From: Gammaproteobacteria bacterium
GTDB lineage: Bacteria; Pseudomonadota; Gammaproteobacteria; Pseudomonadales; Azotimanducaceae
Reading direction: 5' to 3'
DNA length: 39,399 nt
Assembly: GCA_009846005.1 (NCBI GenBank)
Contig: VXYL01000096.1
Span: 1 to 39,399 of the forward strand
The position numbers and the translations under genes were made by a program. Below are positions 1 through 39,399 of this stretch, one piece after another (position 1 is the first letter of the stretch; each line of letters opens with the position of its first letter). The notes beneath the pieces are model-generated. The model was given only the letters and a program-made list of their open reading frames with translations, had not been told where the DNA came from and ran no database searches.

Positions 1-3000
1 GCCCCGCGCCACCGGCTGCCGGCCCCACCGGCCCGCCGGCACGTTCCACCATGCTTCGGCGAGCGACTCGGCCCCGTCGGCGGCTGCATCCGTCTGTGCC
101 GCGCCGAAAACCGAGTCCGGCCTTCCAACCGGCCGCACTGCGAATCCGACGTCCAGGTCGTCGACAACCAGACCGGGAAGCCCGGGTGGGTGCCACGCGC
201 TGCGGCGCGTGCCGGACGGCTCGTCGTCGGTCTGCGGGATCGAGTCCGGGGCCGGCGTGCCGAGCGCGACCTGTCCCCGATTGCGCGATAGGAACGTGTG
301 CAATCTCGCTAGGAGCGGCGGACTCGGCGTCGTGAGTTCGATCTCGACCGCCTCGTCGCCGGCCAGATGAATCAGGTCGCTGAGGTGGCCGATGAACATG
401 GGTTCGCCCATGACCCAAAGCACCAAACGCACGACACCGGGAGTATGCTCGGCGTTCCGCACCTGTAGCCTTGATAGATAACGCGGCAGGCCGCGTTCGC
501 CATCGGCAATTCGAACCACCTCCAGGGGCGAATGCACGAAACCAGGCAGAGCCTGGCTGCGAAGCTGTCCGCTCAGAGTCTCTGCCAGCGGCGCGTCGAG
601 GCGCCGCACAGCCGCCAGCAAATCCCCCATGGCGAACGTCCGGCCGTCGAAGCGCCGCAGCAGGTCGGCCAGCAGGGCACCGGTCTTCTCCTTGCCCAAT
701 CCGACATCGACGAGTTCCGCCATTGCCGCCGCCCGGCGATAGCCGCCGTCGGACGCGGCGTCCGTGGCGACCGGCACCGGAGAACCCGCCGGGGACATGT
801 CGCCGGCTGTTCTAGCGGCGACGCGGAACTGCAGGTCCACCAGAGCGTTGTGCACTGGCGCGGTGTCGGCCATGGTTCGGCCGATCAGCCGCGCGCCGAT
901 GCCGCGCGGCATCGCGCCGACGAACACATGCGCCGAGAAGTGGGACTTCGGGTCGCCGGCGAGCCTGTTCGCCAACGCCTCGAGCAGCAGATCCAACGGG
1001 GATCCCGCCGGCCCCCGCGCGCGGGTCCTGAACAAGAGGTGGCTGCGGGCCAGGGCGGCATACGGGTCACCGCCGCTGTAGTCGTTGTCGAGGTAGTTGA
1101 AGAGGATTGGGATCAGGGCGGTTTCCGCGAAGGCTTGATCGCCCTGCTCCCGTGCGGCCGCGTAGTCGGGAGTCCGACTCGCGAAGTCGAAACGGGCGGT
1201 GGGGAAGCCGTGTTCGCGGACCATTGCGATGCCTGGCGCCGCGAGCGCGGAATCCATGCGCTGGCCGCCGCCGAATCCGCGCAGGCGCGCTGGCACTTCG
1301 ACCAGGCTCAGGCCGCCGTACGGATAGGGTATGGCGCTATCGAATGCGAACCTCCACTCGAAGTTGTCGCGTATCGGCTTTGCGGCGTCCCTGAAGAACC
1401 GGGCGTTCCGCATATGCTCCCGATGCAGTAGCAGCTCGACATCCACCCCGGCCACCGACACGGCCCGCCGCTCGAAACGGTCCGAGGCGAGGAGGGCAAC
1501 CTCCGCCACCGGTGCCGGCGGTCGGAAACCGAAGCGACTGCCGCCGCTCGGCGCAGGCGACTCGGTGCGCCGACCGGGCCCCGCCGCCAGCCAGCCCGGC
1601 GGCAGGTCCACCTCCAGCGAGAGATCGAAGAAGTCCGGACGGGCCCCGAACGCCGATCCCGCCGCGGGAAGCCACGCGACGCCCGGCAGCAGCGCCGCGT
1701 AGTCGCTCTCGAAGATCAACGCCTCCGTACCGAGCGTGTGCAACAGGCTATCGGCCAGCGCGAGGGACGACGGATCCAGCGCTTCGTCGAGATAGGCGAA
1801 GCCCGGGTGGGGGACGCCGGTGGCCAGCAGCGACAGCTCCAAGGTGTCCCCTTCCGCCAACGGGCCCGCCAGCCGCACGTCGAGCAGGCCGCTTTCGTGG
1901 CGGTGCTCGAGCGTTTCCCCGTCGGCGCGGACATGCGTGATCTCCATGCCGGGGTTGAAACGGAATGCCAGGGCGTCCTTCTGCGCCTCGCCCCGCACGC
2001 GCAGGGTCGCGTCGAGGCGAAGTTGGCGTCCCGGGTCGATGGCGACCTGCACGGCCATCCGCTCGATGTCGAAATCCGCCGCGCCACGCCGCTCGTGATG
2101 GGCGGCGATCCAACCCGCGCGTTCGGTTCGCTCGTGCGCCGCTTGGACGCACATGAGCGCCAAAAAGGCGGCACCCAGCGACCCGAGCACCGCTCCCGCG
2201 GCTGCCTGCCTTGCGGCACCGTCGTCGCGGCGGGTACGGCGGGCGAGGGCCGCGGCCGCGAGGCACAGCGCACCGCCACCCAGCAGCAGCAGCGCGAACC
2301 GCTGGGCGACAACGTCGAGGTCTGCGAACTCCGGCAGCACGTCCGAGGAGATCATGGCGAAGCGCGGTACCAGCGAGACCACCGGCAGCAGCCACGCGGG
2401 CAACGCGAACAGCGCCCAAGTCTGAAGCGCAAGCAGCGCGAAGGCGGTGGCCGCCGCGGCCCACGCGCTACCGAACGCTACGCGAAGAAAAACGACCAGT
2501 GCGGTCCAGGCGGCGAGCGCCACCGGCGCATCGAGCAGGAGGAAAGCCGCCAGCGACCATGGCTCGACGAAATCGCCGGTCCAGAATCCGGTCGTCCTCG
2601 CGACGGTGCCCAAGGCGAGCGTCGCCAGCACCAGCACCGCCGGCGCCAGCCATGCCGCTAGCGCCAACGCCGCGGCTTGCCCGGCAACCAAGGACAGATT
2701 GGATGGGGGCCGGGAGGCCACGGCGGCGGCGATGCTGTCGCGGCGGTCCCTGGCGAGCGCATCCCCCGCCAGCAGCACGACGCCCGCCATCATGGCCAGC
2801 AGCGTCAGGTCGCCGAAGCCGTGGATCAGGAAGCGCGGCGACACGGAGCCCGCAGTGGGCCCGTACCCCGAGCGGATGCCGTGGGCTGCGGAGTAGTAGA
2901 GGAACGGCGCGAGGCCCCCCGCGACCGCCACCGCCACGACGACCCACGTCTGCACCGCCCGCCGCAGCGAGCGGAACTCGGCTGTGGCGACGGCTAACGT

Positions 3001-3009
3001 CTGCATCAT
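1..3009 (-). CDS. ABC-2 type permease fused to degenerate M1 aminopeptidase-like domain (3' truncated by window edge)
   Basis: Reading leftward from the ATG ATG pair at 3009/3006, the frame stays open for 1003 codons to base 1, so the C-terminus is outside the window. Residues about 20-295 hold six or seven hydrophobic segments, as in ABC-2 permeases. A soluble region follows that looks like the beta-rich N-terminal domain of M1 aminopeptidases, then a stretch with YPYGGLSLVEVP where M1 enzymes have their GxMEN motif. The zinc motif HExxH, expected shortly after, is absent; the matching place reads IAMVREHGFP. Proteins joining an ABC-2 permease to an M1-like domain are a known architecture; loss of the metal site implies a non-catalytic, perhaps peptide-binding, role (inference). 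The partner ATPase is not in the window and may lie beyond the left edge. An in-frame TGA near 3131 limits upstream extension. No strong Shine-Dalgarno sequence is seen at the start. Confidence 0.75.
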   Translation of the reverse strand, partial: MMQTLAVATAEFRSLRRAVQTWVVVAVAVAGGLAPFLYYSAAHGIRSGYGPTAGSVSPRFLIHGFGDLTLLAMMAGVVLLAGDALARDRRDSIAAAVASRPPSNLSLVAGQAAALALAAWLAPAVLVLATLALGTVARTTGFWTGDFVEPWSLAAFLLLDAPVALAAWTALVVFLRVAFGSAWAAAATAFALLALQTWALFALPAWLLPVVSLVPRFAMISSDVLPEFADLDVVAQRFALLLLGGGALCLAAAALARRTRRDDGAARQAAAGAVLGSLGAAFLALMCVQAAHERTERAGWIAAHHERRGAADFDIERMAVQVAIDPGRQLRLDATLRVRGEAQKDALAFRFNPGMEITHVRADGETLEHRHESGLLDVRLAGPLAEGDTLELSLLATGVPHPGFAYLDEALDPSSLALADSLLHTLGTEALIFESDYAALLPGVAWLPAAGSAFGARPDFFDLSLEVDLPPGWLAAGPGRRTESPAPSGGSRFGFRPPAPVAEVALLASDRFERRAVSVAGVDVELLLHREHMRNARFFRDAAKPIRDNFEWRFAFDSAIPYPYGGLSLVEVPARLRGFGGGQRMDSALAAPGIAMVREHGFPTARFDFASRTPDYAAAREQGDQAFAETALIPILFNYLDNDYSGGDPYAALARSHLLFRTRARGPAGSPLDLLLEALANRLAGDPKSHFSAHVFVGAMPRGIGARLIGRTMADTAPVHNALVDLQFRVAARTAGDMSPAGSPVPVATDAASDGGYRRAAAMAELVDVGLGKEKTGALLADLLRRFDGRTFAMGDLLAAVRRLDAPLAETLSGQLRSQALPGFVHSPLEVVRIADGERGLPRYLSRLQVRNAEHTPGVVRLVLWVMGEPMFIGHLSDLIHLAGDEAVEIELTTPSPPLLARLHTFLSRNRGQVALGTPAPDSIPQTDDEPSGTRRSAWHPPGLPGLVVDDLDVGFAVRPVGRPDSVFGAAQTDAAADGAESLAEAWWNVPAGRWGRQPVARG

Positions 3010-3178
3010 CGCGGAGCCAACCGTCGTCGCCTCCAACGGCTCGGCAACGATTCCGCACGTCGGCGTGCCCGGCGGGGCCGTTGGCTGCGGCCGATGCGAC
3101 GAACACCGGCCATCACACTTCCGAATCAATCATACCTAGGCCGGCCGCTCGACCTAGAGGAGCAGCTCATTTCAGCCG

Positions 3179-3556
3179 CTACGGACGGCCTTGACAGCTA
3201 CCGCCTGCCCTTGGGTTGCCGAGGTCGTTCGGTAGGCAGGGGCACTCACTGGAAGGGCTAGAACCGGGACCAACGCACTGCTGGGAGCTGCGGCAAAAGC
3301 TATACCACTTGCACTTGCGCGGTTCGGGGTCGCACATCGGCCCGAAGCAGGGGCTAACATAGTATGCGGTCACGGGCGACATCGGGCCGCTCAGCACGAT
3401 TTCCTGTGATGAGACGCCGCTCTGCTGGTCGTTTTCGCGGATTTCCGCTGCCGGGGCGCCAGCGCTGGCCATGTACCTGTCCGTCTCCGAGTCCGCATAG
3501 GCGGAGAAGACGCCGAACGCCAGAAAGGCGGGGAGTAGCTTGATGCAGTATTTCAT
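3179..3556 (-). CDS. small secreted cysteine-rich protein (unknown function)
   Basis: This 125-residue protein starts at an ATG preceded by AAGGAG at ideal spacing, so the start is well supported. Residues 1-21 form a Sec signal peptide (MKYC, hydrophobic core, cleavage after AYA). The first half of the mature part is acidic and Ser-rich; the last ~57 residues contain eight cysteines (PCFGPMC, KCKWYSFC, QQC, ECPC, GSCQ), an even number that suggests four disulfides in an exported peptide. I do not recognise the family. It lies 169 bp upstream of the permease/M1-like gene on the same strand, so the two may be co-transcribed; the protein could be a substrate or partner of that transporter, but nothing in the sequence proves it. 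Confidence 0.7.
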   Translation of the reverse strand: MKYCIKLLPAFLAFGVFSAYADSETDRYMASAGAPAAEIRENDQQSGVSSQEIVLSGPMSPVTAYYVSPCFGPMCDPEPRKCKWYSFCRSSQQCVGPGSSPSSECPCLPNDLGNPRAGGSCQGRP

Positions 3557-3653
3557 GATGTTGTCTCCTTAGGACCTAGTGGTTGGTTCACGACGCTCGG
3601 ATTTAACTCAGGTTTGTACCGGGCTCACAAGAGAAAACCCCGACAAGCTGTGT

Positions 3654-3683
3654 GGTGATTTCTTCGTCAATGAGAAAATCACC
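3654..3683. repeat. 8-bp inverted repeat
   Basis: Arms GGTGATTT (3654-3661) and AAATCACC (3676-3683) are perfect complements separated by 14 bases. The repeat sits upstream of both the Cys-rich gene (minus) and the decayed toxin gene (plus). It could be an operator left from a toxin-antitoxin unit or a weak hairpin; there is no T-tract on either side. Confidence 0.4.
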
Positions 3684-3700
3684 TCAGAGCGTGTTGTGGT

Positions 3701-3913
3701 TTGTCTTTCAACACCTGGTCATGCGTTGTGAGTTCGCGCCACAGTCGCATGCGTGAATTTCGTGCCCAAAGCGGGGGCTGGCAGATTCGCGTCTTCTACG
3801 CGTTCGATCCGAGGATCTCCGCGATTCTTCGCGCCTTTATCGACGCGGTCGGCGGGAAACTCAACATCGTCGCGCAGGTCCCCCGGGGATCTGCCGATCA
3901 CGAACTGCCCTGA
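3701..3913 (+). pseudogene. remnant of HigB/Gp49-family toxin
   Basis: The 70-codon frame contains SRMREFRAQSGGWQIRVFYAFDPR, broken here as SRMREFRAQSGG then WQIRVFYAFDPR, which resembles the central strand region of phage Gp49/HigB-type RelE-fold toxins (M-x-E-L-R ... W-R-V-x-F-A-F-D-P). The family then normally continues with a hydrophobic strand and a Gly-Asp-Lys motif; here it becomes ISAILRAFIDAVGG and ends early. The N-terminal third of the toxin and any antitoxin gene are missing. I therefore call it a decayed toxin. A short unrelated ORF is the alternative. Confidence 0.45.
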
Positions 3914-3952
3914 AACCGATCAAGAAACGCCAAAGAGCGCGAGTTGCCACCG

Positions 3953-3971
3953 CGCGCAAGTTCGTTGCGCG
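3953..3971 (-). terminator. GC-rich hairpin downstream of the MacB-like permease
   Basis: CGCGCAA (3953-3959), a 5-base loop and TTGCGCG (3965-3971) form a perfect 7-bp stem about 34 bases past the stop of the minus-strand permease gene. There is no T-run, so it may only pause RNA polymerase or protect the mRNA 3' end. Confidence 0.35.
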
Positions 3972-4004
3972 TAGGACGCGCGCTCACGCGAAGGAAACGG
4001 GCCG

Positions 4005-5216
<1,212 letters not shown>

Positions 5217-5232
5217 AGGGAATGTGCCAGTT

Positions 5233-6783
5233 CTAACCCGATCCGCTCATCAGGGGATTCTGGTTCCAGCGCCGCATGCGTTGCTGGAAGTACTCCTGGG
5301 ACTGGATCAGCGACGCGCTGGGAAGAATCAGCACCTCGTCCTCCTCCGTCAGTCCCAATACCACCTCCGTGCGGTCGAGATCGGTAACGCCGGTGCGCAC
5401 TCGAATGGCAACGGGCTGGTCGTTGCGCAGCGCGTAGACGATGAAGTCGCCGCCGAACTGCGACTCGATGGACGAACTGCGCGGTTGTTGCGCGCCGAAC
5501 CCGCCACCTGGCGGACCGCCCCGCGGGCCACCGCCGCCCCGAGCACCAGGGCCGCCCCGGCCCGGTCCCCCGCCACGGCGAGCGAACTGCTGCATCATCT
5601 TGCGGCTGAACGCCTGCTCCTCCTCCGTGAGTTCTTCGCCGTTGCGGCGCTTGGTCATGATGGAGCGGAGCATCTGCTGGTCCTCCTCCGACATGCCGCC
5701 GGCGCCGCGCGACGAGGTCCCTTCGCCGCGACCCTCGCGCGGCGGCAGGGTCGACGCGGCGAGCATCTCCCGGACCCGCTCCTCGCTCAAGCCCACCACG
5801 CCGCCGGCGACGTAGACGTCGGCCTCCGTGCGCAGCGCCGCGTTCGGAATGGTCAGAACATCGGTGCGATCCGCGACCACCAGCTCGACTTCGGCGTTCA
5901 TGCCGGGCTTCAACAGGCCCTCGCGGTTGTCCAGGTCGATCAGGACCGGGAACATCGTGACGTTCTGCTGTGGACTGGCCTGGGGTTCCACCTTGAGAAC
6001 GGCGCCTTCGAAGGAGCGGGTGGGGTAGGCGGCGACGTTGACCTGAGCGATCGTGCCCGGCTGGACCTTGCCGATATCGATCTCGTCCACGAGCATCCGC
6101 ACCCTGACCCGGGAAAGGTCGGCCATTTGCAGCAATAGCGTCCCGCCGCCGACATCGCCCATCGGCGAGGAGATGACCTGGCCCTGTTCGACGAGACGCT
6201 GGATGACGGTGCCTGCGATCGGCGCTTTGACGATGGCGTCTTCAAGCGCGATCTCGGCGTTCTCCACCTGGATCTCGCCGCGCACGACCTGCGACTTGGC
6301 GGCGGCGTGTTGCAGCAGGGATTGTTCGTAGTCGGCCTTCGACAGCGACTCCTGTTCGTAGAGCTTTTGAATCCGCTCGAGTTGCGACTCGGCGTTGGTG
6401 AGTTCGGCGCGGGAGACCTCGAGACTGGCCTTGGCCTGATCAAGGGAATTCCGGAGCATCCGCTGGTCGATTCGGGCGAGCAACGTGCCCGACTCCACGG
6501 TGTCGCCGGTATCGACGTTCAGTTCGAGGATCTCGCCCGAGGCCTTGGACTTCACCTCGACGGTGGTCACCGGCTCGATGCCGCCGGCCGCTTCCACCGC
6601 TACCCGGATGTCGCCGCGCACTACGCCGGCGGCTTCGAAGAAGGCTTCCTCTTCCACCTCCTCGTCGTCGCTTCCCGCAATCAGCTCCTCGATCTGGTCG
6701 CAGCCGCCGGCGGCTAGCGCGGCGACGACGATCAATGATTCGCGAGCGCCTCGGAGGGCGCATTCGGCGGCGCTACTGAACAT
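5233..6783 (-). CDS. periplasmic adaptor (membrane fusion protein) of MacAB-like exporter, with Gly/Arg-rich insertion
   Basis: The 516-residue protein begins at ATG 6783, eight bases after GGAG; a GTG two codons upstream is too close to that site. Residues 1-29 form a short hydrophobic leader ending in a lipobox-like AAGGC, so it may be lipid-anchored. It has the HlyD/MacA order: barrel-sandwich half ([15 protein letters not shown]), an alpha-hairpin coiled coil (about 100-175), the second lipoyl half ([21 protein letters not shown], here split as [10 protein letters not shown] and [11 protein letters not shown]) and a beta-barrel. Unusually, between barrel and last domain lies an insertion of about 100 residues: a charged helical piece ([20 protein letters not shown]) followed by a Gly/Arg/Pro-rich low-complexity run. 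It overlaps the ATPase gene end by 11 bp and precedes the permease by 16 bp. Confidence 0.88.
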
Positions 6784-7504
6784 CGGCACTGCTCCTGCTG
6801 TGGTCTTGGGTCACGACCCCGTCGTGCAGATGCACATGGCGGTGGGCGCGATCGGCGATATGCGTCTCGTGGGTGACGAGAATGATGGTCTGGCCCGCAT
6901 CGTGCAGGGCGTCGAACAGGTCCATGATGTCCTCTCCGGTGCGGCTGTCGAGGTTCCCGGTGGGCTCGTCCGCGAGCAGGATCTCCGGCTCGTTGACGAG
7001 TGCCCGGGCCACGGCCACGCGCTGCCGCTGACCGCCCGACAACTCGCTGGGCTTGTGCTTCATGCGGTCCTTGAGGCCTACGCGCTCGAGCGTTTCCCGG
7101 GCCCGTGAGCGCCGCTGGCGACGCCCGACGCCGCCGTACATCAACGGGATCTCGACGTTCTGCAACGCGGTGGCGCGCGGCAGCAGGTTGAAGGTCTGGA
7201 ACACGAAGCCGATCCGGCGGTTGCGCACCCGGGCGAGCGACTTGTCTCCCAACTTGGAGACGTTCTCGCCCGACAGCCAGTATTCGCCGGTCGTGGGCCG
7301 GTCGAGGCAGCCGATGATGTTCATGAGTGTGGATTTCCCGGACCCGGAGGGCCCCATGACGGCGACGTACTCGTTCTCGCGAATCGCGCAGTCGACGCCG
7401 TTCAGCGCATGGATGGTGTCGGAGCCCATGCGGTAGTTCTTGTGGAGGTCGCTTACCCGGATCACGGGTTCCGGACTCTGCCGTTTTGCGGCGCCGGCCA
7501 TCAT
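6773..7504 (-). CDS. ABC transporter ATP-binding protein (MacB/LolD type)
   Basis: The 243-residue ATPase drives the exporter encoded just downstream. Visible motifs: Walker [10 protein letters not shown] (51-59), Q-loop [10 protein letters not shown] (about 100-109), signature LSGGQ (155-159), Walker B ILLADEPT (175-182) and the switch His in VTHE (211). The spacing and the GNLDS after Walker B are typical of the LolD/MacB/FtsE group that pairs with FtsX-type permeases. The start is an ATG ATG pair at 7504/7501 with AAGGG seven to eight bases upstream. It is the first gene of a three-gene minus-strand operon and is divergent from the O-antigen ligase-like gene, with about 70 bp between the starts. 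Confidence 0.92.
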
Positions 7505-7575
7505 TACCGAACCCTTGCCTAGTCCCTCTCTTACGAACCAAACATCATAGTCCGTCGGTAGGGAAAGGTGTTAGC

Positions 7576-9648
7576 GTGTGGGAATCGCCCGAGTCCATCC
7601 GCTCCATGCCGCTCCGCCTCATCGAACGTGCCGCGCTCGGCGTGACCTGGGCCGGCATCGGCTTGATTCTGCTGATCCCGCTCGCGGTGAGCGGGGAAAC
7701 CGCGTTTTTTCCGCTCCTCGTCAATGATCAGGCGGTTTTGTTTCCCCCCACGATCTTCCCCTTCCTGGTCGGCAAGGGGCTGTTGTTTCGTTGCCTCATC
7801 GAGATCGTATTCGTCGCCTGGACCGTTCTCGCGGTGTTGAACCCCGAGTATCGGCCCAGACCTTCGGTGCTGCTCGGACTGCTCGCCGTCGCGCTTGGGG
7901 TCGCGTTGGTGTCTGCCTTGCTTGGCGTGAGCGTCGTGCGAAGCCTCTTCTCCACCTACGAGCGCATGGGAGGCGTCTTGGACCAGGCCCATTGGTTCGC
8001 CTTCGCCGTGGTCCTGGTGTCGGTGGTGCGCCTTGCCCAATGGCGCATTCTCCTGAACGCCAACCTCGCCGTGGGGATGGTGATCGCGCTGTGGGCCGTG
8101 GGCCAGCACTTCGACGTGGAGGCGTTGCTCTGGGCGGGGGCGAAGGAAGGCTACGGGCGCATCACGGCGACGTTCGGCAACCCCATTCACTTGGGCGCGT
8201 ATGTGCTTGTGACGAGCCTCGTGGCGGCGGGCTTCTTCGTGGCGTCGCTCGTTGGGAAGAACGCGCGGGGTTCCGCCGACGCGGCTGCCGAGGCGGAGGC
8301 AACCCGCCCGAAGACGACGGCGCGATACGATTTCCGAACAGTCTTGCCGTGGCTGAGCAGACTGTTCTGGGGGCTTTGTGCGCTACTGTCCGCATGGGTC
8401 GTGACCTTGACGGCGGTCCGCAGCGCGTTTCTCGGGCTGATTGCGGGACTTGCGGCGGTCGCCGTGCTGTTCGCATGTCTGGAAAAGGGCCGCGTTCGGT
8501 TGGCGATCGGGGCGGCGGCTGGTCTGCTCGCGGCTGCGGTCGTGACGTTCGCGCTATTGGTGGGGGTTGTCGAACGGGATCCGGAAAGCCCGCGGGCACG
8601 GTCTTCGAATCCACTCATCGAGCGTACGCTGTCGTTCTCGAAACGTACCGTTCTGACGCGCCTTGCGGCTTGGGACGCCGCGCGCGGGGGCTTCCTGGAA
8701 AGACCGGTGTTGGGCTGGGGTCCCGAGAACTACGTCGTGGTGTTGGGGCGCCACGGCTCGGGCATGGGCGCCAACATGCGGATTCACGACAACGCGCACG
8801 GCCGCCTGGCGGAGGAACTCGCGACCAAGGGGTTGTTGGGCGTCGTTAGCCACGTCGCCATCTGGGCGGGTTTGCTGGTTGTCGGGTTGCAGGCCGCGCG
8901 ACGGATGGGGCGGCGGGAACGCATTCCACTGGTGTTCGCCGGGGGTGCGCTGGTGGGCTACTTCGCCCAATCCCTGGTTTCTCCCGAAGTCGTCACAGGC
9001 ACTCTGCAGTTCACCCTGCTGTTCGCGTTCGTGGCCGTGGTGGCGCAGACAACGCGCGAGTCAGCTGTGTCGCCTTCCGGGCTGAGTAGCTTGGCGACGA
9101 CGATTCGGAATCGTGCTGGCCCGCTTCCGGGCTGGATCAAGCGGCCCGTCCTCGGTGGTGCCGCCATCGCGGTATCGGCAGCGATGGCGGGGTTTGGCTG
9201 GTGGGCCAACCACGCCGCCTTTTCCGCGGCGAGCGTCGGCGCATTGGCCATACGCAGTTCGGAGCCGATGCGCGGAATAGCGCCGCACTACACCCGCGAG
9301 TTCTTTGCCGAAGCGATCGACAACTTCGAGCCGATGGGCAACCAGTTCAGGCTGTTTCTGTTCCAGTACACCCGAAACTGGTGGCGGCTTCTGAGATCGC
9401 GGGACCGGGCGGAGGCGGCGACGCTCCTTGCCTTGGTGGATGCCGAGGCTCCCGCCGCAATTCGCCTGGAGCCCGAAAACTGGGAGATACCCATGACGTT
9501 GGCGGAGATGTACATCGAGGTCAGTTCGACCAATCCGCGCTACCGGGCCGCGGCGCGCGCCCAGATCGAGGCGGCCCGCGAGTTGGCCCCGAACCGGTAC
9601 GAGGTGCGCGCCTTGTGGCCTCAAGCGCCGCGGGATCCACCGACCTAA
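7576..9648 (+). CDS. O-antigen ligase/polymerase-like membrane protein
   Basis: This 690-residue protein has about a dozen hydrophobic segments over residues 10-530. The region FLERPVLGWGPENY, followed about 25 residues on by IHDNAHGRLAEELATKGLLG, matches the Wzy_C/WaaL (O-antigen ligase) signature of a large loop with a conserved His-Asn pair. The role would be joining or polymerising surface polysaccharide at the periplasmic face of the inner membrane. About 130 residues after the last helix are soluble and helical, with RLEPENWEIPMTLAEMY resembling a TPR pair. I chose GTG 7576, with GGGAAAGG seven bases upstream; a longer frame from 7486 would overlap the divergent ATPase gene. ATG 7606 is a weaker alternative. 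No other polysaccharide genes are nearby. Confidence 0.8.
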   Translation: MWESPESIRSMPLRLIERAALGVTWAGIGLILLIPLAVSGETAFFPLLVNDQAVLFPPTIFPFLVGKGLLFRCLIEIVFVAWTVLAVLNPEYRPRPSVLLGLLAVALGVALVSALLGVSVVRSLFSTYERMGGVLDQAHWFAFAVVLVSVVRLAQWRILLNANLAVGMVIALWAVGQHFDVEALLWAGAKEGYGRITATFGNPIHLGAYVLVTSLVAAGFFVASLVGKNARGSADAAAEAEATRPKTTARYDFRTVLPWLSRLFWGLCALLSAWVVTLTAVRSAFLGLIAGLAAVAVLFACLEKGRVRLAIGAAAGLLAAAVVTFALLVGVVERDPESPRARSSNPLIERTLSFSKRTVLTRLAAWDAARGGFLERPVLGWGPENYVVVLGRHGSGMGANMRIHDNAHGRLAEELATKGLLGVVSHVAIWAGLLVVGLQAARRMGRRERIPLVFAGGALVGYFAQSLVSPEVVTGTLQFTLLFAFVAVVAQTTRESAVSPSGLSSLATTIRNRAGPLPGWIKRPVLGGAAIAVSAAMAGFGWWANHAAFSAASVGALAIRSSEPMRGIAPHYTREFFAEAIDNFEPMGNQFRLFLFQYTRNWWRLLRSRDRAEAATLLALVDAEAPAAIRLEPENWEIPMTLAEMYIEVSSTNPRYRAAARAQIEAARELAPNRYEVRALWPQAPRDPPT

Positions 9649-9680
9649 AGTCGTCACAGACGTAACGGTCCCGTAAGCAA

Positions 9681-9815
9681 CGGGACGGGACAAGCCCGTC
9701 CCCTACGGACTGCCCAGGCACGCGGCGGAATCCCGTAGGGGCGGGGCTTGTCCCCGCCCGCGCCGGACGTTGTCGTTGCCACGGAAACGGGACGGGACAA
9801 GCCCGTCCCCTACGG
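9681..9815. repeat. cluster of three palindromic intergenic repeats
   Basis: Three copies of a 28-bp imperfect palindrome lie between the ligase-like gene and the Rph-like gene: 9681-9708 and 9788-9815 read CGGGACGGGACAAGCCCG and end CCCCTACGG; 9733-9760 is inverted, beginning CCGTAGGGGCGGGGCTTG. Stem arms are G/C rich around an ACAAG or CTTGT loop. The last two copies form an inverted pair bounded by CCGTAGGGG and CCCCTACGG, the layout seen elsewhere in the window. The rest of 9649-9857 shows nothing else. Confidence 0.85.
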
Positions 9816-9857
9816 TACGTTGTTACTGCGCGTCCGCGCTCCGATCGGGTGCCGCCG

Positions 9858-12461
9858 CTAGATGATGTGCACGATGCCTTGATCGCCGTCCACTTCGACG
9901 ACTTGACCGTCGTGCAGGGCGTCCATTAGGCCAACGATCCCGGCGACGCACGGTTTTCCGTACTCCCGGGCGACGAGCGCGCCATGCTGCAGTTCGCCGC
10001 CGACTTCGAGCAGGACCGCTGCCGCGTTGATGAACAGCGGCGTCCAGCCGGGGTCGGTGGTGTGGGCGACAAGCACGTCGCCGGGTAGCAGCGTTTTGTC
10101 GAACGGGGAGTCCAGCACTTTGACCGGGCCGCGGACGATGCCCGGCGACACCGCAATCCCGCGGAGCTCTCCCGGTCGGTATTCCCGAACCGGGCGCAGG
10201 ATTCGCCCGCGCGAGTCGATCAGGTGCGGAAAGTGCCGCACGCGCGCCTTGACGTCTCGGTAGAACGCGCCGCGTTCGGCCACGACCGCGCGAAGATCGA
10301 GGGACTCGTCCGACTCGGCCCGGTCGAAGTCAGAAAGCGCCATCTGAAAGACGTCCTCCGGTCGGTCCAGGCGTCCTTCGGCCACCCAGTGCCGGGCACT
10401 TCGGAGAATGCGCCGACGCAGCACCATGTTCACGGTGGCGAAGTGATGCTTGGGCATCTCCCGGACACTCTCTAAGGCGCCGATGGTCCTGTGGGTGCGC
10501 GCGAGCTTGCGGCGTTTCTTGGCGGGAAGCGCGGCCGAGAGTTCCGCGAAGGCCTCTTCCCGCGCGCGTTTCCGTTCCGCATGGGTGGCGACCGGGTCGG
10601 TATCGCCGAGGGCCACGGTGGCGAGTTGGCCTAGCACCAGGTCGGGATCGTCGCCGTACTTCGGGTTCGCGAGGTCCATCTCCAACGGCCCGCGGCAGCC
10701 GAACCGGTGCAGGAAGTCGTCCCATCGGTCGAGGAACGCCGCAGGCATCCGCCGCGCTTCGATTCGCACGGCAAGCGCCGGGAGGTCGCCGAACGCCGAG
10801 CCGGGCAGCATCCGCGCCAGTCGATACATGGCAAGGCCCATTTCCAGCACCAGTTCGTCGCCGCCGCCTCGAATGTCCATCGCCAGGCGCCGCTCCCGGC
10901 ACGACGAAGGATCAATCAGGCCCATGAGCGCTTCGGTGCCGCGGTAGATGAACAACAGCATGGCGGGTGCTGAGGCAACGAGGCTCACGCGTCCCACCGC
11001 CGCGTAGAGTCGCCGTGCCAACTCGAAGATCGGCAGATCGGGATCGATCGATGCCACCTCGGCATCGAAGGCCGCGAGGTCGTCTGCATAACGCTCGAGA
11101 AACGCCTTGGGCCGCAGGAGCCCCTGCAGCAGGGCGACGAAGAAGGGGTGCAACCGTAGGAGCGCCTTCGTGAGCGCCGGGACCAACCGCCTTGGCGCGA
11201 GGTTCGGTGGCGGTTTCACCCGGTACGGTTCGAGGTCCGCCGTCGCGAAGAGCTCCGCCAAGGTGGTGTCGACGAAACGCTTCTCCGGTGCGACCTTGCG
11301 CGGATCCCTGAAGTGCATCAGGTGAGACAGGTTGCCGTAGACCCGCACGCCCGCCGTGCCAACGATGCCCTTCTTCAGGTCGGGGCCGAGGAAGGACGGT
11401 CCGAACACGTAGTCGCCGAGCCACTCGAAGAGCTTGGCGAAGAGATCCACGGACATCGGCGAGACGGCGCCGCTCATGGTGATGCCTTCGCCGAGGCTGG
11501 GATCCATGTAGAGAAGCCGCTGTTCCCCCGGGGCGGTCCTTATCTCCTCGGGTAGTGGAACGTAGGTCGTGATGGGACGCGCCTGCAGGAGGTGCAGGTC
11601 ACCGTCGGCGACGGCCCACTCGACATCGACGGGACAGTCGAATAGCGATTCGACCGCGCAAAGGGTCTTGGTGAGGGCGGCGAGCTGTGTCTCGTCCAGG
11701 GTCGCGGCCGGCGCGCACGCACCTGGCGCGGTGCCGACCCGGCATTCCAGCGTCTTGCCGGTCACCTTGTCGATCACCCACCGGTCCGGATCGACCTCGC
11801 CGGCAAGAAGCTTGTCGCCGAGTCCTTTCGTGGCGTTGACGACGGCCTCGTCGAGGTCGTTGTTGTGCGGGTTCAGGGAGAACGCGACGCCGGACGTGTC
11901 GCTCGCCACCTGCCGTTGCACGAACGCGGCGAACCGCGGTTGCGGATCGAGGTTCCGCCTGGCCTTGTAGATGAGCAGGCGCACGTCGAAGCAGTACGCG
12001 AAACAATGCCGCACCGCGGCGCCCAAGCCCTCGATGGATACGTTCAGCACGGACTCGTAGAGGCCTGCGAAAGAGGCGCGCGCGCGATCCTCCTCCGGGG
12101 AGGATGAACGCACGGCGAATGCGCCGCTGTCGAAGCGGTCGACGATTTCATCGATCGCCGTGCTTTGGGCGACGTCCATTTCGAGACGCGACGCATGCGC
12201 CAGGAGCGCGCTGCAGCGCGCCTCGACCTCGTCGGTGTTGGAACCGTCGGCAGCGACAAGCAGGTTGGGAATGTCCTGCCATTCGGGGGCGGATGTGACC
12301 TCCGCGATCCACGGGGCAAAGAAATGCGTGGTCAGCAGCTCCGCCTCCGGCACTTGGAACCCGGCGCCACGTAGACGCGCCAGCGACGCCGCCTTGCCGC
12401 CAACCAAGGCCACGTCGAGTGCCGCCGGGTCGGCGAGGCGCATTGCCAACCGATGTTCCAT
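9858..12461 (-). CDS. PEP synthase-like dikinase, probably rifampicin phosphotransferase (Rph)-type
   Basis: The 867-residue product begins with a PPDK/PEP-synthase ATP-binding domain (GGKAASLARLRGAGFQVP at 21-38; SGAFAVRSSSPEED at about 130) covering roughly 1-325. A middle helical region includes FGCRGPLEMDLANP. A C-terminal swivelling phosphohistidine domain holds GDVLVAHTTDPGWTPLF and GGELQHGALVAREYGKP, with the candidate catalytic His at 826. It lacks the C-terminal PEP/pyruvate barrel of true PEP synthase. This order, length and AREYG motif fit the Rph family, in which ATP phosphorylates the antibiotic through the swivelling His; many family members have unknown substrates. I chose ATG 12461, which starts the conserved domain; an upstream ATG at 12497 is possible, and neither has a well-spaced ribosome-binding site. 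It is divergent from the ankyrin gene. Confidence 0.8.
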   Translation of the reverse strand: MEHRLAMRLADPAALDVALVGGKAASLARLRGAGFQVPEAELLTTHFFAPWIAEVTSAPEWQDIPNLLVAADGSNTDEVEARCSALLAHASRLEMDVAQSTAIDEIVDRFDSGAFAVRSSSPEEDRARASFAGLYESVLNVSIEGLGAAVRHCFAYCFDVRLLIYKARRNLDPQPRFAAFVQRQVASDTSGVAFSLNPHNNDLDEAVVNATKGLGDKLLAGEVDPDRWVIDKVTGKTLECRVGTAPGACAPAATLDETQLAALTKTLCAVESLFDCPVDVEWAVADGDLHLLQARPITTYVPLPEEIRTAPGEQRLLYMDPSLGEGITMSGAVSPMSVDLFAKLFEWLGDYVFGPSFLGPDLKKGIVGTAGVRVYGNLSHLMHFRDPRKVAPEKRFVDTTLAELFATADLEPYRVKPPPNLAPRRLVPALTKALLRLHPFFVALLQGLLRPKAFLERYADDLAAFDAEVASIDPDLPIFELARRLYAAVGRVSLVASAPAMLLFIYRGTEALMGLIDPSSCRERRLAMDIRGGGDELVLEMGLAMYRLARMLPGSAFGDLPALAVRIEARRMPAAFLDRWDDFLHRFGCRGPLEMDLANPKYGDDPDLVLGQLATVALGDTDPVATHAERKRAREEAFAELSAALPAKKRRKLARTHRTIGALESVREMPKHHFATVNMVLRRRILRSARHWVAEGRLDRPEDVFQMALSDFDRAESDESLDLRAVVAERGAFYRDVKARVRHFPHLIDSRGRILRPVREYRPGELRGIAVSPGIVRGPVKVLDSPFDKTLLPGDVLVAHTTDPGWTPLFINAAAVLLEVGGELQHGALVAREYGKPCVAGIVGLMDALHDGQVVEVDGDQGIVHII

Positions 12462-12552
12462 TGATTCGATGTGCGTCGCTTCCCTTCCCGCCGTCATTGT
12501 AACGGCCCGGTTGATAGACTCGGTCGCGGATGCCCGAAGGGTGGAGCTAGAT

Positions 12553-13659
12553 GTGTCCCTGCTGACCGGCAACGCCAGCGACTTCCTGAAGATCGGCGTG
12601 GCCGCCGCGGGCCGCGGCGATTTCGACACGTTGCGGGCGGTACTCGCCGAGAGGCCGCAGTGGTTGTACCGCGTCGGCTCGCACGGCCGCACCATGCTAT
12701 GGGAGGCCGCCTACCGGGGACGGCTTGAGATGGTCGAATACCTGGCGGATTTGGGTGCGGACATCGACGCCTGCGGATGCCACTTCACGCCGCTCTTGGT
12801 CGACATCTCGCCGTATTGCGCGGCTCGCCATAGGAAGCACCATGCCGTCGCCGAGTTTCTGTCCGCCCGGGGTGCCGCCACGGACATCCACACGGCTGCC
12901 TACCTAGGCGACATCGAGGCGGTGCGCGAATACCTGGATCACAATCCGGCTCTCGCCTGCGCCGAGAAACCCCAGAACGACGTCAACGTTCCCGCGGCCA
13001 CGTTGCACTATGCCGTGGCACCGGGGCACGCCGATATCGTCGCGCTGTTGCTCGACCACGGTGCCGACCCGCGGCCATACGGCTACTACCTGGTCCGTTT
13101 CTGCATTTGGCGGGACCGGGTCGACATCCTCGAGTCACTTATCGTCGCAGGCCTCGATCCATCGACTTCGGAGCCGCCCCGATCCGGGATCGCCAATCCG
13201 GCGATGGTCGAACTGCTGAAGGCGCATGGCGTCGACCACGGCCCGGACCACGCCGAAGGCGGTTGGCCCCCCATCGTGTTCCAGTCCCGAGGCGACCGCG
13301 GCGGCAGCGTGGACCGTGTTCACGCGCTGATCGAGGCGGGTGCCGACGTGAACGTGCGCAACTACAAGGGACAATCGGCATTGCATTGCGCCGCCAAGGC
13401 GGGATTCGTGGACATCGTCGCGCTGCTGCTCGGCCACGGGGCCGAGGTGGACGCCCGGGACCGCCAGGGCGAGACGCCGCTCGGCACCGCACTGCGGTCC
13501 ACGGTGAAGGACAAGGCGAGGCTGCTCAAGGTGATTCGCGCGATCGTGAACGCCGGTGCGGACAGCGACCGCGCCGATCACAAGGGACGCTCCCCGCGCG
13601 ACATCGCCGGAGCCAAAACGGATGCCCGGGTTTGGGTCGACGCGTTGCGTGTCGATTGA
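12553..13659 (+). CDS. ankyrin-repeat protein
   Basis: The 368-residue protein is made mostly of ankyrin-type repeats, with units such as GRTMLWEAAYRGRLEMVEYL, PAATLHYAVAPGHADIVALL, GQSALHCAAKAGFVDIVALL and GETPLGTALRSTVKDKA. Middle units are irregular and longer than 33 residues. No signal peptide, membrane helix or other domain is seen, so it is probably cytoplasmic and binds protein. The start is GTG 12553, seven bases after GGAG; a longer open frame from 12160 runs antisense to the Rph-like gene and is unlikely to be used. It ends 11 bp before the aldo/keto reductase ATG, so the two are probably one transcription unit. The function is unknown. Confidence 0.85.
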   Translation: MSLLTGNASDFLKIGVAAAGRGDFDTLRAVLAERPQWLYRVGSHGRTMLWEAAYRGRLEMVEYLADLGADIDACGCHFTPLLVDISPYCAARHRKHHAVAEFLSARGAATDIHTAAYLGDIEAVREYLDHNPALACAEKPQNDVNVPAATLHYAVAPGHADIVALLLDHGADPRPYGYYLVRFCIWRDRVDILESLIVAGLDPSTSEPPRSGIANPAMVELLKAHGVDHGPDHAEGGWPPIVFQSRGDRGGSVDRVHALIEAGADVNVRNYKGQSALHCAAKAGFVDIVALLLGHGAEVDARDRQGETPLGTALRSTVKDKARLLKVIRAIVNAGADSDRADHKGRSPRDIAGAKTDARVWVDALRVD

Positions 13660-13670
13660 ACGGACGAACG

Positions 13671-14759
13671 ATGGACACAACCACAGTGCGTGCCCTCGGC
13701 AAGAGCCAACTTGGCGTCACGCCCCTGGGCTTTGGCGGCGGGACGATCGGCAGCCCGCAGCTCGGCAACGAAGCGAGTCTCGCGACCGTGGCGGCGGCGT
13801 GGAAGACCGGGGTCCGGTTCTACGACACCGCGCCCTGGTACGGACTGGGACGCTCGGAACGGCGCCTAGGTCTGGCGTTGGCAGCCTTAGGGCAGAGGCG
13901 CGAGTTTCGCGTAAACACCAAGATCGGCAAGACCCTCCTCCCCGAGCCGGTACGCAATGCAGCCAACCGGTCGTTGAGCCCGGGTGGCGAAGTCCGCACG
14001 CCCCGTGATCCGATCAGCGGGTTTCGCGTCCACTTCGAGTACACGGAGGCGGCCATTCTCAGGCAGCACGCGGATTCCCTGCAGCGCTTGGGACTGGCCT
14101 CGGTCGACAGCCTGACCATCCACGACATCGACTACGGCTATCACTCGCCGGAGCAGATCGAGGTTCACCTGGGCGAACTGGCGCGCAGTGGTGGCGGGGG
14201 TGCGCGGGCGTTGGAGGATCTACGCGATGCGGGTCTTGTCAGCGCTATCGGGTGTGGCTGCAACCTGGAGTCGCGCAATGCCTGGAGCTGGGACGGCGGC
14301 AATCACGAGGAACTCTGCGCACGCATTGCGGATCGGGTCGATTTGGACTTCTTCGTGGTGGCGGGGGGCTATACGCTGCTTGAGACCCGTGCGCTGCGGC
14401 GAATTCTTCCGCTAGCCGAGGAACGGCGTATCGGCGTGGTGATCGCGGCACCCTATGCCAGTGGCTGGCTCGCCGACTCATCCGGTTCGGCGACCTACAT
14501 GTACGCGCCGGCGCCGCCGGAGGTGGTCGCCAGGTCCGAGCGCATGCGGGCCATCTGCGCAGACCACGGCGTGCCACTCGCCGCAGCGGCGTTGCAGTTC
14601 CCGCTCGCGCATCCGGCGGTGGCCGCCGTCATTCCCGGTGCGAAATCGCCGGACGAGCCCGTTGCCAACCGGCGCAACCTCGACACCGAGGTGCCGGCCG
14701 ATGTCTGGCGACGGTTCAAGGCGGAAGGGCTGCTCGACGAGAATGCGCCGACGCCCTAG
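13671..14759 (+). CDS. aldo/keto reductase (D-threo-aldose 1-dehydrogenase / pyridoxal dehydrogenase-like)
   Basis: The 362-residue protein has the aldo/keto reductase pattern. Likely catalytic residues are Asp52 and Tyr57 (YDTAPWYGLGRSE), Lys84 (NTKIGK) and the His in LTIHDIDYG. The C-terminal part PGAKSPDEPVANRR is the cofactor-binding loop. The insert between Lys84 and the His and the overall length are most like the sub-group of fucose/threo-aldose 1-dehydrogenases and pyridoxal 4-dehydrogenases, so oxidation or reduction of a small sugar or aldehyde with NAD(P) is expected; the substrate cannot be read from the sequence. ATG 13671 is 11 bp after the ankyrin gene stop. A longer frame from 13107 overlaps that gene and is rejected. 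Confidence 0.88.
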   Translation: MDTTTVRALGKSQLGVTPLGFGGGTIGSPQLGNEASLATVAAAWKTGVRFYDTAPWYGLGRSERRLGLALAALGQRREFRVNTKIGKTLLPEPVRNAANRSLSPGGEVRTPRDPISGFRVHFEYTEAAILRQHADSLQRLGLASVDSLTIHDIDYGYHSPEQIEVHLGELARSGGGGARALEDLRDAGLVSAIGCGCNLESRNAWSWDGGNHEELCARIADRVDLDFFVVAGGYTLLETRALRRILPLAEERRIGVVIAAPYASGWLADSSGSATYMYAPAPPEVVARSERMRAICADHGVPLAAAALQFPLAHPAVAAVIPGAKSPDEPVANRRNLDTEVPADVWRRFKAEGLLDENAPTP

Positions 14760-14770
14760 TCCAACCCGGC

Positions 14771-14779
14771 TGCTATAAT
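14771..14779 (+). promoter_or_regulatory. extended -10 promoter for the TerB-like gene
   Basis: TGCTATAAT at 14771-14779 is a perfect extended -10 element (TG-n-TATAAT). No good -35 box is present at 16-18 bp, as expected for this class. Transcription would start near 14786, giving a leader of about 37 bases before ATG 14823 with AGGAG in it. Confidence 0.6.
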
Positions 14780-14822
14780 TTGCGCACGCCGCAGTAACAA
14801 ACCCCTACAGGAGCCTGCCTGG

Positions 14823-15254
14823 ATGAACCTTGACCACATTCTGAAGTTTTTCGGCGGTGCGGAGCCCACGGCCGACGAGCTCAAGGACATCGTCAACGAG
14901 ACCGTGCTCTTGGTGTTGGCGCGGGCGACTGCCGCGGATACCAACATCAAGCATCTCGAAGTCGAGTCGGTGCGGGAGATCATCAGAAAGACCACCGGCG
15001 AGGACGTCAGCGCCAAGGACGTGCGAATGGCTTCCCACTCGGGAATCTTCGACTCCGATCCCTTGGAACGTCATCTGGCCAGGGTGTGCAACAAGATCGA
15101 CATCCACGACCGGGTCATGATCGCGAATGCGCTGGCCGAAGTGATCCTCGTCGACGAACGCGTCACCGGCCGGGAAGTGCGGTTCTTCAATATGGTTGCC
15201 GAAGCGCTGGAGTTGACCCCGGCGAACATCGCCGGGCTGATGGTCACGCACTAA
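14823..15254 (+). CDS. TerB-like helical protein
   Basis: The 143-residue all-helical protein has the two-halved pattern of the TerB/DjlA superfamily: NETVLLVLARATAADTNIKHLE in the first half (here written as two overlapping pieces, NETVLLVLARATAA and ADTNIKHLE) and KIDIHDRVMIANALAEVI with DERVTGREV in the second, with acidic residues placed where the family may bind metal. Members occur in tellurite-resistance loci and as stand-alone proteins of unknown function; no other ter genes are nearby. The start is ATG 14823 with AGGAG about ten bases upstream and its own extended -10 promoter. Its last 11 bp overlap tail-to-tail with the minus-strand oxidoreductase. Confidence 0.75.
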   Translation: MNLDHILKFFGGAEPTADELKDIVNETVLLVLARATAADTNIKHLEVESVREIIRKTTGEDVSAKDVRMASHSGIFDSDPLERHLARVCNKIDIHDRVMIANALAEVILVDERVTGREVRFFNMVAEALELTPANIAGLMVTH

Positions 15255-16248
15255 CGCTAGAGCCCCTCGACGGGTCGAACAACACTCGTCCCACGGTTTT
15301 CCGTGCACCTAGTCGCTCAAGCGCGTCCGGCAGCGCATCGAAGCCGACGACCTCGCTGATCAGCGGCTTGATGGTGCCGTCGGCGAGTTGGCGGTATACG
15401 TCGGCGTAACATTGTGCGACGAGTTCCGGGTCGCGTTCCCGGTAGCCGCCCATGTGCACGCCGACGACCGAGTAGTTCTTGACCAACAGGTGATTGGCGG
15501 GCGCGGCGGGAATCTCTCCGCCCGCGAAGCCGATGACGAGGAGGCGCCCCTCCCAGGCTAGCAGTCGCCTTACCGTGTCGAAGTGCCTGCCGCCGACAGG
15601 GTCGTATACGACGTCAACGCCCCGGCCGTCTGTCGCGTCCATGACCCGCCGGTAGAGATCGTCGGCTTCGTAGTCGATGACAAGGTCGGCACCGGCACGG
15701 GTCGCGACTTCCGCCTTGGCGCTGCCTCCCACCGCGCCGATCACCCAGCAACCATGGGCGCGCGCCATCTGAACGGCGGCAGTGCCGACGCCCCCGGCCG
15801 CTGCCAGCACGAGGATCGATTCGCCTGCGACCAGATGTGCGCGTCGATGGAAAGCGAACCAGGCCGTGGCGTAGGTGATGTGGACTGCCATGGCGGCGCG
15901 AGACGAGATGGCCGCGGGGATCCGGTGTGACTGTTCCGCCAACAACATGCACTGCTCGGCGAAGCCGCCGTTCGGCTCGACCGTCGGTCCCACGACGCGC
16001 TCGCCGGCCGCAAACGCGGTTCCCGCTCCGGCCGCTTCCACGACTCCCGCTGCAACCATCCCCGGCGTGAAAGGCGGCGTCCACTTGACCTGGTAGGAGC
16101 CTTGGCACTGGAGGATGTCGGCAAAGTTCAAGTCGGACGCATCGACGCGAATCCGTACGCTGCCCGGCGGCGCCTCCGGGGGTGACAGTTCGACCGCTTC
16201 GAGTTCTCGCCGCGGATCGCCCAGCCGCGGCATCTGCCACGCCTTCAC
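15244..16248 (-). CDS. NADPH:quinone oxidoreductase (MDR/zeta-crystallin family)
   Basis: This 334-residue medium-chain dehydrogenase/reductase lacks the zinc ligands of alcohol dehydrogenases. The GroES-like N-terminal half has DASDLNFADILQCQGSYQ and PFTPGMVAAGVVEAAG; the Rossmann half has VLAAAGGVGTAAVQMARAHG and, near the end, KTVGRVLFDP. These are the signature stretches of quinone oxidoreductases, which reduce quinones or enones with NADPH. I chose GTG 16248 with AGGGA eight bases upstream; ATG 16233 is possible. The open frame extends upstream to 16542 through repeat-rich intergenic DNA, which is not likely to be translated. The gene overlaps the TerB-like gene end by 11 bp. Confidence 0.88.
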   Translation of the reverse strand: MKAWQMPRLGDPRRELEAVELSPPEAPPGSVRIRVDASDLNFADILQCQGSYQVKWTPPFTPGMVAAGVVEAAGAGTAFAAGERVVGPTVEPNGGFAEQCMLLAEQSHRIPAAISSRAAMAVHITYATAWFAFHRRAHLVAGESILVLAAAGGVGTAAVQMARAHGCWVIGAVGGSAKAEVATRAGADLVIDYEADDLYRRVMDATDGRGVDVVYDPVGGRHFDTVRRLLAWEGRLLVIGFAGGEIPAAPANHLLVKNYSVVGVHMGGYRERDPELVAQCYADVYRQLADGTIKPLISEVVGFDALPDALERLGARKTVGRVLFDPSRGSSVSA

Positions 16249-16271
16249 GAAACGATCCCTAGGACGTGGCG

Positions 16272-16502
16272 CCGTAGGGGCGACCCTGGTGGTCGCCCGC
16301 CGTGACGGGCCGATGACGAGCTGGACGGGACAGGCGGGGCGGGACAAGCGGGACGGGACAACGCCGCCAGACTGCTCGCCCGCGCCCGCCAGGGCGCGCA
16401 CTCGCCGTCTGGCCCCAGCCTCCACCGCCCCAGGACTCCGCGCCACATGGAACGGCACTTCGTGCCGTTTCTGTGGCGCACACTCCTGGGCCCGTCCCCT
16501 AC
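16272..16502. repeat. palindromic repeat plus split partner copy
   Basis: A copy with a variant loop lies at 16272-16299 (CCGTAGGGGCGACCCTGG...). A second, opposite copy seems split: its left half GCGGGACGGGACAA is near 16346-16361 and its right half GCCCGTCCCCTACG at 16490-16503, with about 130 bp between. That insert holds the GC-rich motif CGCGCCCGCCAGGGCGCG, which is the centre of the longer repeat form seen at 35553, and a long hairpin. The stop codon of the TlpA-like gene lies inside the right half. Confidence 0.6.
16440..16479 (-). terminator. strong two-part hairpin after the TlpA-like gene
   Basis: GCGCCACA (16440-16447) pairs with TGTGGCGC (16472-16479), and inside it AACGGCAC (16451-16458) pairs with GTGCCGTT (16462-16469) around a 3-base loop. 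Small bulges of three and two bases separate the stems, giving 16 base pairs. It lies 20 bp past the stop of the minus-strand TlpA-like gene. There is no T-tract, so it may protect the mRNA end rather than terminate by itself. Confidence 0.5.
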
Positions 16503-17950
16503 GCTTCGACCACCGGATCTTCGCTAGTGCCGGACGGATCATCCTCTTGCTGCACAGCCGTCACGGCTTCGCGCAGGCGTGCAAGGAAGTCGTCCGTCAG
16601 GGCGTTGCCCTTGGCAAGGATCTTGCCTTGACCATCGATCAGCACGTACGCGGGAATGGCGTTGACCTGCCAGACCTTGGCCAGCTCGCTGCCGACCCCG
16701 ATATGCCATTGGGCCCAAGGCATCGACTCGTCTTCCTGAAAGTCGAGGACCGACTCCAGTTCCGCGTCGATGCTGATGCTGAGAATCTCGAACCGTTCCG
16801 CCGGAAGCTCCGCAACGAGGTCGCGCAGCTTGGGTAGCCCGGCGATGCACGGGCCGCACCAGGTCGCCCAGAAATCCACGAGAACGACTTGCCCGCCGAA
16901 GTCCGCGATGCCTTGTTCGACGCCGTCGAGCCGGTTGCCCGCGAAATCGGAAACCGTACCGCCGACCGTGGCGTAGCGAATCGTGGCCAGAATATCCTGT
17001 TCGGCGTCGGCCACGGTCTGGGTGGTAGGTTTGCCCTCGGCATCACGTGCCTTGGCAACGAACTCCTCGTCTTCCACGCCGGCGCTCAAGCCGCTGGCGA
17101 GTTTCAGGGCACGTTCGCGCAAGGCGTCGCGCTCATCATCGCCAGCCCTATTGATGGACCGGGCCAGGCGGGACGCGGTGTAGTAGCGGGCCGTGGCGCG
17201 CACCAACGGATCGTTGCCCTCGGCCGTTCTGCCGGACAGGAACTCGTCGATTTCCGGCGAATCTCCGCGCGACCTGCCCAAGTGCATGAGCATGCGGGGC
17301 CAGTCGTCGTAGCCGGGCACGTTCGATGCCAGGGCGCGAATACCCGCGAGGACGTTCTCGGGGCTGCCGCCACGAATCCCGGCACCGCGCTCGACCAGAA
17401 ACTCGGCGGCGTCGACCGTCCGCTCATGGGTGCCGCCGAGGCCGACGATGGCCCTGGCGGCCGCGAGTGCCTTGGGTCCCGAAGGATCCCCGGCGAACAG
17501 GCGGGCCAGGAACCCCTCTTTCGGGTTCGTGAAATCGTCGACTAGTGACCAGTCGGGCCCGAGTAGCTCCGCCAGCGCAGCCGTGCCGAACTCGATATCG
17601 CGATCCGCCGTCGGCGACAGGCCGGCGGTATGCTCCATCAGGAACTCCGCCGCTTCGACGGCGCGTTTGCCGTCGGAGTCGATGATAGCCCGGGCCGCGC
17701 CCACGGCGAGGACGATGTCGGGATGTTCGCCCCGTTCCTCCTTGCGCCGCCGCTCCTTCTCGTCGCTGCCGATGTCGGCCGTTGCAATCTCTCGGTCCAA
17801 TTCGTGCCAGGCCTCGTCGAGTTCGAGGTATGCCTCGACAAGTCGCCAGTCGGGCTCGGCCGCGACGGTCGTGGTCGCGGCGAGGGCGACAACAGCCGTT
17901 GGCAGTAGCCGATTCGCAAGCGTTGGACTGCACCGACGTGCACGGATCAT
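16499..17950 (-). CDS. secreted TlpA-like thioredoxin-fold protein with long helical N-domain
   Basis: The 483-residue protein has a Sec signal peptide (residues 1-30, cleaved near TTTVAA) and then about 300 residues of helical sequence without a recognised family, containing repeated AARAI and DAAEFL units. The C-terminal 150 residues are a thioredoxin fold of the TlpA/ResA/AhpC-TSA group, with active site WCGPC at 364-368 and the cis-Pro loop NAIPAY. It probably reduces or rearranges disulfides in the periplasm, for example in cytochrome c or Cys-rich proteins. ATG 17950 follows GAGGAGGG at good spacing. It lies 72 bp after nuoN on the same strand and may be the last gene of that transcript. 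Its stop TAG is part of a palindromic repeat. Confidence 0.82.
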   Translation of the reverse strand: MIRARRCSPTLANRLLPTAVVALAATTTVAAEPDWRLVEAYLELDEAWHELDREIATADIGSDEKERRRKEERGEHPDIVLAVGAARAIIDSDGKRAVEAAEFLMEHTAGLSPTADRDIEFGTAALAELLGPDWSLVDDFTNPKEGFLARLFAGDPSGPKALAAARAIVGLGGTHERTVDAAEFLVERGAGIRGGSPENVLAGIRALASNVPGYDDWPRMLMHLGRSRGDSPEIDEFLSGRTAEGNDPLVRATARYYTASRLARSINRAGDDERDALRERALKLASGLSAGVEDEEFVAKARDAEGKPTTQTVADAEQDILATIRYATVGGTVSDFAGNRLDGVEQGIADFGGQVVLVDFWATWCGPCIAGLPKLRDLVAELPAERFEILSISIDAELESVLDFQEDESMPWAQWHIGVGSELAKVWQVNAIPAYVLIDGQGKILAKGNALTDDFLARLREAVTAVQQEDDPSGTSEDPVVEA

Positions 17951-18022
17951 GGAGCCCTCCTCAATCCGGGTTAGGGAGTTTGTCGAGAATATCAGGCTTC
18001 GCCAAAGCTTGAACTTCGGCGG

Positions 18023-19459
18023 TCAGGGTCCGGCGAGACCTCGTATCAGCTCAATCGCGGGGGTCGGGTAGACTCCCAACGCGACGACGAGCAGGCCCAG
18101 GACTCCGATGGTCAGCAGGCCCTCCCAGGAAATGCGGCGAACTTCGTGTTGCCGGTCGTCGTCCGGGCGTTTGGTCATGGCGAAGACGATGCGCAGGTAG
18201 TAGTAGATGCCGATGGCGCTACCCACGATGAGTGCCCAGACGAGCCCCCAGGCGGCGTTGCCGACGCCGGCGGCCACGAGGTAGAACTTGGCGAAGAATC
18301 CGACGGTGAGCGGTATCCCGGCAAGCGCCAGCGCGGCGGCGGCCAGCACGGCGGCGATGACGGGGCGCCGCCACAGGAGTCCCTCGTAGCCTGAGACCTG
18401 GTCGGCGTCCTCGGTTTCGTTAGACAGGACCGTAACCACGCCGAATGCGGCCAGCGTCATGAGGAAGTAGCCAGCGACGTAGAAGAGTCCGGATTCCACC
18501 CCCAAGGCCCGCCCGGCCGCAGTGCCCGCAACGACAAGGGCGATCATCAGATAGCCGAGATGGGCGATCGACGAATACGCCAGCAGGCGTTTCAGGTTGG
18601 TCTGCAGCAGGGCGAGGATGTTGCCGACGACCATCGACAGCACCGCGATGATCGCAATCACGATGCCCACGGCCGGCGACGAGAGCAGGTCGGCGTCGAT
18701 GGCGTAGCGCAGCAGCACCGCGAACACGGCACCCTTGGATACCGTGGCAACGAATCCCGTGACGGGCGCGGGGGCACCCTGGTAGACATCGGGCGTCCAC
18801 ATGTGGAAGGGCACCAGGGAAAGCTTGAAGAAGACGCCCACCAGCAGCATGGCTTGACCGAGAACCAGGACGTTGTGTTCGCCCGCGGCGCTGTCGCCCG
18901 GGGCATCGAACGTCAACGAACCGGAGGCGGTATAGATGAGCGCCATCCCGAACAGCATGGTGCTCGACGCCGCGCCGGACAGGACGAGGTACTTGGCTGC
19001 CGCTTCAAGAGGCGGGTGACCCTCTTCGGGGTAGGCGATCATCGCGTAGAGCGAGATGGACAGCACTTCGAGTCCCATCAGGAAGGTCGCGAAATGGGAC
19101 GCGCCAGCGGTTACGGCGGCCCCGAGGGTCGCCGTGGTGAGGAGCAGGTAGAACTCCTGGCGGTGGGTGGCGCGGCTGCCGAGATAACGCGCCGAAAGGA
19201 CGGCCGTCGCGATCGCCGCCAACGAGAACAGGACGAAGAAGAACAGCGCATAGCCGTCGATTTCGAGGACGGTGTCGACGATCTGGGTGCCGCCTCCCAA
19301 GGCTGAGGGCACGAAGAGCAGCGGGATCGCCAACGTGGCGATGGCGCCCCAGAAGGCGAGGCGGTGCGACCGCAACGCGGCGACGGCGAGCAGCAACAGC
19401 ACGATGCCGCCGGCCAACGCGAGATAGGGTGCCAGCGCCCAGACCTCGGCGGCGCTCAC
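18023..19459 (-). CDS. nuoN: NADH-quinone oxidoreductase subunit N
   Basis: This 478-residue membrane protein is one of the three antiporter-like proton-pumping subunits of complex I. About 14 hydrophobic helices are seen, with the family core FKLSLVPFHMWTPDVYQGAP, the pumping-channel Glu in LMGLEVLSISLYAM, and KRLLAYSSIAHLGYLMIAL. The start is GTG 19459, whose GTGA overlaps the TGA of nuoM, so translation is coupled; GGGGAT lies eight bases upstream. It is the last nuo gene of the second block. Confidence 0.95.
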   Translation of the reverse strand: MSAAEVWALAPYLALAGGIVLLLLAVAALRSHRLAFWGAIATLAIPLLFVPSALGGGTQIVDTVLEIDGYALFFFVLFSLAAIATAVLSARYLGSRATHRQEFYLLLTTATLGAAVTAGASHFATFLMGLEVLSISLYAMIAYPEEGHPPLEAAAKYLVLSGAASSTMLFGMALIYTASGSLTFDAPGDSAAGEHNVLVLGQAMLLVGVFFKLSLVPFHMWTPDVYQGAPAPVTGFVATVSKGAVFAVLLRYAIDADLLSSPAVGIVIAIIAVLSMVVGNILALLQTNLKRLLAYSSIAHLGYLMIALVVAGTAAGRALGVESGLFYVAGYFLMTLAAFGVVTVLSNETEDADQVSGYEGLLWRRPVIAAVLAAAALALAGIPLTVGFFAKFYLVAAGVGNAAWGLVWALIVGSAIGIYYYLRIVFAMTKRPDDDRQHEVRRISWEGLLTIGVLGLLVVALGVYPTPAIELIRGLAGP

Positions 19460-20916
19460 GGCAGGATCCCCAACGTCTGGATGGTCGCGTTCGACAACTC
19501 GAGCACGGGCTGGGGATAGACGCCCACCCAGACGAGGCCTGCCATCATCGCCGCCATGACGCTCATCTCGCGCAGCCCGAAGTCACGCATGGACGCGACA
19601 TCGGGGTTCGGCGTCCCCTGGAACGAGCGCTGCATCAGGTAGAGCCCGTAGACGGCCGCGACCACGATGCCGGCGGTGGCGACGACGGCCATCACCCAGT
19701 TCTGCTGAAACGCGCCGAGAAGGGCCAGGAACTCGCCCACGAAGTTGCCTAGCCCCGGTATGCCGACGGAGGCGATCACGAAGAACAGGGTCATGGTCCC
19801 CATGCGTGGCGCATGTTTCCAGAGGCCGCCCATCTGAGACATCTCCCGGGTATGCAGCCGCTGCTGGATGGCGCCCGCCATCATAAAGAGCGCCGCCGTG
19901 GAGAAGCCGTGGGCGACCATGGTGACGATGGCGCCCTGCATGCCGAGTTCGTTGAACGCGTACACCCCGAGCAGGATGAAGCCCATGTGGGCGATGGAAC
20001 TGTAGGCAACCAGGCGTTTGAAGTCCGACTGGCTGAACGCCATGGCGCCGCCGTAGAGGATGCTCACCGTGCCGAGCAGCATCGCCCAGATCGCGAAGTC
20101 CGCCGACGCCTCGGGGAACAGCGGCACGGCGAAGCGGATGATCCCGTAGGCGCCGGTCTTAAGCAGGATGCCCGCCAGGATGACGCTGCCGGCCGTCGGT
20201 GCCTGGGTGTGCGCGTCGGGAAGCCAGGTATGAACAGGCACGGACGGCAGCTTGGTAGCGAACGCGACGAAGAAGCCGAGCATCAGCCAGATCGCAATCC
20301 GCGGCTCGATCTCGGCTTCGAGGAGGGCCTTGTAGCTGAACGTGATCTCGCCCGTCGCACCGTGGTGAACGTAGACCAGCGCCAGGATGGCAAACAGCAT
20401 GAGGAGGCCGCTGATCTGGGTGAACAGGAAGAACTTCATGGACGCGTAGGCCTTCTCCTCGTGCCCCCAGATCGCGATCAGGAGGTACATGGGAATCAGC
20501 ATCACTTCCCAGAAGAAGAAGAACAGCAACAGGTCCATTGCTGTGAAGACCCCGACGACGCCGGCCATCACCCACAGGATGTTGAACTGGAAGAAGCCGT
20601 GTCCGGCCTCGATCTCGTCCCACGAGGAGACCACGGCGACGATGCCGAGGAACATGGTGAGGGCCACCATCAGGAGGCTCAGGCCGTCCATCTCCAGGGT
20701 AAGGTGAATGCCGAACCGCCCGATCCACGGCCAGTCCATGGCGGCGTAGAGACCGCCCGCGTCCGCGCCGTCGAGCCAGAGGGCTGCAGACCAGACGAGG
20801 CCCGCGCCGAACGCCACGATGCTGACGAGGCGGGGTGCATCCTTGCTCAACCGTTCGGATGCCCAGGCTACGACGCCCGCGGCGAGGAGAGCGAGAATGA
20901 CGACGAAGAGGATCAT
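19456..20916 (-). CDS. nuoM: NADH-quinone oxidoreductase subunit M
   Basis: The 486-residue antiporter-like subunit has the conserved Glu in FFFFWEVMLIPMYLLIAIWG, the Lys in KLPSVPVHTWLPDAHTQAP, and FKRLVAYSSIAHMGFILLG. ATG 20916 overlaps the stop of an upstream 25-codon ORF as ATGA, with GGCGAG eight bases upstream as the likely ribosome-binding site. A GTG five codons earlier (20931) is an alternative. The same frame stays open through nuoL as far as 22989, but that part has no NuoM-like sequence. The first 24 residues are a diverged second copy of the preceding 25-residue ORF (see the tandem repeat entry). Confidence 0.95.
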   Translation of the reverse strand: MILFVVILALLAAGVVAWASERLSKDAPRLVSIVAFGAGLVWSAALWLDGADAGGLYAAMDWPWIGRFGIHLTLEMDGLSLLMVALTMFLGIVAVVSSWDEIEAGHGFFQFNILWVMAGVVGVFTAMDLLLFFFFWEVMLIPMYLLIAIWGHEEKAYASMKFFLFTQISGLLMLFAILALVYVHHGATGEITFSYKALLEAEIEPRIAIWLMLGFFVAFATKLPSVPVHTWLPDAHTQAPTAGSVILAGILLKTGAYGIIRFAVPLFPEASADFAIWAMLLGTVSILYGGAMAFSQSDFKRLVAYSSIAHMGFILLGVYAFNELGMQGAIVTMVAHGFSTAALFMMAGAIQQRLHTREMSQMGGLWKHAPRMGTMTLFFVIASVGIPGLGNFVGEFLALLGAFQQNWVMAVVATAGIVVAAVYGLYLMQRSFQGTPNPDVASMRDFGLREMSVMAAMMAGLVWVGVYPQPVLELSNATIQTLGILP

Positions 20917-21005
20917 CGAATCGCTCGCCACAGTGCCCACGCCACAACGCCGACCGCGAGTAGAGCGAGGATGACGATTAGGAGGCTCACTTAGACGCTC
21001 GCCAC
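20858..21005 (-). repeat. 74-bp diverged tandem duplication at the nuoL/nuoM junction
   Basis: Read on the minus strand, copy 1 runs 21005-20932 and copy 2 runs 20931-20858. Both begin GTGGCGAGCG and include GTCATxCTCGCTCTxCTCGC and a xTGGGCA near the end. By eye, 55 of 74 ungapped positions agree. Copy 1 covers the nuoL stop region and a GTG start; copy 2 covers the nuoM ATG. The offset is not a multiple of three, so reading from copy 1 ends at a TGA just where copy 2 begins its own start codon. Confidence 0.8.
20913..20990 (-). CDS. 25-residue single-helix membrane microprotein, NuoM leader paralogue
   Basis: A 26-codon ORF begins with GTG directly after the nuoL TAA (TAAGTG) and ends in a TGA that overlaps the nuoM ATG. 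The product is almost all one membrane helix, with [14 protein letters not shown] followed by a basic tail (LWRAIR). NuoM itself starts with VILALLAAGVVAWA at the same position, so this is a duplicated NuoM N-terminal helix. Within the aligned codons at least six changes are silent third-base changes (for example ATC/ATT, CTA/CTC, GTG/GTA) against few amino acid changes in the helix core, which suggests the peptide is kept by selection. GGCGAG lies upstream, inside the nuoL end. It could be a small complex I accessory peptide or a leader for nuoM coupling; it could also be an old duplication still decaying. Confidence 0.55.
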
Positions 21006-22832
21006 GATCAGGACGACCACGATCAGTCCGATGGCCATATTGGCGGCGTACCACCGCAGCCGACCGGTCTGGGTCAGGGCGCCGATGTGGTGGAAACCGC
21101 GGGTCACGGCCGCGGTGATGCGGAACAGCAGGTCGACGACGTCGCGTTTGTTCACCCGTGCCACCCAGAGGAACGGTCTGACGAAAACCCGGTCGTAGAC
21201 CCAGTCGAACGCCCAGCCGCTTTGCCAGAAACGGCGCACGGCATCGCCGAAGGGGGACTCCACCAACGCGCCGACTCTCAAGCGACCGCTGAACACCAGC
21301 CATCCGAGAAGAATCCCCGCGAGCGGCAGCGCCACGGTGACGAGTGCCGCTGGATGGGTATGCGGGATGTGGCTGATCGCGCCCAGCAGATCGTCGAGGA
21401 CGCTGAACGTCATCCATCCGCCGCCGATGGAGAGCGCGGCCAACACGACGAGCGGCCCCCACATGTTGATCCGGGACGCGTCGTGGGGTTCGGTCCTGGT
21501 TTCGCCGAAGAAGGCGACAACCATCATGCGCGTGGTGTAGAGCGCGGTCATGAACGCCGCCAGCACCCCGCCGGCCCAGAACCAGCGTCCGGCGTTCTCG
21601 TGGTCCCAGGCGGTGAGCAGAATTGCGTCCTTGCTGAAAAAACCGGAGGTGATGAACGGCAGCGCCACCAACGCGCCCGAACCGATCGCCATGCTCCAGA
21701 AAGGCACCGGCAGTTTCCGCCACAGCCCGCCCATCTTGAAGATGTCCTGCTCGTGGTGCAGCGCCAGGATCACGGAGCCGGAGGCAAGGAAGAGCAGGGC
21801 CTTGAAGAAAGCGTGGGTCATCAAGTGGAAGATCCCGGCGGACCACGCGCCGACGCCCAGCGCCATGAACATGTAGCCGATCTGGCTCATGGTGGAGTAG
21901 GCGAGGATGCGCTTGATATCGGTCTGGGTCAGCGCCGTGAAGGACGCGATGAGGAGCGTCACCAGGCCGACGATGGCAACCGCGAACTGCGCGACGGGTG
22001 CCAGGTCGTAGATCCCCTTCATGCGGGCGATGAGGTAGACCCCCGCCGTCACCATCGTCGCGGCGTGGATCAGCGCGGAGACGGGGGTGGGGCCGGCCAT
22101 CGCGTCCGGCAGCCAGGTCTGCAGCGGCACCTGTGCCGACTTGCCGACCGCGCCGCCGAGCAGCAACAGGCCGATGGCCGTGGCCATGCCCGGGTCTAGT
22201 TGCGCCGCATCCCCAAGTGCGGTCTGGATGTCGAGCGTCGCAAGCTCCCGGAACAGCAGGAACAAACCGATGGCCATCAGCGTGTCGCCGACACGGGTCA
22301 CCACGAACGCCTTGCGTGCCGCGTAGCCGTTCTCGGCATCCCGATGGTAGAACCCGATCAGCAGGTAGCTGCAGAGCCCGACGCCTTCCCAGCCGAGGAA
22401 CAGCACCAGCAGGTTGTCGCCTAGCACCAGCATCAGCATCGCGAACACGAACAGGTTCATGTAGGCGAAGAACCGGCTGTAGCCCTCGGGTTCCTGGTGG
22501 TCCTTCCACATGTAGCCGGTGGCGAACAGGTGGATCAGGAAACCGACACCCGTGATGACGCCGGTCATCACCAGCGACAGCGGGTCGAGGTAGAGCGTGA
22601 TCGACGGCGTGAAGTTGCCGACGGCCATCCAGGTCCAAAGCGTTTGGGAGTAGGACGCCTCGCCGCTCTGCGTGAACTCCATGCCGGCACCGAGGGCGAC
22701 GAGCGCCGCCAGGCCGATGGACCCCGCGCCGATGGCGGCGACGATCCTGTCGGGCAGCTTGCCCTCGGTGACGAACAGCGCGAAGAAGCCGGCGAGCGGC
22801 AGCGCGGGGACGAGCCAGAACCAATCGAGCAA
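20991..22832 (-). CDS. nuoL: NADH-quinone oxidoreductase subunit L
   Basis: This 613-residue membrane subunit is the distal proton pump of complex I. Key stretches are [16 protein letters not shown] (pumping Glu), [20 protein letters not shown] (Lys and the helix break) and [21 protein letters not shown]. The C-terminal part includes the region corresponding to the long lateral helix and ends in a final hydrophobic helix ([14 protein letters not shown]). The start is TTG 22832, with AGGAGG at good spacing that overlaps the nuoK stop; no in-frame ATG or GTG fits better. The stop TAA is followed at once by the GTG of the 25-codon ORF. Confidence 0.95.
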
Positions 22833-22841
22833 GGCCGCCTC

Positions 22842-23153
22842 CTACCCGTTCAGTTCGCTGGCGGCGTCGACGTCCAGGGTGTCGAAGCGTCGCGAGATCT
22901 GTAGTACGAGACCGAGCGCCACGGCGACTTCGGCAGCGGCCAGTGCCAGGATCAGCATGAACATGATCTGCCCGTCGGGTGCACCCCACTTGGCACCCGC
23001 CGCGATGAAGGCCAGCCCCGCCGAGTTCATCATGACTTCAAGCGACATCAGCAGGAATATGATGTTGCGGCGCACGAGCACCCCTAGGAGGCCGAGCAGG
23101 AACAGCGCGGCGGCTACCAGGAGAACATGTTCGACCGGGACTTCGATGGCCAT
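22842..23153 (-). CDS. nuoK: NADH-quinone oxidoreductase subunit K
   Basis: The 103-residue protein has three membrane helices typical of NuoK, with the two conserved membrane glutamates seen in [15 protein letters not shown] and [13 protein letters not shown]. It belongs to the membrane-arm link that passes coupling to the antiporter-like subunits. ATG 23153 shares one base with the nuoJ TGA (TGATG), so translation is coupled. The start agrees with the family length of about 100; the longer frame to 23390 is antisense-like sequence inside nuoJ. Confidence 0.95.
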
Positions 23154-23674
23154 CACGGTTCCCGACGCTGTTCGAGGTAGCGGCGGCCAAGGTGATAGGC
23201 TCCGATCAGGGCGGCAAGCAGTAGGAATCCGGCCAGTTCGACGGCCAGCAGGTAGGGGCGGAACAGTTCGTTGCCAACGGCCTTCGGTCCCACCATCTCG
23301 CCCTTGGTGACGTTTGCGTCGGGCAATCCGACGATCACATAGACCATCGTGATGAGCAGGATGGATACCAGGATCGCCGGGCCGACCCACATGCCCGGCC
23401 GCAGCCAGCGGCTCTCGCGCATCACCGAGGTATTCCCGAGGTTCAGCATCATCACCACGAACAGGAACAGCACGACGATGGCGCCGGCGTAGATGACGAC
23501 CTCCAGCGCCGCGGCGAACGGCGCACCGAGGACGAAGAAGATCACTGCGACCGAAAGCAGAGAAACGACCAGGTAGATCAACGCGTGGGCGGCATTCTTG
23601 CGGGTGATCACGAAACCCGTGGCGACAAGCGCCACCGCGGCCGGGATCCAGAACAGGGCGAGATCCAGGGTCAA
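23153..23674 (-). CDS. nuoJ: NADH-quinone oxidoreductase subunit J
   Basis: The 173-residue membrane subunit has five helices and the family signature [20 protein letters not shown] with the conserved Tyr-Ala-Gly-Ala motif that forms a pi-bulge helix, plus [17 protein letters not shown]. The start is TTG 23674, the middle of a TTGA that overlaps the nuoI TGA; GGAG lies about ten bases upstream and the N-terminus aligns with known NuoJ from this codon. It is one of two TTG starts in this operon. Confidence 0.95.
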
Positions 23675-24189
23675 GGCAGCAGGCTCCGAACGTCTGTGGG
23701 CTTGGCTTCGCGTTGCGCCTCGCCCTTGTCCTTGCCGTGGATCGTCTTGCCCGCGACTTGCCAGAAACTGTAGTCGGGGTACTTGCCGACGCCGTCGATG
23801 AGCAGGTGCTCCTTCTCGTAGACCAGGCTATCGCGGTCGAACTCGCACAGTTCGAAGTCGGGGGTCAGCTGGATGGCGTAGGTGGGGCACGCCTCCTCGC
23901 ACATCCCGCACATGATGCAGCGCGAGAAGTTGATGCGGAAGAACTCCGGGTACCAGCGCCCGTCCTCCTCGCGTTCGGTCTTTTGCAGTGCGATGCAGTC
24001 GACGGGGCAGGCCACCGCGCAGAGGTTGCAGGCGACGCAGCGCTCCTCGCCGTCGGGATCCCGGGTCAGCACGATCCGGCCCCGGTAGCGGGGTGCCTGG
24101 TAGGGCATCTCCTCCGGGTACTGCACCGTCTCGTTGCGCATGAAGGTGTGCTTGAAGACGGTCCACAGCGTTCGCAACTGGCTCAGCAT
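23671..24189 (-). CDS. nuoI: NADH-quinone oxidoreductase subunit I (two 4Fe-4S clusters)
   Basis: The 172-residue ferredoxin-like subunit carries electrons in the peripheral arm. Two full cluster motifs are visible: Cys51, 54, 57, 61 ([12 protein letters not shown]) and Cys91, 94, 97, 101 ([12 protein letters not shown]), which correspond to clusters N6a and N6b. ATG 24189 lies two bases after the nuoH stop, with GGAG nine bases upstream inside the nuoH end. The longer frame to 24465 runs through nuoH and is not used. Confidence 0.96.
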
Positions 24190-24191
24190 GG

Positions 24192-25163
24192 CTAGAACTC
24201 CCAGAGCACGAAAAAGCCGGTGACGAGCAGGTTCACCAGGGTGAGCGGCAGGAGGATCTTCCAGCCGAGGCTCATCAACTGGTCGTAGCGGGGCCGGGGA
24301 ATGGCCGCGCGGAGCAGCACGAAGATGTGGATGAACACCAGTACCTTCACGCCGAACCAGACAATGGGCGGCAGGAAGTCGAGGAAGTCGGGCACCAGCC
24401 AGCCGCCGAAGAAGAGCAGCACGAGCAGGCAGGACGTGACGATCACCGCCACGTACTCGCCGCACATCAACAGCACGAACTTCATCCCCGAGTACTCGGT
24501 GTGGAACCCGGCGGTCAGCTCATGCTCGGCCTCCGGCAGGTCGAAGGGCAGGCGGTGGGACTCCGCAAGGCCGGCGAGGAAGAAGATCGCGAAACCCAGG
24601 AACTGCGGGACGATGAACCACAGATCCTTCTGCGCCTCGACGATGTCCACCAGGCTGAAGGACCCGGCGTGGATGACCACGCCCATGATCGAGAGCCCCA
24701 TGAACACCTCGTAGGTGACCATCTGCGCCGCCGCCCGCAGGCTGCCCAGCAATGCGTACTTGTTGTTGCTGGCGAAGCCGCCGAGCAAGACGCCGTAGAC
24801 GGCCAGCGACGACATGGCGAGGAACCACAACAGCGCGATGTTCAGATCCGCGACGTGGACGTCCGGGGCGAAGGGGATAACCGCCAGCACCAGCAGCATC
24901 GAGCCGGCGACGATCAACGGCGCGAGGACGAACAGCACCCGATCCCCGAACGGGGGCAGCCAGTCGTCCTTGGTGATGAACTTGATGCCGTCCGCGATGC
25001 CCTGCAGCACGCCGAACCAGCCCACGCGGTTCGGTCCTTGCCGGTCCTGCCACCAGCCGAGCAGGCGCCGTTCCCACCATTGCAGGAACATGACGGCGAG
25101 CAGCGTCCCGACCGCGAGCGGCAGGATCAGCACGTAGGCCCAGTTGATCTCGAAACCGAAGAT
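24192..25163 (-). CDS. nuoH: NADH-quinone oxidoreductase subunit H, probable AUC start
   Basis: This membrane subunit forms the quinone-binding chamber at the arm junction; [35 protein letters not shown] (with [11 protein letters not shown]) and [17 protein letters not shown] are family hallmarks. The first standard start codon is GTG 25133, but it lacks a ribosome-binding site and would cut the first helix short. Ten codons upstream, ATC 25163 has AAGGA six bases before it, and from there the N-terminus ([16 protein letters not shown]) gives a complete first helix of the length seen in E. coli NuoH. An in-frame TAA just before AAGGA excludes any longer form. I therefore propose 323 residues from AUC; with GTG it would be 313. 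Confidence 0.93.
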
Positions 25164-25178
25164 GGGTGTTCCTTAACG

Positions 25179-27929
25179 TCAGCCTTTGGCGATGACATTG
25201 GGATCGCCGCCCGGCCGGCGCACGAAATCGGGGTCTGCGGCGAGGCTCACGTGCGTCGTCGCAAGTACGCCGGTCCCGGGTAGGCCCCGAGCCACGCCGG
25301 CGACGCCGGATGCGATGCTGTCATCCACACGCACCTCGTAGCTGGCTCCAAGTTCGGCAATGGCCACCCCGTTCCCGTCCGACACGCCGAGGCGTTGGGC
25401 ATCCGCGGGATTGAGCAGCACATAGGGTGGGGGTGTTCTCTCGAGGATCGGGGCGGAGGCGGCCGATAGTTCATCGCCGCCGAACACGTAGCTCACATGT
25501 GCCGCGCGGAATGTTCCGTTCGAGACGTCGACTTGGGCCCCAGGCGGCACATCTTGGTAACCGTCTCTGCGCGTGACACCGTTGGCGCCGATAAGCCGAG
25601 CGCCCGGATCGCCCCCCGCGAGCGCGCCGGCGACTTCCTGCTGGAACTTGAACACCGACTGGTTGGAGTTCCAACCCGGCGACCAGACGTAGGGCAGCAC
25701 GGCTCCCGGCTGGTCGCCGGTGTTCAGCCCCTCCATGGAATAGGAGAACGGGGTCTCGTGATCCACCGTGGTCTTGGGTTCGTGCACGGAAACGTCGGCG
25801 CGCATTGCCGTCCGTCCGCTGTAGCGATGGGGCTGGCGCGGGATCTTGCTCTCGGCGTCGACCCGGAAACCCGCGCCGGGCGCGACGTCGGCGAGGCCCG
25901 ACAGTTCGTCCCCGGCCGCGGCGCAGGCCTTGGTAAGGCTGTCCATGTCAGTCCAACGAAGATCGTCCCGGCCCGTCGCGTTGCCGATCGCCGAGATCCA
26001 GCGCCACGACGGCGCGATCTCGTCGGTCGGTTCGAACACTTGGTAGAACCGTTGCGCCCGCGTCTCGTAGTTGACGAACGTTCCGGTCTGCTCCGCGTAG
26101 GTTGAAGCGGGCAGCACCACGGCCGAGGACCCCGCCGTCGGCGTCTCGAGGTAGTCCATGACGATGGCGCGACCCAGATCGAGGCCGTCGGCGGGAATGC
26201 GCCGATGCAGATCGTTCTCCACGATCACCGCCACCGCGCCGTCGGCGATCCGTTGCACGGCATCCGACAACGACAGCGAACCGCCAAGCAGCGCGACGCC
26301 GTAGCTGTTCGATTCAGAGGCGGTCAGTGCCAGCATCGCATCCTTGCCCCGAGCACCGAGCGCCAGGGCGATATTGGTCGCCGCCTGTACCAACGCGGGT
26401 TCCCGCGCTTCGCTGCCGGCGATGACGAGCGGGCGATCGGCGGCGGAAAGCGCTTCTGCCGCTGCGGTAACGAAGGCATCCAACGTGCCGGGCGGAAAAT
26501 CGGCGTCGATGGCATGGGCGATGCCGAATCCCGCCCGGGCGAGATCGAGGGCGTCGCCGTGCCGGGTCGCCGCCGCCAGGTCGTCGATACGCGTCGAAGC
26601 AACGGACGCAATGAAAAGCGGGCTCTTGGCATGTTGAGCGTGGCCCCGCACGCCGGCGTCCTGCCAGTCCGGGATATCCGCCGCCCGCGCCATTTCGAAG
26701 GCGACCCCGTGCGCCGCCTGGCGGACCGCGAGGGCCATGCGGGCCGCCGTGTTCGATATGTCCTCGCCGAGGATCAACACCGCGTCGGCGTTCTCGATGT
26801 CGGTGAGGGAAGGGATCTTGAAGCCGCCGCCGCGGTAGGCGTCGAGCATCGTGGCCATGGTCGCCGCTTCGTCGTCCGCCATTCCCATGCAGAAGCTATC
26901 GGCCCCGACCAGTTCCCTGAGCGCGAAGTTCGCCCCCATCGACGCCCGCGGCGAGCCGATGCCGATAACGTCAGCGTGTGTGAGCCGATCGGCGACCGCT
27001 GCCAACGCGGCGTCGCGGCCCGGCGCTTCGAACACCCCGTCTTCGGCCCGGACGCCCGCATTCCGAATGCGCTTGTCGTGGTTGACGAAGTGCGAACCGT
27101 AGCGGCCGCGGTCGCACAGAAAGTAGCCGTTGACCTCGCGGTGGTAGCGGTTGTGGACGCGTTTCAAAACGCCGTAGCGCTCGGCGGGAAACGTATTGCA
27201 GCCCACCGAGCAGTGCGGGCATATCGAAGGCGCCGACTGCAGATCCCATTTGCGCGTGTAGACCTTCGAGAACGGCTTGTCGGTGAACACCCCGGTCGGG
27301 CAGACCTCCACCAGGTTGCCGGCGAATTCGCTCTCCAGCACGCCGTCCTCGGCGCGGCCGAAGAACATGTGGGACTTGGAACCGAAGGCATCGAGGTCGG
27401 TGCCGCCCGCGTAGTCCCGGTAGTAGCGCACGCAGCGGTAGCAGGTGATGCAGCGGTTCATCTCGTGGCCGATGAAGGGCCCGAGGTACTGGTTTTCCCA
27501 GGTGCGCTTCATGCCCGTATAGCGGCGCATGGAATGGCCGGTCATCACGGTCATGTCCTGAAGGTGGCATTCGCCGCCTTCCTCGCAAACCGGACAGTCG
27601 TGGGGATGGTTCTCCATCAGCCACTCGATTACCTGCTTGCGGAAGTCCGCCGCGAACGCCGCAGGTCGCGATGCCTCGCCGTCCGAGGTGCCGATGCCGA
27701 TCCTCAAGCCGTCCTCGACGGTCATCATGCAGGCCATCTGCAACCGGCCCCGGGTGTCCGCCTCGTCCCGGTACTGAAGCACGGCGCACAGGCGGCAGGA
27801 ACCCACCGAGCCCATCGCCGGGTGCCAGCAGAAATAGGGGAGATCGAGACGCTCGGAAAGGCAGGCGTGGAGGAGATTCTGACCGTCGGGCAGGTCGTAG
27901 TCCCTGCCGTCTATATTGACCCGGGCCAT
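25179..27929 (-). CDS. nuoG: NADH-quinone oxidoreductase subunit G
   Basis: The 916-residue subunit holds several Fe-S clusters: 2Fe-2S N1b (Cys34, 45, 48, 67), the His-ligated N5 (His108, Cys112, 115, 121), N4 (Cys160, 163, 166, 210) and the extra off-path N7 (Cys237, 240, 244, 272), which is found in E. coli- and Thermus-type NuoG. After about residue 280 follows the molybdopterin-oxidoreductase-like fold without an active site. ATG 27929 lies four bases after the stop of the small upstream ORF, with GGGG about 11 bases upstream. nuoF, its usual upstream neighbour, is more than 5 kb away, so nuoG here begins the second nuo block. Confidence 0.95.
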   Translation of the reverse strand: MARVNIDGRDYDLPDGQNLLHACLSERLDLPYFCWHPAMGSVGSCRLCAVLQYRDEADTRGRLQMACMMTVEDGLRIGIGTSDGEASRPAAFAADFRKQVIEWLMENHPHDCPVCEEGGECHLQDMTVMTGHSMRRYTGMKRTWENQYLGPFIGHEMNRCITCYRCVRYYRDYAGGTDLDAFGSKSHMFFGRAEDGVLESEFAGNLVEVCPTGVFTDKPFSKVYTRKWDLQSAPSICPHCSVGCNTFPAERYGVLKRVHNRYHREVNGYFLCDRGRYGSHFVNHDKRIRNAGVRAEDGVFEAPGRDAALAAVADRLTHADVIGIGSPRASMGANFALRELVGADSFCMGMADDEAATMATMLDAYRGGGFKIPSLTDIENADAVLILGEDISNTAARMALAVRQAAHGVAFEMARAADIPDWQDAGVRGHAQHAKSPLFIASVASTRIDDLAAATRHGDALDLARAGFGIAHAIDADFPPGTLDAFVTAAAEALSAADRPLVIAGSEAREPALVQAATNIALALGARGKDAMLALTASESNSYGVALLGGSLSLSDAVQRIADGAVAVIVENDLHRRIPADGLDLGRAIVMDYLETPTAGSSAVVLPASTYAEQTGTFVNYETRAQRFYQVFEPTDEIAPSWRWISAIGNATGRDDLRWTDMDSLTKACAAAGDELSGLADVAPGAGFRVDAESKIPRQPHRYSGRTAMRADVSVHEPKTTVDHETPFSYSMEGLNTGDQPGAVLPYVWSPGWNSNQSVFKFQQEVAGALAGGDPGARLIGANGVTRRDGYQDVPPGAQVDVSNGTFRAAHVSYVFGGDELSAASAPILERTPPPYVLLNPADAQRLGVSDGNGVAIAELGASYEVRVDDSIASGVAGVARGLPGTGVLATTHVSLAADPDFVRRPGGDPNVIAKG

Positions 27930-27933
27930 TGCG

Positions 27934-28194
27934 CTATGCCCCCACGGCGATCGCCACGAACGTCACGGCATGGGTGGTCTCGGATTCGCTCGCGCGCACG
28001 AACGCACGATGGTCGAGCTTGCAGAAACGGGATGTCCGGGGCGGCGCGCACCACTCCGATTCAGGCACCAGCCCCTCCTCAAGATTCCGGCCAACCGCTG
28101 CCTCGTACCGTTGCCCGTCCTCCACGGCGAAAGGCTTCAAGGAGGCGGAGCGCGAAAACCGCGCCACAATACAGACCGAGGGCGTGATGGGCAA
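27934..28194 (-). CDS. small hypothetical protein between a dehydratase gene and nuoG
   Basis: The 86-codon frame sits exactly between the dehydratase stop (15 bp away) and the nuoG start (4 bp away). Third codon positions are mostly G or C, as in the real genes here. The product has no helix long enough for a membrane span; it contains PFAVEDGQRYEAAVGRNLEE, SRFCKLDHRAFVRASES and ends TFVAIAVGA. I do not recognise it. The start is uncertain: TTG 28194 opens the frame but has no good ribosome-binding site, and a GTG nine codons inside is possible. A different frame from ATG 28200 gives a shorter unrelated product. It may be the tail of a lost gene. Confidence 0.45.
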   Translation of the reverse strand: MPITPSVCIVARFSRSASLKPFAVEDGQRYEAAVGRNLEEGLVPESEWCAPPRTSRFCKLDHRAFVRASESETTHAVTFVAIAVGA

Positions 28195-28208
28195 GCATCG
28201 GGACGCCT

Positions 28209-29177
28209 TTAGGGTCGGGGAATCCGACCGTCGAGCACCTCCCGAAACACCGACGCGTCGACGTTGCCGCCGGACAGGACGACCCCGGTGCGCTTGCCCG
28301 CAACGGCGTCCCGTTCATGCATCAAGCCTGCGAGAGCGGCCGCCCCTGCGCCCTCCGCGACATTGTGGGTCTCGCGATACAGGATTCGCATGGCCTCGGC
28401 GATCGACGCTTCGTCGACTTCGATGACGCGCGCGGCGCCACGCCGGACGACGTCGAGTGCCTCGTCCATCGGCATGCGGCAGGCCATGCCGTCGGCGAAG
28501 GTATCGGCGGTGTTGGACTCGACGACCCGACCCGCCGCGCAACTCCGCGCCATCGCGGGCGCCTGCGCGGCCACCACGCCGACGATATCGGTCGTCAAGC
28601 CGAGCAGATCCCGGGTTCCGATCAGCCCGCAGATGCCGGACCCCATGCCGATGGGGACGTATACCACGTCGAGATCCGCCACCGCCGTGAACAGTTCGAG
28701 CGCATAGGTGGCGACACCGCGCACCAGCGCCGGGTGAAAAGGCGGCACGTAGACGGCTTCTTGGGACTCCGCGTAGCGAACCGCCTCCAAACGCGCCTCG
28801 TCGTAGTCGGTGCCGAACTCGATGAGTTCAGCGCCCCAACCCACCATCGCCGCGTTTTTCTCGACGCTGTTGCCCTTGGGGGCGAACACGGTGACCGCGA
28901 CACCCCGCGGAACGGCGGCGAAGGGCACGCTCTGGCCGTGGTTGCCCCGAGTTGCGGTGACCATCCTCTGCGGCAGCCCGCCCGCCTGCGCGAGTTCGTC
29001 GAGCAGCACCAGACCCCCGCGCACCTTGAACGCACCGGTGGGTGTGTGATTCTCGTGCTTCACCCACACCTCGCACCCGGTGCGGCGGCAGAGGCCCGGC
29101 CAACGGTATTGGGGCGTCGGCGCCATGGCGCGCGCGACCACGCGTTGCGCGTCCTCCAAACCGGCGAGATCGAACAT
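28209..29177 (-). CDS. PLP-dependent threonine/serine dehydratase-like enzyme
   Basis: The 322-residue protein is a fold-type II PLP enzyme. Lys51 in HTPTGAFKVRGG should bind PLP, ATRGNHGQSV fixes the substrate carboxylate, GMGSGICGLIG holds the phosphate and SGGNVD lies near the pyridine nitrogen. It lacks the C-terminal ACT domain of biosynthetic IlvA, so it matches the short catabolic threonine dehydratase group (deamination of Thr or Ser to 2-oxoacids); racemase or hydroxyaspartate activity is possible in relatives. ATG 29177 has only a weak GAG site. It lies close to the small ORF and nuoG, so it may head that transcript. Confidence 0.85.
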   Translation of the reverse strand: MFDLAGLEDAQRVVARAMAPTPQYRWPGLCRRTGCEVWVKHENHTPTGAFKVRGGLVLLDELAQAGGLPQRMVTATRGNHGQSVPFAAVPRGVAVTVFAPKGNSVEKNAAMVGWGAELIEFGTDYDEARLEAVRYAESQEAVYVPPFHPALVRGVATYALELFTAVADLDVVYVPIGMGSGICGLIGTRDLLGLTTDIVGVVAAQAPAMARSCAAGRVVESNTADTFADGMACRMPMDEALDVVRRGAARVIEVDEASIAEAMRILYRETHNVAEGAGAAALAGLMHERDAVAGKRTGVVLSGGNVDASVFREVLDGRIPRP

Positions 29178-29193
29178 CGATGGCTCTAAGCGC

Positions 29194-29385
29194 CCGTAGG
29201 GGCGGGGCTTGTCCCCGCCCGAGCCTTCGCTGCGGGCCTGGAACGGGACGGGACAAGCCCGTCCCCTACGGTTCGTTCCCGCGAACGTCGCGGGTTGGCC
29301 GGGACGCCGTAGGGGCGACGCTTGTCGTCGCCCGCGGCGGGACGCGGTTTTCGGCGACGGGACGGGACAAGCCCGTCCCCTACGG
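29194..29385. repeat. two inverted pairs of palindromic intergenic repeats
   Basis: Four copies fill the space between the dehydratase and symporter genes: 29194-29221 and 29307-29334 start CCGTAGGGGCG, while 29244-29271 and 29358-29385 are in the opposite orientation and end CCCCTACGG. Each pair spans 78-79 bp. The third copy has the variant stem GGGCGACGCTTGTCGTCGCCC (centre GCGACGCTTGTCGTCGC), with compensating changes in both arms, so the hairpin is conserved rather than the exact sequence. Confidence 0.85.
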
Positions 29386-29394
29386 GTGCGCTTG

Positions 29395-30771
29395 TCATTG
29401 ACCCAGTCGCTGGGCGTCGAAGTACTCGCGCGTCACCTTGAACACCATGGGCGCGAGCAGAAGCAGCCCGACGAGGTTCGGGATCGCCATCAAGCCGTTC
29501 AGCGTGTCGGACAGGTTCCAGACCAGGTCGACCTTGACGTTGGCGAAGGCCAACGCCGCGGCCACCCACAGGCCACGGTAGATCCACAGGCTTTTCTCGT
29601 GGAACAAGTATTGCCAGCACCGTTCGCCGTAGTACGACCAGCCGAGAATGGTGGTGAACGCGAACACCGCGAGGGCGACGGTGACGATGTAGTGGCCGCC
29701 GAAGATGGTGCTCTCGAAGCCAGTAGATGTGAGCACGGCACCGGTCAAACCGCCGCCATCGGCACCCGTCATCGTCCATGCGCCGGATGTCAGGATCACC
29801 AGGGCGGTCATCGTGCACACGACAAGGGTATCGATGAACGTGCCGAGCATCGCGATGATCCCCTGTCGCACCGGACTGTTGGTCTGAGCGGCCGCGTGCG
29901 CGATGGCGGCCGAGCCGAGGCCCGATTCGTTGGAGAACACGCCACGGGCGACACCAAACCGGATCGCCGCCGCCACCGCCGCACCCGCGAATCCGCCGGT
30001 CGCGGCAGCCGGCGTGAAGGCGTGGGTAAAGATCAGCCCGAATGCCGCCGGCACCTCGACGATGTTGATGAGAATGATGACCAGCGCGGCGCCGACATAG
30101 AGTACGACCATCGCCGGCACCAACCTGCCTGCGACCTCGCCGATCCGCCGAATGCCGCCGATGATGACAACGCCCACCAACGCCGCCACGACGATACCGG
30201 TTGCCCAGGTGGGAACCGAGAAGCTGTTGCCCAAGGCTGCCGCCATGGAGTTGACCTGCACGGCGTTGCCGATGCCGAATGCCGCCACCGCGCCGAACAC
30301 GGCGAACGCGAGCCCCAGCCACTTGCCGAGTTCGGGCGCGAATTCGCCGACGCCGTTGCGCAGGTAGTACATGGGCCCGCCGACGTGCTTGCCGTTCTTG
30401 TCCACCTCCCGATATTCAACGGCGCACACGGCCTCGGCGTATTTCGTGGCCATGCCGAAGAGCGCAATAAGCCACATGTAGAAGATCGCGCCGGGGCCAC
30501 CCAGGGCGATGGCGGTGGCGACGCCGGCGATGTTCCCGGTCCCGACCGTGGCCGAAAGCGCCGTCATCAATGCGTTGAACGGCTTGACCTCCCCCGAGCC
30601 GGTTGGATCGGACCGGTCGAACAGGAGCCTGAACCCGTAGCCGATCTTGCGCCAGGGCATGAATACTAGGCCGAGGGTCAGCAACACGCCGGTTACGCCC
30701 AGCATGCCGAGCATCGGCGGCCCCCATGCGAAGGCGTTGATCGAGTCGATGACGGAGTTCAATCGGTCCAT
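29395..30771 (-). CDS. amino acid:sodium symporter, AGCS (alanine/glycine) family
   Basis: The 458-residue inner-membrane protein has about 11 helices and the AGCS signatures: GTGNIAGVATAIALGGPGA, FWMW-like IFYMWLIALFGMATKYAE, and NESGLGSAAIAHAAAQT, whose conserved residues bind Na+ and substrate. Family members import alanine, glycine or related amino acids with sodium. ATG 30771 follows GGGAG at good spacing; the open frame extends to 30855 but that part lacks a site. It is divergent from bpt with about 118 bp between. Its position near a Thr/Ser dehydratase suggests a role in amino acid use (inference). Confidence 0.93.
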   Translation of the reverse strand: MDRLNSVIDSINAFAWGPPMLGMLGVTGVLLTLGLVFMPWRKIGYGFRLLFDRSDPTGSGEVKPFNALMTALSATVGTGNIAGVATAIALGGPGAIFYMWLIALFGMATKYAEAVCAVEYREVDKNGKHVGGPMYYLRNGVGEFAPELGKWLGLAFAVFGAVAAFGIGNAVQVNSMAAALGNSFSVPTWATGIVVAALVGVVIIGGIRRIGEVAGRLVPAMVVLYVGAALVIILINIVEVPAAFGLIFTHAFTPAAATGGFAGAAVAAAIRFGVARGVFSNESGLGSAAIAHAAAQTNSPVRQGIIAMLGTFIDTLVVCTMTALVILTSGAWTMTGADGGGLTGAVLTSTGFESTIFGGHYIVTVALAVFAFTTILGWSYYGERCWQYLFHEKSLWIYRGLWVAAALAFANVKVDLVWNLSDTLNGLMAIPNLVGLLLLAPMVFKVTREYFDAQRLGQ

Positions 30772-30889
30772 GGGTTTCTCCCTGAGGCTTCGGCCGTCGA
30801 CGCGGGCGCAGGGGGTTGGGGGCGACACCGCGCCGCGTAGGTGGGACACTAACACCGACTGCGGCGTCGATGTCGCCGGATGCTGCGCG

Positions 30890-31636
30890 ATGGACTATGA
30901 CGAACCCGAGAAACCCGTGGACGCCTTCGTGGTCGGTCCCGATCCGTGCGTCTACTTTCCGGATCGAACCGCGCACGCCATCGTGGTGGAGTCGGACGAG
31001 GACATCAAGCCGATGGTGTATTCGCACTTGGCCCGGGAGGGGTTCCGGCGCACGGGCAGTACGTTCTACCTGCCGGACTGCGACGGCTGCAACGCCTGCA
31101 TCCCGCTACGCGTTGTGGTTGACGCGTTCCGGCCCAACCGTCGTTTCCGCCGGGTGCTGGCGCGCAACGACGACCTCGACCTCACCATCGTCGACGCCCT
31201 GGACGAGGTGGAGGAGCACTTCGCTCTCTACCGGCGCTACATCGCCGGCCGCCATCCCGGCGGCAGCATGTATCCGCCGAGTGCCAAGCAGTTTCTGCAG
31301 TTGACGCAGTCCTACGGCGTAGAGACCTTGGCCCTAGACTGGCGCAAGGACGGCACCCTCGTCGCCTCGGCCATCACCGATGTTCTGGACCACGGCCTCG
31401 CGGCGGTATACACCTTCTTCGATCCGGACCTTGCCGACCGGAGCCTCGGCGTGCTCGCCATCCTCCACCAGATCGCCGAATGCCAACGGCGCAGCCTGCC
31501 GCACCTCTATCTCGGCTACTGGCTCGAGGAGGTGCGGAGGATGCGCTACAAGTCGGAGTACCGGCCTGCGGAGGTGCTGCGCGACGGGACCTGGTTGCCG
31601 TTGGATCCGATGGTCGAGGGACGGATTGCGCCGTAG
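30890..31636 (+). CDS. bpt: aspartate/glutamate leucyltransferase (N-degron pathway)
   Basis: The 248-residue protein matches the bacterial Bpt/Ate family, which transfers Leu from Leu-tRNA to proteins with N-terminal Asp or Glu so that ClpS-ClpAP degrades them. Seen are CVYFPDRTAHAIVVE near the start, the Cys-rich FYLPDCDGCNACIPLRV with the family Arg, and the acyltransferase part YTFFDPDLADRSLGVLAILHQ and YLGYWLEEVRRMRYKSEYRP. ATG 30890 gives the usual length; the frame is open to 30647 but that part is antisense to the symporter. The stop TAG lies within the CCGTAGGGG of a palindromic repeat. Confidence 0.93.
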   Translation: MDYDEPEKPVDAFVVGPDPCVYFPDRTAHAIVVESDEDIKPMVYSHLAREGFRRTGSTFYLPDCDGCNACIPLRVVVDAFRPNRRFRRVLARNDDLDLTIVDALDEVEEHFALYRRYIAGRHPGGSMYPPSAKQFLQLTQSYGVETLALDWRKDGTLVASAITDVLDHGLAAVYTFFDPDLADRSLGVLAILHQIAECQRRSLPHLYLGYWLEEVRRMRYKSEYRPAEVLRDGTWLPLDPMVEGRIAP

Positions 31637-31727
31637 GGGCGACGCTATCGCGCCCGAAGGGCGCGCGGTCGCCCGCGTCACACCTGTCCCGTGGGCTGGC
31701 GGGACGGGACAAGCCCGTCCCCTACGG
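31631..31727. repeat. inverted pair of palindromic repeats overlapping the bpt stop
   Basis: 31631-31675 is the long form of the repeat, CCGTAGGGGCGACGCTATC followed by a second small palindrome (CGCGCCCGAAGGGCGCG) and GGTCGCCCG. 31700-31727 is the short form in the opposite orientation. The TAG in the first six bases is the bpt stop codon. Confidence 0.85.
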
Positions 31728-31761
31728 CCCGTTGTTCCTTGGGCGTCGGTGTGGGCCGCAG

Positions 31762-31796
31762 TTGTGAACGGCTGCAATGAGGCATACAATTGCCTC
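31762..31796 (+). promoter_or_regulatory. promoter with overlapping operator for the Xre-RES module
   Basis: TTGTGA (31762-31767), a 17-bp spacer and TACAAT (31785-31790) make a good sigma-70 promoter. The -10 box is the exact centre of a perfect palindrome, GAGGCA (31779-31784) and TGCCTC (31791-31796). A further half-site, AGGCA, follows at 31802-31806. A repressor bound here would block the promoter, as expected for autoregulation by the Xre-type antitoxin encoded 26 bp downstream. Confidence 0.65.
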
Positions 31797-31821
31797 GTTT
31801 TAGGCACTCTGGGGTTGCGGC

Positions 31822-32265
31822 ATGAACTTCGATGCCGGGACGATAGCCGCAGTACTGGGCGGACCGGCGGTATTGGGCCGTAAAGTCGCGACCATGCGCG
31901 ACCTGGACGACGCGGTGCGGGAGGGCATTCCGAAACGGTCGCTGGATCGCGTCATCATGTTGATTGTTCCGAAGGGTGTCGGAGCGACATCCAGTGCGAG
32001 GCTGCGCAACAAGATCGTGCCGAGGGCGACGTACCTGCGCGCAGACCGCCTCAATCACCAGGTCAGTGAAAAGACCGAACGGCTCGCTCGCCTCTATGCC
32101 TTGGCGATGTTCGCCTTCCAGAACGCCGATCAAGCGGCCCGTTTTCTCGCGAACCCGCACCCCGAACTGGGCGACCGCGTACCGTGCGAGGTCGCGCTGA
32201 CGGAGGTCGGTGGACGCGAGGTCGAGGAGATCATCGAACGGGGTCTGCATGGCCTTCCGGCCTGA
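31822..32265 (+). CDS. Xre/MbcA/ParS-type antitoxin (DUF2384)
   Basis: The 147-residue protein has the usual two parts: an N-terminal helix-turn-helix region (about 20-70, with RDLDDAVREGIPKRSLDRVI) and a C-terminal DUF2384-type domain (about 85-145, KTERLARLYALAMFAFQN, ARFLANPHPELG, then EVEEIIERGLHG). Such proteins neutralise the RES toxin by covering its NAD+ site and repress their own promoter. GGGG lies about ten bases before ATG 31822. The gene overlaps the toxin gene by 17 bp. Confidence 0.88.
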   Translation: MNFDAGTIAAVLGGPAVLGRKVATMRDLDDAVREGIPKRSLDRVIMLIVPKGVGATSSARLRNKIVPRATYLRADRLNHQVSEKTERLARLYALAMFAFQNADQAARFLANPHPELGDRVPCEVALTEVGGREVEEIIERGLHGLPA

Positions 32266-32743
32266 CGCCGCAACACGGGTCTACCGAATCGTCCATAGTC
32301 GGTTTCCCCCATTCGACGGAAGCGGAACGTACCGGTGGGGCAGCCGGTGGGTCAGTCCCGGTCGCCAGGTCGTCCACGCGGCTGAGACGTATGCGCTCGC
32401 GGTGTTGGAGAACCTCGTTCATTGGCAGACGAACGTGCTGCCCTCGGCGTTGGTCTGCGTCGAAGCCACTATCCCCGCGGGCATGCAGCAGGAGCAGGTC
32501 AACGACGTCGACCCGAGGGCGCTTGGATCGTTTGACCACGAGGCCACGCGAGCACACGGTGACGATTGGTACGACCGCCGCCGGACCGCCGTGCTATGGG
32601 TCCCTTCCGCTGTCTCCCCCTACGAGCGCAACATCTTGTCCAACCAGACGCACGTGGACTTCAACAAGGTCGAAGTCGCCGCGCCGGTGCGAGCAGTTCT
32701 GGACCGTCGACTCTTGCAGGAGTCCAGCAGTGGTGGGGGTTGA
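32249..32743 (+). CDS. RES-domain toxin
   Basis: The 164-residue protein has the RES-domain layout: Arg in TRVYRIVHSRFPPFDG, then GSRWVSPGRQVVHAAET with YALAVLENLVH, and a late Ser-containing NILSNQTHVDF. The conserved Arg, Glu and Ser form the ADP-ribosyltransferase-like site; characterised members deplete NAD+. All three key residues appear present, so the toxin looks intact. ATG 32249 lies inside the end of the antitoxin gene, with GGGG about seven bases upstream; the open frame from 32210 is longer but falls within the antitoxin. Confidence 0.88.
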   Translation: MAFRPDAATRVYRIVHSRFPPFDGSGTYRWGSRWVSPGRQVVHAAETYALAVLENLVHWQTNVLPSALVCVEATIPAGMQQEQVNDVDPRALGSFDHEATRAHGDDWYDRRRTAVLWVPSAVSPYERNILSNQTHVDFNKVEVAAPVRAVLDRRLLQESSSGGG

Positions 32744-32772
32744 TTCGTAGGCGCATTGGCTTGATGCCATGT

Positions 32773-32803
32773 GACAGACTCAAAGTTCAAATTTGAATCT
32801 GTC
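32773..32803 (+). terminator. A/T-rich palindrome after the RES toxin gene
   Basis: GACAGACTCAAA (32773-32784) and TTTGAATCTGTC (32792-32803) pair over 11 of 12 positions with a 7-base loop. It stands 30 bp after the toxin stop and is AT-rich, unlike its surroundings. It could end the toxin transcript or be a boundary of inserted DNA; the ATPase fragment starts right after it. Confidence 0.45.
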
Positions 32804-32973
32804 AATCGAGCCTGTTCGACGGCGCAAGACGCGTTCGCAGTCACCTCGACGACGTGGGGACCCCTTCGGAAATGGTCGTGATCTACGGCGGTGACGAATA
32901 CCGGCGCCATTCGGATGGCAGTCGCCTGGTCCCTTGGCGTGAGATTCACACTCGGCTGGCCGACGGCGGATGA
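32804..32973 (+). pseudogene. C-terminal fragment of an AAA/DUF4143-type ATPase
   Basis: A short plus-strand frame without a start codon reads VRSHLDDVGTPSEMVVIYGG, then DEYRRHSDGSRLVPWREI, ending at TGA 32971-32973. The sequence VVIYGGDE, a short polar stretch and VPWR is typical of the last 40 residues of AAA ATPases with a DUF4143-like C-terminal domain. The frame is closed upstream by a TGA inside the adjacent palindrome, so only the tail remains. The rest of the 313-bp gap (32744-33056) shows no other gene. Confidence 0.55.
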
Positions 32974-33056
32974 AGCCGTGAGCACGTCAGGTGACGTTGT
33001 CGCCAACGCCTCGAACGACGAGGAGGCGGAAGTCTCCTAGCCCTTCGCCTCGACGG

Positions 33057-34337
33057 TCACCGATACGGGCAGCGACCGGTCCGAATATGCTCTTCGAAGT
33101 CGTCCCGGAAGTACCTGAGCGCGCTGGCCAATGGTTCCATGGCGCCCGGTGCATGCAAACAGAACGTGTTGGTCGTCCCGCCGATGAACATGGCGTTCCG
33201 GTCCAGGAGTTCGAGATCGCCTTCCTTGCCGCGGCCTTCCTCGATGTCGGTCAGGAGTTCCTCCACCCAGGGCAGGCCCTCCCGGCACGGCGTGCAGAAA
33301 CCGCAGGACTCCTGGGCGAAGAAATGCTCGAGGTTGCGGCACATGTCCACCGGGCAGATCGAATCGTCCATCAGGATCATGGTGCCGGTACCCATGCGGC
33401 TGCCGGCGGCCTGGATGGTGCCGTAGTCCATGGCGAGGTCGAGGTGTTCCTCGACGAGGAAATCCGTGGAAGCGCCCCCCGGCAGCAAGCCGCGTAGCTT
33501 GTAGCCATCCCGCATGCCGCCCGCATGCTCTTCGATGATCTCGCGGATGGTGGTGCCGATCGGCAGTTCCCAGAGTCCCGGGTTGTTCACGCGGCCCGAG
33601 ACGCCGTAGATCTTCGTCCCGGAGTCGTCGCCGATGCCGAGATCCTGGTACCACTGGGCGCCGTTGCGGACGATGGCCGGCACGTTGCACAGGGTTTCGA
33701 CGTTGTTGACGATGGTCGGCCGGCCCCAGGCGCCGCTTGCGGGCGGGAACGGCGGCTTTTGCCGGGGCTGGGCGCGCTTGCCTTCGAGCGCATTCAGGAG
33801 CGCCGTTTCCTCGCCGCAGATGTAGCGTCCGGCGGAGCGGTGGATACGCAGTTCCAGGTTGATGTCGGTGCCGAATATGCGCTTGCCGAGGTAGCCCTTG
33901 GCGTAGGCATCGTCGATGGCACGTTGCAGTTCCCGGTAGGGATCGTGGTATTCGCCGCGCAGGAAAACGTATGCCGTCTCGGCGTGGATCGCGTGCGCGG
34001 CGATGATGATGCCTTCGATGAGGAGATGCGGGTTGTACTCCATCAAGTACCGGTCCTTGAACGTGCCGGGTTCCATCTCGTCGGCGTTGCAGACCAGGTA
34101 CTTGCCACCGGGCGTCTTCGCGGGGCCGCGGGTGAACCCCCATTTCATGCCCGTGCCGAAGCCAGCCCCGCCCCGGCCCCGCAAGTTGGCCTCCGAGACG
34201 AGGTCGATGATGTCGTTGGGATCCGTCGCCAGCGCCAGACGGGCAGCGGCGTAGCCGTCGTGGGACTGGTAGGTCTCGAGATCTACGAGACCGCCAACAG
34301 TCTCTACGATGCCCGTCAGAGGCCTTTCGCGAGTCAT
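33057..34337 (-). CDS. nuoF: NADH-quinone oxidoreductase subunit F (NADH/FMN site)
   Basis: The 426-residue subunit oxidises NADH. The FMN loop is GRGGAGFGTGMKWGF (54-68), the NADH region CNADEMEPGTFKDR and GAYICGEE-like GRYICGEETALLNALEG are present, and the N3 cluster ligands are Cys345, 348, 351 (ESCGFCTPCREG) and Cys393 (NTFCLHA). ATG 34337 overlaps the TGA of the DUF2442 gene as ATGA, so nuoF translation depends on that inserted gene. After the nuoF stop the nuo order is broken by over 5 kb of other genes. Confidence 0.96.
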   Translation of the reverse strand: MTRERPLTGIVETVGGLVDLETYQSHDGYAAARLALATDPNDIIDLVSEANLRGRGGAGFGTGMKWGFTRGPAKTPGGKYLVCNADEMEPGTFKDRYLMEYNPHLLIEGIIIAAHAIHAETAYVFLRGEYHDPYRELQRAIDDAYAKGYLGKRIFGTDINLELRIHRSAGRYICGEETALLNALEGKRAQPRQKPPFPPASGAWGRPTIVNNVETLCNVPAIVRNGAQWYQDLGIGDDSGTKIYGVSGRVNNPGLWELPIGTTIREIIEEHAGGMRDGYKLRGLLPGGASTDFLVEEHLDLAMDYGTIQAAGSRMGTGTMILMDDSICPVDMCRNLEHFFAQESCGFCTPCREGLPWVEELLTDIEEGRGKEGDLELLDRNAMFIGGTTNTFCLHAPGAMEPLASALRYFRDDFEEHIRTGRCPYR

Positions 34338-34645
34338 CGCCTTTTCTCAGTTGGCGGAGTTTCGCGGAGTGCCGTGTCCAACTTGCGCGTCAATCTTTTT
34401 GCCAAAGCAACTAAGGGCGATGAATCGAGATACAGCGTATCCGGACAGACGTCCTGCTCGTGGGGCCACACGACCGTCCCGTCGAGCACTGTTGCTCGTT
34501 TAAAGTACCGGACATCGCGCAGCTCCTGGAAGACGCCGAAGTCGAGAAGGTGGGAGCAGTCATAGACGCGGCGGTCCCCGTCGTCGAACACGAGCTCCAG
34601 CTTGTAATCGGCCGTAGGTGTGACTGTCGACACTCGAGGATTCAT
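34334..34645 (-). CDS. DUF2442 protein
   Basis: The 103-residue protein has the DUF2442 pattern: YKLELVFDDGDRRVYDCSHLL, then FQELRDVRYFKRATVLDGTVVWPHEQDVCPDTLY. In this family such proteins are usually paired with DUF4160, as here, and have been suggested to form toxin-antitoxin-like pairs; the activity is not known. GAGG lies about seven bases before ATG 34645, three bases after the DUF4160 stop. The end overlaps nuoF by 4 bp. It continues about 25 residues past the usual DUF2442 end. Confidence 0.85.
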   Translation of the reverse strand: MNPRVSTVTPTADYKLELVFDDGDRRVYDCSHLLDFGVFQELRDVRYFKRATVLDGTVVWPHEQDVCPDTLYLDSSPLVALAKRLTRKLDTALRETPPTEKRR

Positions 34646-34648
34646 CTG

Positions 34649-34918
34649 TTACCTCAGGGGCTCGATCTTGAAGGGGCTCTCGCCCGCCACCGCCAGTTCC
34701 CAATCGGCCTGGAGTTCGTCCTTGTGAAGTTCTATCCAGGCCAGTAGCAGCCTCATCTTTGATCGCGGCAGGCCACCGTCGAGCACATCGCCCTCGGGTA
34801 TCGACACTATAGCTTCGTGATCCTGATACTTTGCGTGCAAATGCGGCAACCGATGTTGCTTGTCGTCCATGAAGTAGATGTAGACGATGATCCCGTAGAA
34901 CATCGATATAGCTGGCAT
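34649..34918 (-). CDS. DUF4160 protein
   Basis: The 89-residue protein shows the DUF4160 pattern: ISMFYGIIVYIYFMDDKQHR, LPHLHAKYQDHEAIVSIPEG and a C-terminal helix LLLAWIELHKDELQADWE. The His-x-Pro/His-His cluster is conserved in the family. With DUF2442 downstream it forms a compact pair placed between nuoE (9 bp upstream) and nuoF. GAGG lies seven bases before ATG 34918. The function is unknown; a toxin role is a guess from gene pairing. Confidence 0.85.
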   Translation of the reverse strand: MPAISMFYGIIVYIYFMDDKQHRLPHLHAKYQDHEAIVSIPEGDVLDGGLPRSKMRLLLAWIELHKDELQADWELAVAGESPFKIEPLR

Positions 34919-34927
34919 TCCTGTGCC

Positions 34928-35416
34928 TCACTCGAACCGTTCGAGGATCTCGGGCAGACGATCCGCCGACACGTCGCCGATCAACTCCTCGTCGACCATC
35001 ATCGTCGGCGCCCGATCGCATGCCCCCAGGCAGACGATCGGCAACAGCGTGAACCGCCCGTCCTCGGTCGTCTCGCCCAGCCCGACACCTAGGTGTTCCT
35101 CCACGGCTTTCCTCAAGGCGTCGGCCCCCATCACGTAACAGGACACGCTGTCGCAGACCATCACTACATGACGGCCGACCGGCTGCCGGTAGATGAGGTT
35201 GTAGAACGTGCCGATGCTGTCGAGGTTCTCGACCGACATGCCGAGCAGCCGTGCGATGGCGTGGAGGCTCTCGTCGGAGACCCAACCACGATGGCGCTGC
35301 ACGATCATCATGGCGTCGATGGCGGCGGATTTGCGGTCCGGCAGGTGCGCGCATTCCTCCTCGATCTCGCGGATTTCGTCATCGGAAAGGACTTGGATCA
35401 AGGCTGGCTCAGCCAC
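34928..35416 (-). CDS. nuoE: NADH-quinone oxidoreductase subunit E (2Fe-2S)
   Basis: The 162-residue subunit has a helical N-terminal part and a thioredoxin-like domain with the N1a cluster ligands Cys88 and Cys93 (VCDSVSC) and Cys129 and Cys133 (CLGAC). The start is GTG 35416, with GGGGGGAG about six bases upstream; the frame is open to 35533 but there runs through repeat DNA. It is separated from nuoCD by 204 bp that hold palindromic repeats, unlike the tight spacing elsewhere. Confidence 0.95.
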   Translation of the reverse strand: MAEPALIQVLSDDEIREIEEECAHLPDRKSAAIDAMMIVQRHRGWVSDESLHAIARLLGMSVENLDSIGTFYNLIYRQPVGRHVVMVCDSVSCYVMGADALRKAVEEHLGVGLGETTEDGRFTLLPIVCLGACDRAPTMMVDEELIGDVSADRLPEILERFE

Positions 35417-35454
35417 GTGGTGCTCCCCCCGTTGGGCGTACAAGACAGCCCGAG

Positions 35455-35598
35455 CCGTAGGGGCGGGGCTTGTCCCCGCCCGCGTCAGTGGCACTCGCGG
35501 CGACTCGTCCAGTTTGTGGGCGGGCGACCGCACTCCATTCGGCTTCCGAAAACGGGCGACCGCGCGCCCTGGCGGGCGCGATAGGGTCGCCCCTACGG
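35455..35598. repeat. inverted pair of palindromic repeats inside the nuo operon
   Basis: 35455-35482 is the short form (CCGTAGGGGCGGGGCTTG...). 35553-35598 is the long form in opposite orientation, with the inner palindrome CGCGCCCTGGCGGGCGCG and the end GTCGCCCCTACGG. Between them, CGGGCGACCGCA at 35521 looks like a piece of another long copy. The pair fills the gap between nuoCD and nuoE and would fold in the nuo transcript. Confidence 0.85.
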
Positions 35599-35620
35599 GG
35601 ATCCACCACTCGTCGTTCCT

Positions 35621-37399
35621 TCATCGGTCCACGTCCGCCATCACGAAATCGATGCTGGCGATGATGGCGATCAGGTCGGCGATCATGAAACCCCGGCTGA
35701 TCAGCGGGATCTGCTGCAACGCGGGGAACGACGGCGTGCGAACCCGGGTGCGGTACGCCATGGTGCCGCCGTCGGAGATCGAGTAGTACGAGTTCCAGCC
35801 TTTGGTCGCCTCCACCGTCGTGCACGACTCCGACGGCCGGATCACGGGTCCCCAGCTGACGTTAAGGAAGTGGTGGATGAGCGTCTCGATGTCCTGCATC
35901 GTGCGCTCCTTGCGGGGCGGCGTCGTCAGGCGGTGATCCGACTTGATGGGCCCGGACGGCATGTTCTCCGCGCATTGGCGGATGATGCGCAGGCTCTGGC
36001 GGATTTCCTCGACGCGCACCGCGGCGCGGGCGTAGCAGTCGCCGGCTTCGGCGGTCGGAATGTCGAACTCGAACTGATCGTACATGCTGTACGGACGGTT
36101 CTTGCGCAGGTCCCAGTCGTGGCCGGTGGCGCGCAGCGACGGACCGGTGATGCCCCAGTCGAGACCTTCCTCCGTGGTGTAGGCACCGATGCCTTTGGTG
36201 CGCCGCTGCAGGATCTTGTTCTGCATCGACATCTTCTGGTAGTGGTCGAGGCGCGCCGGCATGTAGTCGCAGAAATCGAGCACCATCTTGTCCCAGCCGT
36301 CCGGCAGGTCCTGGGTAACGCCGCCGATGCGGAACCAGCTCGGGTGCATGCGCCCGCCGGTGATGGCCTCGATGATGGAGAACAGCCGCTCGCGGTCGGC
36401 GAACATGTACAGCACCGGCGACATCTGGCCGACGTCCTGGGCGAAGGTGCCGTAGAAGACCAGGTGGCTTGAGATGCGGAACAACTCGGCGAGCATGACG
36501 CGGATCACCTGCGCCCGTTCCGGCACCTCGATCCCCGCCATATTCTCGACGTTCATGACGTAGGGCAGGTTGTTCATCACCCCGCCGAGGTAGTCGACGC
36601 GGTCGGTGTAGGGGATGTAGGTGTGCCAGGACTGGCGCTCGGCCATCTTCTCCTGGGCGCGGTGGTGGTAGCCGATGTCGGGCACCGCCTGGACGATCAC
36701 CTCGCCGTCGAGCTGCAGGGCGATGCGGAACACGCCGTGCACGCTCGGGTGGTTGGGTCCTAAGTTCAGGAACATGAAGTCCGTGTGCTTGGCTGACAGG
36801 CTCATGCCCCAGTCCTCGGGCACGAAGCGGAGCGCGTCCTGCTGGGCCTTCTGGAACTCCGGCGTCATCTTGAACGGGTCCATCTCCGTGGCCCGGGCCG
36901 GATGCTCCTTGCGCAGCGGATGTCCCTCCCACAAGGCCGGCGTCAGGATGCGGCGCAGATTGGGATGGCCGTCGAACTCGATGCCGAACATGTCGAAGGC
37001 TTCGCGTTCGTACCAGTTGGCGACCGGATAGACGGACTCGATGGAATCGACGCTCTCGCCGTCGGCCAGCGCCACCTTGACGCGAACGTCGTCGTCCGAC
37101 GACAGCGACATCAGGTGGTAGAAGACCGTGAAGTCGGACGCGGGCTGGCCGTTGCGGTTCCGACGGGCCCGTTCGTCGATGGCGGAAAGGTCGAACATCA
37201 GCTCGAAGCGGGCGGGCGCGTCGTTCTTGAGATAGCGCATGACTTGGCGGACGTGCTTCTTCGGCACCCAGACGGTGCGGATGCCGTCGACGCATTCCTG
37301 GGTGACGCAGTCCGGCCCGAAATGAGTCGCGAGATCCTCCGCGATGTGCGTGTCGTTGCCCCCGCCTGCCTGGCGGTTGTCCTGGACGACTGCGGCCAT
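35621..37399 (-). CDS. nuoCD: NADH-quinone oxidoreductase fused subunits C and D
   Basis: The 592-residue fusion has NuoC at about 15-185 ([20 protein letters not shown], then [20 protein letters not shown]) and NuoD at about 200-592 ([29 protein letters not shown] with quinone-site residues, [19 protein letters not shown] and the end DFVMADVDR). The link is short, as in E. coli. It sits at the quinone-reducing end of the peripheral arm. ATG 37399 lies eight bases after the nuoB TAA; only AAGAAA precedes it, so coupling to nuoB is likely. The fused form is known from gammaproteobacteria and a few other groups. Confidence 0.96.
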
Positions 37400-37407
37400 C
37401 GGGTTTC

Positions 37408-38091
37408 TTAGGAGCGCTTCTTGCCCAGCAGGGAGTCGGAGAGCGGCGCGTCGCCGACCGTGGTTGGCTCAGCGAGGCCGGTAGCGCGCATCCGGTCGGC
37501 GGTCCTAAGGTCGCGCTGGCTGACGCTGTACTTGGACACGGCCCCATCGTCGCCGATCACCCAGGACAACGGGCGCGGCGTGTTCTTGACCGCTTCCTGG
37601 AGCAGCGTCAGGCCTTGCATGAACGCTTCCGGCCGGGGCGGACAGCCGGGTACGTAGACGTCCACCGGCAGGAACTTGTCGGCGCCCTGGACCACGCTGT
37701 AGACATCGAACATGCCGCCGGAGTTGGCGCAGGCGCCCATCGAGATGACCCAACGGGGTTCGAGGAGTTGCTCGTACAGGTGCTGCAATACGGGCGCCAT
37801 CTTGCGGAATACCGTCCCGGAAACCACGATCAGGTCCGCTTGGCGGGGGGTGGCCCGAATCACCTCCGCGCCGAACCGCGAGAGGTCGTGCCGGGAGGTG
37901 AGCGACGTCGCCATCTCCACGTAGCAGCAGGACAGTCCGAAGTTGAACGGCCAGATCGAGTTGGCGCGGCCCCAGGCGACCAGGTCCTCAAGTTTCGCGG
38001 TGAGGAAGCTCTTGCCGGCTTCCTCGTTGTAGGCGTCGTCCACCGCCGCCATCGGCGCACCGGGTTCGGTCTTGATGAGCCGCCACTCCAC
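37408..38091 (-). CDS. nuoB: NADH-quinone oxidoreductase subunit B (cluster N2)
   Basis: The 227-residue subunit carries the terminal 4Fe-4S cluster N2, with ligands Cys55 and Cys56 (GLSCCYVEM), Cys121 (GACANSGG) and Cys150 (VPGCPPRPE). I chose GTG 38091, two bases after the nuoA TGA, with GGAGGG about 11 bases upstream; ATG 38052 would give 214 residues and also fits the family. The open frame further upstream overlaps nuoA and is not used. Confidence 0.95.
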
Positions 38092-38093
38092 GG

Positions 38094-38507
38094 TCAGGCG
38101 CCCTCCGCCGCCGTCTCTGCCTGGGCATAGCGCCCAGGTCCGCGAAGGCGCCGTTTCAGACCCCAATCCAACGCGCCCGTGCGCCATTCGTAGAAGAGCG
38201 CCGCCAACAGGAGAACGATGAAGATGCTGGCGCCGATGTAGCCGCGCCAGCCGAGGTCGTGGAACGCCACCGCCCAGGCGATCACGAAGATCGTCTCCAA
38301 GTCGAAGATCACGAAGAACACCGCGATCAGGTAGAACTCGATGGACAGCCGCATGTCCTCGGCATCGCCCACCGGCACGATGCCGGATTCGAAGGGCAGG
38401 GTGCGCGCACCGCCATGGCGGGCTTTGGAACCGACGTACCAGGCGAACACCAGCACGAGGCCAAGCACGGCCGTGACGGCCAGGACGAACAGGAAGAGCG
38501 GTAGGAT
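38094..38507 (-). CDS. nuoA: NADH-quinone oxidoreductase subunit A, probable AUC start
   Basis: The protein has three helices and the E. coli-type signature [40 protein letters not shown] and a C-terminal GALDWG. The first standard start is GTG 38468, which would leave only about 13 residues of the first helix and has no ribosome-binding site. Thirteen codons upstream, ATC 38507 has AGGAGG seven bases before it, and from there the first helix is complete ([20 protein letters not shown]). An in-frame TAG upstream and the absence of ATG, GTG or TTG between exclude other standard starts; two CTG codons are possible but poorly spaced. With AUC the length is 137 residues, normal for the family. 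It is the first nuo gene. Confidence 0.92.
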
Positions 38508-38612
38508 GTTTCTCCCTCCTCGAGGCCCCGGCTAGAGGTGGTGGTCCTTGGATGCGATCCCGCCGGCCCGACCGTTGCGGTCCGATTTCGGCGGGAGACG
38601 CGAAACGGCGAC

Positions 38613-38641
38613 ACCATACAGATCACCGGGGCGACGGGCAA
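38613..38641 (-). promoter_or_regulatory. candidate sigma-70 promoter of the nuo operon
   Basis: On the minus strand TTGCCC (38641-38636), a 17-bp spacer and TATGGT (38618-38613) lie about 105 bp before the nuoA start. Each box matches four of six consensus bases. The 38508-38693 gap shows no other feature. Confidence 0.35.
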
Positions 38642-38693
38642 GAAACGCGCCGTAGCCTGCGAGCCAGGTCATCGCCTCATCCCCTGCCTCACT

Positions 38694-39011
38694 TCACTCG
38701 CGCATCCGAGCGGGAATGTCCCGTGCTGAATGGAGGACCCGCCACACATCGACTTCCTCTTCGTGATCGACGTAGAAGATCAGGTACGGGAATCTGCCCA
38801 CGGGCCGAGACCGCAGGCCGGGGACACCAAGCTCGTGGGCATAGCGTGGCGATCCGACCCCGGGCTGATCCGCGATAGTTCGCAGGGCATTCTCGACCGC
38901 GTCGATGAGGGTGAGTGCCACCTCCGAGCCCGCTTCGCCCAGGTAGTATTCGACGGCGTCCTCGATGTCCTCGCGGGCCCGGTCGCGTAACACGACCGGT
39001 TTGGCGTTCAT
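38694..39011 (-). CDS. parE: ParE/RelE-family toxin
   Basis: The 105-residue protein has the RelE/ParE fold pattern: an N-terminal strand and helix pair (VVLRDRAREDIEDAVEYYL), central PGVGSPRYAHELGVPGLRSR with the family's Arg-rich strand, and FPYLIFYVDHEEEVDVWRVL followed by HSARDI. The FPYLIFY and VLH.aRD motifs are typical of ParE toxins, which act on gyrase or translation. ATG 39011 overlaps the antitoxin TGA as ATGA. It sits immediately upstream of nuoA on the same strand. Confidence 0.9.
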   Translation of the reverse strand: MNAKPVVLRDRAREDIEDAVEYYLGEAGSEVALTLIDAVENALRTIADQPGVGSPRYAHELGVPGLRSRPVGRFPYLIFYVDHEEEVDVWRVLHSARDIPARMRE

Positions 39012-39244
39012 TGGGGACCGGCGTGGACCCTACGCCGGAGAGTATCGAAGTAGCCCGCGTCGGCCTTGGCCGCTTGCGGTGATGCCGCACCTTCGAGAAG
39101 CAGCCTGCGCAAGCGCTGGCGGTCACGATCGTTGCGGATGAGGTCGCGGACGTACTCGCTTGAGGTGCTGTAGCCGCGAGTGTTGACCTGATCGTTCACG
39201 AATGACCGGAGGGCGTCGGGAAGCGATATGTTCATCGTTGTCAT
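39008..39244 (-). CDS. parD: ParD-type ribbon-helix-helix antitoxin
   Basis: The 78-residue protein starts MTTMNISLPDALRSFVNDQV, the ribbon-helix-helix DNA-binding part of ParD, followed by the helix with SEYVRDLIRND, and a C-terminal tail that binds the toxin. ATG 39244 fits the family; ATG 39235 is possible and neither has a clear ribosome-binding site. The longer frame to 39271 is unlikely. The gene is the first of the module, with the likely operator just upstream. Confidence 0.88.
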   Translation of the reverse strand: MTTMNISLPDALRSFVNDQVNTRGYSTSSEYVRDLIRNDRDRQRLRRLLLEGAASPQAAKADAGYFDTLRRRVHAGPQ

Positions 39245-39255
39245 GGAGTGCCACG

Positions 39256-39308
39256 CTAGCGCGATTGGCAAAATTTGGCAAGATTCGGGTTGGGTAAGGT
39301 CGCGCTAG
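39256..39308 (-). promoter_or_regulatory. candidate ParD operator region
   Basis: Upstream of parD two direct repeats TTGGCAA (39265-39271 and 39275-39281) are flanked by an inverted repeat CTAGCGCGA (39256-39264) and TCGCGCTAG (39300-39308). Short repeats ten bases apart suit cooperative binding of a ribbon-helix-helix repressor. A -35-like TTGCCA overlaps the repeats. The rest, to 39399, shows nothing clear. Confidence 0.45.
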
Positions 39309-39399
39309 GAGCCCGTTGGTGGCGTGACACATTCCACCGGGCGACGCGGATCAGTCCCGTTCGTTAACAACGTCCCACTATGGGTCCCGCCAGCGTCGA

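Follow-up and report, generated by a model that had tools for sequence, protein, structure and literature searches.

A 25-codon open reading frame that may relay translation from nuoL to nuoM across a duplicated stop–start junction

According to passages of a 2025 review (PMC12548453), short upstream open reading frames (uORFs) deliver ribosomes to the gene to which they are coupled, and the peptide encoded by such a uORF is thought to be irrelevant. The same passages present the MIRU insertions of mycobacteria, in which the inserted element carries an open reading frame (ORF) coupled at −4 to the following gene, and the insertion therefore does little harm. Termination–reinitiation at overlapping gene pairs, as treated in parts of two further papers (PMC6728339, PMC10666635), couples neighbours through ATGA, and these neighbours are often subunits of one complex. 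In passages of the latter paper, a spacing of ~20 nt nearly abolishes coupling or reinitiation in two-reporter work, and a spacing of 38 nt cuts coupling by 80–100% in three E. coli pairs (PMC10666635). Synthetic bicistronic designs and a nonsense-peptide booster ORF, described in parts of PMC5995908 and PMC13255528, use a short first cistron that raises translation of the gene; these designs are engineered, and the booster has a strong internal ribosome site.

The ORF considered here lies between nuoL and nuoM, the genes for subunits L and M of complex I, in a 39-kb stretch of DNA (the window) whose genome is one of 16 genomes compared within the genus. Like the ribosome-delivering uORFs, it is a short ORF coupled to the gene that it would feed; however, it spans the gap between the genes for two subunits of one complex and, on the best reading, originated by duplication of their junction. 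MIRUs are repeated, apparently mobile elements, whereas the unit in the window is a single local repeat, and a 401-bp junction query matched the window's own genome at a single place. The original MIRU study is reportedly that of Supply in 1997. Compared with an overlapping pair, the window would have two coupling events in series via a 25-codon cistron, and in contrast to the synthetic designs the arrangement is natural and the nuoM start has no strong ribosome site. The feature would thus work like the known ribosome-delivering short ORFs, and what appears to be new is the nuoL–nuoM setting and the junction-duplication origin. No description of such a short ORF in the nuoL–nuoM gap, or of an origin by junction duplication, was found in the titles, abstract beginnings and passages of open-licence PubMed Central articles, and a term search of the main texts of PMC6728339 and PMC10666635 found neither "nuo" nor "NADH".

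The tandem unit at the nuoL–nuoM junction

The flanking genes were identified by profile as nuoL (NDH_I_L, E 8.7e-201) and nuoM (NDH_I_M, E 1.8e-160). The preliminary description of this DNA had claimed a 25-residue ORF reaching from the nuoL stop to an ATGA at nuoM, together with a 74-bp tandem duplication, and both were recovered (Table 1). The GTG of the ORF begins at the first base past the nuoL TAA, the ATGA overlap occupies 20913–20916, and the same ATGA is found in the sister genome L058 (JAPPAV010000034.1, IRC1_bin_7; the stretch is identical to that of G010). The two copies of the unit, at a lag of 74, are equal at 76% of 72 positions, i.e., 55, and form the strongest tandem near-duplication in the window (0.757 over 70 nt in a scan of lags 30–250), the next best reaching 0.667 over 30 nt and the following one at a lag of at least 55 reaching 0.589. 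Reading of the sequences also bore out the silent codon differences between the copies. By such reading, the extra piece consists of ~59 nt from the head of nuoM and ~15 nt from the tail of nuoL, and the unit therefore covers the stop–start junction itself. Because 74 leaves a remainder of 2 when divided by 3, the ORF of the unit terminates at the ATGA of the nuoM start. An in-frame fusion or a frameshift between the copies was not retained as an explanation, since the nuoM start is intact and 74 cannot be divided by 3.

Table 1. Features at the nuoL–nuoM junction, in window coordinates
Feature	Position	Strand	Remarks
Relay ORF, 25 codons	20913..20990	−	GTG start right after the nuoL stop; TGA overlaps the nuoM ATG (ATGA)
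nuoL, complex I subunit L	20991..22832	−	TTG start as listed (putative); TAA stop 20991–20993
nuoM, complex I subunit M	19456..20916	−	Start without Shine–Dalgarno sequence
Tandem unit, copy 1 in transcription order	20934..21005	−	nuoL 3′ end and nuoM-like head
Tandem unit, copy 2	20860..20931	−	nuoL-tail relic and true nuoM 5′ end
nuoL-3′-end-like stretch, ~15 nt	20917..20931	−	Supplies the final codons of the relay ORF in another frame; nuoM has its poor ribosome-binding region here as well

In L058, the nuoL-tail relic ends in GATTAG ahead of the nuoM ATG, which is a stop in the nuoL frame, where the window has TCG. Because the window lacks this upstream TAG, its nuoM frame (19456–22989) is open far into nuoL (1193 codons), which could mislead automatic start calling. 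A strong Shine–Dalgarno sequence (−10.2 kcal/mol) is present at the listed TTG of nuoL, and the gene apparently starts with this TTG at 22832, downstream of TAGGAGG. None is present at the relay start (−3.3 kcal/mol) or at the nuoM start (−2.7 kcal/mol; −1.5 in L058), the mean for shuffles of these two window sites being −4.9 kcal/mol, and four relatives with a gap of 0 are also without one at nuoM (−2.7 to −3.3).

Within the genus, the 74-nt unit is found in the window and in its sister L058, where 74 nt separate nuoL from nuoM. Thirteen of the 16 genomes have a direct junction with a gap of 0 or −4 (−4 in G009), and in the nearest relatives (L057, L059, L060 and L067; NuoM 95–98% identical) the nuoL stop abuts the nuoM start with 0 nt between them. 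Of the 80 named loci closest in NuoM, 52 have a gap of −4, 1 of −1, 10 of 0, 10 of +1 or +2 and 4 of +10, with 18, 34 and 74 found once each; most of these loci overlap or abut, and tight nuoL–nuoM coupling is thus usual near this genus. Absence of the ORF from close relatives had been named beforehand as evidence against its being selected. Conservation across the lineage was indeed not found, since 2 of the 16 junctions have the ORF and 14 are without it; however, those 14 are without the whole duplication, and the ORF is intact in both carriers.

The remaining genome (G012) has a different insertion, of 38 nt, at the junction (L070, 2927–2968), with a 13-codon ORF, VILKPAPGCAEAS, in which GTGA overlaps both ends. 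Judged by this layout, the separate insertion had the same outcome and is also a relay. When a tandem origin was looked for, the insert at L070 showed a weak likeness over 16 nt (11/16), reached by 1.7% of the background. In another genome of the genus (G009), the nuoM head at L040 1606, GTGAGCCTCCTGG, agrees with copy 1 of L058 at every position over 13 nt, which hints at exchange between lineages.

The sequence comparison favours an in-place tandem duplication as the origin of copy 1. An assembly artefact is unlikely, because two assemblies share the structure yet differ at 6 nt in the ORF. A competing account, which concerns the origin and not the function, is that copy 1 was imported, at least partly, from a more distant relative through recombination. 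Over 57 nt, a length too short to decide, copy 1 of L058 agrees with the nuoM head of G009 and with that of L065 at 47 positions each, and with its own copy 2 at 48; its first 24 nt are closer to the G009 and L065 heads (22 vs. 20), with which it has GTG-AGC and Leu4 in common. In addition, a nuoM tree without the duplicated codons groups the window with L058 (92/90, not starred) on a stem branch of 0.012, which is short for the many changes on the stem. However, the last 33 nt of copy 1 are nearer to its own copy 2 (28 vs. 25), the 15-nt tail relic is like the nuoL end of the close clade and unlike that of L065, and both the tandem order and the exact insertion into a gap-0 junction argue against an import. 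The tandem origin proposed in the preliminary description is therefore kept as the favoured reading, with import from a relative possible though doubtful.

Selection on the open reading frame

Between the window and L058, the ORF differs at 6 nt, of which 5 changes are silent and 1 is a conservative Ile/Val replacement. The resulting pS of 0.221 and pN of 0.019 (pN/pS ~0.09) compare with 0.256 and 0.019 for nuoM and 0.330 and 0.056 for nuoL. In a neutral simulation of the changes, the outcome of ≤1 amino-acid change and no stop had P 0.009–0.013, or P 0.031–0.037 after removal of one ambiguous site at which both copies had undergone the same change, possibly by gene conversion. The other two frames of the ORF have 4 and 5 countable changes, all of them replacements (codons read as stops were skipped), and a stop interrupts each of these frames in one or both carriers. 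The earlier suggestion that the ORF is selected rather than decaying is thus supported by the silent excess and by a pN/pS like that of nuoM, in a single species pair. The same excess is an indirect hint that the ORF may be translated. Three replacements (codons 2, 4 and 13) are among the states that the carriers have in common and the nuoM heads do not show; they are about as numerous as the shared silent changes, suggesting that the early evolution of the ORF was loose.

This pattern could also arise if the product were a functional membrane microprotein, i.e., if the single-helix 25-residue peptide acted by itself, for instance alongside NuoM within complex I or by aiding assembly, which would be compatible with a relay. 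The silent excess between the carriers is in line with such a role, and the peptide is strongly hydrophobic, with a GRAVY of 2.08 and a 17-residue maximum of 2.99, whereas the maximum is ≤1.04 in the 34 relay peptides surveyed below. However, only two species carry the ORF, which falls short of the conservation across the lineage that an accessory subunit of complex I would show; the constraint is read from one species pair and six changes, with a P of 0.03–0.04 once the parallel site is left out, and gene conversion with nuoM could imitate it; the shared replacements at codons 2, 4 and 13 also argue against early constraint on the peptide, and no Pfam or NCBIfam family matches it at E 0.001. 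A microprotein role is accordingly considered unlikely.

Bridged nuoL–nuoM gaps in other genomes

A survey covered 140 nuoL–nuoM junctions (a class sample of 40, 60 from the order and 40 further ones, the last chosen from the family of G328 and from genera known as wide), which were hand-picked from match lists before their sequence was seen. Twenty were dropped, 4 without a nuoL match or too short and 16 without a start ≤9 nt from the aligned first codon. A gap was counted as bridged if an ORF of at least 8 codons started with ATG or GTG at −6 to +20 nt of the end of the nuoL stop and its own stop ended ≤6 nt from the nuoM start; this rule was set after the first order-wide junctions had been looked at, and the start rule was changed between that look and the final count. 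The ORF in the window passes the rule, its stop overlapping the downstream start. The 120 usable junctions comprise 26 gaps of ≤0, 5 of 1–10, 44 of 11–39, 41 of 40–140 and 4 of >140 nt, wide-gap groups having been deliberately sought. Gaps of ≤0 are thus a minority in this wider sample, unlike near the genus of the window, and gaps of 11–39 nt are common in it and mostly too short for a testable relay.

The idea of a relay came from L143 and L144, two loci of the class sample with wide gaps and a short ORF from the nuoL stop to an ATGA, unlike NuoM in sequence. With these two, the window and L058 left out, 12 of 14 wide junctions pass the rule, where ~2.0 are expected. Of the 41 gaps of 40–140 nt, among which L143 and L144 are counted and the window and L058 are not, 34 are bridged, compared with 7.34 expected from dinucleotide shuffles, and 0 of 200,000 simulated draws reach 34. 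Counted as one per genus, 12.3 of 18 are bridged with 3.0 expected, a value reached by none of 20,000 draws. These two counts favour the translational coupler that had been offered as one possible role of the ORF. Among the loci fetched once the rule was fixed, 20 of 22 are bridged (4.35 expected), 20 of the 22 being from genera already seen; two new genera appear among the last wide gaps, of which L261 passes and L244 fails. The frame of the TGA in ATGA is open in 28 of 34 wide ATGA junctions, compared with 9 and 13 for the other frames. Six loci of genus g348 end in TGATG (offset +1), not ATGA.

The 7 failures are of several kinds. In L149, L166 and L169, a different likely start of nuoM lies nearer to nuoL; in L244 and L246, a −4 bridge begins 23 and 42 nt past the nuoL stop; and L195 and L216 have only ORFs that extend 19 and 10 nt into nuoM. 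Above 140 nt, none of the 4 gaps passes the rule; L255 and L256 (177–178 nt) and L199 (214 nt) are wide and unbridged and possibly have a ribosome site of their own, a promoter or an RNA element. The nuoL–nuoM gap of E. coli K-12 (163 nt), checked as a counter-example, has no bridge and so is one. As a control, 13 ordinary co-directional E. coli gaps of 40–139 nt were read by eye, with pseudogenes and RNA genes left out, and gave 3 bridges against 1.16 expected, so the shuffles may understate the background. By this small control, real spacers seem to be bridged at a rate somewhat above that of shuffles and below that of nuoL–nuoM gaps. The bridging ORFs found by the rule in E. coli K-12 include one of 17 codons between chiP and chiQ (L278, 9741–9791) and one of 26 codons between yhdJ and yhdU (L279, 12538–12622). 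A tandem origin was also sought for the other relays; identity reached 47% at most, and such an origin is therefore seen in the window's lineage only.

Across these groups, the frame is kept and the peptide usually is not. In g325, the relay has a pN of 0.275 and a pS of 0.284 (pN/pS 0.97), compared with 0.049 and 0.306 for the first 80 nuoM codons. The relays of g45 have a pN/pS of 2.15 in the set with 121-nt spacers and of 0.48 in one pair, and in g348 and one g295 pair there are a few replacements and no silent change in the relay. Spacer lengths step by multiples of 3 in g45 (121 in four, 130 in two), g325 (93 in five, 90 in one) and g348 (77 in five, 68 in one). They do not step by 3 in g295, in g368 (67, 72, 74, 93 and 98) or in g316 (69 and 86), where the start lies at a varying distance from nuoL and the frame into nuoM is retained, the exceptions being L216 (g316), which fails the rule, and L246 (g368), which fails solely through its late start. 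Between genera, the relay peptides have at best a short, weak likeness (E 0.01 in blastp-short), e.g., in the endings of g356 and g368, and they are mostly polar, with a median GRAVY of −0.73 (n = 34). What these relays share is an open frame between two genes, and a hand-over of ribosomes therefore fits better than a common peptide. In g45 (L144, L224, L225, L257, L258 and L260), the relay ORFs have 42–45 codons and keep a C-terminal PTITIKDAITP ahead of the nuoM start, the remainder being variable.

A translational relay and its meaning

We propose that the 25-codon ORF is a translational relay that restores nuoL–nuoM coupling across the spacer, to which we assign a probability of roughly 0.7. 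The anatomy of the relay, its recurrence and the conservation of its frame are direct observations; the steps of its action are conjectural. A ribosome terminating at the nuoL TAA would reinitiate at the GTG of the relay, translate its 25 codons, terminate at the ATGA and reinitiate on nuoM. This serial termination–reinitiation would feed a gene whose start has no Shine–Dalgarno sequence of its own, and nuoM may depend on it, with a possible benefit for the balance of the subunits. Many of the bridged nuoM starts elsewhere carry a moderate Shine–Dalgarno sequence of their own (median −5.7), and the dependence of nuoM on the relay may thus differ between lineages. The peptide sequence would be secondary to the frame, although in the window's lineage the peptide may be retained as well, for its hydrophobic helix.

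The relay would have been born here through duplication of the stop–start junction. Such a duplication is self-bridging, because the copy puts its own start at the upstream stop and, with the right remainder, ends on the downstream start; it therefore needs no further repair. A neutral remnant, i.e., a recent duplication that happens to have left an open frame with no function, is quite improbable, for although 20–30% of shuffles of this spacer (window and L058) are bridged by chance and the duplicated piece was already coding, neutral drift with so few amino-acid changes and no stop has P ~0.01, wide gaps elsewhere are bridged far beyond chance, and the copies differ at 24% while start, frame and ATGA are kept in both carriers.

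A broader interpretation is that NuoL–NuoM coupling is so strongly selected in this gammaproteobacterial branch that most longer spacers repeatedly become translated relays from different sequence, with junction duplication as the self-bridging route and, in the window, a copy of NuoM helix 1 becoming a membrane microprotein. We advance this only tentatively, at odds clearly below even.

The finding points to frames that are conserved as frames, not as peptides, at one junction of a central enzyme. Such frames tend to be omitted by gene callers and would be dismissed by dN/dS screens, and they carry a warning that small ORFs between the genes of an operon may be couplers and not proteins. Duplication of a stop–start junction offers a simple birth route for small ORFs. 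For complex I itself, the relay allows a test of whether the antiporter-like subunits L and M rely for their balance on the hand-over of ribosomes from one gene to the next.
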